In this document: one piece after another, positions 1 through 64,000 of the stretch
Layout of the letters: every line of letters begins with the position of its first letter
Numbering within the stretch: the first letter of the stretch is position 1
Source of the DNA: Planctomycetota bacterium
GTDB taxonomy: Bacteria; Planctomycetota; Phycisphaerae; UBA1845
Assembly: GCA_030616775.1 (NCBI GenBank)
Contig: JAUWWQ010000005.1
Coordinates: forward strand, 1 to 64,000
Length of the DNA stretch: 64,000 nucleotides
Direction of reading: 5' to 3'
Position numbers and translations under genes: made by a program
The notes under the pieces: generated by a model
The model's database searches: none
What the model was told of the DNA's origin: nothing
What the model saw: only the letters and a program-made list of their open reading frames with translations

Positions 1-264
1 GTGCAATCCAGTCGAGGGTGCCATGCCCAAGCCCGTCGAAGACGGGCGCCGGCGTGCGGACGCCGGGAAAGCATGGCGGCGCTGCGCCATCAGTCGCCAC
101 AAAACAGCCTCCGATCAGAATCGCGCCCAACAAGCAACCCATCCGTCACGACACACGCCGGCCCCGGCGCGCAGCGCTCGGACTCTTTCCATCATCGTTC
201 GTGGTCGGGCGTTGTGTCGGGCCTAAGGACCTGACGTATACGCAGAGTCACGTCCAAGCGTCAC

Positions 265-2115
265 CTATTGCCGCCTCGTGATCCACCATTGAGCGAGCAA
301 GACTATCACCAGGGTGAGGCTGCCGGCCAGGGCACCGGTGCCCAGACGTGCGGTAAGGTTGACGGGGCGGCCAGTGACATCAGCCGATATGAATTCGATG
401 TCGGCTGCTTCAGCTCTTGACAAGCGCTCGACAGTGAGTTGGCGAAGTCGGCCTTGGGTTTGGGTCAAGTCGGTTTGCGTGAGTTTCAATCGGGCGGTGG
501 CGATCTCGGCTTTCAGCACCGCACGCAAAAAAGCCTCCGACAACTCGGCACTTAGGTTCAGCTCTCGTTGTAGGGCGATTAGCTGGTCGACCGTCTGGTC
601 GGCAGCGGTGCGAACCTGTGCGACAAGCTGCCCGGCCCGAGCAAGCTCCTGGATCCGCCGCTTTCTGGTCCGCTCGGCAGCTTGCGCTTGAAGAGCCTCC
701 TCGATCGCCCGGATTTGATGCTGGGATCGGCGCCTGAGCCCGCGGGCGGCTTTCAGTGCGGCGTCGAGCCGGAAGTTGTCCGGCGTCTCGATAGTACCGG
801 CTGCGAATTCGAACCGATGGTGCAACGCCTGCATGGTCTGAAACGCACGGACCAAGTTGGATTGGAAGACGTGGTGTCGTGCGCTGTCGCGGGGATCGGC
901 GCTAAGGGCGCGGACCTGCGACCGCATGGATGCCAGTCGCTTAGCTGCGTCGAAGAGGAAGTCGCTTAACTGTCGGCGAACGCGTTGATATACGTCGAGC
1001 ACTTCGCCGCTATACGGATTGACCTCGAGTCGCTGCAGGGCCGTAAACTCATAAGTCCACGTCTTCGCGAAGGTCTTGACCATGTCCCTGTAGGCCTGAA
1101 CGGTGACCACAAGCGCTAAGTCGCTGCGCGGGTCCTTTTGAGGAATCGCCCGGTGTGGATTGGAAGACGCGGTCTCGATCAGCTCGTCGGCTGCCAGGGC
1201 AAGCTGCTCCAGCGGCCCGGCTGAGCGCTGCCGGACGTTGAGCAGGTGCAGCTTGAGTTCCGAGAGGTTAACGGCCAGTTCCCGAAGATCCTGTTGCAGT
1301 ACATCGTCGGCCTGAAGCGCTTCTCGGTGCTTCTCGCTGCTGACCAGACCGTATTTTGGCTCAGGTTCCGATTGGAGCCGGGCAATGTTGGCAGACGCTT
1401 CGGCGAGCTGCTCGCGCGCGGTGTCAAAATCGGACCTGAGGGCCCGCCAGTGGGAGAGCAGCGCCGTCCGGTGTTCGGACGGGTCTGTCTCAGGCAGTGC
1501 CGAGATGGCGGCATCTACCTGGTCCTGTGCCTCGTTCAACCGGGCCTGCAAACGGGCTCCATACCCGGCCAGAGTATCCTCCGCCTGTGAAGGCGTAGAA
1601 CGGGCCGCTGCCGCCGTTGCACGCATTTTGTCGCAAAACCCTGTTGCCGTCTCTCGAAGGCGTTCGAGACCGGCATCCCCATCGGGCGTGATCAGGATCA
1701 CTCGCAGGAGGTCCTCAGCCGGCGAGTCGACGAACCACCGCTTTGACGCGGCGTCGCCGGAAGTCGCCCCCCCCAACTGATCCCATGTGTAATCAAGCAG
1801 CTCCTTGCGGTACACCGCACACTGGTCGGAGGAGGGGGTACCGGCGATTCGCATAGTCGCTACACAGCGGTATTCGAACCGCCCGGCCAGTGTCAGCGCG
1901 ATTCCAACTGCGCTCGCCGCGATGGCAGCCTGGGCGAGACTCACCCTGCGGTGGGGCGGAGGCTTACCGACAATGGACCGCACGTACCGATTCGTCGCCG
2001 CCGACAGCGCTTCTAAGGCGCTGACTCCCGCATCAAGCGGCGATCTATCCGCCCGCCGCGCTTTTCGCCGCGTCCGGGCAGGCGGCGACTCGGTTCGCGT
2101 CACGTGTCGGTTCAA
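265..2115 (-). CDS. Membrane-anchored coiled-coil protein with Wzz-like topology, function unknown
   Basis: The predicted 616-residue protein has a basic N-terminal stretch, a first membrane segment near residues 59-77 (starting SLAQAAIAAS) and a last one near 591-611 (LAGSLTLVIVLLAQWW). Between them lies a long Glu/Arg/Gln/Ala-rich region that reads as coiled coil. Two terminal membrane helices around a periplasmic coiled coil is the layout of Wzz/KpsE polysaccharide chain-length proteins, but I see no decisive family motif, so the function stays open. The start is chosen as TTG at 2115 because AGGAG lies 8 bases upstream, next to the end of the upstream aldo/keto reductase gene (4-base gap). 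An open frame continues 35 codons further upstream but would overlap that gene. The two genes probably form an operon. Confidence 0.6.
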   Translation of the reverse strand: MNRHVTRTESPPARTRRKARRADRSPLDAGVSALEALSAATNRYVRSIVGKPPPHRRVSLAQAAIAASAVGIALTLAGRFEYRCVATMRIAGTPSSDQCAVYRKELLDYTWDQLGGATSGDAASKRWFVDSPAEDLLRVILITPDGDAGLERLRETATGFCDKMRATAAAARSTPSQAEDTLAGYGARLQARLNEAQDQVDAAISALPETDPSEHRTALLSHWRALRSDFDTAREQLAEASANIARLQSEPEPKYGLVSSEKHREALQADDVLQQDLRELAVNLSELKLHLLNVRQRSAGPLEQLALAADELIETASSNPHRAIPQKDPRSDLALVVTVQAYRDMVKTFAKTWTYEFTALQRLEVNPYSGEVLDVYQRVRRQLSDFLFDAAKRLASMRSQVRALSADPRDSARHHVFQSNLVRAFQTMQALHHRFEFAAGTIETPDNFRLDAALKAARGLRRRSQHQIRAIEEALQAQAAERTRKRRIQELARAGQLVAQVRTAADQTVDQLIALQRELNLSAELSEAFLRAVLKAEIATARLKLTQTDLTQTQGRLRQLTVERLSRAEAADIEFISADVTGRPVNLTARLGTGALAGSLTLVIVLLAQWWITRRQ

Positions 2116-2119
2116 CTCG

Positions 2120-3058
2120 CTAGCTCCTGATGACCGCGTCGATCCGGGCTCGATCTTCCTCGGTGATCGTCCAACCCACGCCGCCGGCATTCTCCACAAC
2201 CTGCGACGGGCGCTTGGCACCGACGATCGGCGCGGTTACGCCGGGGAAGGATACCGTCCAGTTGATCACGAGTTGTGTCACAGTCCTGTCATAACTGGCC
2301 GCGATGTTCTTGAGTTCGTCGACGACGCGGAGATTACGCCGATACCGCTCGCCCACGAATTCAGGATCGTGCTTGCGGATGCCCTCGAAACGGCAATCTG
2401 TGCTGAACTTGCCGGTAAGCAGTCCTTTAGCGAGCGGGCTGTAGGGAAGGACACCGATGCGATGCTCGATGCAATAGGGAATCAGATCCTCCGCAGCCCG
2501 AAGGTGGAGCATCGAAAAGGACGGCTGCAGACAATGGATCGGGCCGAACTCGCGGGCGGCGGTCATCTGCTCGCAACTGAAGTTGGACATACCTATCGCC
2601 CGGATCTTGCCCTGCTCCAGCAAGGTGGTAAGGGCGTCCATGGTTTCGTGGATATGTGTCTCGGGGTCGGGCCAGTGGCAATGATACACGTCGATCACGT
2701 CAGTCCGAAGACGCCGCAGGCCGTCCTCGCACTCCCGGATAATACTCTCCCGGGACAGGCACCGCGGCGGCAACTCATCGTTCGATTTCGGGAAGAGGAG
2801 CCCGCATTTGGTGGCCACAAGTACCTCGTTTCGTCGACCTTGAATGGCCTTGCCAACGATCTCTTCACTGTGCCCAAGCCCATATATCGGGGCCGTATCA
2901 ATCAAGTTGATACCGAGGTCGAGTGCTTGATGGATGGCAGCGATGGATTCGCGGTCGTCCACCTGCCCCCAAGTCTCCACTGTCCCCCCCATCGCCCAAG
3001 TGCCCAATGCAATGACGGATACTTCCAACCCGCTGTCGCCGAGGAGACGTTTCTGCAT
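2120..3058 (-). CDS. Aldo/keto reductase
   Basis: A 312-residue cytoplasmic NADPH-dependent oxidoreductase of the aldo/keto reductase (AKR) superfamily with a TIM-barrel fold. The catalytic tetrad is visible: Asp and Tyr in DTAPIYG, Lys in VATKCG and His in YHCHWPD. The N-terminus (RLLGDSGLEVSVIALGTWAMGG) is typical of the family. The C-terminal PIVGAKRPSQVVEN segment matches the cofactor-phosphate-binding part. Substrate cannot be told from sequence. The ATG at 3058 is preceded by AAGGGAG at good spacing, so 68 codons of open frame further upstream are excluded. It is followed after 4 bases by the coiled-coil membrane protein gene. Confidence 0.93.
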   Translation of the reverse strand: MQKRLLGDSGLEVSVIALGTWAMGGTVETWGQVDDRESIAAIHQALDLGINLIDTAPIYGLGHSEEIVGKAIQGRRNEVLVATKCGLLFPKSNDELPPRCLSRESIIRECEDGLRRLRTDVIDVYHCHWPDPETHIHETMDALTTLLEQGKIRAIGMSNFSCEQMTAAREFGPIHCLQPSFSMLHLRAAEDLIPYCIEHRIGVLPYSPLAKGLLTGKFSTDCRFEGIRKHDPEFVGERYRRNLRVVDELKNIAASYDRTVTQLVINWTVSFPGVTAPIVGAKRPSQVVENAGGVGWTITEEDRARIDAVIRS

Positions 3059-3665
3059 TGGTGAACTCCCTTTTGGAAGACCGGTGGGCCTGCTCCTGGG
3101 AGAGGGTTCCAAACGGGCGGAGGGCGCCCGTGTGCGAAACCAACATGGATAATCGTAGCCGGTCTGGTGCGGGTCCGCAATTTCGCCCGCGCACGGTTGA
3201 GTACCGTCAGGCGGCGGGAACCACGAGCAACCTGGGCCGCGCGGCGACGGCCGCAGCAACAACTAAGAGACCTGATGTGCCCTACAGGCCGCTAGTTGGC
3301 CCACGGCGAGGGGCGTTCGTGCTATCCGGTAGTAACCTCACGAGGTGAGAATAGCCGACCGATATGCGTAACACACAGGGCAAACCTGGCGCGAATACCA
3401 GAAGGTTGTGGCGCCTGGGGCTGCCGATCTATGGGAACCAGCCACGCGGTCCGGGGCTCTTTAGATGGTTCATCCAAACGTAGTGGGCAGCGGATAGAGA
3501 CAGTGGGGCCGCATCTGGTAGGCTCGGAAGCCACCCAACATTTCGAGGGGGCTGGCCGCAGCTTGCGGGGCGCTCGTTAGCTAAACTGTCAATGAATATA
3601 TCTCACACAGGCTTGCGTAATCATCCTAGGCTGTTCGTTTTCGCTCCGCTTTGTGGCTTTTGGGT
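3059..3665. other. Intergenic region, no gene recognised
   Basis: About 0.6 kb between the divergent aldo/keto reductase gene and the promoter of the tRNA-Thr/tuf cluster. Open frames here are short, lack ribosome-binding sites and resemble no family I recognise. The leftward promoter of the aldo/keto reductase gene should lie near 3060-3200, but no clear consensus was seen. Confidence 0.5.
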
Positions 3666-3693
3666 TTGACAGGGCTTGGAGCATCCGTATACT
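3666..3693 (+). promoter_or_regulatory. Sigma70-type promoter of the tRNA-Thr/tuf cluster
   Basis: A perfect -35 hexamer TTGACA (3666-3671) is followed after 16 bases by a near-consensus -10 TATACT (3688-3693). It lies about 180 bases before tRNA-Thr and reads rightward into the translation super-cluster. It is the best promoter match I noticed in the window and fits a highly expressed stable-RNA and tuf operon. Confidence 0.7.
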
Positions 3694-3870
3694 TGCCAAG
3701 TTCTAGGTGGGTATACGCCTAGAGCTTCGGCTTTGGATACGGCTTAGACTTCGATTGGGCAGCGCGATCCCGGACTCCGCCGCAAAGCGCATGAGGTTTC
3801 ATTTTAGCGTTGTTGCGGCGACGTTAATTGGTGTGCGCAAAGAATCCAGCGGCGACCGCCGATTCACGTT

Positions 3871-3943
3871 GCTGCTGTAGCTCAGTTGGTAGAGTGCGTC
3901 CTTGGTAAGGACGAGGTCACGGGTTCGACTCCCGTCAGCAGCT
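3871..3943 (+). tRNA. tRNA-Thr (anticodon GGT)
   Basis: A 73-base cloverleaf: acceptor GCTGCTG pairs with CAGCAGC, the D-arm contains AGCTCAGTTGGTAGAG, the anticodon loop TTGGTAA has anticodon GGT, and the T-arm contains GGTTCGACTCC. The discriminator base is T and CCA is not encoded. It lies 194 bases before tuf and is probably co-transcribed with it from the 3666 promoter. Confidence 0.97.
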
Positions 3944-4137
3944 TTTTGGTTTGAGGCAGGGGACGGTGAAGGTGACGGGCCTTTACACCACGCCTCCTTG
4001 CCGAGTAATGGTGAGATTCGGATCGGGAGCAAGCTTCGGTTAGCAATGAGCGCCGGAAGGGCGGTCCCCTAGGGAATCCAACCAAAGGACAATCGGTTCA
4101 ACGTAGTAAGCATCGAGCGAGTGGAGGTACACACTGG

Positions 4138-5340
4138 ATGGCCAAGGAAACATTTGAAAGAACAAAGCCCCATGTCAACGTCGGTACGATCGGTCACGTC
4201 GATCACGGCAAGACGACGTTGACATCCGCAATGACCGGGGTACAGGCCTTAAAGAAACTGGCCAAGTTCAAGACGTACGATGAGGTGGCTAAAGCCTCTG
4301 AAAAGCAGGGCCGACGCGACGCCACCAAAATCCTTACGATCGCGACGTCCCATGTGGAGTACGAAACGGAAAAGCGCCATTATGCCCACATAGACTGCCC
4401 CGGGCACGCGGACTACGTCAAGAACATGATCACCGGGGCCGCTCAGATGGATGGGGCGATTGTGGTGGTCTCGGCGGCAGACGGTCCGATGCCACAGACC
4501 CGCGAGCATATTCTGCTGGCTCGTCAAGTGAACGTGCCCTGCCTGGTCGTCTACCTCAACAAGACCGACTTGGTGGATGATCCCGAGCTGATCGACCTGG
4601 TCGAGATGGAGATCCGGGACCTGATGACCAAATACGAGTTCCCGGGCGAGGAGATCCCTGTGATCAGAGGTTCGGCTTCGGTCGCGCTCGAGGACCTCAG
4701 CGACCCTGAAAAGGCCAAAAGCATCCACGAGTTGATGGATGCGCTCGATGAATACGTTCCGGTGCCGGAGCGGGACATTGACCAGCCGTTCTTGATGTCT
4801 GTGGAGGACATTTTCAGTATCAAGGGCCGTGGTACGGTTGCTACCGGCCGCATTGAGCGCGGGCAGGTAAAGGTGGGCAACGAAGTCGAGATCGTCGGAC
4901 TGACGGAGACCCAGAAGACCACTATCACCGGCGTGGAGATGTTCAACAAGACGCTGGGCTCTGGTGTCGCTGGTGACAACGTGGGATGCCTGCTGCGCGG
5001 CACGAAGAAAGACGAGGTGGAGCGTGGTCAGGTGCTGGCGGCTCCGGGCTCCATCACACCTCACACCAAGTTTGAGGCGCAGGTCTACGTGTTGACCAAG
5101 GAGGAAGGCGGGCGACACACACCCTTCTTTAACGGCTACCGGCCGCAGTTTTACTTCCGAACAACCGACGTTACCGGTGGGCTTAAGCTAATGGGTGCTG
5201 AGATGTGCATGCCGGGCGATAACATCGCAATGGAGGTGGAGCTGGGCAAGGCGATTGCCATGGAGCAGGGTCTGAGGTTTGCCGTCCGTGAAGGCGGGCG
5301 TACGGTGGGGTCTGGCGTTGTCGCGAAGGTCTTGGAGTAG
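4138..5340 (+). CDS. tuf: Elongation factor Tu
   Basis: A 400-residue GTPase that delivers aminoacyl-tRNA to the ribosomal A site. Motifs: P-loop GHVDHGKT (19-26), DCPGH (86-90), NKTD. Domains 2 and 3 follow (for example [11 protein letters not shown] and the C-terminal [11 protein letters not shown]). Switch I is unusual: the canonical EEKARGITINTSH is replaced by a sequence with [15 protein letters not shown] (58-72). The switch I Thr that coordinates Mg (Thr67 here) appears retained, but the preceding Arg-Gly is lost. A GGAGG site precedes the ATG. The gene leads the cluster behind tRNA-Thr rather than following fusA. Confidence 0.98.
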
Positions 5341-5382
5341 TCTGACCCTGCACGTTGGGCACCCGACGGAGCCTGAATAACC

Positions 5383-5550
5383 ATGGCCAAAGCCGCAAAG
5401 CGCGAGTACGTCTGGCTCCAGTGTAAAGAGTGCAAAGACCTTAACTATCGCACGAGTGTCAACGTGCTCGGGGGGACCCCGAAGCTGGAATTGAAGAAGT
5501 TCTGTCGCCGTCAGCGCAAGCGCACGGTCCACAAGATCAAGCGGAAATAG
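5383..5550 (+). CDS. rpmG: 50S ribosomal protein L33
   Basis: A 55-residue basic protein of the large subunit located near the E site. It reads WLQCKECKDLNYRTS, then KKFCRRQRKRTVHKIKRK. Three of the four zinc-ligand cysteines of the C+ form are present. The fourth (expected as CxxC after KKF) is replaced by RRQ, so zinc binding is probably weak or lost. It sits between tuf and tRNA-Trp, as in the common rpmG-trnW-secE-nusG arrangement. Confidence 0.95.
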   Translation: MAKAAKREYVWLQCKECKDLNYRTSVNVLGGTPKLELKKFCRRQRKRTVHKIKRK

Positions 5551-5583
5551 GATTTGACCGTCGGCAGTTGAGGAGGTTTGCCT

Positions 5584-5655
5584 AGGAGCGTAGCTCAATG
5601 GCAGAGCACCGGTTTCCAAAACCGGCGGTTGGGGGTTCAAGTCCCTCCGCTCCTG
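5584..5655 (+). tRNA. tRNA-Trp (anticodon CCA)
   Basis: A 72-base cloverleaf: acceptor AGGAGCG pairs with CGCTCCT, the D-arm has AGCTCAATGGCAGAG, the anticodon stem is CCGGT/ACCGG around TTCCAAA with anticodon CCA, and the T-loop is GGTTCAAGTCC. The discriminator is G and no CCA is encoded. It lies between rpmG and secE, a conserved position in many bacteria. Confidence 0.97.
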
Positions 5656-5733
5656 ATGTGGTTGTCGCGAACAGTTCGGCCAATTGGCGAGCCGCGCCGA
5701 CATTGGTGGCGTAAACTAAGAACATGCGGATTT

Positions 5734-6252
5734 ATGGGGCAGACCGAGACTACGAGTGTAGCACCGAAGAAGAGGCGTACCATGCCAGCACGTAGTGGTT
5801 CCGAGGTTGCCCAGGCAATCCCACGACCTCTCGGTCGTCAAAGCGGCCCGCTGAGCCAGTATAAACGCGACCAGGGTAAGATAACTCGCACCTCGACCTT
5901 CGTGGGTCTGGGGTTGCTGATTGCGTGGGGTGCAAAGTTCCTCAACGACCGCCTCGCGGGTTACCTGGGTGACGAAGCTTGGCGACTCATGATCACGCCG
6001 GGGATCCCGATCCTGGTTGCCGTGGTGCTGGGGGTGGTGGCCTGGCGGATGGCCTTCGTGAGCCGCAAGAGCAGCGACTTCATGATTGCCACAGAAGGTG
6101 AGATGAAGAAGGTGAGTTGGTCGACAAAGTCTGAAGTCATTGGCTCGACGAAAGTCGTCATCACCTTCACATTGCTGTTGGCGGTGCTGTTGTTCGTAGT
6201 TGATCTCATATTCCAACGTCTCTTCACGTGGATCGGCGTTCTTAAGCTATGA
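5734..6252 (+). CDS. secE: Preprotein translocase subunit SecE
   Basis: A 172-residue inner-membrane subunit of the SecYEG channel. The conserved SecE segment EMKKVSWSTKSEVIGSTKVV lies just before the last membrane helix (TLLLAVLLFVVDLIFQRLF). Two extra membrane segments precede it (VGLGLLIAWGAKFL and ILVAVVLGVVAWRMAFV). This gives three helices, as in the Escherichia coli form, rather than the single-helix form of many bacteria. The start is uncertain: ATG at 5734 or ATG at 5782, which has AAGAGG upstream. The stop overlaps the nusG start by 4 bases (ATGA), implying translational coupling. Confidence 0.93.
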   Translation: MGQTETTSVAPKKRRTMPARSGSEVAQAIPRPLGRQSGPLSQYKRDQGKITRTSTFVGLGLLIAWGAKFLNDRLAGYLGDEAWRLMITPGIPILVAVVLGVVAWRMAFVSRKSSDFMIATEGEMKKVSWSTKSEVIGSTKVVITFTLLLAVLLFVVDLIFQRLFTWIGVLKL

Positions 6253-6860
6253 AAGACACCGAGTCGACATTGCCTGAAGCCGCGAGTTCGGGCGCAGTGA
6301 CCGCACCTGGGATGAAGTGGTACGTGCTCCGCGTGGCCTCCAACAAGGAGGAGCAAGTGCGTGAGGCGTTGCAACGCAAGGTGAAGATCGAAGGTCTCGA
6401 GGAGCGGATAGGCCGGATCCTGGTACCCACGCTCAAAGAAAAACGCATGCGCGGGGGCGTGCTTCGTGTGGTGGAGCGTAAGCTCTACCCGGGCTACGTC
6501 TTCGTGGAGATGTCTTGTGAGGAGGATGGCTCGGTCGCCGAGAATGTCTGGTTTCTGATCAAGGAAACCTCCGGGGTGGGCGATTTCATCGGGTCGGACG
6601 GCAAGCCCACAAGCATGCCGGAACACGATGTCTCTCAGATGCTCGCAGCCTCGGAGAAGGCGGACGAGGATCCCGGCCTCTCGGGGTTGAACATCCAAAA
6701 TGGAGACCAGGTCAAGATCAACGACGGAGCGTTTGAAAGCTACGAGGGTGAAGTAGAGTCCGTCGATGAACGTCGCGGCATGGTTTCCGTGATCGTTTCG
6801 ATCTTCGGCCGCATGACCCCCGTAGAGGTGGGCTACTGGCAGTTGGAGAAGGTTGAATAG
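6249..6860 (+). CDS. nusG: Transcription termination/antitermination factor NusG
   Basis: A 203-residue RNA polymerase-binding factor that couples transcription to translation and Rho. The NGN domain begins at [18 protein letters not shown], with [12 protein letters not shown] typical of NusG. A KOW domain ([20 protein letters not shown]) is near residues 150-175, and the C-terminus is [18 protein letters not shown]. About 21 residues precede the usual start. The start codon overlaps the secE stop. Confidence 0.97.
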
Positions 6861-6918
6861 CCTGGCCGGGCTTCAGGCCGGTCACGGCGCCTTTGGATAC
6901 GCGAGGACGGCAACAACT

Positions 6919-7353
6919 GTGGCCAAGAGAAAGAAGGAACTTACAGCGAAGATCAAGCTCCAGGCCCCTGGCGGGCAAGCGACGCCTGCGCCCCCTGTAG
7001 GTCCGGCATTGGGGCAGCATGGCGTCAACATTGGCCAGTTCGTGCAGCAGTTCAATGCGGCAACGACCGCGCTGAACGGTATGCCCGTTTCCGTGGTGAT
7101 TAACGTCTATTCGGATCGATCCTTCGACTTTGTGGTCAAAAGCCCGCCGGCCTCGGTGCTGCTCAAAGAGGCGGCCAAGATCGCCAAAGGCAGCGGTGTG
7201 CCCAACAAGGAGAAGGTGGGAGCAGTCACCAAGGAGCAGCTTCGATCAATCGCCGAGAGAAAGCTACCGGATCTGAACGCGCACGATGTCGAGGCGGCCG
7301 AACGCATCGTTGCCGGTACGGCGCGTTCTATGGGTGTTGAGATCATTGAGTAG
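6919..7353 (+). CDS. rplK: 50S ribosomal protein L11
   Basis: A 144-residue protein of the GTPase-associated centre that binds 23S rRNA with L10. The proline-rich N-terminal domain ([19 protein letters not shown]) and the C-terminal RNA-binding domain ([10 protein letters not shown]) match the family. The GTG at 6919 is chosen because GAGGA lies upstream and the protein then begins VAKRKKEL as usual. An in-frame upstream start overlapping nusG would add 22 untypical residues. Confidence 0.97.
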
Positions 7354-7388
7354 ACGTCCCAACTAACTGGGTGTTTGAGAGAACCTCG

Positions 7389-8117
7389 ATGGGATACCAC
7401 AGCGTACGATACCGCAAGCAGCTCGAAGTCGGCGGTGACAGACGCACGCCCGTCAGTGTTGAGGAGGGGATCGCTAGGATCAAGAAGATGGCTGCGGTCA
7501 AAGCCGACCGCAGCTACAAGAACGGTAAGAAGCGCAAGGGCCACGATCAAACCGTGGAGATCGTGATGCATCTGGGCATCGACGCCCGGCAGGCCGACCA
7601 GATGCTTCGCGGTGCGATCTCCCTTCCGAAGGGTCTGGGCAAATCGCGCCGGGTGATCGCGTTCTGTGATGAGGCCCAGGCGGAGGCGGCCAAAGAGGCG
7701 GGTGCGATTGAGGCCGGCGGCGATGAGCTGGTCCAAAAGGTCCAGCAAGGGTGGTTCGACTTCGATGTTGCCGTGGCCCATCCTTCCATGATGGGAAAGG
7801 TCGGCAGGCTGGGGCGCCTGCTCGGGCCGCAGGGAAAAATGCCTACGCCCAAGGCAGGCACGGTCACCCCGGAAGTGACCACCACGGTAAAGGAGTTCAC
7901 AGCCGGCCGGCTCGAGTTCCGCAATGACGAGGGCGGCAACATTCACCTGCCGGTTGGCCGCGTTAGCTTCTCCGATGATGATTTGAAGGAGAACATTCAA
8001 GCGGTTATTGACCACATGGTGAAGATCAAGCCCGCGGCCGCCAAGGGGCAATATGTCAAGCGGGTGTGCCTTTCGGCCACGCGGGTACCCTCGGTGACGA
8101 TCACGACGAGCGCGTAG
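7389..8117 (+). CDS. rplA: 50S ribosomal protein L1
   Basis: A 242-residue L1-stalk protein that is usually also a translational repressor of its own operon. Family blocks: ERxLGKxRR-like SLPKGLGKSRRVIAF, GRLLGPQGKMPTPKAGTV and GNIHLPVGRVSF. ATG 7389 gives the usual N-terminus (MGYHSVRYRKQLE). An upstream GTG at 7371 is possible. It lies directly downstream of rplK (35-base gap), the normal L11-L1 pair. Confidence 0.97.
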   Translation: MGYHSVRYRKQLEVGGDRRTPVSVEEGIARIKKMAAVKADRSYKNGKKRKGHDQTVEIVMHLGIDARQADQMLRGAISLPKGLGKSRRVIAFCDEAQAEAAKEAGAIEAGGDELVQKVQQGWFDFDVAVAHPSMMGKVGRLGRLLGPQGKMPTPKAGTVTPEVTTTVKEFTAGRLEFRNDEGGNIHLPVGRVSFSDDDLKENIQAVIDHMVKIKPAAAKGQYVKRVCLSATRVPSVTITTSA

Positions 8118-8192
8118 GGGGAGGGTCCGGCCTCTGTGTGTGTGTGGTAGTAGTGGCATGAAACTGGAAACCGACGGACACGGGATCGTTCG

Positions 8193-8705
8193 ATGAGCAA
8201 GGCCGTCAAAGCGATGATTGCTGCGGAGCTGAAAGAACGCTACGCAGATACTGATAGTGCGTGCGTTGTTGATCTGAGGGGTCTGAACGTCCAAGAGCAG
8301 GAACAACTCCGCAGAAGTCTCCGGGAAAAGTCGGCCCGGTTGCAGGTGGTCAAGAACAGCTTGGCGCGTCGTGCGTTTCAGGGCGGGCCGCTGGAGCCGC
8401 TCGGTGACACTTTGGAGGGACCTTGCGCGCTGGTCACCTCCTCGGAATCGCTGATCGAGACCGCCAAGATCCTGGTCAAGGCCGCCGACGAGTTCAATCA
8501 GCTCGAGCTCAAGCAGGCCATCCTCGACGGGGATCCAGGCCTTCTGACGGTCACCGATATTTCGAAGATGAAGAGCCGCACGGAGTTGGTCGGTGAGCTG
8601 GTAATGCTCGCTGCCTCGCCCGGTCGGGCGTTGGCGGCTTGCCTGATCTCACCGCAATCGAGGATTGCCGGCTGCCTGAAGGCGATGGTCGATAAGGCCG
8701 CCTGA
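8193..8705 (+). CDS. rplJ: 50S ribosomal protein L10
   Basis: A 170-residue stalk-base protein that binds 23S rRNA together with L11 and anchors L7/L12 dimers through its C-terminal helix. The pattern VVDLRGLNVQEQEQLRRSLR followed by LQVVKNSLARRAF is diagnostic. The 75-base gap before it contains a short GT run (GTGTGTGTGTG). No L10 leader structure could be identified by eye. Confidence 0.96.
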   Translation: MSKAVKAMIAAELKERYADTDSACVVDLRGLNVQEQEQLRRSLREKSARLQVVKNSLARRAFQGGPLEPLGDTLEGPCALVTSSESLIETAKILVKAADEFNQLELKQAILDGDPGLLTVTDISKMKSRTELVGELVMLAASPGRALAACLISPQSRIAGCLKAMVDKAA

Positions 8706-8850
8706 CGGAGAACTCCGAACCGGTTCCTGAAGTATTATGTAGTGATGACGCTGCACACCGACTGGTCCGCCATGGCGGATGAAATGACCCGCAACGGGCG
8801 GGTCGCCTATCGGTGTGGCGATAAACATGGCGGAAGGAGATGGAAACACA

Positions 8851-9285
8851 ATGGCGGAAGCCAGTACCGCTGAGTTCAGCCCAGAGATTACCGATGAGTT
8901 CAGCCCCGAGATTACTGAGCTTGCTGACAAGCTCGTGAACCTGACGGTCAAAGATGCTCAAACCCTGGTCGATTGCCTCAAGAGCGTACACGGTATTGAG
9001 CCTGCCGGCGGGGGAATCGTGATGGCCGCCGGTGCGGGCGAGGCCGGCGCCGCTGCGGCTGAGGTCGAGGAGCAGACATCCTTCGACGTGATTTTGGCCG
9101 GTTTCGGCGACAAGAAGATCCAGGTGATCAAGGTGGTCCGGTCGCTCACCAGTCTGGGGCTGAAAGAGGCCAAGGACCTCGTGGAGTCCTGCCCGAAATC
9201 CGTGAAGGAAGGGATTTCCAAAGAAGAGGCCGAGAAGATCAAGAGTGAGATCGAAGAAGTGGGTGGTGCCGTTACCATCAAGTGA
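8851..9285 (+). CDS. rplL: 50S ribosomal protein L7/L12 with duplicated N-terminal segment
   Basis: A 144-residue stalk protein that recruits translational GTPases. The N-terminal dimer/L10-binding domain, an Ala/Gly/Glu hinge ([15 protein letters not shown]) and the C-terminal domain ([31 protein letters not shown]) are all visible. It is about 20 residues longer than usual. Part of the excess is an in-frame tandem 24-base duplication (8872-8895 and 8896-8919) giving EFSPEIT twice. ATG 8851 is chosen because AAGGAGA lies upstream; in-frame starts exist further upstream. Confidence 0.96.
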
Positions 9286-9333
9286 GGTTTGTGTATCCAG
9301 CTTTGTGATATCCACAATAGCGCCTGTCTGCCG

Positions 9334-9393
9334 CGGGGCGGGATCGACCGGCTTAGTGGGACAGCCGGTCCACCGGATGCCCCGCCGGTCGAT
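9334..9393 (+). promoter_or_regulatory. Alternative hairpins in the rplL-rpoB spacer
   Basis: The 224-base spacer holds mutually exclusive inverted repeats. ATCGACCGGC (9343-9352) pairs perfectly with GCCGGTCGAT (9384-9393). ACCGGC (9347-9352) can instead pair with GCCGGT (9364-9369), inside a CGGGGC (9334-9339)/GCCCCG (9379-9384) stem. This is the position where Escherichia coli carries an attenuator and an RNase III site, so a role in setting rpoB output relative to L7/L12 is inferred. Confidence 0.45.
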
Positions 9394-9509
9394 GTACCGT
9401 CCCCTTACATTATGAAGGTTGCGACTTCCGGTGTTGGTTGGGTGTGTGACCCGGGTGTGTGCCGCATGCGCCTACAGCGCCGGACCGCAGAGTTGAGGGC
9501 CAGAGTCCG

Positions 9510-13286
<3,777 letters not shown>

Positions 13287-13372
13287 CGGGTAGCCCGGCG
13301 GAAGTGCCGATATGGGCTGATGTCAGGGATGACAATTATGGCGAAAGTCCCAAGCAAGAAGGAGATCACATC

Positions 13373-13870
13373 GTGTTCGATAACATCGAGTTTGAGACGA
13401 TGGCGAAGCCGGACCCCGGGGAGCTGTCGGCTTTTTACCAACGGCAGCAACATGAGACCACGCAGTCTCCGGGCAAGCTCCAGCGGATGATGGACAGTAC
13501 GCTCTGCTTCGTGACAGCGCGTCGCAACGGGGAGTTGATCGGCATTGCCCGCGGTGTGACAGACGGCCTGTGGGGACGGCTTGCGGAGTGCAAGTTGGAT
13601 CCCCTCTACCAAGGGCCAGCCTGTGTCACCAGGACGGACGGACGGATCGAACATGATTCGCAAGGCATTGCCGCAGAGATGGCCAGACTGGTCATCGAAG
13701 CACTCCGTGAGTGTGGCGTGGAACGGATCGATGCCCTGGCGTACGGCACGGAAGTGGACTTTTGCGAAGAGCTGGGGTTTCGCAAGATGCGGGGGGTGGT
13801 TCCGATGGAACTTCCCATCGAAGCCCCGGTCCTTGCGCAACAAGCGGTGTCTGTGAGTGAAGGAACGTAA
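13373..13870 (+). CDS. GNAT-family N-acetyltransferase-like protein inserted between rpoB and rpoC
   Basis: A 165-residue protein whose pattern fits a GNAT acyl-CoA transferase. The beta-strand block FVTARRNGELIGIARGVTDG is followed by CKLDPLYQGPACV, a helix MARLVIEALRECGVERI, and EVDFCEELGFRKMRGVVPMEL, the usual end of the fold. The acetyl-CoA P-loop (R/Q-x-x-G-x-G/A) is not clear: after DPLYQG comes a divergent stretch with DSQGIAAEMA. Activity therefore needs proof. The GTG start at 13373 has AAGGAG 8 bases upstream. It sits 86 bases after rpoB and 76 before rpoC and must be co-transcribed with both. Confidence 0.75.
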   Translation: MFDNIEFETMAKPDPGELSAFYQRQQHETTQSPGKLQRMMDSTLCFVTARRNGELIGIARGVTDGLWGRLAECKLDPLYQGPACVTRTDGRIEHDSQGIAAEMARLVIEALRECGVERIDALAYGTEVDFCEELGFRKMRGVVPMELPIEAPVLAQQAVSVSEGT

Positions 13871-13946
13871 CAACGGGCAACCAGTTGGATTATGAGTTGC
13901 ATATTGACCACGAGTCGCCTTTTTGTCCATAAGGGGATTCACCGCG

Positions 13947-16900
13947 ATGCTGGATAATATCTATGATCGCGTAAATGACTACAGTTGCGTGCATATCTCG
14001 TTGGCGTCGCCCAACGATATCCGTAGCTGGTCGTTTGGCGAGGTAAAGAAGCCTGAGACCATCAACTACCGGACCTATCGGCCGGAGAAGGACGGTCTGT
14101 TTTGTGAGCGCATTTTCGGGCCGGAACGCGACTGGGAATGCGCCTGCGGAAAGTTCAAAGGTACGAAGCACAAGGGGATTATCTGTGACCGCTGCGGGGT
14201 GAAAGTCACACACTCGCGGGTGCGACGGAAGCGAATGGGGCATATTAATCTCGCGGCTCCGGTCGTGCACATCTGGTTCTTCAAGTCAATGCCCTCCCGG
14301 CTGGGGGCGTTGCTAGACGTCAAAACGGCGAGTCTTGAGAAGGTCGTCTACTTCCAGGACTACATAGTTGTCGATCCGGGTGATACGCCGCTGAAGGAAA
14401 AGCAGTTGCTCACCGAAGAGGAGTATCGTGCCGCTCGGGAGCAATACGGCCACTCGTGGACGGCCATAATGGGGGCGGAGGCCGTCAAGGAGCTGCTCAC
14501 CCGTCTCGACCTTGCTGTACTGTCATTGCAGCTACGCGACGAGCTGGCCAAGACCGGCAGCAAGCAGCGAGAAAAGGATCTTTCCAAGCGGCTCAAGATC
14601 GTGGAGGCCCTGCGGACCTCACCGAACGAGGCCTCCTGGATGGTGCTGGACGTCATCCCGGTGATCCCGCCGGACCTGCGCCCATTGGTGCTTCTGGACA
14701 GCGGTAACTTCGCGACAAGCGATCTGAATGATTTGTACCGCCGGATCATCAACCGCAACAGTCGACTGAAGAAGCTGGTGGACTTAAACGCCCCGGAAGT
14801 GATCATCCAGAACGAAAAGCGGATGCTTCAGCAGGCCGTTGACGCTCTCTTCGACAACGGGCGTTGTCGCCGTCCGGTCCTTGGCTCGAGCAACCGCCCG
14901 CTTAAGTCCATGACCGATATGATTAAGGGTAAGCAGGGGCGGTTCCGGGAGAACCTGCTTGGCAAACGCGTCGATTACTCTGCCCGCTCGGTGATTGTCG
15001 TCGGCCCCGAGCTTAAGCTGAACCAGTGTGGGCTCCCCAAGAAAATCGCGCTGGAGCTTTATCAGCCCTTCATCATTCGCAAACTCAAGGAACGGGGTTT
15101 GGCAGACACGATCAAGTCTGCGAAGAAGATGCTGGAACGGCAGGATCAGGCCATTTGGGACATCCTCGAAGAGGTCATCTACCAGCATCCGGTGCTGCTC
15201 AACCGGGCCCCGACGCTCCACCGGATGGGTATCCAGGCGTTTGAACCGATCCTAGTCGAGGGGAACGCCATCAAGATTCACCCTCTGGTATGCAGAGGAT
15301 TTAACGCCGACTTCGACGGGGACCAGATGGCGGTGCACCTGCCGCTCTCCATCGAGGCTCAGGTGGAAACGCACGTGCTGATTATGTCGACCAACAACAT
15401 CTTCGGCCCGGCGAACGGTGCCCCGATCATGTCGCCGACTCAGGATATGGTCATGGGCATTTACTACCTGACGACGGAGCATGTCAGTGGCAAGGTCGAG
15501 CCGGACAAGGCCCCGCGCTTCATCAATATGTTCGAGGCCCTGCTGGCCTATGACCATCGGCGCATCGGGATCCACGATCCGATCTGGGTGCGGATCGATC
15601 GTGATCGCGTCGTTTCCGACGCCAATGGTGAGGCTGAGCCTGTACCCGCAAACCGTCGGATTCTGACGACGGTGGGACGTTTGATCTTCAACGATGTTCT
15701 CGCTTCGGAGTTACCTTTCTACAACTGTCCATTGTCACAGAGGGGACTGGTCCGGGTGATCGACGACTGTCACGAAGAGTTGGGCAGGACCGGTACGATC
15801 GATCTCCTTGATGAGGTTAAGGACATCGGATTCAAGTACAGCACACTGGCAGGTCTATCGTTTGGCATCACCGACATGCGGATACCGCGGTCCAAGCAGC
15901 AAATCATCGACGCCGCCCAGAAGCGGGTTGACGCCATTCAAAAAGCGTTCGACGAAGGAACGCTTACACGCCTTGAGCGATACAACCAGGTCATTGACAT
16001 CTGGATCCACGCCCGTGAGCTTGTGACCCAGGCGATGATGGCTGAACTGCGCTCCGATTACCGCGATGCCCAGAACAACTACAAATCGCCCGGCGATTCC
16101 GATGCCAAGCCTTACCTCAACCCGATTTACCTCATGACCCAATCAGGTGCCCGGGGCAGCGTGGATCAGATCCGGCAACTCGCCGGGATGCGGGCCCTGA
16201 TGGCCAAGCCGTCTGGCGAGATTATCGAAACGCCGATCAAGTCCAACTTCCGCGAAGGCCTATCGGTGCTGGAGTATTTCAGCTCTACGCACGGCGCCCG
16301 GAAGGGACTTGCGGATACGGCCCTGAAAACTGCCGACTCGGGGTATTTGACGCGTAAACTGGCCGACGTGGCCCAGAACGTTATCGTGAACCTGCACGAC
16401 TGCGGCACCATCAACGGAATCAAAAAGAGCGCCATCTACAAGGGTGAGGAGGTCGACATCCCACTGGGTGAAGCCATTATTGGCCGCATTGTCCGTGATA
16501 CGATCCGTAACCCCAAGACCGATAAGCTGATCGTCGCTGAGAACGAGGTCATTACTAAAGAGGTCGCAGAGGAGATCGAAGAGCTCGGCCTTGACGAGAT
16601 TCGTGTACGGAGCCCCCTGACCTGTGAGTGCCCGCTGGGCATCTGCGCCCTGTGCTATGGCATGGACATGTCAACCGGTGGGATTGTGGAGGAAGGGATG
16701 GCGGTTGGGATCATAGCGGCTCAATCCATCGGCGAGCCGGGGACACAGTTGACCATGCGTACGTTCCACACGGGCGGGGTGGCCCAGAAGGCGGCCCTGG
16801 AGAAGACCCTTGCAGCGGCTCAAGATGGCGCGGTTCGCTATCACGAGCTGAATCCCGTGGATGTTCCCAACGACGACGGCACGTTCCGAACAGTGGCGCT

Positions 16901-18386
16901 GAAGCGGAACGGCGAGATACTCATTGTAGACGAGAAGGGTCGTGAGCTGTCGCGCGACAAGGTGACCTACGGCGCCGTTCTGTTGGCTAAGGACGGTCAG
17001 GCAGTTTCACACGGCGACACCCTTTGCGAATGGGACCCGCATTTGACCCCTATTTTGGCTGAGGCCGGAGGCTTCGTCCGCTTCCAGGATGTTGCCGACG
17101 GCGAGACCGTCCGCCTCGAGCAGGAGGGTGGCAGCACCAGATATGTGGTCATCGAACACAAGGGTGAGAAGCACCCGCAGATCGTGATTGCGGACACCGT
17201 GGGCGAACAATTCAAGGTTCTGGATTATCACTACTTGCCCGCCAAAGCGCGTATAGAGGTCGAGGAAGGGCAGGAGATCTCTCCGGGGATGCTTCTGGCA
17301 CGCCAGCCTCGGGCCATGGCCGGCACGCAGGACATCACCGGCGGTTTGCCTCGGGTGACCGAGATATTCGAGGCCCGCCGTCCGAAAGAGCCGGCGGTGA
17401 TGGCGGAGATTTCCGGGCAGGTAGAGATCCGTGCGGATAAGCGGCGTGGCAAGATGACCATCATAGTGCACAGCGAGAGCGGGATGGAGAAGGAGCACCA
17501 CGTACCGCACGACAAGCACCTGTTCGTGCACGCGGGCGACCACGTCGAGGCCGGTGATTCCCTGATCGACGGTCCGATGATCCCTCACGACATCCTGCGG
17601 ATCAAGGGCGAGGAGGCGCTGCAGCAGTATCTGCTGGCGGAGGTGCAGGCGGTGTACCGCAGCCAGAGCGTGACGATAAACGACAAGCATCTTGAGACTA
17701 TCGTCGCTCAGATGTTGCGGAAGGTGAAAGTTGAGCACCCCGGCGACTCGAACTTCCTGCCCAGCGAAGTGGTGGACAAGTTCCGGTTCCGTAGCGAGAA
17801 CGATCGGCTGGCCGCAAGCGCGGTTATCAACAATCCCGGGGACACTAAACTGTCTGTCGGTGACGTGGTTCTAAAGTCGGAGTTGACTGAGATCAACGAC
17901 GAGGCCGAATCCCGGGGCGGCGAACCCGCCAAAGGGAAGAGGCCCAAGCCCGCCTCGGCGACCAGCCTGCTGCTGGGAATCACTAAGGCCAGCCTGTCGA
18001 GCGACTCGTTCATTTCCTCCGCGTCATTCCAGGAGACTACGAAGGTGCTGACAGAGGCGGCGCTGGCAGGTAACATCGACGAGTTGCGAGGGCTGAAGGA
18101 AAACGTCATACTGGGACACCTGATCCCGGCGGGTACGGGATTCAAGCGCTACCAGCGCATGCGGGTTAAGCAGATTGGAGAGCCAATCCCGTATCCGGCC
18201 GAGCTACCCACGGAGTTAGCCTTCGGCAGCACGGGGTTTGGCGTCCTTGCGGCCCAGCAGGAGGTTCCGGTCGGCGCCGCCGGCGTTGCGGTTCCGGCGT
18301 CTTTGCCCTTCTCGGACGGAGCCGATCAACAGGGCGCCACATCCGGTGGTCTTGATCAGAATGGGACGGCCTCACCGGAAACGTAG
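13947..18386 (+). CDS. rpoC: DNA-directed RNA polymerase subunit beta-prime
   Basis: A 1479-residue subunit carrying the active-site Mg. It contains the N-terminal zinc finger ([20 protein letters not shown]), the catalytic NADFDGDQM, the bridge-helix/trigger region ([21 protein letters not shown]) and a second Cys cluster ([11 protein letters not shown]). It closes with the family's [21 protein letters not shown] and [18 protein letters not shown], then a low-complexity tail. AAGGGG precedes the ATG. It is normal in size and intact. Confidence 0.99.
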
Positions 18387-18465
18387 GTCTCTTGATTAAA
18401 GCGTACCGGACGGTGCTGCTGAGTCTGTAACTATGGGTCTGTAACTAATAGCAATGAGGTAGGCG

Positions 18466-18855
18466 ATGCCAACGATCAATCAGCTTGTGCGTCATGGACG
18501 CCGAAAGGTTCTGAAGAAGTCGAAGGTCCGTGACCTCGACCAGTGTCCACAACGGCGGGCCGTCTGCTTGATTGTCAAGACGCAGACCCCCAAGAAGCCG
18601 AACTCGGCCCTGCGCAAAGTGACTCGCGTCCGCCTGACGAACGGCAAGGAGGTTAGCGTTTACATTCCGGGCATCGACCACAATCTGCAGGAACACTCCA
18701 TTGTGCTTGTGCGTGGCGGCCGGGTGCGTGATCTTCCCGGTGTGCGGTACCATGTGATCCGCGGAGCGTTGGATTGCGCCGGCGTTGAGGGGGACAAGGA
18801 GGGGCGGCCGCGTAACCGTGGTCGCAGTAGGTATGGCGTGAAGCGGCGCAAGTAG
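18466..18855 (+). CDS. rpsL: 30S ribosomal protein S12
   Basis: A 129-residue decoding-centre protein. The two signature loops are [11 protein letters not shown] (41-51) and [13 protein letters not shown] (84-96). Residue 88 is Arg, where most bacteria have Lys in GGRVKDLPGV. A short insert ([11 protein letters not shown]) precedes the [11 protein letters not shown]-terminus. GAGGT lies upstream of the ATG. A direct repeat TCTGTAACTA occurs twice just before it (about 18424-18447). Confidence 0.98.
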
Positions 18856-18910
18856 TTACGGTGTCGCCAGGGCGATTGGTGATTACCGACATAAAGAGTC
18901 AGCCGGTCCT

Positions 18911-19537
18911 ATGAAACATGGTGACTTCGACGTAGCCGGGCCGATCACGCGATCGACGGCGCTTGCGGGCTGTCGAGCGTTCGCCCCAGTGGGAGGCGTT
19001 GTGGGCTGCTGCTTGCTGGTAAGCTTAGGAGCCCAGGTACGAATCCCGGTTCCGGGCACCGATGTGTTTATGACGCTGCAACCGCTCGCAGTCCTGCTGA
19101 CGGGATTTGCGCTGAGTCCGCGGCGGGCGTTGGCGGCGACGCTCCTTTATTTAGCATGTGGAACGGTGGGCCTGCCCGTCTTTGCCGGATCAGGGGGGTT
19201 GGCCGGCCCGACCGCAGGCTATCTGATCGGCTTCGTCGTCGCTGCGTGGTTGATCAGCGTTCTCAAGGGTGGACACGGCGCCGGCTTCGGGACACTGCTG
19301 CTGGCGGGAGCGGCTGGCTTACTCGTCATATTCGCGTTAGGGATTGCGTGGCGGATCGGTTTGGTGTATGTTTTGGGTTTGTATGGCGGTGACGTGTGGT
19401 TTGCGGTCTCAACCGGGCTTATACCTTTTTTGGTCAAGACCGTAGTGGAACTGTTGGTCGCAGTGACGTTGGTCGTGTCGGTTCGCAGGCCACGCCCCGG
19501 GCGCCCCTTGCGGCGTCTGTGGTTCCGGGGCATTTAA
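18911..19537 (+). CDS. bioY: BioY-type biotin transporter substrate-binding subunit
   Basis: A 208-residue membrane protein with about six hydrophobic segments. The BioY family pattern is clear: GAQVRIPVPGTDVFMTLQPL near the N-terminus, then GTVGLPVFAGSGGLAGPTAGYLIGF. BioY is the S-component of an ECF-type biotin importer and can work alone or with EcfAA'T, none of which is in the window. The gene is inserted in the same orientation between rpsL and rpsG, with 55- and 63-base gaps, so it should be expressed with ribosomal protein mRNA. No biotin operator was seen. The start lacks a good ribosome-binding site. Confidence 0.9.
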   Translation: MKHGDFDVAGPITRSTALAGCRAFAPVGGVVGCCLLVSLGAQVRIPVPGTDVFMTLQPLAVLLTGFALSPRRALAATLLYLACGTVGLPVFAGSGGLAGPTAGYLIGFVVAAWLISVLKGGHGAGFGTLLLAGAAGLLVIFALGIAWRIGLVYVLGLYGGDVWFAVSTGLIPFLVKTVVELLVAVTLVVSVRRPRPGRPLRRLWFRGI

Positions 19538-19600
19538 CAAGCTACTCAGTCGGGCGGCAGGCAGCCCGCCCGCTGAGCGATTTCCGGGAAGACAATCGCA

Positions 19601-20077
19601 ATGGCTTACAAAAAGTTCACTCATTCGACTGCCCAGTTAAGGCCGGATGTGCGCTATGACAGCCTGCTGGTTTCGAAGTTCATCAACTGCACCATGCAGG
19701 GCGGCAAGAAGAGCACGGCATCACGCAACTTTTACGATGCCATAGACATTATCGCCAAGCGCATCAAGGACGTGCCCCCGCAGGAGGTCTTCGAGCAGGC
19801 TATCGGCAAGTGTAAGCCCAACGTTGAAGTGCGGTCCAAACGCGTCGGCGGCAGCAACTACCAGGTTCCCATGCCGGTGAATCGCAAGCGGCAGCAGTCA
19901 CTTGCGATCCGCTGGATCCGCGATGCGGCGCGGGCCAAGAAGGGCAAGCCGATGCGTGAGGCCCTTGCCCAGGAGATAATCGACGCCTTCAAGGGCGAAG
20001 GAACCGCGATCACCACGCGCACGAATATGCACCGAATGGCTGAGGCGAACAAGGCGTTCGCCCATTTCGCCTGGTAG
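19601..20077 (+). CDS. rpsG: 30S ribosomal protein S7
   Basis: A 158-residue primary 16S rRNA-binding protein of the small-subunit head. Family blocks: [18 protein letters not shown], then [19 protein letters not shown], and [14 protein letters not shown] at the C-terminus. It is intact and of usual length. It is separated from rpsL by bioY and followed by a hairpin before fusA. Confidence 0.98.
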
Positions 20078-20103
20078 TCATCGGTCAAGCGATTATCCAG
20101 TGT

Positions 20104-20131
20104 GAGCCCACCTGTTGTGCCGGGTGGGCTC
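20104..20131 (+). terminator. Hairpin between rpsG and fusA
   Basis: GAGCCCACC (20104-20112) pairs perfectly with GGTGGGCTC (20123-20131), a 9-base-pair GC-rich stem with a 10-base loop. No T-run follows, so a strong intrinsic terminator is unlikely. A partial terminator or an mRNA processing or stability site is more plausible. Confidence 0.5.
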
Positions 20132-20188
20132 GCTACATAGATGCGGTCGGCAACCTCGCCTTGGTGGAGCGAAGTGACGGGAAAGGCC

Positions 20189-22258
20189 ATGAACCTCAAT
20201 CTATCAACGGTCCGCAACATCGGGATCGCCGCGCACATCGACGCCGGCAAGACCACCGCCACCGAGCGCATCCTTTACTACACAGGGCGCACGCATCGAA
20301 TGGGCGAGGTCGACGATGGGACCACCACGACCGACTTTGATCAGGAGGAACAGAAGCGGGGTATCACCATATACTCCGCGGCGGTGAGCTGTCCTTGGCG
20401 GGGCCACACGATCAACCTGATCGACACTCCCGGACACGTTGACTTCACGGCGGAGGTGGAGCGATCTCTGCGGGTGCTCGATGGAATGGTGGCGGTGTTC
20501 GATGCCAAGGAAGGGGTGGAGGCTCAGTCGGAGACGGTCTGGCGGCAGGCGGACAAGTACGGCGTACCGCGCCTCTGCTTTATCAACAAGATGGATCGGA
20601 TGGGCGCCGACTTTACGGCCAGCATCGACGCCATTCGGAGTCGCCTCAACGCAGACCCGCTGGTGATCCAGCTTCCGATCGGCGCGGGCATTGATTTCAG
20701 AGGGCTAGTCGATCTGATCGACATGAAAGCGATCTATTACAAACAGGAGGAGCTGGGGTCCACGTTTACGTTTGGTGATATCCCCGATGAGCTGAGCGGA
20801 CCGGTCCAGCAGCGGCGTCGCGAGCTGCTAGAAGCGATTGCCGAGACCTCCGAACCGTTGATGGAGAAGTACCTCGCAGACGAGCCGGTGGAACCGGCGG
20901 AGATCCGGCGGGCCATCCGAGCCGCGACGATCGAGCATAAGCTCGCCCCAGTCCTGTGCGGTAGTGCGCTTCGCTACGTGGGGATCCAGCGCTTGCTCGA
21001 CGCGGTGTGCGATTTTCTGCCCAGCCCTCTCGAGGTACCTCCTGTCACCGTTGCGGACGTTAAACGCCCCGACGTCGAGCACGAGCTTTCATGCGATCCA
21101 GGCGGCTCCCTGGCGGCGCTGGTGTTCAAGGTCGTCATGGAGAAGCCGGTCGACCTTTACTACCTGCGTATCTACTCGGGAACGCTTAAACCGAATATGC
21201 GCCTTCTGAATGCGGTCACCGGTCGGAAGGAGAACATCACTCGGATCTTCCGGATGTTCGCCAAGCGGCGTGAGCAACTCGACAGGGCCTTCGCCGGTGA
21301 TATCGTCGCGGTCATCGGCCCGAAATCCGCGCTGACCGGGCACACGCTTTGCGACCAGCGCCGGCCGTTGTTACTCGAATCGATCAAGTTTCCTGAGACG
21401 GTGATCAGCGTATCGGTGGAGCCGAGATCCTCCAAGGACCGGGACAAGCTGCTGGAAGCCCTCGCCGCGCTTGAGCGGCAGGATCCGACCGTTTCCGTTG
21501 CGGCCAATCCCGAAACCGGGCAGACGCTCATCTCGGGGATGGGTGAGCTGCATCTGGAGATCGTGGTGCAACGACTCCGATCTGACATGAACGTCGACGC
21601 CGCGGTGGGCAAGCCACGGGTTTCCTATCGGGAGACGGTGACCGCTTCCGGAGAGGGGAAAGGTCGGTTTATTCGCCAGCTCGGGAGCCATGGTCACTTC
21701 GCCGTGGTCCGGCTTCGGATTGAGCCACGGGCCCACACCCGTGGCCGGGCCAGCTTCGAGATCGGCAGCGTAATCCCCGACAGGACCGTTTCCCCCGAGT
21801 TCATGGAGGCAATGGAGGCGGGGATCACGGAGGCGGCCCAAAGTGGTACGTTGGGCGGGTACCCGGTGATCGACTGGAAGATTACCCTGCTCGAGGTGGA
21901 ACTGCACAGGGCGGACAGTTCAGAGTTGGCGCTCGAGAACGCGGCCCGGATGGCGTTCTACGAGGCAATGGCAGCGGCGGAGCCGATACTGTTAGAGCCG
22001 ATAATGGACATCGAGATCGTCACTTCGGACGAGTACTTCGGCCCCATCATGAGCGATCTTAATGCCAGGAAGGCAGTTGTCCGCCAGACTCGGATACGCG
22101 GGTCGGACCGCCTGATCACGGCGGATGTGCCCCTGGCCCAGATGTTTGGGTACATCACGAAGCTGCGGAGCCTGTCACAGGGGCGAGCGACCTCCACGAT
22201 GACCCCGTCCCACTACGCGCCGGTGCCGCCGGCGGACATGAAGGCCCTGGTCGGGTAA
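20189..22258 (+). CDS. fusA: Elongation factor G
   Basis: A 689-residue translocase GTPase. Motifs: AHIDAGKTT, RGITIYSAA, DTPGHVDFT, NKMDR; the later domains include SGMGELHLEIV and the C-terminal MFGYITKLRSLSQGRA. Switch I reads GEVDDGTTTTDFDQEEQKRG, where common EF-G has a GxATMD-type sequence. A GTTTTD-type switch is what I recall for divergent EF-G subfamilies of planctomycetes and spirochaetes, so it may not be the canonical EFG I. ATG 20189 is chosen over an in-frame ATG 16 codons upstream because it gives the usual N-terminus. No tuf follows it. Confidence 0.95.
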   Translation: MNLNLSTVRNIGIAAHIDAGKTTATERILYYTGRTHRMGEVDDGTTTTDFDQEEQKRGITIYSAAVSCPWRGHTINLIDTPGHVDFTAEVERSLRVLDGMVAVFDAKEGVEAQSETVWRQADKYGVPRLCFINKMDRMGADFTASIDAIRSRLNADPLVIQLPIGAGIDFRGLVDLIDMKAIYYKQEELGSTFTFGDIPDELSGPVQQRRRELLEAIAETSEPLMEKYLADEPVEPAEIRRAIRAATIEHKLAPVLCGSALRYVGIQRLLDAVCDFLPSPLEVPPVTVADVKRPDVEHELSCDPGGSLAALVFKVVMEKPVDLYYLRIYSGTLKPNMRLLNAVTGRKENITRIFRMFAKRREQLDRAFAGDIVAVIGPKSALTGHTLCDQRRPLLLESIKFPETVISVSVEPRSSKDRDKLLEALAALERQDPTVSVAANPETGQTLISGMGELHLEIVVQRLRSDMNVDAAVGKPRVSYRETVTASGEGKGRFIRQLGSHGHFAVVRLRIEPRAHTRGRASFEIGSVIPDRTVSPEFMEAMEAGITEAAQSGTLGGYPVIDWKITLLEVELHRADSSELALENAARMAFYEAMAAAEPILLEPIMDIEIVTSDEYFGPIMSDLNARKAVVRQTRIRGSDRLITADVPLAQMFGYITKLRSLSQGRATSTMTPSHYAPVPPADMKALVG

Positions 22259-22356
22259 TCTGCTGATCTGACGTGCGAGGGGTCGCTGTTGCGGCCGGAA
22301 CTCTCCGGGCCGCAGGGAGTGGCCGGCGGCGGCAGAAAAAGGTGCCAGAAGGCTGG

Positions 22357-22384
22357 TTGACAGGCGGCGAGGAGGGTTTATGCT
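22357..22384 (+). promoter_or_regulatory. Putative promoter of the S10 cluster
   Basis: TTGACA (22357-22362) is followed after 16 bases by TATGCT (22379-22384), or after 18 bases by TGCTAT. It lies in the 190-base fusA-rpsJ spacer, about 65 bases before rpsJ. It is likely an internal promoter for S10-spc-alpha genes. Confidence 0.55.
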
Positions 22385-22448
22385 ATAGGGTTCGCGGCCT
22401 TTTAGGTTAAAGGTTGCTAAGTGGTTTGTCGGCAAGACCTTACGTAGT

Positions 22449-22760
22449 GTGAGTACCCAAAACAGAATCAGAATCCGAATGGAGGCTTACGATCCGCGAG
22501 CATTGGATGCATCTGCTCGTGAGATCGTAGAACAAGCCAAGCGCACGAGTGCAAAAGTGCGTGGTCCGGTTCCGTTACCGACTCGTATCGAGCGGTACAC
22601 CGTGCTACGCGGGCCTCACATCGACAAGAAATCCCGCGAGCAGTTCGAGATGCGAACTCACAAACGCATCATCGACATTAGCGAACCGACAGCCCGCACG
22701 GTTGAGGCCATCAATCGCATCCAGGTGCCCGCCGGTGTTTTTGTGAAGATCAAGACATAA
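22449..22760 (+). CDS. rpsJ: 30S ribosomal protein S10
   Basis: A 103-residue small-subunit head protein that is also a NusB partner in antitermination. Typical blocks: [40 protein letters not shown], and [22 protein letters not shown] start. It is the first gene of the S10 cluster, 190 bases after fusA and 148 before rplC. Confidence 0.98.
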
Positions 22761-22908
22761 GTGTAAAGGGCTGCTGTTGAGCAAGCCGCGGCGGCGCCCT
22801 GGTGTTGTAACACTATTATAGAGACACAATAGGCGTGTGAGCTTGATCGCACGCAAGGGAGCGAGTTCAACTCGCTGGCCTGTACGCGAGGGAGGATAGT
22901 CTGTCCTC

Positions 22909-23562
22909 ATGATTCCCGCACTGCTGGGTACGAAGATCGGCATGACCCAAGTCGTGGACGAGCGTGGGGCCGCTGAACCGGTTACGGTCGTCAAGGCCGG
23001 ACCCTGTGTGGTGCTCCGGGTCAGGTCCAAAGAGACCGACGGGTACGACGCCGTACAGCTTGGCTATGGCGAACTCAAGCCCCATCGCTCCACGAAGCCG
23101 ATGATTGGTCATGCCGCCCAAGCTGGTACCAGCCCTAAACGGGTGATTCGTGAGGTCCGCCTGAGTGAATCCACCGCCGTATCTCGCGGGGACGTGCTGA
23201 CGGTGGAGCAGTTCGCGGAAGGTACGGTGGGGTACGTGGACGTCACTGGGATCAGCAAGGGCAAGGGCTTTGCCGGTGTCATGAAGCGGCACGGGTTCGG
23301 CGGAAAGGGAGCCTCGCACGGTGTCGAGCGGAAGCACCGTTCGGCCGGCGGCATTGGTGGTAGTGCCACCGGTGGAACCGGTCGTTCAGTCAAGAAGGGT
23401 AAGCGCATGGCCGGACACATGGGCCATGTCCGCCGCACCATCAGCGGTCTGCGAGTCGTGAAGGTTGATTCCGATAACGATTTGTTGGTGATCCACGGGA
23501 GCGTTCCGGGCCCCAACGGGTCAGTGGTGCTTGTGCGGCGGTCCAAGAAGAGAATGGGTTGA
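22909..23562 (+). CDS. rplC: 50S ribosomal protein L3
   Basis: A 217-residue protein near the peptidyl transferase centre. It begins MIPALLGTKIGMTQVVDERG and carries the central loop GFAGVMKRHGFGGKGASHG, the site normally modified at Gln in enteric bacteria. It ends with SVPGPNGSVVLVRRSKK. Its stop nearly abuts rplD. Confidence 0.98.
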   Translation: MIPALLGTKIGMTQVVDERGAAEPVTVVKAGPCVVLRVRSKETDGYDAVQLGYGELKPHRSTKPMIGHAAQAGTSPKRVIREVRLSESTAVSRGDVLTVEQFAEGTVGYVDVTGISKGKGFAGVMKRHGFGGKGASHGVERKHRSAGGIGGSATGGTGRSVKKGKRMAGHMGHVRRTISGLRVVKVDSDNDLLVIHGSVPGPNGSVVLVRRSKKRMG

Positions 23563-23567
23563 CGTTG

Positions 23568-24218
23568 ATGCTGGCGGTTCCCGTTTTCAGCATGCAAGGC
23601 GAGCAGACCGGTGAGATGGAGATCGATCCGGCTGTGCTTGGGGCGCGCATCCGACCTCAACTGATCAAGCAGGCGATCGTCGCCTTTTTGGATCATCAGC
23701 GCCAGCAAAGCGCTCGTACGAAGGGCAGGTCGGACGTGGAAGGCTCGACCCGCAAGCTCTACCGCCAGAAGGGCACCGGAAACGCTCGTGCCGGAAACCT
23801 GCGGACGCCTGTTCGGCGAGGAGGTGGTCGGACGTTTGCCAAACGCGGGCCCCGTGCGGTTAAGGCATTGCCTAAGAAGATGCGGCGGCTGGCCCGGAAC
23901 AGCGCAATCCTTGCCAAGCTCCAGGCGAACGAGGTGATGATCATCGAAGAGCTTCACTGTCCCGAGATCAGGACGAGGACGATGGCTTCAATTTTCTCGG
24001 CGTTAGGCGTTGAGAAGGGATGTGTGCTGGCCATGCACGAGCGGGACGGCAACGTGTATCTTTCGAGTAGAAACATCCCCGACACGGACGTTCGCGTGGT
24101 GGATGAGCTCAACGCGTACGAGGTGCTGCGCCGAGGGAAGTTGATATTTACGAAACCTGCGTTTGAGCGGTTGGTGTGTGATCCGGTGCCCGTACGGGTC
24201 GATGCGTCCGATGAATAG
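23568..24218 (+). CDS. rplD: 50S ribosomal protein L4
   Basis: A 216-residue protein lining the exit tunnel. Recognisable by GSTRKLYRQKGTGNARAGN followed by GGGRTFAKRGPR, and by the C-terminal DVRVVDELNAYEVLRRGKLI. The start is either ATG 23568 or the TTG at 23559, which would overlap the rplC stop by 4 bases and has AAGAGA upstream. It is tightly packed between rplC and rplW. Confidence 0.97.
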   Translation: MLAVPVFSMQGEQTGEMEIDPAVLGARIRPQLIKQAIVAFLDHQRQQSARTKGRSDVEGSTRKLYRQKGTGNARAGNLRTPVRRGGGRTFAKRGPRAVKALPKKMRRLARNSAILAKLQANEVMIIEELHCPEIRTRTMASIFSALGVEKGCVLAMHERDGNVYLSSRNIPDTDVRVVDELNAYEVLRRGKLIFTKPAFERLVCDPVPVRVDASDE

Positions 24219-24227
24219 GCGGCTATT

Positions 24228-24539
24228 ATGGACATATACCACGTAATCAAGCGTCCGCTGGTGACTGAGAAGGGCACGCACCAGTCACAACAGTCGCATG
24301 AGGCCACCAGGCACAGACGTGCTCGCGGCGGTGCTTATGCCTTTGAGGTGCACCCGGAGGCATCGAAGCCGACCATCAAGCAGGCCATCGAGAAGATTTA
24401 CAGCGTGAAGGTTCAATCGGTCCGCACCGCCCGGCGCATCGGGAAGACCCGCCGGGTAAGGTACAAGACCGGCAAGACCGCCGATTGGAAGAAGGCGGTG
24501 GTGGTCCTACACGCGGACTACCATATTGACTTGTTCTGA
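24228..24539 (+). CDS. rplW: 50S ribosomal protein L23
   Basis: A 103-residue exit-site protein that is the docking point for SRP and trigger factor. It begins [18 protein letters not shown] and continues [20 protein letters not shown] then [11 protein letters not shown] His/Gln/Arg-rich insertion ([16 protein letters not shown]) sits where the N-terminal helix normally joins the second strand. Confidence 0.96.
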
Positions 24540-24601
24540 CGGGTCTTACCGGTTGCCGGGTTAGTGGCGACCGGTGGCGAGTATCTGCGAGCGGTATTTC
24601 A

Positions 24602-25468
24602 ATGGGTATTGTTGCTTACAAGCCGACATCACCGGGACGACGGAAGTCCACGGTGAACGACTTCTCCGAGTTGACGGACAAGAAGAATCGTCCGGAGAAG
24701 TCGCTGTGTGAGCGGCTGCCCAAGCACGGTGGTCGCAATCACCACGGTCGTATTACCGCACGTCACCGTGGCGGCGGAGCACGTCGCATCTACCGTCGGA
24801 TCGACTTCAAGCGGAATAAAGACGGCGTGGCTGCATCGGTTAAGGCGATTGAATACGATCCCAACCGGTCATGCCACATCGCCCTTGTCGAGTACGAGGA
24901 TGGGGAGAAACGCTACATTCTCGCGCCGCTGGGTCTTGGAGTGGGCGATGCGGTTGAGAGTGGTCCGGGTGTCGAGCCCAAGGTCGGCAATGCCATGCCG
25001 CTCAAGAACATGCCGCCCGGCATGGACGTTCACAACATCGAGCTGAACATCGGGCAGGGTGGCAGGCTGGTTCGCAGCGCGGGGGGCTCGGCCCGGTTGA
25101 TGTCTCGTGACGGCAAATGGGCGATTATTGTGCTGCCCTCAGGTGAGATGCGTGAGGTTCGGGCGGAGTGTCGTGCGACCATCGGCCAAGTTGGCAATGT
25201 CGACCACCAGAGCCTGCGTTGGGGTAAGGCCGGCCGGATGAGACACCGAGGACGGCGGCCGCGGACCCGCGGAACAGCCATGAACCCGGTGGCCCACCCC
25301 CTGGGCGGAGGCGAAGGGCGTAGCGGTGGGGGTCGTCACCCCTGCAGTCCGAGTGGGAAGCTGGCGAAGGGTACCCGGACCAGGTTGCCGAACAAGGCGT
25401 CCAATCGACGCATTCTACGGCGACGTAAGAGCAAGAGGTACGGGCAGCTCCCGTCGCCGAAACGATAG
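24602..25468 (+). CDS. rplB: 50S ribosomal protein L2
   Basis: A 288-residue core protein of the large subunit next to the peptidyl transferase centre. It contains [19 protein letters not shown] and [20 protein letters not shown]. The signature loop reads [14 protein letters not shown] (228-240), where nearly all bacteria have MNPVDHPHGGGEGR. The central His is kept, but the flanking Asp is Ala231 and the second His is Leu234. The C-terminal basic tail is normal. Confidence 0.98.
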
Positions 25469-25564
25469 CAGTATGTGGGAAGGCTGTGTGCGGTGAGATG
25501 CCGCGACACGGCCGTAGAGGTGGGCGGCTACCCGCCCGGAAGGAATTTGCCGGATACGCTGGGC

Positions 25565-25840
25565 ATGGCACGATCGCAGAAGAAAGGGCCTTACGTCGAC
25601 GAGAAGCTCTTCAAAAAGGTGATGGCCCTGAAGGCTTCGGGTGCGAGTACTACCATCCGCACCTGGTCGCGGCGGTGCACCATTGTCCCGGAATTCGTCG
25701 GGCACCGCTTTGAGGTCCACAACGGGAAGATATTTCATCCCGTGTACGTCAGCGAGGACATGGTGGGGCACAAGCTCGGCGAATTCAGTCCGACGCGTAC
25801 GTTCCGTGGGCATACCGGCGGCAAGAAGAGGGGTCGTTAG
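25565..25840 (+). CDS. rpsS: 30S ribosomal protein S19
   Basis: A 91-residue small-subunit head protein that contacts S13. It starts [19 protein letters not shown] and contains [20 protein letters not shown] and [18 protein letters not shown] 25565 is chosen for the family N-terminus; the frame is open 30 codons further back. There is only weak Shine-Dalgarno character. Confidence 0.97.
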
Positions 25841-25894
25841 GTGGAGCGCTGACCCAGCCGGCCCGGCGTTTTGTGGACGCGGATATAGCCAAAG

Positions 25895-26236
25895 GTGGAT
25901 GAGCAACGAACATGGACGGCAAGGCACCGATTCGCCCGGATCGCGCCTCGCAAGGCCAGGCTGGTAATCGACACCATCCGCGGTCAGCAGTGCGATGATG
26001 CCGTTGAACAGTTGCGTTTTAACCGTCGTCGCAGTGCGCGTATGATCGAAGCCGTGCTGAAGGCGGCGATGGCCAACGCGGACGAGCAAGAGGCGGACAT
26101 GCGGCGGCTATATATCAAGGACGCCCGAGTAGACGGCGGGCCCTACCTTCGGCGGTGGCGTCCGAAGGACCGGGGACGAGCCCACCCCATCGCCAAGAGG
26201 ACCAGCCACCTTATCGTTGCGCTGGCGGAGGCCTGA
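25895..26236 (+). CDS. rplV: 50S ribosomal protein L22
   Basis: A 113-residue tunnel protein. The first helix region ARHRFARIAPRKARLVIDTI and the extended hairpin region (ARVDGGPYLRRWRPKDRGRA, then HPIAKRTSHLIVAL) are clear. GTG start. It overlaps the open frame of rpsC slightly but not its chosen start. Confidence 0.97.
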   Translation: MDEQRTWTARHRFARIAPRKARLVIDTIRGQQCDDAVEQLRFNRRRSARMIEAVLKAAMANADEQEADMRRLYIKDARVDGGPYLRRWRPKDRGRAHPIAKRTSHLIVALAEA

Positions 26237-26282
26237 GTCGAGTATGCCGCAGGCCGATTGTCTGCGGCCCTGGGAGTACACA

Positions 26283-26987
26283 GTGGGGCAGAAAGTCAAT
26301 CCAACAGGTTTTCGGATCGGAATTACCGAGGAATGGCGGTCCCGTTGGTTTGCCCCAAAGGCAGCGTTTGCAGAGTTTCTGATCGAGGACCAGAAGATCC
26401 GCGGCTACATCGACCGCAAGCTCAACAGGCAGCCGCCCTACGCCGCCGTAGCCAAGGTGGAGATCGAGCGTACGCGCAACGAGGTGAAGGTATTGTTGCA
26501 CACGGCCCGCCCGGGCCTGGTGATCGGTCCCAAAGGAGCTGAGGTCGACAAGCTCAAGGAGGAATTGGAGGACCTGGTCGACCGCAAGATCAATCTCAAC
26601 ATCGTTGAGATCAAAGTGCCCGATGGAAACGCCAAGCTCATTGCCGAGTCGATCTCCGAGCAGCTCAAGAAGCGGGCCGGTTTCCGTCGTGTGATGAAGA
26701 TGCGAGCCGACGCGGCGATGGCGTGTGGCGCAAAGGGTGTCAAGATCATGTGCAAGGGGCGACTGGGCGGCGCGGAAATGGCCCGGCGAGAAACGCAGAT
26801 CCGCGGGTCAATTCCGTTGCACACACTCCAGGCCCACGTGGAGTACGGTACGGCCACTTGCCTGACGACCTACGGCACGGTCGGCGTGAAGGTGTGGCTG
26901 TACCATGGGAGGTACGGCGAAGAGGCGTTACTCGAGGAGCAGCCGGCACATGGTCGCGGCCGGGAACGGCGCGGCAAGCGCGGATAG
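26283..26987 (+). CDS. rpsC: 30S ribosomal protein S3
   Basis: A 234-residue mRNA-entry-channel protein. It begins GQKVNPTGFRIGI, has a KH domain (RPGLVIGPKGAEVDKLKEEL) and the C-terminal domain GVKIMCKGRLGGAEMARRE with GTVGVKVWLYHG. The GTG at 26283 has GGGAG 6 bases upstream. It ends in a short Arg/Gly-rich tail. Confidence 0.98.
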   Translation: MGQKVNPTGFRIGITEEWRSRWFAPKAAFAEFLIEDQKIRGYIDRKLNRQPPYAAVAKVEIERTRNEVKVLLHTARPGLVIGPKGAEVDKLKEELEDLVDRKINLNIVEIKVPDGNAKLIAESISEQLKKRAGFRRVMKMRADAAMACGAKGVKIMCKGRLGGAEMARRETQIRGSIPLHTLQAHVEYGTATCLTTYGTVGVKVWLYHGRYGEEALLEEQPAHGRGRERRGKRG

Positions 26988-27039
26988 GTTGTTGGGCGTT
27001 CGTTAGCTCCAGTGGGGGCGCGAGCAGAGAGACAGTCTC

Positions 27040-27459
27040 ATGGCAATGATGCCCAGGCGAGTCAAGTGGCGGAAGAGCCAGCGTGGCAGAATCCGCGGTG
27101 TGGCCGCTCGGGGCAACACGGTGGCGTTCGGGGAATACGGCCTGCAATGCCTGGGGACGGGCTGGATCACCGCCCGTCAGATTGAGGCCGGTCGTGTGGC
27201 GGCGACCCACTTTTTGCACCGTGAAGGGCGGGTCTACGTGCGGATTTTCCCGCGCAAGCCGGTATCCTCCAAGCCGCTGGAAACGCGGATGGGAAAGGGT
27301 AAGGGCGATCCGGAGTACTGGGTGGCACGTGTTCGACCGGGGACGATGCTGTTCGAGATTGGGAGCGTCGAAGAGGACGTTGCCCGGGCTGCGCTGATGC
27401 GCGTCGCTCATAAGATGCCATACCCGTGTCGCTTTACGAAGCGACGCCACGGCCTGTAG
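27040..27459 (+). CDS. rplP: 50S ribosomal protein L16
   Basis: A 139-residue protein of the A-site side of the large subunit. Blocks: MMPRRVKWRKSQRGRIRG, then FGEYGLQCLGTGWITARQIE, and KPLETRMGKGKGDPEYWVAR. It is intact; rpmC follows after 22 bases. Confidence 0.98.
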   Translation: MAMMPRRVKWRKSQRGRIRGVAARGNTVAFGEYGLQCLGTGWITARQIEAGRVAATHFLHREGRVYVRIFPRKPVSSKPLETRMGKGKGDPEYWVARVRPGTMLFEIGSVEEDVARAALMRVAHKMPYPCRFTKRRHGL

Positions 27460-27481
27460 CGACCGAGGGAAAGGCGGCATT

Positions 27482-27730
27482 ATGAAGACAGGTGAATTCC
27501 GAGAGATGAAGACGGCCGAACTCTACGCCGAGTTAGAGCGGCTTCGCCGGCACTTGTTCGACTTGCGCTCCCAAGCTGTCACCGAAAAGCTGGAGAACCC
27601 TCACCAGTTGAAGGAAACACGAAAGGAGATTGCCCGGGTGCTGACGGTGCTGGGCGAGCGCGGCGAAACGGGTATTGAACAGAAGCAGTACCACCTCGAG
27701 ACGGTGGCAACGCACGGTAGTGGCGGTTAG
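27482..27730 (+). CDS. rpmC: 50S ribosomal protein L29
   Basis: An 82-residue helical protein near the tunnel exit. The pattern EFREMKTAELYAELERLRRH, then LFDLRSQAVTEKLENPHQLK and RKEIARVLTVLGER is typical of L29. A short C-terminal extension (QYHLETVATHGSGG) adds about 15 residues to the usual length. Confidence 0.95.
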   Translation: MKTGEFREMKTAELYAELERLRRHLFDLRSQAVTEKLENPHQLKETRKEIARVLTVLGERGETGIEQKQYHLETVATHGSGG

Positions 27731-27784
27731 ACGCGACCGTGGCAGGCGTGCCTTCCGGGGTCGTAATAAGGAAAACTTGGACCT

Positions 27785-28075
27785 ATGGCCAACGTGGTGG
27801 GTGAACCGAATGTTCAGTCGGCGAAGCGCGGCAAACGCGAGTGTCGCGTGGGGACGGTACTGTCCGACAAGAGCGACAAGACCATCAAGGTACGCTTCGA
27901 CTACACCATCAAGCACCCGAAGTACGGTAAGTACTACACGCGTTCCACGACCCTGCACACGCACGACGAAAAGAACGAAGCGAAAGTGGGGGATGTGGTC
28001 GAGGTGATGGCCAGCCGACGGATGTCTAAGACGAAGTGTTGGCGGCTGGCCCGGATCATACGGTCGGCCTCCTGA
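27785..28075 (+). CDS. rpsQ: 30S ribosomal protein S17
   Basis: A 96-residue OB-fold 16S rRNA-binding protein. It contains GTVLSDKSDKTIKVRFDYTI, HPKYGKYYTRSTTLHTHDEK and VGDVVEVMASRRMSKTKCWR. ATG start. It follows rpmC in the standard spc order. Confidence 0.97.
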   Translation: MANVVGEPNVQSAKRGKRECRVGTVLSDKSDKTIKVRFDYTIKHPKYGKYYTRSTTLHTHDEKNEAKVGDVVEVMASRRMSKTKCWRLARIIRSAS

Positions 28076-28140
28076 GAGGGAGCTGAGTCTCCGGCGGCGA
28101 CGCAACGGCTGTCGTCCGGCAACGGCGTAGGTTTCGCACG

Positions 28141-28557
28141 ATGATTCAGATGCAGACCATGGTGGACGTATGCGACAACACCGGCGCGAAGTCTGCGATG
28201 GTGGTGACCGTCTATAAAGGCAGTACTGCCCGTCGGGGTAAGAAACGTCTGAAGACGGCAAAGATTGGTGATATCGTGCTGGTGACGGTAAAAAAGTCGT
28301 TGCCCAATAGTGAGTTCTCCGGCGGGTCCGACCGCAAGGAAAGATCCAAGCGGCGAAAGGCGAAGGCGGTCGTTGTCCGGATGAAGGCGCCGACGCGTCG
28401 GTCCGACGGCAGCTACGTACGGTTTGACAGCAATGCCGTGGTACTGCTCGACGAAAAGAACGAGCCGCGCGGGACGCGTATCTTCGGCCCCGTGGCCCGG
28501 GAACTTCGTGAGAAGAACTTTATGAAGATCGTCTCGCTTGCGGAAGAGGTGGTTTGA
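28141..28557 (+). CDS. rplN: 50S ribosomal protein L14
   Basis: A 138-residue intersubunit-bridge protein. It begins MIQMQTMVDVCDNTGAKSAM and ends RELREKNFMKIVSLAEEVV. About 16 extra residues relative to the usual 122 lie mainly in a basic stretch (SEFSGGSDRKERSKRRK) after the GDIVLVTVKKSLP block. The rest of the fold is intact. Confidence 0.97.
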   Translation: MIQMQTMVDVCDNTGAKSAMVVTVYKGSTARRGKKRLKTAKIGDIVLVTVKKSLPNSEFSGGSDRKERSKRRKAKAVVVRMKAPTRRSDGSYVRFDSNAVVLLDEKNEPRGTRIFGPVARELREKNFMKIVSLAEEVV

Positions 28558-28633
28558 CGGACAAGGCGTATCCTCTGCGGTTGCGGGACCTCCTTGGCGG
28601 ACGCCGGCCGGGTGTCGTGAGAGGGGCATGCTA

Positions 28634-28993
28634 ATGGCGGTGCATATTCGGAAAAACGATATGGTTGAGGTGATTTCCGGCGATCACCGTGGCGCCCGGG
28701 GGAAGGTTCTTCGAATCAACCCGAAGCGAGGGTTGGTGGTAGTGGAAGGCGTGAACATGGTGTACCGCCATGTCCGCCCCACGCGAAGGAATCCGCAGGG
28801 CGGGCGTTTGCAGAAGGAGGCGCCGATCCACGTTTCCAGCGTGCTGCCTTACGATTCAGGCTCAGGCAAGGGTCGGCGTGTCCATTTCAAGGTGGAGCGG
28901 GACGAGGAAGGTAAGGTGGCTGCGAAGCGCCGGCTGAGCACCACCGGCACTTTATTGCATACATTGACGCGGGCGGAGCGTGTGGTGAGGTAG
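28634..28993 (+). CDS. rplX: 50S ribosomal protein L24
   Basis: A 119-residue assembly-initiator protein with an N-terminal KOW domain (HIRKNDMVEVISGDHRGARG, KVLRINPKRGLVVVEGVN) and RRNPQGGRLQKEAPIHVSSV typical of the family. The start is ATG 28634, with GAGGGG upstream; ATG 28628 is also possible. Confidence 0.96.
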   Translation: MAVHIRKNDMVEVISGDHRGARGKVLRINPKRGLVVVEGVNMVYRHVRPTRRNPQGGRLQKEAPIHVSSVLPYDSGSGKGRRVHFKVERDEEGKVAAKRRLSTTGTLLHTLTRAERVVR

Positions 28994-29026
28994 ACGAGAC
29001 TGGGTCGGTTGTCGGAGTAATGGCCT

Positions 29027-29584
29027 ATGGCCAGGTTGCTGGACCGCTACAAACAGGAGGTTGTGCCCGAGTTGATGAGGGTTCTCGAGATTCAGAACCT
29101 CATGGCGGTGCCGCGCCTGGAGAAGGTGGTGGTCTCGATGGGGACCGGTTCACCGACTCAGGACAAGAATCGGTTGCCGGCCGTCGCGGAGGATCTGGGC
29201 AAGATCACCGGGCAAAAGGCTCAGATGCGGCGTGCTCGCCAGTCGGTGTCGAACTTCAAGACACGTCGGGGGTATGAGATCGGCTGTCGGGTGACGTTGC
29301 GGGGGAAGCGGATGTACGAGTTCGTGGACCGGTTGATCAACGCAGCCATTCCGCGTCTCCGTGATTTTCGCGGCCTAAACCCCAAGAGTTTCGACGGTTG
29401 TGGGAACTATTCATTGGGAATACCCGATCAGTCGATCTTCGCGGAGATTGACCTGGCGAAGTTGACCTACAATCAGGGGATGAACATCACCTTCGTGACG
29501 ACGGCGAAGAAGGATTCGGATGCCCAAGAGCTTCTGACACGGTTGGGCATGCCGCTTAGGCGAACCGAAGAGCAGGTAGCTTAA
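29027..29584 (+). CDS. rplE: 50S ribosomal protein L5
   Basis: A 185-residue 5S rRNA-binding protein. Blocks: [60 protein letters not shown] and [20 protein letters not shown]. Its stop codon overlaps the rpsN start by one base (TAATG). Confidence 0.98.
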
Positions 29585-29769
29585 TGGCGACGAAGGCTTG
29601 GATCGAAAAGGCGAAGAAAGAACCTAAGTTCATGACGCGGCGTGTGCGCCGATGTCGACTATGCGGCCGGGTACGGGCGGTTTACCGCAAGTTCAACATT
29701 TGCCGGATCTGCTTCCGAAATCTGGCCCACGAAGGACTGATCCCCGGTGTGCGCAAGGCGAGCTGGTAA
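29584..29769 (+). CDS. rpsN: 30S ribosomal protein S14, zinc-binding type
   Basis: A 61-residue short form of S14. Two Cys pairs (CRLCGR and CRICFR) form the zinc knuckle, and [18 protein letters not shown] is the standard C-terminus. The short zinc-type protein starts exactly at the rplE stop, so translation is probably coupled. Confidence 0.97.
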
Positions 29770-29822
29770 TAACGTGCACGCTCTATCCGCACCCGAATCG
29801 GGTGGCGCGGAGTGTAGAGACA

Positions 29823-30218
29823 ATGTGGTCTGATCCGATTGCTGATTTGCTGACCCGGATCCGCAATGCCGTGCGTGTGCGGCACAAGCAGGTTAGCGTG
29901 CCCTCGTCCAAGTTGAAGGTGGGCATCGTACGGGTCCTCAAGGAGGAGGGGTATATCAATGGTTTTGACGTGATTGAGGATGGGAAGCAGGGCATACTGC
30001 GGATCGACCTGAAATACGGCCCTCGAGGTGAAGAGATCATTCATGATATTCAGCGCGTCTCGAAGATGGGGCGTCGAGAGTACAGCCGGATTGCCGACTT
30101 GCCACGCGTTCTCGATGGGCTGGGGATCGCAATCGTCTCCACCAACAAGGGTGTGCTCAGCGACCGGTCCTGTCGCGGGCAAAACGTAGGTGGAGAGGTA
30201 CTATGCCGCGTGTATTAG
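29823..30218 (+). CDS. rpsH: 30S ribosomal protein S8
   Basis: A 131-residue central-domain 16S rRNA-binding protein; in Escherichia coli it represses the spc operon. It begins MWSDPIADLLTRIRNAVRVR and ends NVGGEVLCRVY. The conserved loop is STNKGVLSDRSCRGQNVGGE. ATG 29823 is chosen for the family N-terminus. Confidence 0.98.
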   Translation: MWSDPIADLLTRIRNAVRVRHKQVSVPSSKLKVGIVRVLKEEGYINGFDVIEDGKQGILRIDLKYGPRGEEIIHDIQRVSKMGRREYSRIADLPRVLDGLGIAIVSTNKGVLSDRSCRGQNVGGEVLCRVY

Positions 30219-30288
30219 GCCAAGAACGCTGATGCTCTGCTCAGATGCTATAATCCCTGGGACTCGGTGATGCGTTGAGGGAAGTACG

Positions 30289-30885
30289 ATGTCTCGAATC
30301 GGCAAACAGCCTGTTGCGGTGCCTTCCGGGGTCAGCGTGAAGGTTATAGACCGGGAGATCACCGTGTCGGGTTCTAAGGGATCTTCCACCTGGGTACACC
30401 CGGCGACGGCCGAGGTCGCGTATGACGATGCCTCCAAATTCGTGCGAGTCACCCGCAAGGATGACTCCAAACGAAGTCGGGCAAACCATGGTCTGACCCG
30501 GGCACTGATCAACAACATGGTCAAGGGTGTCTCTGAAGGGTTCTCAAAGCGACTCCTGGTTTACGGCACTGGCTACAATTGCAAACTCCAAGGCAGGACT
30601 TTGTACTTGAACCTCGGGTACTCCGGTCGTAGTCAGGGTCGGATCTCCCAGTTCGAGCTTTCCGTACCCGATGGTTTGGAAGTCGTTGTGGAGCGTGATG
30701 CGGCTCGCGGAGACAATGAACCCGCCTCGTTGGTGATCCGCGGCTTCGAGAAGCAGAAGGTTGGGCAGTTTGCGGCTGAGGTTCGGGCATTGCGTAAGAC
30801 GGAGCCTTACAAGGGCAAGGGCATCCGGTACGAAGGGGAACATGTCCGCCGAAAGCAGGGTAAAGCGCTGACCAGTACCGGGTAG
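30289..30885 (+). CDS. rplF: 50S ribosomal protein L6
   Basis: A 198-residue protein with two L6 folds near the sarcin-ricin loop. It starts MSRIGKQPVAVPSGVSVKVI and ends with EPYKGKGIRYEGEHVRRKQG. It is slightly longer than the usual 176-180 residues, with the extra in the N-terminal half. Normal position between rpsH and rplR. Confidence 0.97.
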   Translation: MSRIGKQPVAVPSGVSVKVIDREITVSGSKGSSTWVHPATAEVAYDDASKFVRVTRKDDSKRSRANHGLTRALINNMVKGVSEGFSKRLLVYGTGYNCKLQGRTLYLNLGYSGRSQGRISQFELSVPDGLEVVVERDAARGDNEPASLVIRGFEKQKVGQFAAEVRALRKTEPYKGKGIRYEGEHVRRKQGKALTSTG

Positions 30886-30932
30886 GCAACGATGGTCTGT
30901 TTTTCTCCGTGGTGCGACAGGGTTTGCGGGCG

Positions 30933-31301
30933 ATGAAATCGCAGAATATCAAGGTTGTAAGACGCTTGCGACGTAAGCGTGGGATTCGCAAACGCGTCTA
31001 CGGCACAAGCCAACAGCCGCGGCTGACTGTGTTTCGGAGCCTCAAACATATTTACGCCCAGATCATCGATGATGATCTTGGCGTGACGCTCTGCGAAGCC
31101 AGCACGCGAAGCAAGGACCTGCGGGACCAGGTCCAAGCGGGTGGCAACATCGCCGTTGCGAAGATAGTCGGCGCAGCGCTGGCGGAACGAGCCAAGGCCG
31201 GGAATATCGGGAAAGTCTGTTTCGACCGTAACGGCTACCGATTTGGCGGTCGAATCAAGGGCCTGGCGGACGCAGCACGCGAAGCAGGCCTGGAGTTCTA
31301 G
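30933..31301 (+). CDS. rplR: 50S ribosomal protein L18
   Basis: A 122-residue 5S rRNA-binding protein. Family blocks: RRKRGIRKRVYGTSQQPRLT, VFRSLKHIYAQIIDD and CFDRNGYRFGGRIKGLADAA. ATG 30933 is preferred over a GTG at 30909. Confidence 0.96.
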   Translation: MKSQNIKVVRRLRRKRGIRKRVYGTSQQPRLTVFRSLKHIYAQIIDDDLGVTLCEASTRSKDLRDQVQAGGNIAVAKIVGAALAERAKAGNIGKVCFDRNGYRFGGRIKGLADAAREAGLEF

Positions 31302-31354
31302 CTTGTAGGAGTCAGGCAGCAAGGCGTACCTGTTTGGCGGAACAAGACGTGGCA

Positions 31355-31867
31355 ATGACAATGGTGACCAAACCAGGCGGTTTCTTCGAAGCGGAAGAGA
31401 AGACCCTCGATGAGGTGGTGGTGAAAATCAGCCGCTGTGCTGCAGTGGTCCGGGGAGGTCGCCGGTTCAGCTTCGGTGCCCTGGTTGTCGTCGGCGACCG
31501 AAACGGTCACGTCGGCGTCGGGTACGGCAAGTCGGCTGAGGTACCCTCCGCGGTGGAAAAAGGCCGGAAGAACGCGACCCAGAACGTGAAGCCCGTCAAG
31601 TTGGTCAAGGGCACCTTGCACCACCGGGTCGTAGGGCGGTACGGGGCAAGTCGCGTTGTGATGGTTCCGGCGGGGCCGGGAACGGGCGTCATCGCCGGCG
31701 CCAGTGTCCGGGCCGTGCTGGAGCTGGCCGGTGTCCATGATGTGCTCACCAAGAGCTACGGATCGAACACACCGCGAAATCTGGTGTATGCGGCTCTCAA
31801 TGGTCTGTTGCAGTTGGTCAGCCGTGAGGAAGTGGAGCGGCTTCGCGGAGTCAGACTGGTCGGGTAG
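31355..31867 (+). CDS. rpsE: 30S ribosomal protein S5
   Basis: A 170-residue protein of the mRNA entry site. It contains RRFSFGALVVVGDRNGHVGV, GYGKSAEVPSAVEKGRKNAT and GTGVIAGASVRAVLELAGVH. The loop before RGGRRFSF reads ISRCAAVVRGGR, unlike the Escherichia coli VNRVSKTVKGGR where spectinomycin-resistance changes map. The start is uncertain among TTG 31334, GTG 31349 and ATG 31355. rplO follows directly: rpmD is absent. Confidence 0.96.
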   Translation: MTMVTKPGGFFEAEEKTLDEVVVKISRCAAVVRGGRRFSFGALVVVGDRNGHVGVGYGKSAEVPSAVEKGRKNATQNVKPVKLVKGTLHHRVVGRYGASRVVMVPAGPGTGVIAGASVRAVLELAGVHDVLTKSYGSNTPRNLVYAALNGLLQLVSREEVERLRGVRLVG

Positions 31868-31873
31868 CGTGCG

Positions 31874-32326
31874 ATGATGGACATTGGAGAGATAACCAAG
31901 CTCGCCGGCAAGGACCAACGCCGCAAGCGTGTGGGGCGTGGTCGCGGCTCCGGTCACGGTAAGACCTGTGGTCGCGGGCATAAAGGCGCCGGCCAGCGAT
32001 CAGGCTGGCGCCAACGAGGGATGCAGGAAGGCGGGCAAATGCCGACCTTCCGGCGGATGCCCAAGCGGGGCTTCAGCAACGTCAGGTTCGCGACACGTTA
32101 TAATATCGTCAATATCGGTTCGCTGGAATCGCGTTTTGAAGCCGGTGCTCATGTGACATCCCAGGCTCTTTTGAAGGCAAGTTTGATCCGACACATGCGT
32201 TACCCCGTGAAAGTGTTGGGCGATGGGGCATTGACAAAGAAGCTGATCGTGGATGGGGCCAAGTTCAGCAAATCGGCGATGGAGAAGATCGAAGCGGCTG
32301 GCGGCGAGGCCAGGATCGTTCAGTGA
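31874..32326 (+). CDS. rplO: 50S ribosomal protein L15
   Basis: A 150-residue assembly protein. The Gly/Arg-rich N-terminal tail RRKRVGRGRGSGHGKTCGRG and HKGAGQRSGWRQRG, then GGQMPTFRRMPKRGFSN, are diagnostic. It begins 7 bases after rpsE with no L30 gene between. Start ATG 31874 or the next codon. Confidence 0.97.
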   Translation: MMDIGEITKLAGKDQRRKRVGRGRGSGHGKTCGRGHKGAGQRSGWRQRGMQEGGQMPTFRRMPKRGFSNVRFATRYNIVNIGSLESRFEAGAHVTSQALLKASLIRHMRYPVKVLGDGALTKKLIVDGAKFSKSAMEKIEAAGGEARIVQ

Positions 32327-32385
32327 CGCCCCCACTGCAACGTATGCCGAAGGATCAAAGGGCGGTACGGACTGACTAAAAAGGT

Positions 32386-33765
32386 ATGTTCGGAACGTTT
32401 TTGAACATATTCAAGATTCCGGAACTGCGGAACAAGGTTCTGTTCACGCTCGGGATGTTGGCCATATACCGAATCGGGTTTGGTGTGCCGGTCCCCGGTG
32501 TGGACCAGGAACAGATGGCCCGTGGTTTCGGGGGTGGCGGGGCCGGCGGACTTGCCGATCTGTTCGACTATTTCCAACTGTTTACCGGCGGCAACCTGCG
32601 GCAGAGCACGATCTTCGGGCTGGGGATCATGCCATATATCTCGGCCTCGATCATCTTTCAGCTCTTAGTCACCGTCGTTCCCGCATTAGAGAAGCTACAG
32701 CAGGAAGGTGAGACCGGCCGCAGAAAGATTCAGGAATACACCCGCTATGCCACAGTGGGGCTGTGTGTGATTAACGCCGCGGTCTGGATGAAGTACCTGG
32801 CCAATCAAGGATTCATCTTCCCGCATTACACGGGCCGGTTCCTGGGTATGTCGTTCAGTTACATGTTGATGTCACTGACCATCCTGACCACCGGAACGGT
32901 GTTTTTGATGTGGTTGGGTGAGCAGATCGATGAATACGGAATCGGGAACGGTATCTCGTTGATCATCATGGCCGGGATCGTTGTGCGCATGCCGGCGGCC
33001 GGGATTTACGTGTGGCAACACATGAGCCTGAAAGGCACGGCCGAGGCGGGTGAGATGGACGTCCCCAAGATTGCGCTGTTGGTCGTATTATTTGTGGTTG
33101 TCGTTGCCGGTGCTATTTTGATCACCCAAGCTCAGCGACGAATTCCAATCCAGCAGGCCAAGCAGACCCGCGGGCGTAGGGTTTATGGCGGCCAGCGACA
33201 TTACCTCCCGCTGCGCGTCAACCACGGCGGCGTGATGCCGATCATCTTTGCAAGCTCGATGCTGATATTCCCCGGAATCATTTTCGGCGCCCTCTACAGT
33301 TCCGGCTTTTGGCCGAACCGGTTTTGGGATTTCTGGAACACGGCGTTTCGTTCGGGCGAGTATATCTACATTATGACGTACATCGCCGCGGTCTATTTCT
33401 TCGCCTACTTCTGGACGACAGTGCAGTTTCGTCCCAAGGAGATGGCCAACAACCTGAGAGACTATGGTAGCTTTATCCCGGGCCTGCGGCCGGGTAAGCG
33501 AACGGCGGATTACCTGGAGAGAGTAATGGGCCGCATCACCTATGTGGGTGCAGGGTTTCTGGCGATCATCGCGATCATCCCGACGCTGGTGGCCCAGTCC
33601 CTGCAGATTCCATTTATGGTGTCGGCCTTCCTGGGCGGGACCGGCCTGCTGATTGTGGTCAGCGTGACGTTGGACTTGGTCCAGCGGATCGAGGCCAACC
33701 TGATCATGCGTAACTACAGGGGTTTCCTTGGTACCGAGGGGCCCATCAAGGGTTCACGGGGCTGA
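32386..33765 (+). CDS. secY: Preprotein translocase subunit SecY
   Basis: A 459-residue channel subunit with about ten membrane helices. Visible landmarks: IPELRNKVLFTLGMLAIYRI, GLGIMPYISASIIFQLLV (helix 2), DEYGIGNGISLIIMAGIV, LRVNHGGVMPIIFASSMLIF and the C-terminal loop FWTTVQFRPKEMANNLRDYG. It is intact. Its normal neighbour adk is missing downstream. Confidence 0.99.
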   Translation: MFGTFLNIFKIPELRNKVLFTLGMLAIYRIGFGVPVPGVDQEQMARGFGGGGAGGLADLFDYFQLFTGGNLRQSTIFGLGIMPYISASIIFQLLVTVVPALEKLQQEGETGRRKIQEYTRYATVGLCVINAAVWMKYLANQGFIFPHYTGRFLGMSFSYMLMSLTILTTGTVFLMWLGEQIDEYGIGNGISLIIMAGIVVRMPAAGIYVWQHMSLKGTAEAGEMDVPKIALLVVLFVVVVAGAILITQAQRRIPIQQAKQTRGRRVYGGQRHYLPLRVNHGGVMPIIFASSMLIFPGIIFGALYSSGFWPNRFWDFWNTAFRSGEYIYIMTYIAAVYFFAYFWTTVQFRPKEMANNLRDYGSFIPGLRPGKRTADYLERVMGRITYVGAGFLAIIAIIPTLVAQSLQIPFMVSAFLGGTGLLIVVSVTLDLVQRIEANLIMRNYRGFLGTEGPIKGSRG

Positions 33766-33882
33766 CATGAGCCGGTTACCGGGTCGCTACCGGTGGATGG
33801 TGAAGTGTTGTTCGACAGGCAGTGCGATGTTAACAGGATGTCTCGATCACGGCGACCGGGTCGTCGAGAGAGAGCACCACGC

Positions 33883-34677
33883 GTGACGCGAGCCGGAGGG
33901 ATCATCTTAAAAAGCGCTCGAGAGATCGAGCTGATCCGTGCAGCCGGCCGGGTCGTGCATGGTGTGCTCAATCAGACCCGGGAGCTCGCCCGACCGGGCG
34001 TTCCGACGGCCGAGTTGAACGCCGCAGCGGAGGAACTGATCAAAGAGGCCGGTGGTGTCCCCCTTTTTAAGGGGGTCAGGAATCCGCAGGCCAAGTACCC
34101 TTTTCCGGCGGCGCTGTGCACGAGTATCAACGAGGAACTCGTTCACGGGATCCCCGGCGACCGTCGTTTGGTGGAAGGAGACGTTCTGAGCGTTGACTGT
34201 GGTGTTCGCCTGGCGGGCTACTGCGGTGACTCGGCCACGACAATCGCGATCGGAACCGTCTCGACCGAGGCACAGCACTTGCTCGATGTGACCTACCGGG
34301 CGTTGGAAGTGGCGATCGAGGAGATTTGCCCCGGTCGTATGTGGAGTGAGGTTGCGAGGAAGATTCAGGTGCTGGTGGAAAGCGAGAAGCTGTCGGTCGT
34401 ACGTGATTTCGTGGGTCACGGTGTCGGGCGGGAGATGCATGAGGAGCCGAAGGTTCCCAACTATTGGAGCGACAAGCAGCAACCGCTGGATTTCGAGCTG
34501 GTACCGAGGATGGTGCTGGCCGTTGAACCGATGGTGAATCTCGGTACCCATTTGGTGGGTTACGGAGACGACAGCGGGTGGGTCGTGGTCACGCGGGATC
34601 GCAAGTATGCCGCCCATTTCGAGCACACGCTGGCAGTGACCGACACTGGGGTGGATGTGCTGACGGACGGGAGATAG
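33883..34677 (+). CDS. map: Type I methionine aminopeptidase
   Basis: A 264-residue cytoplasmic metalloprotease that removes N-terminal Met. All five metal ligands are visible: Asp in VDCGV, Asp in YCGDSATT, His in GHGVGREMHEEP, Glu in AVEPMV and Glu in HFEHTLAVT. GTG 33883 is chosen because GAGAGA lies about 9 bases upstream and the protein then starts at the usual point; ATG 33838 is possible. It lies directly between secY and rpmJ. Confidence 0.97.
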   Translation: MTRAGGIILKSAREIELIRAAGRVVHGVLNQTRELARPGVPTAELNAAAEELIKEAGGVPLFKGVRNPQAKYPFPAALCTSINEELVHGIPGDRRLVEGDVLSVDCGVRLAGYCGDSATTIAIGTVSTEAQHLLDVTYRALEVAIEEICPGRMWSEVARKIQVLVESEKLSVVRDFVGHGVGREMHEEPKVPNYWSDKQQPLDFELVPRMVLAVEPMVNLGTHLVGYGDDSGWVVVTRDRKYAAHFEHTLAVTDTGVDVLTDGR

Positions 34678-34725
34678 GATCAGCGAGGCGCGGGCGCCTG
34701 GCCCATTTGTGAGAGTTGACGGGCG

Positions 34726-34839
34726 ATGAAAGTCAGAGCAAGCGTGCGGCGCATTTGCGAGAACTGCAAGATAGTCAAGCGCAGGGGGATCGTTCGTGTA
34801 ATCTGTACGAATCCCCGTCACAAGCAGCGTCAAGGGTAA
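34726..34839 (+). CDS. rpmJ: 50S ribosomal protein L36
   Basis: A 37-residue zinc-ribbon protein ([20 protein letters not shown], then [17 protein letters not shown]). The three Cys and one His of the zinc-binding form are all present. It usually follows infA, which is absent here. GTG of rpsM begins 11 bases downstream. Confidence 0.98.
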
Positions 34840-34850
34840 GGAGAGCTTAA

Positions 34851-35234
34851 GTGCCACGTGTCGCTGGTGTCGATATCCCGGGCAACAAGCGGGTCGAGTT
34901 TGCACTGCGTTACATCCACGGGATCGGACCGAAGCTCGTTTTGGATGTCTTGAAAGAGGCCCAGGTCGAGGTGGGTATCAAGGCTAAGGATCTCACCGAG
35001 GAGGAAGGCGCCCGCATCGGTAGCGTGATCGACCGGAACTATCAGGTCGAAGGTCGGCTTCGACGGATGGTCCAGTCGAACATCGCCCGTTTGAAGGACA
35101 TCAGGTGTTATCGCGGTATCCGCCACCGGATGCACTTGCCCGTGCGAGGTCAGCGGACGCGGACCAATGCGCGAACGCGCAAGGGGCCGCGGAAGACCGT
35201 GGCCGGTAAGAAGGGCGTGAAGGAGATCCGTTAG
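34851..35234 (+). CDS. rpsM: 30S ribosomal protein S13
   Basis: A 127-residue head protein that contacts the P-site tRNA and L5. It begins with [20 protein letters not shown] and ends [20 protein letters not shown] then [12 protein letters not shown] start with GGAGAG upstream. First gene of the alpha cluster. Confidence 0.98.
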
Positions 35235-35246
35235 TGGGAGTAAGTC

Positions 35247-35630
35247 GTGGCTAAACGAGCTGGCAAGCGTCGGGTTCGTCGTAGCGTTGCCCGCGGCATC
35301 GCGTATATCAAGGCGACGTTCAACAATACCCTGGTCACCATCACGGACATGAACGGCGATGTGCTTTGTCGGGCGTCTGCGGGGACTGTGGGCTTCAAAG
35401 GAACTCGGAAGAGTACCCCGTTTGCCGCACAGCGTGCTGTGGAGCAGATAGCCCACGCGGCTAGGAGGTTCGGGCTTATAGAGGTGGAAGTGAGGGTAAA
35501 GGGGCCGGGCACCGGGCGTGACGCGGCGATTACGGCGCTGCAGAGCTCGGGTCTGCGAATCTACTCGATTGAAGATGTGACACCGCTACCGCATAACGGG
35601 TGTCGTCCCAAGAAGCGGCGGCGGGTCTAG
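35247..35630 (+). CDS. rpsK: 30S ribosomal protein S11
   Basis: A 127-residue platform protein. Blocks: [54 protein letters not shown] and the C-terminal [18 protein letters not shown] start 12 bases after rpsM. Confidence 0.98.
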
Positions 35631-35719
35631 CAGAGGAAATGTTTTAGTGAATGGTCCGGGCGAGCAGGTGGCTTGATCGCCTGTTCCAGACCTGTGCGTG
35701 GAATACAGCGGATACGATC

Positions 35720-36349
35720 ATGGGACGTTATCTCGGACCGGTTTGCCGTCTTTGTCGTCGTGAAGCTATAAAGCTGATGCTCAAGGGTGCGCGCTGCGAG
35801 ACGGCGAAGTGCGCCATGGAGCGTCAGTGGCGCGCCCACCCCCCGGGGGCGCACTCGTGGCGTCGGCGGAAGCCGGGTGACTACGGCATACGTCTGCGTG
35901 AAAAGCAGAAAGTCAAAAGGTATTACGGCGTGTTCGAACGCCAGTTTATGATTTACTTTCGGACTGCGGAGCGCATGAGAGGCAACACCGGTGAGGCCCT
36001 GCTTAGTTTGCTGGAGCGCCGTCTCGACAACGTTGTCTGGAAGCTCGGCTTCGCTCCGTCCCATCGTGCGGGGCGAGCCGCAATCGTCCACGGCCACGTT
36101 TACATAAACGGTCGTCGGCTGAACCGTCCCGGCTATCTCGTGAAAAAGAGCGATCGAATCAGCGTGAAACCGTCGGAACGGAGCCAGAAATTCATTCGCC
36201 AGACTCTAGGTGACGGCGGTCCTTCAGTACAGTCGTGGCTGCAACTGGATGCCCAGAATCTCGAGGGCGTTGTAGCGGCAATGCCCTCGCGCGAGGACGT
36301 CCAGATTCCGGTAGAAGAGCAATTGATTATCGAGATGTGTAGTCGCTAG
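35720..36349 (+). CDS. rpsD: 30S ribosomal protein S4
   Basis: A 209-residue assembly-initiator protein. It starts MGRYLGPVCRLCRREAIKLM and continues KGARCETAKCAMER, giving the four Cys of the zinc-binding form. An S4 domain (ERRLDNVVWKLGFAPSHRAG) follows, then VHGHVYINGRRLNRPGYLVK. An ATG 23 codons upstream is in frame but gives untypical sequence. Confidence 0.98.
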   Translation: MGRYLGPVCRLCRREAIKLMLKGARCETAKCAMERQWRAHPPGAHSWRRRKPGDYGIRLREKQKVKRYYGVFERQFMIYFRTAERMRGNTGEALLSLLERRLDNVVWKLGFAPSHRAGRAAIVHGHVYINGRRLNRPGYLVKKSDRISVKPSERSQKFIRQTLGDGGPSVQSWLQLDAQNLEGVVAAMPSREDVQIPVEEQLIIEMCSR

Positions 36350-36426
36350 CGTTGCGCTTTTAGTGTTAGCCCCGGGCGGAGTGACGCCCGTTCCGTTCCC
36401 GCTGAACCCGGTTGGAGGTTATCCCC

Positions 36427-37548
36427 ATGCGAATCAGGTGGCGAGGATTCGAGTTACCAAGCCGCGTCGTTCGCGACGAGGCCGTCAGCACCGGCTCTTA
36501 CGGGCGGTTTGTAATCGAACCGTTTGAACAAGGCTTTGGGACGACGATCGGTAATTCGCTGCGGCGAGTTCTGTTGTCGAGCCTCGAAGGAGCGGCGGTC
36601 ACTACGGTGAAGATTGACGGCGTCTCGCATGAGTTCGCGAGCATCGACGGCGTGCTCGAGGATGTCACCGACATTCTGCTGAACATCAAGGGAATCGTGC
36701 TGAAGCTTGATGGCGCCGGCCCCCAAAAGATCTCCGTTCAACGTGAGACCGCTGGCGAGGTGCGGGCGGGGGATATGGCCGCCCATCCGGCTATTACCTT
36801 TGCCAATCCGGATCACTTAATCGCGACTCTCACAGCCGATGTGAATTTCCAAGTAGAAATGACTGTCGGGAAGGGACGCGGTTACGCGACCGCAAGCGAT
36901 AACCGGACGCCGGATCAGGAGCTTGGAGTGATTTCGGTGGACTCGATCTTTTCGCCGGTCCTGCGCGTCCGCTACCGGACCGAGGACATGCGCGTGGGGC
37001 AGCGGACAAACTACGATCGGCTGATCTTGGAGATATGGACGAACGGGACGGTGATCCCGGAAGACGCTCTCGTCGAAGCGGCGTTGATCCTGCGGAAGCA
37101 CCTGAATCCGTTTGTGGTGTGTCTCGAGCTGGGCAATCAGTTGGCTACGCCGTCGGAGCAACTGGCAGAGCCGAGTACCCACGAACAGTCCGGTCTCGGA
37201 GAGCTTCTGGAAAAGCCGGTTTCGATTCTGAGCCTCTCGGTTCGGGCAAGCAACTGTCTCGAAGCAGCTAAGATCACCACACTTCGTGAGCTGGCAGGTC
37301 GGACCGAGGCGGATTTGCTGCGTTTCCGCAGCTTCGGCAAGACGTCTCTGCACGAGGTGCACCGCAAGCTTTCGGAGATAGGCTTGTCGCTTGGGATGAA
37401 GATCGGCGAGGAGGGGCCAGACAGCAGCGCCGGGGCGGAGGGAGCAACGCCCGGCCCCACCGATGCGACGGCCTCCGACACTACCGATGGGTCTTCCTCA
37501 GTGCCTGCGGAGGCAGGACCGATGGAGGCCTTTACTATGGGCGACTAG
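36427..37548 (+). CDS. rpoA: DNA-directed RNA polymerase subunit alpha
   Basis: A 373-residue assembly platform for RNA polymerase. The N-terminal domain includes GRFVIEPFEQGFGTTIGNSL, RRVLLSSLEGAAVTTVKIDG and VLRVRYRTEDMRVGQRTNYD. The C-terminal domain includes SNCLEAAKITTLRELAGRTE, LLRFRSFGKTSLHEV and KLSEIGLSLGM. A tail of about 45 residues rich in Ala, Ser, Thr and acidic residues extends beyond the domain. GGAGG lies 8 bases before ATG 36427. Confidence 0.98.
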   Translation: MRIRWRGFELPSRVVRDEAVSTGSYGRFVIEPFEQGFGTTIGNSLRRVLLSSLEGAAVTTVKIDGVSHEFASIDGVLEDVTDILLNIKGIVLKLDGAGPQKISVQRETAGEVRAGDMAAHPAITFANPDHLIATLTADVNFQVEMTVGKGRGYATASDNRTPDQELGVISVDSIFSPVLRVRYRTEDMRVGQRTNYDRLILEIWTNGTVIPEDALVEAALILRKHLNPFVVCLELGNQLATPSEQLAEPSTHEQSGLGELLEKPVSILSLSVRASNCLEAAKITTLRELAGRTEADLLRFRSFGKTSLHEVHRKLSEIGLSLGMKIGEEGPDSSAGAEGATPGPTDATASDTTDGSSSVPAEAGPMEAFTMGD

Positions 37549-37614
37549 ACTGCGTGCCTTGGAGGGATGGGGGTCCAGCCGTGCGGCCTCGCGGGCAGAG
37601 CGTAAAGGATAACA

Positions 37615-38379
37615 ATGAGGCACCGTATTCATCACCGAAAACTCAATCGGACTTCCGAGCACCGTAAGGCGCTACTCCGGAACCTGTCTCAGAATCTGAT
37701 TGAGCACGGGCAGATCACCACCACGCTGCCCAAAGCCAAGGCCCTCCGCCCGTTTATCGAAAGGTTGGTGACGCTGGCGGTCGAGGCGAGAAAGCTGGCC
37801 GCGGCGAACGATACCGCCGGTGCTCTGGGAGCTCGCCGCACGATCCACAAGCTCCTTGGAGATCGGGGGCTGATCCCCAAAGACCACCGCGATTCCTATA
37901 CGGGTATGACGGACGCACATCGGGCCAAGACGACACGTATGCTCAGTGGCCGGCGGTACCGCACCGGCGAGCCTAAGGGCCGTCTGGCGTTTACGGCGGA
38001 GTCGGTCACCCACCGGTTGATCGAAACCGTCGCACCGCGCTACAAGGATCGACCGGGCGGGTATACCCGCTTGGTGCGATTGCCGAGCCGGCGGATCGGA
38101 GACTGCTCGCCCCTGGCCGTGCTTCAGTTGGTTGGCGACGAGGAGGCGCCCGTGTCGCTCACCAAGCCGGGCAGGTCGGCCCGGCGCCGTCGAGCCGATG
38201 CCCGATACTCCATGGCGGTGAAAGCCGCCAAGAGTTGGGCTAAGGAGGATCGCGCCATTGAAAGCGGTGTCGAGGCTCCGGCTGAAACGGAAGAAGAACC
38301 GCAGGATGTTGATAATAGCGAGCCACAAGGAGAGGGTGGTAACGTCGATTCCGGTGATGACCAGACGCCAGCGGGGTAG
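37615..38379 (+). CDS. rplQ: 50S ribosomal protein L17, extended
   Basis: The first 80 or so residues are typical L17 (MRHRIHHRKLNRTSEHRKAL, LRNLSQNLIEHGQITTTLPK, KAKALRPFIERLVTLA). The protein is 254 residues, about double the usual 116-130. About 40 extra residues split the core before RYKDRPGGYTRLVRLPSRRI. A C-terminal extension is first basic (GRSARRRRADARYS), then strongly acidic (ETEEEPQDVDNSEPQGEGGN). It is the last ribosomal protein gene of the cluster. Confidence 0.95.
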   Translation: MRHRIHHRKLNRTSEHRKALLRNLSQNLIEHGQITTTLPKAKALRPFIERLVTLAVEARKLAAANDTAGALGARRTIHKLLGDRGLIPKDHRDSYTGMTDAHRAKTTRMLSGRRYRTGEPKGRLAFTAESVTHRLIETVAPRYKDRPGGYTRLVRLPSRRIGDCSPLAVLQLVGDEEAPVSLTKPGRSARRRRADARYSMAVKAAKSWAKEDRAIESGVEAPAETEEEPQDVDNSEPQGEGGNVDSGDDQTPAG

Positions 38380-38404
38380 GTAATACTTGGCTAGGAAGGA
38401 TGTG

Positions 38405-38833
38405 ATGCCACGCGATTCCGATTGTGTCTTCTGCAAGATTGTCGCGGTGGAGCTTCCGGCCGCCGTGGTCTACGAGAATGAATCCATCATCGTGTTCCTC
38501 GACGTAAATCCGCTGGCCGAGGGTCATCTCCTTGTGATCCCGCGCGAACACTATTCCAGCATAGTGGACATGCCGCCTACACAGTGTAGCGCCCTCTTTT
38601 CCGCAGTCCCAACACTCGGCCGGGCGCTCATGAAGGTGACCGGAGCCGAGGGATTCAACGTGCTGTTGAATAACGGTCGAGCAGCAGGACAGGCCGTCTC
38701 GCACGTCCACTGCCATCTGGTCCCCCGAAAGACCACCGACGATCTGGGGTATCGCTGGAATGCCAAGAAGTATTCGCCGGGGCGGGATGCACAGCTAACT
38801 GCCGCTTACCATGAGGCGCTCGCTCAGCAATAA
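38405..38833 (+). CDS. HIT-family nucleotide-binding hydrolase
   Basis: A 142-residue cytoplasmic protein. It opens with the HIT/HINT zinc-like DCVFCKIVAVELPAAVVYEN and carries the histidine triad HVHCHLV near residue 108, the nucleotide phosphoramidase/Ap4A hydrolase active site. GHLLVIPREHY is also characteristic. ATG 38405 has AAGGA upstream. It follows rplQ by 25 bases and may be read through from the ribosomal cluster. Confidence 0.95.
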   Translation: MPRDSDCVFCKIVAVELPAAVVYENESIIVFLDVNPLAEGHLLVIPREHYSSIVDMPPTQCSALFSAVPTLGRALMKVTGAEGFNVLLNNGRAAGQAVSHVHCHLVPRKTTDDLGYRWNAKKYSPGRDAQLTAAYHEALAQQ

Positions 38834-38878
38834 CGGGGACTCGTCAGCGCCTCGTCTTTCGTCCTCTTCTTCAGGATC

Positions 38879-38903
38879 CCAACCGTTTTGAATCTACGGT
38901 TGG
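38879..38903. terminator. Bidirectional hairpin between convergent genes
   Basis: CCAACCGT (38879-38886) pairs perfectly with ACGGTTGG (38896-38903) around a 9-base loop. It lies between the ends of the rightward HIT gene and the leftward yjbQ gene. The T-run is weak on both sides, so efficiency is uncertain. Confidence 0.55.
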
Positions 38904-38939
38904 CTGATAGGTACACGTATCACGAGCCAGCGCCCACCG

Positions 38940-39362
38940 TTACTCTCCAATCACCTGCACGACGAACCGCCGCGATCGGGAGCGGGTGTCGAAGTCGATC
39001 AGGACGATCTGCTGCCAGGTCCCGAGCTGTAACCTCCGGTCGATGAACGGCACGGTCAGGCTCGGTCCAAGCAGGGATGCCCGGACGTGGGCATGGCCGT
39101 TGTCGTCGTGCCACGTCTGCTCATGCAAATACGTGGCGTTTTCCGGGGCGATGCCCTCGAAGGCGGTTTTCAGATCGCGCTTGACCAGGCCGGGTTCGAA
39201 TTCCGTTGTGGTCACTCCCGCCGTCGAGCCGATGACGAACACCGTAGCCGTCCCGTTTGTGATCTGCCCGGACTCGATGCATTGGGCAACCTGGTCGGTG
39301 ATGTTCACAACGTGGGTATTGCCCCGTGTTTTTGTCTCCATGTTATGCGATTGGACAGCCAT
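38940..39362 (-). CDS. yjbQ: YjbQ/UPF0047 family protein
   Basis: A 140-residue cytoplasmic protein of the YjbQ family, for which thiamine-phosphate synthase-like side activity has been reported but no settled role. Family blocks: RGNTHVVNITDQVAQCIESG, AGVTTTEFEPGLVKRDLKTA, DDNGHAHVRASLLGPSLTVP and GTWQQIVLIDFDTRSRSRRF. The start is uncertain: 39362 (MAVQSHN) is preferred; 39416 and 39341 are alternatives and none has a strong Shine-Dalgarno site. Confidence 0.88.
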   Translation of the reverse strand: MAVQSHNMETKTRGNTHVVNITDQVAQCIESGQITNGTATVFVIGSTAGVTTTEFEPGLVKRDLKTAFEGIAPENATYLHEQTWHDDNGHAHVRASLLGPSLTVPFIDRRLQLGTWQQIVLIDFDTRSRSRRFVVQVIGE

Positions 39363-39517
39363 GTCGTGGAGTTTAACGATGCCGGGCCAGGGAGCAACCA
39401 CCGCCGAATACAACAATGTGGCCGCGACGGCCCGACCGACCCTCGGCTGCCGAGCCGGAAATGAGGGCTCTCAAACCCCTGTTACAGCGGCCCGGTAAGC
39501 CTTAGCATATCGTCATC

Positions 39518-40669
39518 ATGCCTACGCTTGATTACAGGACAGCCGGTGAATCCCACGGTGAGGCGTTGATCACGGTCGTCGAAGGGATGCCCGCAGGCGT
39601 TATGGTCGACGTTGATTTCATCAACACTGAGCTCGCCCGACGACAGGGTGGTTATGGCCGCGGCGGCAGGATGAAGATCGAGCGCGATGCCGTCAACATC
39701 CTTTCCGGTGTTCGCCGCGGCGTCACGATCGGCTCACCTGTCGCGATGCAACTGATCAATAAAGACTATCGGATCGACGAGGCACCGCCGGTTCATCGTC
39801 CCCGGCCGGGACACGCCGACCTTGCCGGAAGTCTCAAGTGGCTAACCACCGATTGCCGGGCAACGCTCGAACGGGCGTCTGCCCGGGAGACGGCCTCACG
39901 CGTCGCCGCCGGAGCTTTGACACGATGTCTTCTTCGGGAGTTCTACATCGAGGTGATCGGGTACGTGGTGCGGATTCGAGATGTGGCCGCCTCGGCGATT
40001 CCGGACCCAGACCTCGGTGAGCTTCGCAAAGCCCGGGATGCCAACGAGGTGTATTGCCCCGACGCCTCGGCTGCCGAGCGGATGATCGAAGCAATACGCC
40101 GGGCTAAAGCCGACAAGGACACCGTGGGAGGCGTTGTGGAGGTGCAGGTTCAAGGCCACCCGCCGGGTTTGGGCAGTTGCATGCGTTGGCAGGACAAGCT
40201 TGATGGCCGGCTCATGCAGGCAGTCGGCTCGATCCAGGCTTTCAAGGCGGTTGAGATCGGCCTGGGGCTCGACGCGGCTGAGCGGCCTGGCAGTGAGGTT
40301 CACGACGAGATTGACTTCGACCCAGCGCGTCGCGACGCACCTCACTTGGGCTTCGTGCGGCGGTCCAACAACGCCGGCGGGCTCGAGGGTGGGATGACCA
40401 ACGGCCAGCCCATCGTGCTCCGCGCTGCAATGAAGCCCCTCAGCACGTTGGCCCGTGGGTCGGATAGTGTCAATCTCGAAACCAAGGTGTCCGAGCGATC
40501 GGACTATGAGCGAAGCGACGTCTGCTCGGTACCGGCGGCCAGCGTGGTGGCCGAGAACGTTGTCGCTTTTGAAATTGCCCGCGCATTTCTGGAGAAGTTC
40601 ACCGGCGATACGCTCCGCGAGGTCCGTGCCGCGTACAAATCCTACCTGGACATGGTGAGATCCCTCTAG
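39518..40669 (+). CDS. aroC: Chorismate synthase
   Basis: A 383-residue FMN-dependent enzyme that converts EPSP to chorismate, the last step of the shikimate pathway. Signatures: YRTAGESHGEALITVVEGMP, ELARRQGGYGRGGRMKIERD, HADLAGSLKW, RASARETASRVAAGALTR and SNNAGGLEGGMTNGQPIVLR. It is intact. It is divergent from yjbQ and not clustered with other aro genes in the window. Confidence 0.98.
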   Translation: MPTLDYRTAGESHGEALITVVEGMPAGVMVDVDFINTELARRQGGYGRGGRMKIERDAVNILSGVRRGVTIGSPVAMQLINKDYRIDEAPPVHRPRPGHADLAGSLKWLTTDCRATLERASARETASRVAAGALTRCLLREFYIEVIGYVVRIRDVAASAIPDPDLGELRKARDANEVYCPDASAAERMIEAIRRAKADKDTVGGVVEVQVQGHPPGLGSCMRWQDKLDGRLMQAVGSIQAFKAVEIGLGLDAAERPGSEVHDEIDFDPARRDAPHLGFVRRSNNAGGLEGGMTNGQPIVLRAAMKPLSTLARGSDSVNLETKVSERSDYERSDVCSVPAASVVAENVVAFEIARAFLEKFTGDTLREVRAAYKSYLDMVRSL

Positions 40670-40773
40670 GTTCAGCTCGCGATCCTGGAGATGAGGGACA
40701 TTGCACCTTCGAGGGTTTTGCGTTGGCGAAAATCCCAACGATAATAGCGGCGTAATGCCCGGAGTAGCTCGTC

Positions 40774-40857
40774 GCGGCTGTGGCGGAAATGGCAGACGCG
40801 CTAGATTTAGGATCTAGTGGCCGAAAGGCCGTGGAGGTTCGAATCCTCTCAGCCGCA
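40774..40857 (+). tRNA. tRNA-Leu (anticodon TAG)
   Basis: An 84-base class II tRNA: acceptor GCGGCTG pairs with CAGCCGC, discriminator A. The anticodon stem CTAGA/TCTAG closes the loop TTTAGGA with anticodon TAG. The variable arm is GGCCGAAAGGCC and the T-arm has GGTTCGAATCC. CCA is not encoded. Confidence 0.97.
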
Positions 40858-41252
40858 ATACCAGTCCTACGTGCGGGACCCCAAGTTTCGCCACTGAAAA
40901 CCGCGCTTTTGATCCGAGCGTACATCCGCTCTCCCTTTGGTCGCGTTGAAGCGCCCGTGTACTGCATACCGTTACGCGACACGTTGCGCAGTAGTGAGCC
41001 CGTCACCTTCCAGACGGCCCAATTCGACCCTTGACTTGGCACTGCCCGCTGTGCGGGACGATAGCGAAGCGATCGTGGGCTTTGCACACTGTGCCGTGTC
41101 AAGGGGCGGATCAAGAAGAGCTTTGACAGGCCATGGAGTTCCGTTGCGGCAGCAATCGTGGTGTAATACTCCGTCAGTGCCTCGATATTGAGAACTGCCG
41201 GGACGACCTGGCGTCGGCGTTGTAGAGATTCTTCATACGCGGAAGCAGGTGA
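40858..41252. other. tRNA-Leu to queC intergenic region
   Basis: About 0.4 kb without a convincing gene. It contains the multi-hairpin element described separately at 41028-41105. No preQ1 riboswitch core was recognised by eye. Confidence 0.5.
41028..41105 (+). ncRNA. Putative multi-branched structured RNA upstream of queC
   Basis: CCCTTGAC (41028-41035) pairs with GTCAAGGG (41098-41105) and continues after a 2x2 internal loop into GGCAC/GTGCC (41038-41042, 41091-41095). Inside this closing stem are two hairpins, CCCGC-TGT-GCGGG (41045-41057) and ACGAT/ATCGT (41058-41062, 41072-41076). The geometry resembles a small multi-branch RNA, about 150 bases before queC. It could be a regulatory leader, an independent RNA, or an elaborate terminator for tRNA-Leu. 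Confidence 0.4.
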
Positions 41253-41960
41253 GTGACAGACCAGCAGCACAAGGTAGTGATTCTGTTATCCGGAGGCATC
41301 GACTCAGCCACGACGGCGGCGCTTGCCCGGGAGCAGGGCTTCTCCCTGTACGCGCTTACCTTTCAATATGGCCAGCGTCATGCGATTGAAACGGAAGCGG
41401 CTGTTCGCGTGGCCAAGGCTTTGAAGGTCGCCCAACACGCGCTTCATACAATTGACTTGCGGGCGTTTGGCGGATCGGCCCTGACCGATTCGATCGAAGT
41501 CCCCAAGTCGGCCGATGCTTCGCAGATCGCTGCAGGCATCCCGGTGACCTACGTTCCGGCGCGTAACACGATCTTTCTGGCATTTGCCTTGGGGTACGCC
41601 GAAACCATCGGCTCTGCTGACATCTTCATCGGTGTCAATGCCGTCGACTACCCGGGTTACCCGGACTGTCGACCTGAATTCATAAAGACCTTCGAACAGC
41701 TCGCTAGTGTTGCGACCAAGGCCGGCGTGGAAGGCACGAGGTTTACGATTCACGCGCCGCTTATTGCAATGTCAAAGGCTGACATCATTCGCGAGGGGCA
41801 CCGACTTGGCATGGACTTCGGCTTGACTCATAGCTGCTACGACCCGACGTCCAAGGGCCTCGCCTGCGGCTTCTGCGATAGCTGTATGCGGCGCAAAAAG
41901 GGCTTCCAACAGGCTGGCATCGAGGACCCGACTCGATACGCGCCCCGCCCGGGCGACTGA
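41253..41960 (+). CDS. queC: 7-cyano-7-deazaguanine synthase QueC
   Basis: A 235-residue ATP-dependent enzyme that turns 7-carboxy-7-deazaguanine into preQ0 in queuosine synthesis. The PP-loop [15 protein letters not shown] is at the N-terminus, FQYGQRH follows, and the zinc site is [23 protein letters not shown] start, preceded by a GCAGGTGA that can act as a weak Shine-Dalgarno site. It is convergent with selA. No other queuosine gene is in the window. Confidence 0.97.
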
Positions 41961-42110
41961 CGGGAATAAGCCGCGGTCCAAGCACCGGACGCCCAAATAG
42001 CAGCCGGCTTCATCTCGCCCCGCAGTGGCAAGCTCTGTCCGAGAATCGCTCAACACGGGAACGACCGGTCGCCCAGCACATAAGCACATAGAAGGCTACG
42101 GGCCGCTGGA

Positions 42111-43523
42111 CTACGCCTCCGCCTCGTCCCAAACGGCAGACGAGACCGAACCCATCAGGCTTTCCAAGTCGGACTCGGGCAGCGTACGCAGATCGAAACA
42201 GATCGCGTCATCACGTATCCGGACGATGACCGGTACCTCAGTCTCGCGCAGTCTACCTGCCATCGACTCAGCCGAGACCTGTGAGGGCCGCCACTTCACA
42301 ACCACGGTCTGAAGCTCCTGTCCCGGCATCGAGCCGCCGCCGGCATAACCGACATCCGAACAGACGTAGAAACGTTCGTCGGGCAGGGCCGCCTCCAGTT
42401 GCTCGGCCAGTTTCCGGGCCCGTTCAGCCAGTCGGTCGGTCGGGGCCCGGAGCATGGATAGCGTCGGGATGTTGGCAACCGCGTCTTCGGGATCGAGGTA
42501 GGCGCGAAGCGTGGCCTCCAGGGCGATGAGTGTCAACTTGCCGACACGGTACGTCCGCATCAGCGGATTGGAGTCGAGTTGTTCGAGGAGGCTGCTTTTC
42601 CCGAGGATAATGCCGCACTGGGGACCGCCCAGGAGTTTGTCGCCCGAGAAACAGACCAGATCGGCCCCGGCGGCCAGCGAGGCCCGGACGCAAGGCTCTT
42701 CGGGTAGACCGTATTGCGCCAGGTCGAACAGAGCCCCACTGCCCAGGTCGTCAACCGCGATCAAATCATAGCGGTGGGCAACCGTTGCAATCGCTTCAAT
42801 GGGGACCGTCTCTGTGAAGCCGACTACGCGGTAGTTGCTCGGGTGCACCCGCATCAGCATGGCGGTGTTGTCGTTGATTGCCCGCTCGTAGTCAGAGATT
42901 CGCGTGCGGTTGGTCGTCCCCACTTCGCGCAGAGATGCTCCACTTGCGTGCATGATATCGGGCAGGCGGTAGCTGCCGCCGATTTCGATAAGCTGCCCGC
43001 GCGACACAATGACCTCCCGACCGGCGGCGAAGGTTTGCAGGATCAGCAATGTGGCGGCTGCGTTGTTGTTGACGACGGTCGCGGCCTCCGCACCCGTGAT
43101 CGTAATCAGATGATCGACGACGTGGGTATTCCGCCGGCCTCGCTTGCCGGTGGCAAGATCGTATTCGAGGCTGCAATACCCGCTGGCGCCTTCGGTGATG
43201 GCTTCAATAGCGGCATAACTTAGAGGTGCCCGGCCAAGACCGGTGTGCAGAACAATTCCGGTGGCGTTGATGACTCGACGCAACGAGGGGATGGATCGTT
43301 CCAACAGCGCTTGCTCGGCACGGGCCAGCAATTCCTGCACGTCCACAGGTTCCTGCGTCCCACCCTCCAATATCTCCTCCCGGGCAGAGTCGATGGCGGC
43401 CTGTAACGCCGCCACGACCGAAGCCCGAGGCAGGCCGTGGAGCCACTGGCGAACTTCCTCGTGTTCGAGCATTGCGGAGATCGAGGGTAGAGATCGTAGC
43501 AGCTCCTTGGCATGCGATGTCAT
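42111..43523 (-). CDS. selA: L-seryl-tRNA(Sec) selenium transferase
   Basis: A 470-residue PLP enzyme that converts Ser-tRNA(Sec) to Sec-tRNA(Sec) with selenophosphate. The family N-terminus (LLRSLPSISAMLEHEEVRQW), NATGIVLHTGLGRAPLS, VVNNNAAATLLIL, and FSGDKLLGGPQCG with the PLP-binding Lys at about residue 296 are all present. ATG 43523 gives the usual length. ATG 43565 would add 14 residues and overlap the selB stop by 8 bases. It is translated downstream of selB, in the reverse of the selA-selB order seen in Escherichia coli. Confidence 0.97.
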   Translation of the reverse strand: MTSHAKELLRSLPSISAMLEHEEVRQWLHGLPRASVVAALQAAIDSAREEILEGGTQEPVDVQELLARAEQALLERSIPSLRRVINATGIVLHTGLGRAPLSYAAIEAITEGASGYCSLEYDLATGKRGRRNTHVVDHLITITGAEAATVVNNNAAATLLILQTFAAGREVIVSRGQLIEIGGSYRLPDIMHASGASLREVGTTNRTRISDYERAINDNTAMLMRVHPSNYRVVGFTETVPIEAIATVAHRYDLIAVDDLGSGALFDLAQYGLPEEPCVRASLAAGADLVCFSGDKLLGGPQCGIILGKSSLLEQLDSNPLMRTYRVGKLTLIALEATLRAYLDPEDAVANIPTLSMLRAPTDRLAERARKLAEQLEAALPDERFYVCSDVGYAGGGSMPGQELQTVVVKWRPSQVSAESMAGRLRETEVPVIVRIRDDAICFDLRTLPESDLESLMGSVSSAVWDEAEA

Positions 43524-43557
43524 GGGCTGTCTCTTATGCTCTTCCAATGGTATGCCG

Positions 43558-45519
43558 TCAGTCATTTTCTGTCTCAGTGAGCACGCGGCGGTCTTCGATT
43601 CGTCTGGTGAAGCCGATGCGGTCCAGGTACTCCACAAAGGGTACGACGTACTTACGACTCGAATCCAGCGCCTCGCGCACCTGGGCGACGGTTACACCGC
43701 CGCACTCGTGAATCAGGTCAGCCACCTTCTCGCGAAGTCGCCGCTCCGAATCCGCATGAAGGTAGACTTTCGAATCAATCTGGACCAGTTCCCCTTGTGC
43801 CACAGCCAGCGTCGCCAATCGCTCCCAACGTTTGCGGTCTGCCTGTGAAGTTACACTCAGAGTGCCCAGAGACGGCGGCGCAAAACCACCCTCACGGATT
43901 TCAGCGATCATGGCTGCCAGCAGCCTCTCGTCCGCCCCGGACAGTGACGGGGCGAAGGCAGGCAGACAGACGAACCGGCCGAAGACCTTCAGAGTTTTGT
44001 TCCGAACGAACTCGTCGAAGAGCGGCCTGGCGAGTGAGCGGTTGGTCATCCGTTCTATCCAGCCCAGCACGCTATCGACGGGTCGGCCCGGCAGTTCGGG
44101 GTGGCTTCGGTGGTAACGTTCGAGCCATCCCGCCAGTCGGCCGGCCAGGTCGTTCACTGCCGCCGGTACCGCATTATGTTGGGTGCCGGCAATCGGCACC
44201 CAGCGGTTTTCCGCTCCAAGTCGCTGAAGGACGCCGGGAAGTTCGTCCAACTCGACGCCGGCCCGTCCGCAAAGCCGCAGATCGGTCGGTTTGGTGAATC
44301 CTGCCAGCCGCAGCACTTCCTCAACCCGGTCGGCTGCCTGGCCTTCTTCCAGACGCTTGAGGCTCTGCAGCTCCGTTGTGGTCTCGCGCCGCTTGCGGCG
44401 GGTGACCGGGCGTAGAACCACTCCGCCGCCGATCGTGCGGGTGGCATTCTCATCGCGGATGATGAATCGCTGGTCGTAGGCGGCCGCGATTGGCTCCCTG
44501 CTTCGCAATTGGGCATACGCCGACTCCCCCGGCGGCAGTCCCTCGCCTTCCAGCAGAACGACTCGCACGGGCACCTCGAGGGTGCCGATCTCGAGCCGCA
44601 CGAGGCTTGTCGACTTGAGTGGTCGTCCGCATGAGCTTAGATACTGCAGCCGGACGTCAATCAGGCGTGACGGTTGGAGATAGCCCGGGGTGGCCAGTTC
44701 GGCGCCTCGCTGTAGACGATCGCGGTCGATGCCGCTGAGGTTGATCGCGGCCCGCTGCCCGCGGGCCAGCATCTGAGAATGGACACCATGGGTTTGCAGG
44801 CCGCGAACACGGCAGGTCTCGCCCAACGGCATCACTTCCAGCGTATCACCCTCTGACACCTTCCCACGCAGAACAGACCCGGTTACCACGGTGCCACGAC
44901 CTTGCACGGTGAACACCCGATCAACCGGCATGCGAAACGGGCCTCGGGCGGCGGTCCTTTCGATGTTCTCAGAGGCCGCCAGTATGGCGCCTTTCAGCTC
45001 CTCGAGCCCGGCCTCGGTGACTGACGAGACCGGACAAATGGGGGCCTTTTCCAGAGGCGTACCGGCCAAGAAGCGCTGGACGTCGTCTACGACCAGCTCG
45101 ACCATCTCACTATCCACGGTGTCGATCTTGGTGACGGCCACCACGCCGCGGCGAACACCTAGAAGATGCAGCACTTCGACGTGCTCGATGGTTTGTGGCA
45201 TCACCGAGTCATCAGCGGCGACAACCAGCAAAGCGATGTCGATGCCCGTTGCCCCTGCAACCATCGTGCGCACGAAGCGTTCGTGGCCGGGTACGTCCAC
45301 TATTCCGAATCGGACGTCACCGATCGTCAGCGGGGCGAATCCGAGTTCAATGGTCATGCCCCGGCGATGCTCTTCGGGCAGACGATCGGTGTCGACGCCG
45401 GTCAACGCCCGCACCAGCGCGGTCTTGCCGTGGTCGATATGACCGGCCGTACCCAGGATGTAGTGTCGCGTTACACCCGGTGCGGTTGCGGCCGAACTTG
45501 ACGAATCACCGGTGCTCAT
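43558..45519 (-). CDS. selB: Selenocysteine-specific elongation factor SelB
   Basis: A 653-residue GTPase that carries Sec-tRNA(Sec) to UGA codons marked by a SECIS element. G-motifs: [37 protein letters not shown]. The EF-Tu-like domains include [20 protein letters not shown]. The C-terminal part has the winged-helix region that binds the SECIS (ending [20 protein letters not shown] then RRIEDRRVL). ATG 45519 is chosen because it gives a short lead before the G1 motif. The downstream gene selA overlaps or closely follows. Confidence 0.97.
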
Positions 45520-46152
45520 GGCGACAATTATCGAAGCCTGCCTCAGGACTTCAAGTGGATACGCAGAGATAAACGTTTCTCTTGGGCCGACACTAGGCGG
45601 CGTTTCGGGTGCCTGGGGATTAACGGGATCAGCCACGGGAACAGGCAGGATTCGCGGTGGGACGGGCGATGCCTGCTCGAGTCGAGCGGCTTCTCTTGGC
45701 AGGATGCTCTCAAATGTCCAGTAGCGGGGGAATGCCGGATAGGGCGCTTTCGGATCAGTCTCATTCCGGGATAGGACGATGCGCCCCTGGTTTCGGCTTG
45801 CAGAAGTCCTAGACTTCGATTAACATGGTTAACGTGCAGTGAAGGCGGTTCCGGTAGGGGGGATCGGGTGCAGGACACGGGGACCCGGACACAGGGGAAC
45901 GACGTTGAGCTTCATTCCGACCACCAATTCTCGCGCCGGACGCCGAATTTGTAGACGGAGAGTTGTCGTCCGGTGACTGGATCGGCGGCGTGATCGACTA
46001 CGCGGCCGTTGTCCGAGGTCTCAGGTGGCTCGGCACGGCGCCGGTGTTGCAGGAGATGCGGATGAGCAGAATGCTCTAAAGATGGGGTGTCAGCGCCGGA
46101 GTGTTCTGAGCAAGCGTTTTGGGGGTTCTTTCAACAAACAGGCGACGGGACG
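45520..46152. other. Divergent intergenic region between selB and the C25 protease gene
   Basis: About 0.6 kb that must hold promoters for both genes. A perfect dyad TTAAC-ATG-GTTAA (45820-45832) is a possible operator. No tRNA-Sec cloverleaf (8-base acceptor stem, TCA anticodon, long variable arm) could be found. An open frame at about 45930-46080 lacks a start. Confidence 0.45.
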
Positions 46153-49100
46153 ATGCAAAACCAAAGTACCGAAATTGGGTTAAGAGTCGGGTCATTCCTC
46201 ACCATGTTGTTGCTGGCGGCGGTGTTGATGGCGGCGAGCCCGGCCGTCGGGCAGCACTCACGCGCCGGTCTTTCGGGCATCGAGGAGGGGCCGCTGCCTC
46301 GCTCGCTCGCTGCACCAAAGCCGCTGGCGATACGTGTGCCCATACCGGTGTCAGACTATAAGCTTGCGGCAACGGCGCAAGGACATGAGATCGCTTTGAA
46401 AGATTTTGGCAACCTGCTTGTGCCGGGTAAGCCGGTGTTGCCTTCGAAGATTTTTGCGATCGCGATTCCTCCCGGGGCTGAGGTGGTTGACGTCCTCGCC
46501 GACCTCGGCGCCGGGATAACCCTTCCGGGAACCTATTCGATCGCTCCTGCTCCCTTGCCTCGCGTAATCGGTCTGGAGGACCCCGCCGTCTACAAAAGGC
46601 AGCTTGACAGCTACCAGGCTAACTTCGATTCCGTCTACGGGAGAGATGATCCCTACCCCGCGAGTGTCGTGGAATTTGTCCGTAGCGCCGGCTATAGAAG
46701 ATACAACCTCGTGGATGTGCGAGTCACACCGTTTACGTATCGTCCAGTCTCCGGCAAGTTAACGTACTATCCGGAGGTCGCAGTCCGCGTAGTATATCAG
46801 TTCCCCGGAAAGCTCCGCGCTGGAATTGTCGATAGCCTCGCAAGAACGGAACAGGTCGCGAAAGACATCATCGTCAACTACAACCAGGTCAAGAACTGGT
46901 ATCCACAAAAGGCGTTCGCAAACAGAGGTCTTCACGATTTCGTCATCGTTACACTTGATACCTTGACGTCATCAGTAGTTCCGTTGGTGGACTGGGAGAT
47001 CCACAAAGGCAGAACGGTCGAAGTGGCAACGACATCTTGGATCGATGCCAATTACACCGGTGACGATCTTGCAGAGAAGATCAGAAACTTCCTGCGGGAC
47101 AAGTACCCCTCGGGTGAGTGGGGTATCGAAGACGTACTCCTTGTGGGTCACTATGACGATGTTCCCATGCGCCGCACCGCACAGGATCTCGGGTATGGAC
47201 GACCCGAGACGGACTTGTACTATGCTGAGCTCTCACTGCCCGATGACCAGTCCTGGGACGCCGACGACGATCACCAATACGGGGAGGACTCGGATCCCAT
47301 AGATTTCTATTCGGAAGTGAACGTGGGCCGGATCCCCTGGAGCGATCCAAGCACGGTGCTGCATATCTGCCAGAAATCCGCCGCTTACGAGCAGAACTCT
47401 GATCCGACGTTCAAGAAGAACATCCTTCTTCTGGGAGCCTACTTCTGGGAAGACACGGACAATGCCAAGCTCATGGAAGCGAAGGCCGCCCAGCCCTGGA
47501 TGGCGGATTGGACAATGACCAGGATGTATGAGAAAAACGCCGACTATAGCTCATCGTATCCATGTGATTATCCGTTGTTGCGGAGCAACGTGGTGTCAGT
47601 GTGGGGCTTCGGGAGGTTTAGCTTTGTCAACTGGGCTGGGCATGGGTCCTACCGTTCATCGCACATATATGGTATCGGAGCACCAGCCTTCATTGATTCA
47701 TCCGATTGTCCTTCACTGAGTGATGCGTACCCCTCCATTATCTTCGCAGACGCCTGCAGCAATTCGGAGACTGACTATGATAGCATAGGTCGGGCCATGC
47801 TGAAACGGGGTGGAGTCGCTTTCGTCGGTGCCACCAAGGTTGCCCTTGGAGCGCCGGCCTGGGACGATCCATACGACGGTTCGGGCCAGTCGTTGGACTA
47901 TTTTTTCACAAGCTACGTGACATCGGGGGATTTCACGACGGGCCAGGCGCATCAAAAGGCTCTGAGGGACATGTACACCTACGGGCTGTGGTATGCTCCC
48001 AGGTATGAAATGTTCGAGTGGGGAGCGCTGTTGGGCAATCCCCATCTTGGAATCGGCCCGCCGCCGGTGTTGAGCATCTTGCTACCCGACGGTCCACCCA
48101 GATACGCGGATCCCGACGCTCCTACCACCTTCTCCGTGCAGATCGTTGGCGGCATCGAGGACTACGTGCCGGGCTCGGGCCTGCTGCACTATCGCCTCGA
48201 CTACGGGATATTCGAAACCTTCCTTTTGACCCACGACACTGGGAACCTGTACGAGGCCACGCTTCCGCCGGGCGGCGTCTACGAGGCGATTGAGTTCTAC
48301 GTCAGCGCCGAGGGTGACGGAGGAACCACGGTATCGAGCCCGTCCAACGCGCCGAGTAGCGTGTATGCCGCGATGGTCGGCACGTTCGTGAAGGTCGTGG
48401 ACGAGAATCTCGACGCTGACCCGGGCTGGACTACACAGGGACAGTGGGCGTTCGGCCAGCCAACCGGCGGCGGCGGCGAGTACGGTGGACCCGACCCGAC
48501 CGGCGGGTACACCGGTGACAACGTGTACGGATACAACCTCGACGGCGACTACCCGAACAATCTACCGGAACGCCACCTAACAAGTACATCTATCGACTGT
48601 TCCGATGTGGGCGGAGTGACGTTGAAGTTCTGGCGTTGGATTGGAGTCGAGCATAGCATGTACGATCACGCCTACCTCCGGATCAGCAACAACGGAAGTG
48701 ACTGGACGACGATCTGGGAGAACGGTAAGGAAATCACCGATTCGACGTGGGGTCTTCACGAGTACGATATCTCAGCCGTCGCGGACGGTCAACCGAGCGT
48801 CTATCTACGCTGGACAATGGGTCCCACGGATGGCGGTTGGCGGTACTGTGGATGGAACGTCGATGACGTGGAGGTCTGGGGGTTCGTCACGTGCTTTGAC
48901 GGGATACTCAACCAGGGTGAGGAGCGGATCGACTGCGGTGGGCTGTGCGCACCATGCGATTGCACGTCGGACGGCGCATGTATTGACGGGCTTTTCTGTA
49001 ACGGCGATGAGACCTGCGATTCCTCCGGGCATTGCCAACCCGGAGCTGGGTGTCCGCCAGACCTGTGCGATGAGGATAACGACATCTGCGCTCCTTGCCA

Positions 49101-50115
49101 GAATGACGGCCAGTGCGACGACGAGCTGTACTGCGATGGCGTCGAGACTTGCGATGCCTTCGGCATCTGCCAGCCGGGTGCGTCCGTGGACTGCGATGAC
49201 GGTGTGGACTGCACTATCAACTCATGCAGCAATACTTTGGGCTCGTGCGAGAATATTCCATACGATGACTTGTGCTACGACGGCAATGTCTGCACGGTCA
49301 ACTGGTGTGTGCCGGATTCCGGCTGCCTCAGTGACGGAACAGGGGTCACAGTGCCGTGCGATGACGGGAACGCCTGTACCCTCGACGACATCTGTCAGGG
49401 TGATGCCCAGGGGACCTGCAAGGGTACTACTATGACTGCGGCACCGGAGGCGGGAGAGGGTAATGTGGTCAAGAACCGCTACCTCTCGGTTGCAAGCGGA
49501 AACCCCGGTCGGTCGACAGCTATCCGCGTGAGGTTTGTTGACCTGCCCGACCCGTTCGAGGCTCATGAGGGCCGGACGATGTGGGTTGGCATGCCGCGTG
49601 AGTTTTGCGAGAACTCCGGGCAGGACACTCCGCCTCAAGGCGGCTGCGGGGCCGCCCCCGGGCTGGAGAGCCCGGTTTCCGTTGGCGCCACGCTTCAGTG
49701 CGATCCGTACTATGCCAACTGGAGCACGTACGGGACCATCCATGTCCGCCATGGGGGCATCGTCCCGTCGGGCAGGTATGATCTTCAGGAGATCGACCTG
49801 GTTTGTGATGCAGCCGACGAAGGCAGTTACTCCGCACCCTTGGAGCTGACCACAAGCATTTGGGGTGATGTCGTGGGAGACTGTTCAACAACTCCGTGCA
49901 GCCCGCCCGACGGGGTTGTCGGCGTTCCCACCGACGTGACGGCTGTGCTCGACAAGTTCAGGAACTTGGAGGGTGCCCCGATCAAGGCCAGGTGCGATAT
50001 CGAACCCAGCGAACCGGACCGGCTAATAAACATATCCGATGTAACGTGTACCCTCGACGCTTTCCGTGGATTTGACTATCCGTTTGAGCCCGGTCCGGAT
50101 CCATGTTCTCCTTAG
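46153..50115 (+). CDS. Secreted C25 (gingipain-like) cysteine protease with Cys-rich and dockerin-like modules
   Basis: A 1320-residue exported protein. Signal peptide: LRVGSFLTMLLLAAVLMAAS ending near PAVGQ. A gingipain-type propeptide region (GKPVLPSKIFAIAIPPGAEV) follows. The peptidase C25 domain contains the catalytic His in NWAGHGSY (residue 497) and Cys in FADACSNSETD (residue 535). Next come a beta-rich MAM/jelly-roll-like domain (about 780-910, LKFWRWIGVEHSMYDHAYLR), a Cys-rich run of CDDGxxCT-type repeats (about 915-1095), and a final domain with GVPTDVTAVLDKFRN and INISDVTCTLDAF, a dockerin-like duplicated Ca-binding motif. ATG 46153 is chosen so that the signal peptide is N-terminal; an earlier in-frame start at 46087 exists. 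Confidence 0.88.
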   Translation: MQNQSTEIGLRVGSFLTMLLLAAVLMAASPAVGQHSRAGLSGIEEGPLPRSLAAPKPLAIRVPIPVSDYKLAATAQGHEIALKDFGNLLVPGKPVLPSKIFAIAIPPGAEVVDVLADLGAGITLPGTYSIAPAPLPRVIGLEDPAVYKRQLDSYQANFDSVYGRDDPYPASVVEFVRSAGYRRYNLVDVRVTPFTYRPVSGKLTYYPEVAVRVVYQFPGKLRAGIVDSLARTEQVAKDIIVNYNQVKNWYPQKAFANRGLHDFVIVTLDTLTSSVVPLVDWEIHKGRTVEVATTSWIDANYTGDDLAEKIRNFLRDKYPSGEWGIEDVLLVGHYDDVPMRRTAQDLGYGRPETDLYYAELSLPDDQSWDADDDHQYGEDSDPIDFYSEVNVGRIPWSDPSTVLHICQKSAAYEQNSDPTFKKNILLLGAYFWEDTDNAKLMEAKAAQPWMADWTMTRMYEKNADYSSSYPCDYPLLRSNVVSVWGFGRFSFVNWAGHGSYRSSHIYGIGAPAFIDSSDCPSLSDAYPSIIFADACSNSETDYDSIGRAMLKRGGVAFVGATKVALGAPAWDDPYDGSGQSLDYFFTSYVTSGDFTTGQAHQKALRDMYTYGLWYAPRYEMFEWGALLGNPHLGIGPPPVLSILLPDGPPRYADPDAPTTFSVQIVGGIEDYVPGSGLLHYRLDYGIFETFLLTHDTGNLYEATLPPGGVYEAIEFYVSAEGDGGTTVSSPSNAPSSVYAAMVGTFVKVVDENLDADPGWTTQGQWAFGQPTGGGGEYGGPDPTGGYTGDNVYGYNLDGDYPNNLPERHLTSTSIDCSDVGGVTLKFWRWIGVEHSMYDHAYLRISNNGSDWTTIWENGKEITDSTWGLHEYDISAVADGQPSVYLRWTMGPTDGGWRYCGWNVDDVEVWGFVTCFDGILNQGEERIDCGGLCAPCDCTSDGACIDGLFCNGDETCDSSGHCQPGAGCPPDLCDEDNDICAPCQNDGQCDDELYCDGVETCDAFGICQPGASVDCDDGVDCTINSCSNTLGSCENIPYDDLCYDGNVCTVNWCVPDSGCLSDGTGVTVPCDDGNACTLDDICQGDAQGTCKGTTMTAAPEAGEGNVVKNRYLSVASGNPGRSTAIRVRFVDLPDPFEAHEGRTMWVGMPREFCENSGQDTPPQGGCGAAPGLESPVSVGATLQCDPYYANWSTYGTIHVRHGGIVPSGRYDLQEIDLVCDAADEGSYSAPLELTTSIWGDVVGDCSTTPCSPPDGVVGVPTDVTAVLDKFRNLEGAPIKARCDIEPSEPDRLINISDVTCTLDAFRGFDYPFEPGPDPCSP

Positions 50116-50136
50116 AGTCTATCCCAAAAAGTGTGG

Positions 50137-50155
50137 CACGGGTTTGCAACCCGTG
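50137..50155 (+). repeat. Palindrome after the C25 protease gene
   Basis: CACGGGTT (50137-50144) and AACCCGTG (50148-50155) form an 8-base-pair stem with a 3-base loop, 21 bases after the stop codon. It may act as a terminator, though no T-run follows. The same short ACGGGTTGCAACCCGT-type palindrome is, from memory, a dispersed repeat in planctomycete genomes. Confidence 0.5.
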
Positions 50156-50210
50156 TACTTCACGCCAACAACGATTGCCACCACGGCCAAAGTTGCCTAG
50201 CATCTTCTAT

Positions 50211-50287
50211 GACGCTCTCCTTTCAAACATTCATGTCCGGTTTAACAATCCCGACATGATGCCTCGAAGAGAGCGTCTCTACAAAAT
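50211..50287. repeat. Nested inverted repeat
   Basis: GACGCTCTC (50211-50219) is perfectly inverted as GAGAGCGTC (50279-50287). Inside it CATGTC and GACATG form a second hairpin around TTTAACAATC. Two nested stems over 77 bases suggest a small mobile or REP-like element rather than a terminator. Confidence 0.4.
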
Positions 50288-50357
50288 CCTAGAAACTTCT
50301 GCTTAGAGCATTCTCAGTTATTGTGTAGCGACCACGCAGACAGTCGCAGATCAAGTT

Positions 50358-50440
50358 GTAGCGGCCGGCGCCCCTGCCGGCCGTAGGATTACGGAAACGT
50401 GCCAACTGGCTGCGGCCGCTACGGGGGCAGCCGCTACGTA
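50358..50440. repeat. GC-rich palindromic element at the broken toxin gene
   Basis: Two adjacent GC-rich dyads, GGCCGGC (50363-50369)/GCCGGCC (50376-50382) and a GCGGCCGC palindrome near 50412-50419 with a further GCCGC, are framed by GTAGCGGC and GCCGCTAC. It abuts the point where the toxin-like gene loses its family sequence. Confidence 0.45.
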
Positions 50441-50595
50441 AAAACGAAGCCTGCTGTAGAACTCCTCGGCCTGGGATCGCGCTCCAGCATGAGAATCGTC
50501 CGGGCCACTCGCTGGAACGTGCGAGGCGGTAGCCTATCCATTTCCTTCTCAGCCGAGCGCTGAATGAGGACCGTATAGCCGCGCTCTTTGCTCAT
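50434..50595 (-). pseudogene. Truncated RelE/ParE-type toxin gene
   Basis: An ATG at 50595 opens a 53-codon frame whose first 47 or so residues (YTVLIQRSAEKEMDRLPPRT then FQRVARTILMLERDPRPRSS) look like the N-terminal half of RelE/ParE-superfamily toxins. The remaining half, with the usual KLxGxxxYRxRxGDYR block, is missing. The frame runs into the GC-rich palindromic element and stops. It is therefore probably inactive. Its start overlaps the stop of a small upstream frame by 4 bases, as in toxin-antitoxin pairs. Confidence 0.55.
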
Positions 50596-50708
50596 CGAGC
50601 GTTCTTCTCAGCGAGGTACTCGCGAAACGGCCGCAAACGCTCCCCGCTCCATTCGGCGAGCCTGCAGAAGATATAACCGATGACGACCCATCGCGCCAGA
50701 TACCCCAT
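50592..50708 (-). CDS. Small ORF overlapping the toxin remnant, possible antitoxin remnant
   Basis: A 38-codon frame (starting MGYLARWVVIGYIFC, ending RPFREYLAEKNAR) whose TGA overlaps the ATG of the toxin remnant. The short charged C-terminus could be the end of an antitoxin, but the N-terminal half is hydrophobic and no DNA-binding motif is seen. It may be non-coding. Confidence 0.25.
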   Translation of the reverse strand: MGYLARWVVIGYIFCRLAEWSGERLRPFREYLAEKNAR

Positions 50709-50842
50709 ACTACCTATTTATGCGCGCTGGCCCTGTGGCAGCACCGGGATCGCCAGAATCTATCTTGTCTTGTCGAAGCGGTTCATTGCATTGGTCTCCG
50801 TCACGAGTAGATCTTGCACGCCGCACAGCCCACCAGAGTCAA

Positions 50843-52132
50843 TCACTGCCCAGGGCTAAGATACAACTGCATTCGATCGAAATCGAAGGTCAACGCGTAC
50901 GGTTTGAAGAACGCGTGCGAGATGATCCCACCGATTCGGAATCCGCGGCCGTATTCGGATTCCGCAGGGAAGGCGCCAAACATGCCTGTCACGTTGTGCT
51001 GCTTTGCATCGCCCAGCGCGAGGGTGTTTACCATAAAGGGGGTTACCGTAACGGGTCCACCGCCCCCCATCCCCTGAAAGGAGGGAAGACCTGACAGGTC
51101 AATACCCGCCGCCTTGATCGTGGATCCCGGACACAAGAACCCGCCGCCCGCCAGTCCGGTGTCAGCGAAGAGCAGGCACGGCTCGGCGTCGTTCACCTGT
51201 CCCCAGGCCACCATGATGTGCGTTTCCGCCAACCAAAACGGCACTACGTGAGCCTGCTGAGCTTTTGCTTCCCTTTCGAAGTCTGCCAGCATCTTGTCGG
51301 TCTTGCGACGGAGGGTGAGCTGCTTGTTGGGATAGTCGAGCGTCGAGACGAAGTGGTATAATAGCGCGGTTCCGATGACCCCATCGATGCGTTTCCCCAT
51401 AGGGAGTCTCGGACCTTCCCTCACGCTCACGGGGACATTAGTGATTTTGAACTCGCCAAGCTGAATCGACTCGATCGTCCCGCGATGCACGGGTGCTGTT
51501 CTGCCACCTGCAAAGGTCGCCGTCTCCGGTGGGCCGAACCTACGCATCCCCACGCTCTCGGCGAATTCGGGAGCCAGCATCAAAACCGGTGCGCCGGTAT
51601 CAATCAGCAAGTAGACTTCATCGCTGTCGTTTATGCGAGCTTTCACCACCGGTAGCGGATCAGTCTGCTCGAACTTCACGTGGGCGACGTTGGCTTCGCC
51701 AGAAACATCGTAGGGGGTGAGTCCGGCGAAGCTGGCCAGTTGATCGGCTGCGGCCTCTCGGTCGACTTCGCGATAGAACGGCGCCGCCTGTGCGAATTTG
51801 TCCTGCCGGTAGTAGCACTGAGCCAACAGGGATTTCGGACGCTTGTCGTCCGGAAGAAGCTTGACGGCCCGCTGGAGATGGCTTTCAGCCTCCGCGAAGC
51901 GGTTGCCGAGCAGGGCGATCTCCCCGAGGCGCAGTACGGCGTGACTGCCTGGGTCATCATCGGCGACCGCCGCCCGGTAGACCTTCTCCGCCTCGGCGAA
52001 ACGGCCGGAGCGAAACAAGTTATCGCCGCGCTTGATCAGGTTTTTTGCCCCCTCGTCGGATGCTCCCAGCGTCGCCAGGCTCAGCAAGGCCAAAGTGATC
52101 GCGGCCAACATTGTCCGATTAAATCGATTCAT
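50843..52132 (-). CDS. Secreted TPR plus retropepsin-like aspartyl protease
   Basis: A 429-residue exported protein. It has a signal peptide (MLAAITLALLSLATLGASDE), two to three TPR-like helical repeats (FRSGRFAEAEKVYRAAVADD, NRFAEAESHLQRAVKLLPDD, KFAQAAPFYREVDREAAAD), then two retropepsin-like halves. The first has VYLLIDTGAPVLMLAPEFAE and DGVIGTALLYHF. The second has CLLFADTGLAGGGFLCPG and a GGIISHAFF motif. Two DTG-type active-site triads in one chain suggest a self-paired pepsin-like enzyme. GGAG precedes ATG 52132. Substrate unknown. Confidence 0.82.
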   Translation of the reverse strand: MNRFNRTMLAAITLALLSLATLGASDEGAKNLIKRGDNLFRSGRFAEAEKVYRAAVADDDPGSHAVLRLGEIALLGNRFAEAESHLQRAVKLLPDDKRPKSLLAQCYYRQDKFAQAAPFYREVDREAAADQLASFAGLTPYDVSGEANVAHVKFEQTDPLPVVKARINDSDEVYLLIDTGAPVLMLAPEFAESVGMRRFGPPETATFAGGRTAPVHRGTIESIQLGEFKITNVPVSVREGPRLPMGKRIDGVIGTALLYHFVSTLDYPNKQLTLRRKTDKMLADFEREAKAQQAHVVPFWLAETHIMVAWGQVNDAEPCLLFADTGLAGGGFLCPGSTIKAAGIDLSGLPSFQGMGGGGPVTVTPFMVNTLALGDAKQHNVTGMFGAFPAESEYGRGFRIGGIISHAFFKPYALTFDFDRMQLYLSPGQ

Positions 52133-52279
52133 CTCAGTACGCTCCTTTACACGTGACGGCAAGGGCGTTGCCGGCCAATTGGCTGACACGCCGCCCGGAC
52201 TACGTCACTGTACAGATACCAGACGTGGCGATCCAAGCATATACTTCACAAAACGTGTAATTCTTAATAAGTCGGGTAG

Positions 52280-52296
52280 GTCGGGCTATGCCCGAC
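52280..52296. repeat. Short perfect palindrome
   Basis: GTCGGGC-TAT-GCCCGAC, a 7-base-pair stem with a 3-base loop, is preceded by a partial copy GTCGGGTA. It looks like one member of a dispersed REP family. Confidence 0.45.
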
Positions 52297-52463
52297 ACAA
52301 TCTTTCCGGACTACTCGGCGTGCGGAGCACGCCCTACGGGTGCGGATTCCATCGCGCGACAGGCTCCTTCCACAAGGCGAGATGTTCCTTCATCTCGGCT
52401 GTTGAGAGCTCGGTCCGCCCCCTTGACACTGTGCCGACGCTTCGCGTCGCGGTGCGAAGCATC

Positions 52464-52548
52464 GGCGACGGGTGGCATGCTCGGCGCAGGCGAGCATGTT
52501 CTGACATTGAGCATGTCCGCGCTTCGCCCGGACATGCCACCCGTCGCC
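52464..52548. repeat. Nested REP-like cruciform element
   Basis: The outer arms GGCGACGGGTGGCATG and CATGCCACCCGTCGCC form a perfect 16-base-pair stem. Inside lie two further hairpins: CATGCTCG...CGAGCATG (about 52476-52498) and CATGTCCG...CGGACATG (about 52512-52536). The inner hairpins share bases with the outer arms, so alternative foldings compete. This is typical of REP/BIME or RAYT-mobilised elements. No RAYT transposase gene is in the window. Confidence 0.6.
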
Positions 52549-52605
52549 TGACCGTGCCACACGGCCGGGCAATGGGCTGGAGCGCTGCTGGACTCTGAAG
52601 GCCCG

Positions 52606-52623
52606 CGCGGGCTGAAGCCCGCG
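52606..52623 (-). terminator. Hairpin just downstream of the ALDH gene
   Basis: CGCGGGC-TGAA-GCCCGCG, a 7-base-pair stem with a tetraloop, lies 26 bases past the stop of the leftward aldehyde dehydrogenase gene. No T-run is seen, so it could be either a terminator or a dispersed palindrome. Confidence 0.4.
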
Positions 52624-52648
52624 GCTCAGGGACGATTCGGATCGGTCG

Positions 52649-54172
52649 TTAATCGCCGAACTTGATGCCTTGGGCCAGGGGCAGTTCGGTGCTGTAGTTG
52701 ATGGTGTTGGTCTGGCGTCGCATGTAGGCTTTCCAGGCGTCGGAGCCGGATTCGCGGCCGCCGCCGGTTTCCTTTTCACCGCCGAAAGCCCCGCCGATCT
52801 CCGCGCCGCTGGTCCCGATGTTGACGTTGGCTATGCCGCAATCGCTGCCGCGACCGGATAGGAACTGCTCAGCCTCAAGGAGATTGCGGGTGAAGATGGC
52901 GGAGCTTAGACCCTGAGGCACGTCGTTGTGCATGGCGATGGCGTCATCAATAGTCTTGTACGGGATTATGTACAAAATCGGCGCGAAAGTTTCCTCCTGG
53001 ACGATGGGAGACTCATTGCGGATATCGGCGATGCACGGCGTCACGTAGCACCCGCCCGGATACTTGTTACCTTCGAGTTTCTCACCTCCGCAAAGAATCT
53101 CGCCGCCTTGTTGCTTGATGGTGTCGAGGGCCGTCATCATGATTTCGACGGTGTCGGTATCGACCAGCGGCCCCATCAGCGTTTCCGGCTCGAGCGGATC
53201 ACCGATGTTTATCTGCTTGTAGGCGGTTACGAGTTTCTCGACCAGTTGATCACGGACCGAATCGTGTACGATGATGCGGCGTGTCGTGGTGCAGCGCTGT
53301 CCGGCCGTCCCGACTGAGCCGAACAAGATCGCCCGTATGGCGAGCTTCATATCGGCGTCGGGTGTCACGATAATGGCGTTGTTGCCGCCGAGTTCCAGGA
53401 TCGTCCTCCCCAGACGCTTCCCGACGATCTCACCCACCCTATACCCCATCTCACAGCTCCCGGTGGCGGAGACCAGCGGGATGCGGCGGTCGTGGAGGAG
53501 CTTCTCACCGACTGTGCTACCCCGGCCAACGACCAGGCTGAAAATCGCCGGGTCCGCTCCGGTGGCACGGCAGACACGTTCCGCAATCTTCGTGCAGGCG
53601 ATGGCAGTCAACGGCGTCAACGATGACGGTTTCCAGAGCACAGCGTCACCACAGACGGCCGCGATCGCTGCATTCCACGACCAGACAGCCACCGGGAAGT
53701 TGAACGCCGAAATCACCCCGACCACGCCCAAGGGATGCCATTGCTCGAACATCCGGTGCCCGGGCCGCTCGGACTGGATGGTCAGGCCGTAGAGCTGCCG
53801 CGAGAGGCCGACGGAGAAGTCGCAGATGTCGACCATCTCTTGGACCTCGCCTTCGCCCTCGGCTCTGATCTTACCCATCTCGAGAGTGACCAGGGCGCCC
53901 AGGTCGGCCTTGTGCTCGCGCAGGGCCAGGCCGAGACGGCGAACGGTCTCGCCCCGAACCGGAGCCGGCACGTCACGCCACTTCAAAAAGGCTTCGTGAG
54001 CCCGTGCGGCAATCCGGTCATACTCGTCGGAGGTCACCTGGGTGACTGTGGCGATGCTTTTGCCGTTAATGGGAGAGATCGAGTCGATCTTCTCACCACG
54101 GCCCACCCACTCGCCGCAAAAACCGCCCGCGTTGGTCGACTCGATGCCCAAATTGCCAAGTATCTGTTGCAT
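52649..54172 (-). CDS. ALDH7-family aldehyde dehydrogenase (aminoadipate-semialdehyde type)
   Basis: A 507-residue NAD-dependent enzyme closely resembling antiquitin/ALDH7, which oxidises alpha-aminoadipate semialdehyde in lysine degradation. Residues in place: catalytic Cys294 in GQRCTTTRR, Glu260 in ILELGGNN, Asn158 in AFNFP and Lys181. The ALDH7 signatures ICDFSVGLSRQLYGLTI and SGAEIGGAFGGEKETGGGRE near the C-terminus, plus PLAQGIKF at the end, support the subfamily over generic ALDH. ATG 54172 has GAGG upstream. No lysine-catabolic neighbours are present, so the substrate in this organism is inferred. Confidence 0.92.
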   Translation of the reverse strand: MQQILGNLGIESTNAGGFCGEWVGRGEKIDSISPINGKSIATVTQVTSDEYDRIAARAHEAFLKWRDVPAPVRGETVRRLGLALREHKADLGALVTLEMGKIRAEGEGEVQEMVDICDFSVGLSRQLYGLTIQSERPGHRMFEQWHPLGVVGVISAFNFPVAVWSWNAAIAAVCGDAVLWKPSSLTPLTAIACTKIAERVCRATGADPAIFSLVVGRGSTVGEKLLHDRRIPLVSATGSCEMGYRVGEIVGKRLGRTILELGGNNAIIVTPDADMKLAIRAILFGSVGTAGQRCTTTRRIIVHDSVRDQLVEKLVTAYKQINIGDPLEPETLMGPLVDTDTVEIMMTALDTIKQQGGEILCGGEKLEGNKYPGGCYVTPCIADIRNESPIVQEETFAPILYIIPYKTIDDAIAMHNDVPQGLSSAIFTRNLLEAEQFLSGRGSDCGIANVNIGTSGAEIGGAFGGEKETGGGRESGSDAWKAYMRRQTNTINYSTELPLAQGIKFGD

Positions 54173-54363
54173 AATCGCGCCTCATCGCAAAGGAAAACGA
54201 GAATCTCATCCCGAGCCTCAGGATAGTCGCAACGGAAGGCCCGTCAAGGTTGGCGGAAACCCTTGCGGGACAAGGGCTTGGGGCGCGCGCTACGCGATGA
54301 CCGGAGTGCCGCATTGTCGATTGGGAAGCGGCAGGGCACCGGCTCGAACGGACGAGACGGGCG

Positions 54364-56661
54364 TTATTGTCCGAAGACCCTCTGGAATGCGGCCCAGTCG
54401 GCCAGGTCGATGTCGGCATCGCCGTCGCTGTTGAAGATGCAGAGGCAATCAGCCGATGACACGGCGGCGGCATCGGCCGACACAGGACCGCTCGCGCATT
54501 GGTCCCATTCCGCGAAGTCGGCAAGCCCTACGAACTGATCGCCGTTGGCGTCGCCGAGAATGCCGGCGCGCCCCCAGCGAGCCCAATAGGCCGAGATGTT
54601 GCCCTCGACTAGGGTGAAGCTACCGCCGGCGATCAGCTCGCCGTTGTAGACCGTCATGGCCTCAACGAAGTAATCCATTCCACTCCCGAGTGAACGCCAC
54701 TGCGTCCCGTCCCAGCGGGCGATGCGGTTTGCCTGGACGTCGCCGGCGGTGCTGAACCCGCCCCCTGCAATCAACTCGCCGTTGTAGTGCGTCAGGGCAA
54801 AGACCGAGCTATTCATCCCACGTCCGAGGGGTCGCCAGTGCGCGCCGTCCCAGCGAGCTATGTGGTCTACCCCAACGCCCCCGGCGGTACTAAAGGAACC
54901 ACCCACGATCAATTCGCCATCGTAGACCGCCAGCGAGTAGACCCCGCCAGGAGTGGTACCGCCGATTCCACTTCCCAAAGACTGCCACTGTGTGCCGTCC
55001 CAGCGACCAATGTAGTTGGCCTCTACGCTCCCGGCTGAGGTGAACCAACCACCGGCGATCAACTCGCCGTTGAAGATGGCCAGCGCGAACACGTAGGCAT
55101 TCGTACCGCTGCTGAGAGACCCCCACTGTGAACCGTCCCAGCGGGCGATGTGGTTGGCCGGGAGGCCGCCGGCTGTGCTGAATGAGCCTGCAGCGATCAG
55201 GTCACCTTTGTAAGTAGCGAGCGCCCGGACCAATCTGTCTGTTCCGCTTCCAAGAGGATTCCATTGAGTCCCATCCCAGCGGGCGATACGGTTGGCTGGT
55301 ACGCCCCCGGCCGTGCTGAACGCACCACCAGCGATCAGCTCGCCGTTGTAGGTGGTGAGGGCGTAAACATTGTAGTTCATACCACTGCCGAGCGGCTGCC
55401 ATTGTGTCCCGTCCCAGCGAGCGATGTGGTCCGCCGCGACGTCGCCAGTGCTCTCGAAGTAGCCGCCCGCGACCAGTTCGCCCTTATAGGTACCCATGGT
55501 CCGAACACTAGCGTTCGTCTCAAGTCCCATGTGCTCCCACTGCAGACCGTCCCAGCGGGCCAAATGGGCCGACGGGTTGCCCCCGGCGGTCGTGAATCCG
55601 CCTCCAGTGATTAGCTCGCCGTTGTAAATGCCCAGAGCACGTGCGGACGGAAAAGGATCCCCGCCACTTAAGCCAGTTCCCAGGGCCCGCCACTGCGTGC
55701 CATCCCAGCGGGCGATATGGTTCGCTGGCAAGCCCCCGGCGGTCGTAAAGAGGCCGCCCGCGATCAGCTCGCCGTCGAACACTGTCAGGGCATCGACATG
55801 GGTGACCGTCATACCGGCTATTCCGCCTCCCAAAGCCCGCCACTGCGTTCCGTCCCAGCGGGCGATCCGGTTGACCTCCACGCCGCCGGCATACCGGAAA
55901 ATGCCCCCTGCAGTCAATTCGCCATCGAATACGGTCAGGGCCTTGACCACATTGTTCGCCCCACCTCCAAGAGGATTCCAATGCGTCCCGTCCCACCGGG
56001 CGACATACGAAGCGGCAACGTCCCCAGCGGTTCTGAAGTACCCCCCGGCGATCAGCTCGCCGTTGTAGGCAGTCAGGGCATGAACATGGTAGCTCATACC
56101 GCTGCCGAGCGGCTGCCACTGTGTCCCATCCCAGCGGGCGATGTAGTTCGCTGCCAGACCCCCGGCGGTGGTGAAGTAACCCCCCGCAATCAGCCCGCCG
56201 TTGTAGACGTTCAAGGCATAGACGGCGTCGTCCATCCCGCTGCTCAGCGGCCGCCATTGCGTGCCGTCCCAGCGAGCAATGTTGTTGGCCTCGACCTCCC
56301 CCGCGGCAGTGAATGAGCCCCCAGCGATCAGTTCGCCGTTGTAGACGGTCAGGGCCGTGACCGAACTGTTAGTACCGGTTCCGAGGGGTTTCCACTCCGT
56401 GCCGTCCCACGCGGCGATGTTGCTGGCGATTACATCGCCGGCAACCTCGAAATAGCCTCCGACTATAACCCACTCCGGTTCCAGCCCGGAGCTGTCCGGG
56501 TCCCATGTGGTCAGGGCATGTACGCTTCCGCCCACGCCGGGAATCTGGCGGTCCGGGCCGGAGAGCCATTCAGACTGGCAATCCGCCACTGCTCGGGCCG
56601 GGAGGAGCTGCAAGGTAAGCACGAGTACGGAGAACGAACATGCAAACATCTGTTTCCTCAT
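54364..56661 (-). CDS. Secreted 14-repeat beta-propeller-like protein with dockerin-like C-terminus
   Basis: A 765-residue exported protein. Signal peptide: MFACSFSVLVLTLQLLPARA. About 14 tandem repeats of 42-50 residues follow (consensus VYALTxYNGELIAGGxFxTA, then GGVxANxIARWDGTQWxPLG). The first is divergent and the last loses its WDGTQW part. The repeats resemble Kelch-like propeller blades. The end is a dockerin-like pair of Ca-binding motifs (LGDANGDQFVGLADFAEW and NSDGDADIDLADWAAFQRVF). GGGAG precedes the ATG. Probable role: cell-surface or extracellular binding protein; no catalytic motif. Confidence 0.85.
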   Translation of the reverse strand: MRKQMFACSFSVLVLTLQLLPARAVADCQSEWLSGPDRQIPGVGGSVHALTTWDPDSSGLEPEWVIVGGYFEVAGDVIASNIAAWDGTEWKPLGTGTNSSVTALTVYNGELIAGGSFTAAGEVEANNIARWDGTQWRPLSSGMDDAVYALNVYNGGLIAGGYFTTAGGLAANYIARWDGTQWQPLGSGMSYHVHALTAYNGELIAGGYFRTAGDVAASYVARWDGTHWNPLGGGANNVVKALTVFDGELTAGGIFRYAGGVEVNRIARWDGTQWRALGGGIAGMTVTHVDALTVFDGELIAGGLFTTAGGLPANHIARWDGTQWRALGTGLSGGDPFPSARALGIYNGELITGGGFTTAGGNPSAHLARWDGLQWEHMGLETNASVRTMGTYKGELVAGGYFESTGDVAADHIARWDGTQWQPLGSGMNYNVYALTTYNGELIAGGAFSTAGGVPANRIARWDGTQWNPLGSGTDRLVRALATYKGDLIAAGSFSTAGGLPANHIARWDGSQWGSLSSGTNAYVFALAIFNGELIAGGWFTSAGSVEANYIGRWDGTQWQSLGSGIGGTTPGGVYSLAVYDGELIVGGSFSTAGGVGVDHIARWDGAHWRPLGRGMNSSVFALTHYNGELIAGGGFSTAGDVQANRIARWDGTQWRSLGSGMDYFVEAMTVYNGELIAGGSFTLVEGNISAYWARWGRAGILGDANGDQFVGLADFAEWDQCASGPVSADAAAVSSADCLCIFNSDGDADIDLADWAAFQRVFGQ

Positions 56662-56932
56662 GACATCGCTCCCTGGTGATCTGACAAGTAGATAGTATGG
56701 ACTTTTCCGACGACTGATTCAAGTCCCGGGGAGCATCCCACGTGTTTCGCGTCAAGCCTTGTTTTGGCATCTTGTCCGCGCTCGATGATTTCCAGGTTTG
56801 GGCACGTCCGCACGGCTGTGTTTTCGGACGTAGACGGCCATTCAGAAGCGAAAACGCCTGCGCTGACGCTCTCGCGCAGTCACCCTCCGCAAGGCATGAA
56901 ATCAGAGACGTCGCAACCGTATCGCTGAACGC

Positions 56933-57430
56933 TTAACGGGCCCGATGATGGGTGAAGTCGGCGCGCGACCGACGGAACCGCGTACCGCATTCCGGGCAGC
57001 GTCCGCTGCGGTTGTATCTCAGGTCGTACCCGCACTCCAGACATAGGCCATGCCATTGTCGCCACCATAGACGAACCGGACCGCGGACAATGGGGTATAT
57101 CACCAGGAAGGCAAGAAGGACCGTAGACAACCACAACGGGAAGGCAAGCCAGCTAATCCGATAGGGACCTTTTCGAACAGAACTGAGAATCAACTTCGCC
57201 GGAATCGGGTCGTAGTTCAGCAAACCCTGGAATTCACTTTTGCCGGCTGTCTTGGTGGGCATGCTGAGCAGGCGCAACGCGCAGGTGCCGTCTTTCAAAT
57301 GAACGCGCAGCGATTTGTACAGTGTCACGTCGTAACGGTAATGCTCCGGATGGTGGTGGCTCTTGTGCCACAGCGACACGCTCAACGGCAGCATGACCAG
57401 TGCGACGACAGCTAGGACCTTGGAGATCAT
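56933..57430 (-). CDS. Membrane protein with C-terminal planctomycete-type zinc ribbon
   Basis: A 165-residue protein with an N-terminal membrane segment (LAVVALVMLPLSVSLWH), a polar domain, and a second hydrophobic stretch (ISWLAFPLWLSTVLLAFLVI). A zinc ribbon follows: CLECGYDLRYNRSGRCPECG. This CxxCGYDLR...CPECG ribbon is, from memory, very common in Phycisphaerae small membrane proteins of unknown function. ATG 57430 is chosen to give an N-terminal helix; an earlier in-frame start at 57487 exists. It lies downstream of the Bat operon with a 180-base gap. Confidence 0.6.
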   Translation of the reverse strand: MISKVLAVVALVMLPLSVSLWHKSHHHPEHYRYDVTLYKSLRVHLKDGTCALRLLSMPTKTAGKSEFQGLLNYDPIPAKLILSSVRKGPYRISWLAFPLWLSTVLLAFLVIYPIVRGPVRLWWRQWHGLCLECGYDLRYNRSGRCPECGTRFRRSRADFTHHRAR

Positions 57431-57610
57431 AATGGCTGAGTCACTGTTAGGCTGTGTCCGAGTACACCGGGCAGCGTACAAGTGCACGCCGTGCCAGGTA
57501 GGGGTCGCTTGCCCGGGGCAGGCTGGCGACCACAGGCTGATTCCACCGGATATCTATGATAGTCCCAGAGGTGCCGTCTTTACAACTGTCTTGCGGACCG
57601 ATGAAGGCCG

Positions 57611-58453
57611 TCACAGCCTGAGTTTTGCGCGGTCGGTGGTGATTAGTTCTGCCTGGGTGGCATCGATCCACCCAGACTTACCATCGGCAAGCTCGATTTT
57701 CCACCAGTCGCCCCGCCGCTGGCGAAGGATGAACTCAACGCCTGGTTGGAGTGGTTCCTCGAACTGCCGCTGGTAACCTGGGCCCGGCCCCTTGTATACC
57801 ACGACGTCCATGGCCGTCACGACGCCATCGGGGGCGTTACGATCCGACCAGCGGGTCATACCCACAGAGGAGGCCGCGGCCCCGGCCAGCAGGGCACATA
57901 CAATTCCTGACACGGTTATCGCCCGGCGCGGGATGAAGTTGCGCACGATCAGCAAAGCCCATAGGGCGACGTAGAGCACAAGAGCCACCTGGGTTCGACC
58001 GCCGACGGGCGTCTGATAGTGCCAGAAGAAGACACTTTTTAGAAACGCACTGCGACGCGTGGGCTGGATCGAGGTGAGGCAGCGTGATCGCGCCACAGCC
58101 AGGTTGTCGGCGAGCATTTCGTCACGGGGTATGAGCCGTTGGGCACGACGGTAGTGCAGGATAGCCCGGCCGACATCGCCCGCCTGCAGGTAGCAGTTGG
58201 CGAGGTTGAACTCGAGCCTGCCGTTGACCACGCCTGCCGCGATGATGCTGCTGAATCGCTGGGCGGCCGAGCGAAAGAGGCGCCGGGCCCGATCCGGCTG
58301 GTCCAACTGGACTTGCTGGGCCTCGTCGAACTCGGCAAGAGCATCTGCAAACTCCGTCCGCAAATCCGTGGGCTGAGCTATGACTCGCGCAGTAGCAAGT
58401 GGCAGGAGGCAGATGATTACCCAAGCGAGTTGATAGCGCCGCCCGCCCGGCAT
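57611..58453 (-). CDS. batE: BatE-like TPR and SH3 protein
   Basis: A 280-residue protein: signal-like N-terminus (LAWVIICLLPLATARVIA), TPR-type repeats (LEFNLANCYLQAGDVGRAIL), two membrane segments (VALVLYVALWALLIV; ITVSGIVCALLAGAAASS), and a C-terminal bacterial SH3 domain (VVYKGPGPGYQRQFEEPLQP, WWKIELADGKSGWIDATQAE). This is the BatE plan. Its ATG overlaps the batD stop by one base (TGATG). Last gene of the operon. Confidence 0.85.
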   Translation of the reverse strand: MPGGRRYQLAWVIICLLPLATARVIAQPTDLRTEFADALAEFDEAQQVQLDQPDRARRLFRSAAQRFSSIIAAGVVNGRLEFNLANCYLQAGDVGRAILHYRRAQRLIPRDEMLADNLAVARSRCLTSIQPTRRSAFLKSVFFWHYQTPVGGRTQVALVLYVALWALLIVRNFIPRRAITVSGIVCALLAGAAASSVGMTRWSDRNAPDGVVTAMDVVVYKGPGPGYQRQFEEPLQPGVEFILRQRRGDWWKIELADGKSGWIDATQAELITTDRAKLRL

Positions 58454-60264
58454 CAGCGCGTGCCTCCCTCAATTCGCTTGATCCAGCCGCGAACCTTGCC
58501 GGCGGCCTGCGACACCGACAGATTCCCCACAGTATTAGGGGCGTAACGCACGGCATCGCAGGTCTCGAGGAAAGCCACAATCTCGGCGGCGGTCGTGTCC
58601 TCAAGACCGTGTGTTGCCAGCAGTGATCGCACCTCGCCCGGCGTGAGCGTAGCCGGCGGCAGGGCGAAGCGATCGGACAGATAACCTGTCACAGCCTCTG
58701 CCAATCCGTACAATTGCTGAGCGGGTTCCTTGTGACGCAGAGCCCGCTGGACTCGCCCGTGTGCATCTCGGCGGGCACGCCGCCTGCGGGCGAAGCTCAC
58801 GTCGGCTTTCAATCTGGCGCGGTGCCTTGTGGTCAGCGTTACGATCAGCCACACCAACGGCGACACGACCACCGAGGCCACCCACGGCCCAGTAAGAGTG
58901 AAGGAGTGGTTGGCCAGTACGGCGTCGGGGTCGATGAAGTTGGGTGAGATTCCGCCGGTTAGTACGGTCAGGGTTGTGCCCTTCGATTCGGGTTCGGCTT
59001 CCTTGAGCATCGTGATCGTTGCAGTCGTGGCTGACGGCGGATCGACGCCGATGCTGATCGGTTCGCTGGTAAGGGTGACGTAACGTTCCTCGCGCGGGTC
59101 GAAATAGGACCAAGAGATTGCCGGAACGGTTTGTTCGCCGATCTGCCTGGGGAATATGGCCCGCCGAAAGACCTTGGCGCCGCCTTCCCGGTCGCCGACC
59201 AATTCATCGGCGGTGAAATCGAATCGGCTGACCAGTTCCGGGTGTTCGTTCAGGTCCGGAGCGGCAACACCTTCGAGCGGGGCTCCTCTTATAGACACGG
59301 CCAGCGTGATGGGCTGACCTTGCTCCACACGTCTCGGTTTGACGGTCACGTTCATGGTGAACCGGCCGATGGCGCCGGTGTAGTCGGCCGGTCGACCCTC
59401 CTCCGGTGGGGCCTTGACTTCGACTGTGACGGCGTCGGCACGTGCGGTCTCCCGGCGGGTCTGGGTCACTTCGTAGCTGCGAAAGAAACCCAAACGAACT
59501 CGCGTTGGGTAGTTGGCCTTAAGAAACACTGGGCCCACCAACACTCCACCGACCTCTTCAGCTCGGACTTGCCTGGTCACTCGAAAGACCTCGTAGCGAT
59601 GCCGGATTCCGTTGGAGTCTGTAAGCCACTGTTCCGTTCGCCTGACGTCACTGCCGGGAAAGACGGAGAGTTGTGATCGGGCTTGAACAAGGACCTTGTT
59701 GAGAAGATCAATCTCGTAGATCCTGCCACTGATCTCGACTTTGCGGATTCCGATGGTGAGCGTGGCCACGTAGGTCTCGGTCACGTAGAGCGACCGGGGC
59801 TCGACCTCGATTTCGGCGTAAATGAACCGATCACCTCGGGGTGTCGAGGCTGTGTCAGTCCTGCGGACCACGATGGTAATGGGTTTGGTCCTGTAAGTTC
59901 TGGCGTTGGCGGTGACCGTGATCGGCCCCAGCGTGTAGGTCCCTTCCTTCAGGGCGGTCAGACGCATGGTGTAGGTATAAGTCGTTCTATGTGATGCCCG
60001 GCCATTGATGATTTGCGTAAACGAGCTGCTTGATGGTATCGAGTTGAGCAGCTTCAGGTCCAGGCCGTCAGATACCGCCACCTGAGGGATGTCCGGACGG
60101 CCGGTGTTCGTGCAAACGAGTTGGACATTGACCGCCTCGCCGAGTTCGAGCGTGCGGGTATCGACTTTCAGCTCAACACTGGGCTGTTGGGCGAGCAACG
60201 CAGGGGTGACGGACGCGAATACCCAACTGGTGATAATGATGGGCCATCCGCGCATCTCTACCAA
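58453..60264 (-). CDS. batD: BatD-like protein
   Basis: A 603-residue membrane-anchored protein with an N-terminal signal segment and Ig-like/beta domains (LELGEAVNVQLVCTNTGRPD, GTYTLGPITVTANARTYRTK), typical of the BatD oxygen-tolerance family. A transmembrane helix at about residue 455 (SVVVSPLVWLIVTL) is followed by a cytoplasmic helical tail. It overlaps batC by 7 bases and batE by one. Confidence 0.88.
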   Translation of the reverse strand: MVEMRGWPIIITSWVFASVTPALLAQQPSVELKVDTRTLELGEAVNVQLVCTNTGRPDIPQVAVSDGLDLKLLNSIPSSSSFTQIINGRASHRTTYTYTMRLTALKEGTYTLGPITVTANARTYRTKPITIVVRRTDTASTPRGDRFIYAEIEVEPRSLYVTETYVATLTIGIRKVEISGRIYEIDLLNKVLVQARSQLSVFPGSDVRRTEQWLTDSNGIRHRYEVFRVTRQVRAEEVGGVLVGPVFLKANYPTRVRLGFFRSYEVTQTRRETARADAVTVEVKAPPEEGRPADYTGAIGRFTMNVTVKPRRVEQGQPITLAVSIRGAPLEGVAAPDLNEHPELVSRFDFTADELVGDREGGAKVFRRAIFPRQIGEQTVPAISWSYFDPREERYVTLTSEPISIGVDPPSATTATITMLKEAEPESKGTTLTVLTGGISPNFIDPDAVLANHSFTLTGPWVASVVVSPLVWLIVTLTTRHRARLKADVSFARRRRARRDAHGRVQRALRHKEPAQQLYGLAEAVTGYLSDRFALPPATLTPGEVRSLLATHGLEDTTAAEIVAFLETCDAVRYAPNTVGNLSVSQAAGKVRGWIKRIEGGTR

Positions 60265-61142
60265 TCCTTATCCACGGGAGTGACGGGCATTTTCTGCACC
60301 AGCTCGCGCCGCATCTTCTTGCGATCACGCAGAGCTTGCATCATCTCGCGGAGCTTGCGCTGAGCCTGTTCGCGGGAGACCTGCTCCTGATCTTGCGCCT
60401 GCGCCTGTTGCTGCTGCTGTTGTTGCTCTTCAGGCTGCTGAGCCGATTCAGATTGCTCCTGCTCTTCTTGCTGTTCAGCCTGCTCCGATGGCTGACTTTG
60501 TTGCTGCTTATCCTGCTGCTCTTCGTCCTCGCTTTGCTGCGGTTGTTGATCCTCTTTTTCCTGGTCGCTGCTATCCTGCTCCTGGTTTTGATCGCGGCTT
60601 TCCTGTTGTTGTGGTGGCTGTTGCTGCAACTGCTGTTTCAGCTCTCGCCACACGGAGGCCGCCTTGAAGTTGGCATCGCTGGCCAGTGCGTGCTCGGGTT
60701 GCCTAGCGAGAACCTCGTGATAGCGGCCCATGGCGTTTTCCAGGAGGCTAAGCGCCAGTTCAGGGTTGTCCATGTTTCCCAGCGCTTCGGCATGGTCGCA
60801 CGTTCCCAAGCTGTATAAGGCATCATCCGCGAGCGAATCACTGGCAAACGCTGCGGCCTTTCGGAACGCCTCGCGGGCCTTGTCAAACTCCTTGAGATCG
60901 TAGTGGGCGAGTCCCTCGACGAATGCGATCTCGCGGGCATCGGGTTCGAGCGCTTCAGCATGTTGATAGGCTTCTAAAGCTGTGGTTGGATACCCCTCAG
61001 TCAGCCGGTGGTTGCCCTCTCGAACGGCCTGATGGGCATTGAGATCGGCCAGATCGGTAGCCGTTGCCTCCCGTTCATCGGCTGCGGCTTGTAGAGGTGC
61101 CACCATTATAATCCCGATTAGTAGAAGCAAGCGCTTCATCAC
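60258..61142 (-). CDS. batC: BatC-like TPR protein with Gln/Glu-rich low-complexity region
   Basis: A 294-residue exported or lipid-free periplasmic protein: signal peptide (LLLLIGIIMVAPLQAAADE), then TPR repeats (TALEAYQHAEALEPDAREIA, FVEGLAHYDLKEFDKAREAF). A run of about 100 residues that is mostly Gln, Glu, Asp and Ser (60380-60640) ends in a helical REQAQRKLREMMQALRDRKK. BatC proteins often have such a Q/E-rich tail. The start overlaps the batB stop by 4 bases. Confidence 0.86.
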   Translation of the reverse strand: MMKRLLLLIGIIMVAPLQAAADEREATATDLADLNAHQAVREGNHRLTEGYPTTALEAYQHAEALEPDAREIAFVEGLAHYDLKEFDKAREAFRKAAAFASDSLADDALYSLGTCDHAEALGNMDNPELALSLLENAMGRYHEVLARQPEHALASDANFKAASVWRELKQQLQQQPPQQQESRDQNQEQDSSDQEKEDQQPQQSEDEEQQDKQQQSQPSEQAEQQEEQEQSESAQQPEEQQQQQQQAQAQDQEQVSREQAQRKLREMMQALRDRKKMRRELVQKMPVTPVDKDW

Positions 61143-62302
61143 GTCGCCTCCTGTTGCCAGACGCGTTGGGGCAAGTCCGCGACTGACGATCGCCGTTCAC
61201 TGATCATCGTTTCCAGACCGAGCAGAACAAGGGCCACAGCGAGAAACCACTGGTACCGCGGTTTGTGACGGAAGCGCTCTTCAGTCGTAAGTTCCACCTT
61301 CCGCATCCCGGCGATCGCATCCACCAGCCGATGCAACTCGTGGATCGCGGCGAACCGGCCTCCGCCGGCGTCGGCAATCAGCTGCAAGCCGGCAACGTCC
61401 AGCTTGGAGAACACTATTTGTCCATCGTAAAGCAACGGTTTGCGTGTGTCATCTTCCCGTGCCGGTACCTGTACGCCGACCGTACGGGCAGGATCGCCGA
61501 CGCCGATGGTAAATGTTCGGATGTCGTGCTTCTCGAAGGCGGTCTTGGCAGCTTCGACCGGCCCGCCTTCGTGATCTTCGCCGTCAGTAAACAACAGGAT
61601 TATCTTGCTGGCCTCCTGTGGCGATTTGGCGAACAGATCGGTGGCGGCGCGAATCGCTTCGGCAATTGCGGTCCCACCACGCGGTGCGCTGCCGACCTTG
61701 ACCGCCTCCAGCTTGGAACGGAAAGACATATGATCGGTTGTCAACGGTGCCTTCAGCGACGTCGATCCGGCGAACGCGACCAGGGCGAGCCGATGCGCAT
61801 GCTGGAACACGGCCCGCTCGGTCAGTTGTTGCCGGATAACGCGCTTGGCCCGCTCGAGCCTGTTGGGCTCGATGTCCTCCGCCAGCATGGAACGCGACAC
61901 ATCGAGGGCTACGACAATGTCCACACCGTGGACTTTTTGCTTCTCAAGGTGCATGCCCCACCGCGGGCCGATAACTGCCGCAACAATCATTAGAATCGCT
62001 ATGACGACCAGCGAAGTCCGCAGGGCTTGCCGTGACGGACTTATGCGGCCGGCCAGTAAGGGCGCAAGCTCGGCTGAGGTGAATCGCTCCAGCGCCCTTC
62101 GGCGGCGAGCGACGCCGTATAGGGCGAGCAATCCTGCCAGCGGTCCGGCGCCACCGAGCCACCACAGGTGGGGGTTGTCGAACAACAACGTATGTACGTC
62201 GGTCGTCGCGACCACCGCGAACCCCAGGGCCATCAGCGCAAGGGGGAGGAGCAGGGCCCATGTAATCCAGGTCGACAGCGGATAGAGGACACGGCGACTC
62301 AT
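61139..62302 (-). CDS. batB: BatB-like von Willebrand A protein
   Basis: A 387-residue membrane protein. Two N-terminal helices (ALLLPLALMALGFAVVATTD and the LVVIAILMIVAAVIGPRW segment) precede a VWA domain with an intact MIDAS (DVSRSMLAED, later LFTDGEDHEGG). A C-terminal helix (WFLAVALVLLGLETMI) follows. In Bat operons BatA and BatB are VWA partners thought to scaffold an envelope complex. Start and stop overlap neighbours by 4 bases each. Confidence 0.9.
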   Translation of the reverse strand: MSRRVLYPLSTWITWALLLPLALMALGFAVVATTDVHTLLFDNPHLWWLGGAGPLAGLLALYGVARRRRALERFTSAELAPLLAGRISPSRQALRTSLVVIAILMIVAAVIGPRWGMHLEKQKVHGVDIVVALDVSRSMLAEDIEPNRLERAKRVIRQQLTERAVFQHAHRLALVAFAGSTSLKAPLTTDHMSFRSKLEAVKVGSAPRGGTAIAEAIRAATDLFAKSPQEASKIILLFTDGEDHEGGPVEAAKTAFEKHDIRTFTIGVGDPARTVGVQVPAREDDTRKPLLYDGQIVFSKLDVAGLQLIADAGGGRFAAIHELHRLVDAIAGMRKVELTTEERFRHKPRYQWFLAVALVLLGLETMISERRSSVADLPQRVWQQEAT

Positions 62303-63414
62303 GGAATCCTCCGGTACCTGGTGTTGGCAAGCAGCAGCTCGGTCATCAACAGGGCGAGCCCGGTCAGCATTGCCACCTTGGCTGCGAACACGTTGTCATG
62401 GAACGTACGTTCGCCGGTGCGGCGGCGTTCGAGCCGATCGATCTCGTCGTAAATGGTGACCAGCGAGTCTGCGTCCGTCGCTCGGAAATACTTCCCGCCG
62501 GTGATCCGGGCGATTTCCTTGAGGGTCGGTTCGTCCACCTGAGCCCGGCGCTGGAACAACATGCCGAACCCGCTTTGACGAGGTGGGGCTGAGCCGACTG
62601 CGCCGATTGTATAAACCTTGATGCCCAGCCTGGCTGTCACTTTGGCCGCTTCAATGGGTTTGGTCGGTTCGATTCCAGAGAAGTTCGGAGGATTGTCTGC
62701 ACCGTCGGTGAGGAGGATCATGACCCGGCTTTTGGCCGCCTCGGCGCCTGGTACGCCGGCGACAGCCTGCTCGCCGGCACGCCGCAGGTCGTCGGTTGCC
62801 AGCGCGATGGCATCGCCCAGAGCGGTGTAGCCCGCCTCGGGGTGCTCACGAACCTGCCGGCCGTCAACCCAACCGGGGATATCCGTCTCCTTCAGAAGGT
62901 CGCGAAGGCTGCCATGATCCAGTGTCAAAGGGCACCGCGTGTCGGCGTACATTGCGAAGGCGGTCATACCGACCAAATCGTTTTCCCGTCCACGCAGTTC
63001 GCCCCGGCCTAGAACGAAGTTCTCGAATACTCTCTTGACGGCATCGAGTCGGCGGACCCGCCGTCCGCTCATGATGAAGTCCTCCTCGGCCATGCTGCCT
63101 GATACGTCGAGGACCATCTGGATGGCGATGCCCTCACTGGTATCGCGGTAGGCGCCGCCGGATTGTGGACGGGCGAGGGCAACTATTAGCGCCAAGACGG
63201 CTACCATCCGCATCAGCGGCAGGATGAATCGGGTTTGCGTGGCCCAGGTTGTTTCGAAGGGCCTGAGGGGTCGGATGGAACTGAAACGTACAGTCGGGCG
63301 CCGGGCCAATCCACGAGCGCGAATCCACACCAGCGGAATAAGCACCAAAAACGCCAGGCACAGCCAGCCGAACAGCGGACCCGGTGTGAAACGTTCGTCC
63401 AGCCAGTCGATCAT
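62299..63414 (-). CDS. batA: BatA-like von Willebrand A protein
   Basis: A 371-residue membrane protein with the BatA plan: N-terminal helix LFGWLCLAFLVLIPLVWIRA, helix LIVALARPQSGGAYR with the family ARPQ motif, and a VWA domain with MIDAS DVSGSMAEEDF and LLTDGADNPPNF. A C-terminal helix (KVAMLTGLALLMTELLLANT) follows. The ATG overlaps the upstream DUF4381-like gene by 4 bases. Confidence 0.92.
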   Translation of the reverse strand: MIDWLDERFTPGPLFGWLCLAFLVLIPLVWIRARGLARRPTVRFSSIRPLRPFETTWATQTRFILPLMRMVAVLALIVALARPQSGGAYRDTSEGIAIQMVLDVSGSMAEEDFIMSGRRVRRLDAVKRVFENFVLGRGELRGRENDLVGMTAFAMYADTRCPLTLDHGSLRDLLKETDIPGWVDGRQVREHPEAGYTALGDAIALATDDLRRAGEQAVAGVPGAEAAKSRVMILLTDGADNPPNFSGIEPTKPIEAAKVTARLGIKVYTIGAVGSAPPRQSGFGMLFQRRAQVDEPTLKEIARITGGKYFRATDADSLVTIYDEIDRLERRRTGERTFHDNVFAAKVAMLTGLALLMTELLLANTRYRRIP

Positions 63415-64000
63415 GCGGCGCGCTCCTCAACCGGGGAAGCGGTTGCCCCGCTGGTGTCTGCCGGTGATACACGCTGACACGTTCGCTCGACGAAATCACC
63501 GGCGGCTTTGAGCACGGCTTCGGATTCCCCAGACCCCGGCAGGTGGCAGGCGTATTTTACCAGGTCACAGGCAGTCATGAATCGATTCAGCTCATCGGTC
63601 ATATTTTTGCCGAAGCGGGAGTCGGCGGCCGCTGCGGTCAGAAACTCCTCCGTGGTCATCTCCGGCGCAGACACACCGAAGCGCCGCTCGATGTAACCGC
63701 GCACGATGCCGCTTGTGCGGTAATGGAATTCCTGGATAAGACCCATGGCAATCAGATCCTCTGCGATCAGTGTCGCGATCTGCCGCCGGGCCCATTCGTC
63801 AGCGGGTAAACGCACGATCACTCCAGGTCGCCGACGACGCAGCCGTCTAACAAGCAAGAGCGCCGCGACTGCAAGGGTAGCCGCGATCAGAGATGCCGGC
63901 CACCATCGGTGCCACTCCCGTGGCAGATCAATCGGATCAAGCCGGGCGATGTTCCGCAGTTCCTCCGGCGACAACGCCGCACCCTCGGGAGGCCGCACAA
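63411..64000 (-). CDS. DUF4381-like membrane protein, cut by the window edge
   Basis: The frame reaches the right end of the window, with a possible GTG start at 63998, so the N-terminus may be incomplete. It has a proline-containing lead (IARLDPIDLPREWHRWW), one membrane helix (SLIAATLAVAALLLVRRLRR) and a helical cytoplasmic domain (EFLTAAAADSRFGKNMTDEL). This matches the DUF4381 proteins that commonly sit next to batA. The upstream part of the operon, normally DUF58 and MoxR genes, would lie outside. Confidence 0.75.
   Translation of the reverse strand, partial: VRPPEGAALSPEELRNIARLDPIDLPREWHRWWPASLIAATLAVAALLLVRRLRRRRPGVIVRLPADEWARRQIATLIAEDLIAMGLIQEFHYRTSGIVRGYIERRFGVSAPEMTTEEFLTAAAADSRFGKNMTDELNRFMTACDLVKYACHLPGSGESEAVLKAAGDFVERTCQRVSPADTSGATASPVEERAA

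Follow-up and report, generated by a model that had tools for sequence, protein, structure and literature searches.

The gene located between rpoB and rpoC on this planctomycete contig forms a genuine and so far undescribed part of the rpoBC operon; it is found in most of one order of the Phycisphaerae, and it encodes a protein with a known fold (GNAT) and an unusual cofactor loop. Few gene neighbourhoods in bacteria are as stable as the rpoB-rpoC junction. The same rebuilding of the active site in every member of the family, together with the retention of the gene under selection, points to an undescribed factor which is expressed in step with RNA polymerase.

Position of the gene in the rpoBC operon

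All coordinates refer to the window, i.e. the whole stretch of 64,000 nt that was analysed, on the forward strand of contig JAUWWQ010000005.1. The 13287-13946 region is exactly the gap between the stop codon of rpoB (TGA, 13284-13286) and the rpoC ATG at 13947. The first-pass annotation had placed here a same-strand gene of 165 codons with an AAGGAG site and a GTG start, and this was confirmed (Table 1). The orthologues start at the same point as the window gene or close to it, and the gene is present in a single copy in its own genome, where one match was obtained. The gene is far more than a chance open reading frame, as follows from its score against the Pfam profile PF00583, from the 51-90% identity of the orthologues in most of the order and from the dN/dS values, which were 0.04-0.17 in eight pairs and indicate purifying selection.

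Terminator-like sites were searched for in the rpoB-rpoC gap of the window and none was seen, nor was a plausible separate promoter found upstream of the GNAT-fold gene in this gap. The one weak plus strand promoter match in the region overlaps the start of rpoC. Since both a terminator-like site and a plausible promoter of its own are lacking, the GNAT-fold gene likely shares the rpoBC transcript.

Table 1. Features of the rpoB-rpoC region in the window, and of cassettes in the same gap of relatives.
Feature	Position	Strand	Evidence or remark
rpoB	9510..13286	+	likely start 9510; listed ORF 9459-13286; ORF/translation, start choice, C-terminal matches in relatives
rpoB-GNAT spacer, 86 bp, without terminator-like site	13287..13372	+	
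AAGGAG ribosome-binding site, 8 nt 5' of the GTG	13359..13364	+	sequence
GNAT-fold gene, 165 aa, GTG start, TAA stop	13373..13870	+	Pfam, AlphaFold2 model, structural match
Codon of invariant Cys73, end of strand beta-4 (E-C-K-L-D-P)	13589..13591	+	51/51 members; secondary structure of the model
15-residue insert, residues 82-96, PACVTRTDGRIEHDS	13616..13660	+	alignment with 11 canonical planctomycete GNATs
Codon of Cys131 (invariant), where GNATs usually have the general-acid Tyr	13763..13765	+	DFCEELGF versus DFYxxxGF
GNAT-rpoC spacer, 76 bp	13871..13946	+	
rpoC	13947..18386	+	ORF/translation, relatives
HEPN cassettes	L045:7078-7825; L076:7273-7970 and 8467-9157; L103:1136-1776		PF05168 over cut-off in three of four

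Fold and structural relatives

The window protein matched the Pfam profile PF00583 (Acetyltransf_1) with 25.5 bits against a cut-off of 20.7 (E 1.8e-5). The AlphaFold2 model, which was built from 51 orthologues, had a pLDDT of 88.6 and a pTM of 0.83, and the order of its elements (E-H-H-E-E-E-H-E-H) is the GNAT order. The top structural matches obtained with Foldseek and VIA-align were all GNATs, with Z values up to 17.9. Thus the GNAT assignment, put forward at first from the letters of the DNA, was borne out by the profile score above the cut-off and by the predicted fold.

Rice serotonin N-acetyltransferase, an enzyme of the plastid GNAT2 type (SNAT, also NSI; PDB 7dai, 7dak, 6k5m), was ranked first by both Foldseek and VIA-align. 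Its fold agrees with that of the window protein along residues 1-151 (VIA Z 17.9, rmsd 2.1, 135 residues), and its strand-4 sequence LxDPxYQG and its xDFxxxLGF segment are similar to those of the window protein. The identity is only 22-23%, however, and the active-site residues differ: the rice enzyme has a continuous YQGQGLG loop and a Tyr in DFYKNLGF, whereas in the window protein the loop carries the 15-residue insert and a Cys replaces the Tyr. Moreover, unlike the SNAT-type GNATs, the window protein is neither plastid nor cyanobacterial. The best sequence-profile neighbours were the putative acetyltransferase DR_1678 of Deinococcus radiodurans (PDB 3s6f), found in the profile search, and canonical planctomycete GNATs (L119-L129). 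The N-terminal half of all these aligns well with the window protein, but the cofactor loop of the planctomycete enzymes is uninterrupted, unlike that of the window family.

RimI-type enzymes are a precedent for GNATs acting on the translation machinery. The RimI-type ribosomal-protein acetyltransferase (PDB 5isv) has the GNAT fold too but it was a much weaker structural match (Z 12.8), and RimI and the other GNAT subfamilies, to which the window protein might still belong, stood below SNAT in the structural ranking. The RimI-type enzyme is not an rpo-operon gene, and its target is not transferable to the window protein. Small extra genes also occur within the rplL-rpoB-rpoC-rpsL operons of other bacteria, for instance ybxB and ybxF of Bacillus subtilis, although they belong to other families and occupy other gaps (rplL-rpoB and rpoC-rpsL).

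The acetyl-CoA loop and the active site

The family members were aligned with the 11 canonical planctomycete GNATs. Every member has 15 extra residues (82-96 in the window protein) between YQG (79-81) and xGIA (QGIA, 97-100, in the window protein). The insert is located in the acetyl-CoA pyrophosphate loop and has the near-invariant consensus PxxVTxxDGRIEHDx, in which T86, R91, E93, H94 and D95 are invariant in the 51 members. All 51 members also share Q80, G81, A100 and A104 on its flanks, and 50 of the 51 have G98. The acetyl-CoA loop had been called divergent in the first-pass annotation, and this could be made exact, as the 15-residue insert splits the loop. The insert is also the least confident part of the AlphaFold2 model, with a pLDDT of about 64 for residues 81-90.

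The pyrophosphate-loop motif [RQ]xxG[LIMV][AG] (PMC7339202) lies at the start of helix 3. We looked for this motif in the loop and found it in 0 of the 51 aligned members; the invariant Asp95 is at motif position 1. The first-pass annotation had proposed that a conserved insertion with aligned acetyl-CoA residues would support a functional link to polymerase; the conserved insertion was found, the pyrophosphate-loop motif was not.

A Tyr general acid in helix 4 is common in GNATs, though not universal. In this family it is absent, Cys131 being there in all 51 members, and Cys73 at the end of strand 4 is invariant as well. These changes could mean that the protein is a non-catalytic, GNAT-derived accessory of polymerase with a remodelled cofactor site, which binds RNA polymerase or serves as a CoA or redox sensor through Cys73, Cys131 and His94 and owes its stoichiometry to the shared operon. 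The invariant insert splitting the P-loop and the Tyr to Cys exchange in all members would agree with this, as would the locked position beside the two largest polymerase genes and the presence of two invariant cysteines at sites which, judged from the topology, would be near the acetyl thioester in GNATs. We nevertheless consider such an accessory possible but doubtful, because a dead site would have no need for the near invariance of the loop residues flanking the insert, and the gene was lost repeatedly. One would not expect invariant loop flanks to persist in a decayed pseudoenzyme, so a rebuilt working site appears more likely than a dead one.

Distribution

The gene was found in 87 of the 114 genomes of the order, in one copy each, and in 54 of the 65 high-quality genomes. 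In the family of the window (f1) 41 of 51 genomes have it, or 42 if G009 is counted, where the apparent absence is due to a contig end and the C-terminus of the GNAT gene lies upstream of rpoC. Three genomes of this family (G007, G017, G019) were left out of the present/absent count, as their assemblies do not contain the junction. The gene is present in 3/3, 26/28 and 17/17 genomes of f2, f4 and f8, respectively, and in one genome of f5 (G073). The families f3, f6 and f7 are represented by one genome each, and none of these three gave a match. In G073 (L141 / L104) the gene has its normal location; it was either lost from the other f5 genomes or acquired by G073 through a transfer of the region. 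One locus titled Alphaproteobacteria bacterium IP29b_bin.190 (L055) has the rpoB-GNAT-rpoC arrangement and falls deep in the Phycisphaerae tree, and is probably a mislabelled bin.

Outside the order the gene was not found in the samples of the class and the phylum. Among 298 genomes sampled across the class the matches were within the order only, and in 392 genomes across the phylum all matches other than the window's own were weak, partial ones to canonical GNATs. No homologue was found in the plasmids or in the viral contigs searched, the window protein had no match in the PADLOC defence library, and searches of the open-licence literature yielded nothing relevant on rpoB-rpoC insertions or GNAT loop insertions.

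Wherever a contig carried both neighbours (81 locus records, some of them duplicated between collections, with 60 distinct rpoB sequences), the order was rpoB-GNAT-rpoC on one strand; the gaps to the neighbours had medians of 68 and 82 bp. The survey of rpoB-rpoC spacers thus revealed an insertion conserved in most of one Phycisphaerae order. The first-pass annotation had held that absence from close relatives would make the link to polymerase accidental; such absence applies to a minority, 6 of the 48 decidable genomes of the window family.

The gene might also encode an ordinary small-molecule or antibiotic N-acetyltransferase, strongly expressed from a chance seat in the operon and having no link to polymerase. 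The very diverse substrates of GNATs, the other genes hosted by the gap (HEPN-type pairs in L045, L076 and L103) and the repeated clean losses would all fit. We regard this as rather unlikely, however, in view of the location at rpoB-rpoC in every examined locus, the invariant insert combined with strong purifying selection, and the absence of homologues from the plasmids and viral contigs searched.

Inheritance, selection and loss

The correlation of the GNAT distances was 0.77 with those of RpoB and 0.79 with those of RpoC, little below the value of 0.83 between RpoB and RpoC, thus the inheritance of the gene was mainly vertical, together with rpoB and rpoC. That the gene is a selfish or mobile element which profits from rpoBC transcription, the parasitic expression strategy of the first-pass annotation, is very improbable and largely refuted. 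Pairs of a HEPN-like and a small protein have entered this gap in a few relatives, with two such pairs in one genome, but the GNAT gene is single copy, vertically inherited and of low dN/dS, and it has no copy elsewhere in these genomes and no relatives in the viral contigs searched.

The f1 genomes without the gene occupy three places on the combined RpoB+RpoC tree (G033; G003 with G027; three genomes of g10), while the tree of a shorter RpoC segment unites two of these three groups with weak support. Two to three clean losses within the window's family is therefore the safe statement. Where the gene is missing, the distance between rpoB and rpoC is 54-283 bp, with the exception of L103, where a HEPN pair is present and the distance is 740 bp. 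Judged from these comparisons, the GNAT gene is selected for and is not essential. The clean losses represent natural knock-outs for comparison.

Possible function

Among the lines of evidence only the gene position suggests a functional link to polymerase. RpoC position 444 is Ile in 47/47 gene-bearing sequences and Leu or Val in all six losers of the window family, and the excess of shared columns over random triples was modest (1-3 columns; 77 of 1500 rate-matched triples had at least one and 1 of 1500 had three). The co-variation at position 444 was rejected, as it broke down in two newly added genomes with the gene, G040 (Leu) and G028 (Val), and the f5 losers keep Ile. No reliable change of RpoB or RpoC was found in the genomes without the gene. 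A co-loss with a sirtuin deacetylase was rejected as well, since all six losers keep the sirtuin and the window's own genome is without it. In the latter (G000) no SIR2-type deacetylase was found, while 44 of the 51 genomes of the family have one.

Our best guess, to which we would give somewhat less than even weight, is a non-essential, CoA-binding protein acyltransferase that acts on the co-expressed machinery. An ancestral GNAT-fold gene, structurally nearest to the plant/plastid SNAT type, settled between rpoB and rpoC within one Phycisphaerae order, and from then on it was inherited with them and retained by purifying selection, with few clean losses. Through translation from the rpoBC transcript the amount of the protein would track that of polymerase. 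CoA or acyl-CoA would still be bound, since Q80, G81, G98, I99 and A100 on either side of the insert are nearly invariant, and R91 and H94 of the insert may help the binding or shape the acceptor site. In the last and weakest step the protein might modify a lysine or an N-terminus in the transcription or translation machinery with which it is co-expressed, much as the structurally closest plastid GNATs modify plastid proteins, and would be a non-essential tuning factor. This guess is weakened by the lack of the pyrophosphate-loop motif in all 51 members, where the canonical planctomycete relatives have an unbroken loop, by the replaced general-acid Tyr, and by the genomes that lost the gene, with no reliable RpoB/RpoC change and a retained sirtuin. 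The nearest plastid type of GNAT acetylates proteins both at lysines and at the N-terminus (PMC7339202), and chemical acetylation of the E. coli polymerase subunits by acetyl phosphate is possible (PMC3995681); together with the operon position these make modification of the co-expressed machinery a reasonable guess. If the protein does act on polymerase or ribosomes, it would link CoA metabolism directly to transcription.

We give almost the same weight to a non-catalytic role in association with polymerase. In another, unlikely reading the protein would be a lineage-specific RNA polymerase accessory made from the GNAT fold, in which the rebuilt loop with its GRIEHD insert and the general acid turned into Cys would sense the CoA or redox state, or carry out an acyl chemistry of a new kind, in step with the production of polymerase.

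Other genes in the gap and in the operon

Two-gene cassettes, consisting of a HEPN-like protein and a small acidic one that has no match in Pfam, were observed in the rpoB-rpoC gap of some relatives. In L076 there is one cassette on each side of the GNAT gene, while in L103 the cassette occurs without the GNAT gene. They look like a recurrent toxin-antitoxin-like passenger and show that the rpoB-rpoC gap can take passengers. Further downstream in the window a gene for a BioY biotin transporter (18911-19534; PF02632, 98 bits) lies between rpsL and rpsG, and rpsL-rpsG gaps of several hundred bp in many relatives suggest that BioY or another gene is common there.
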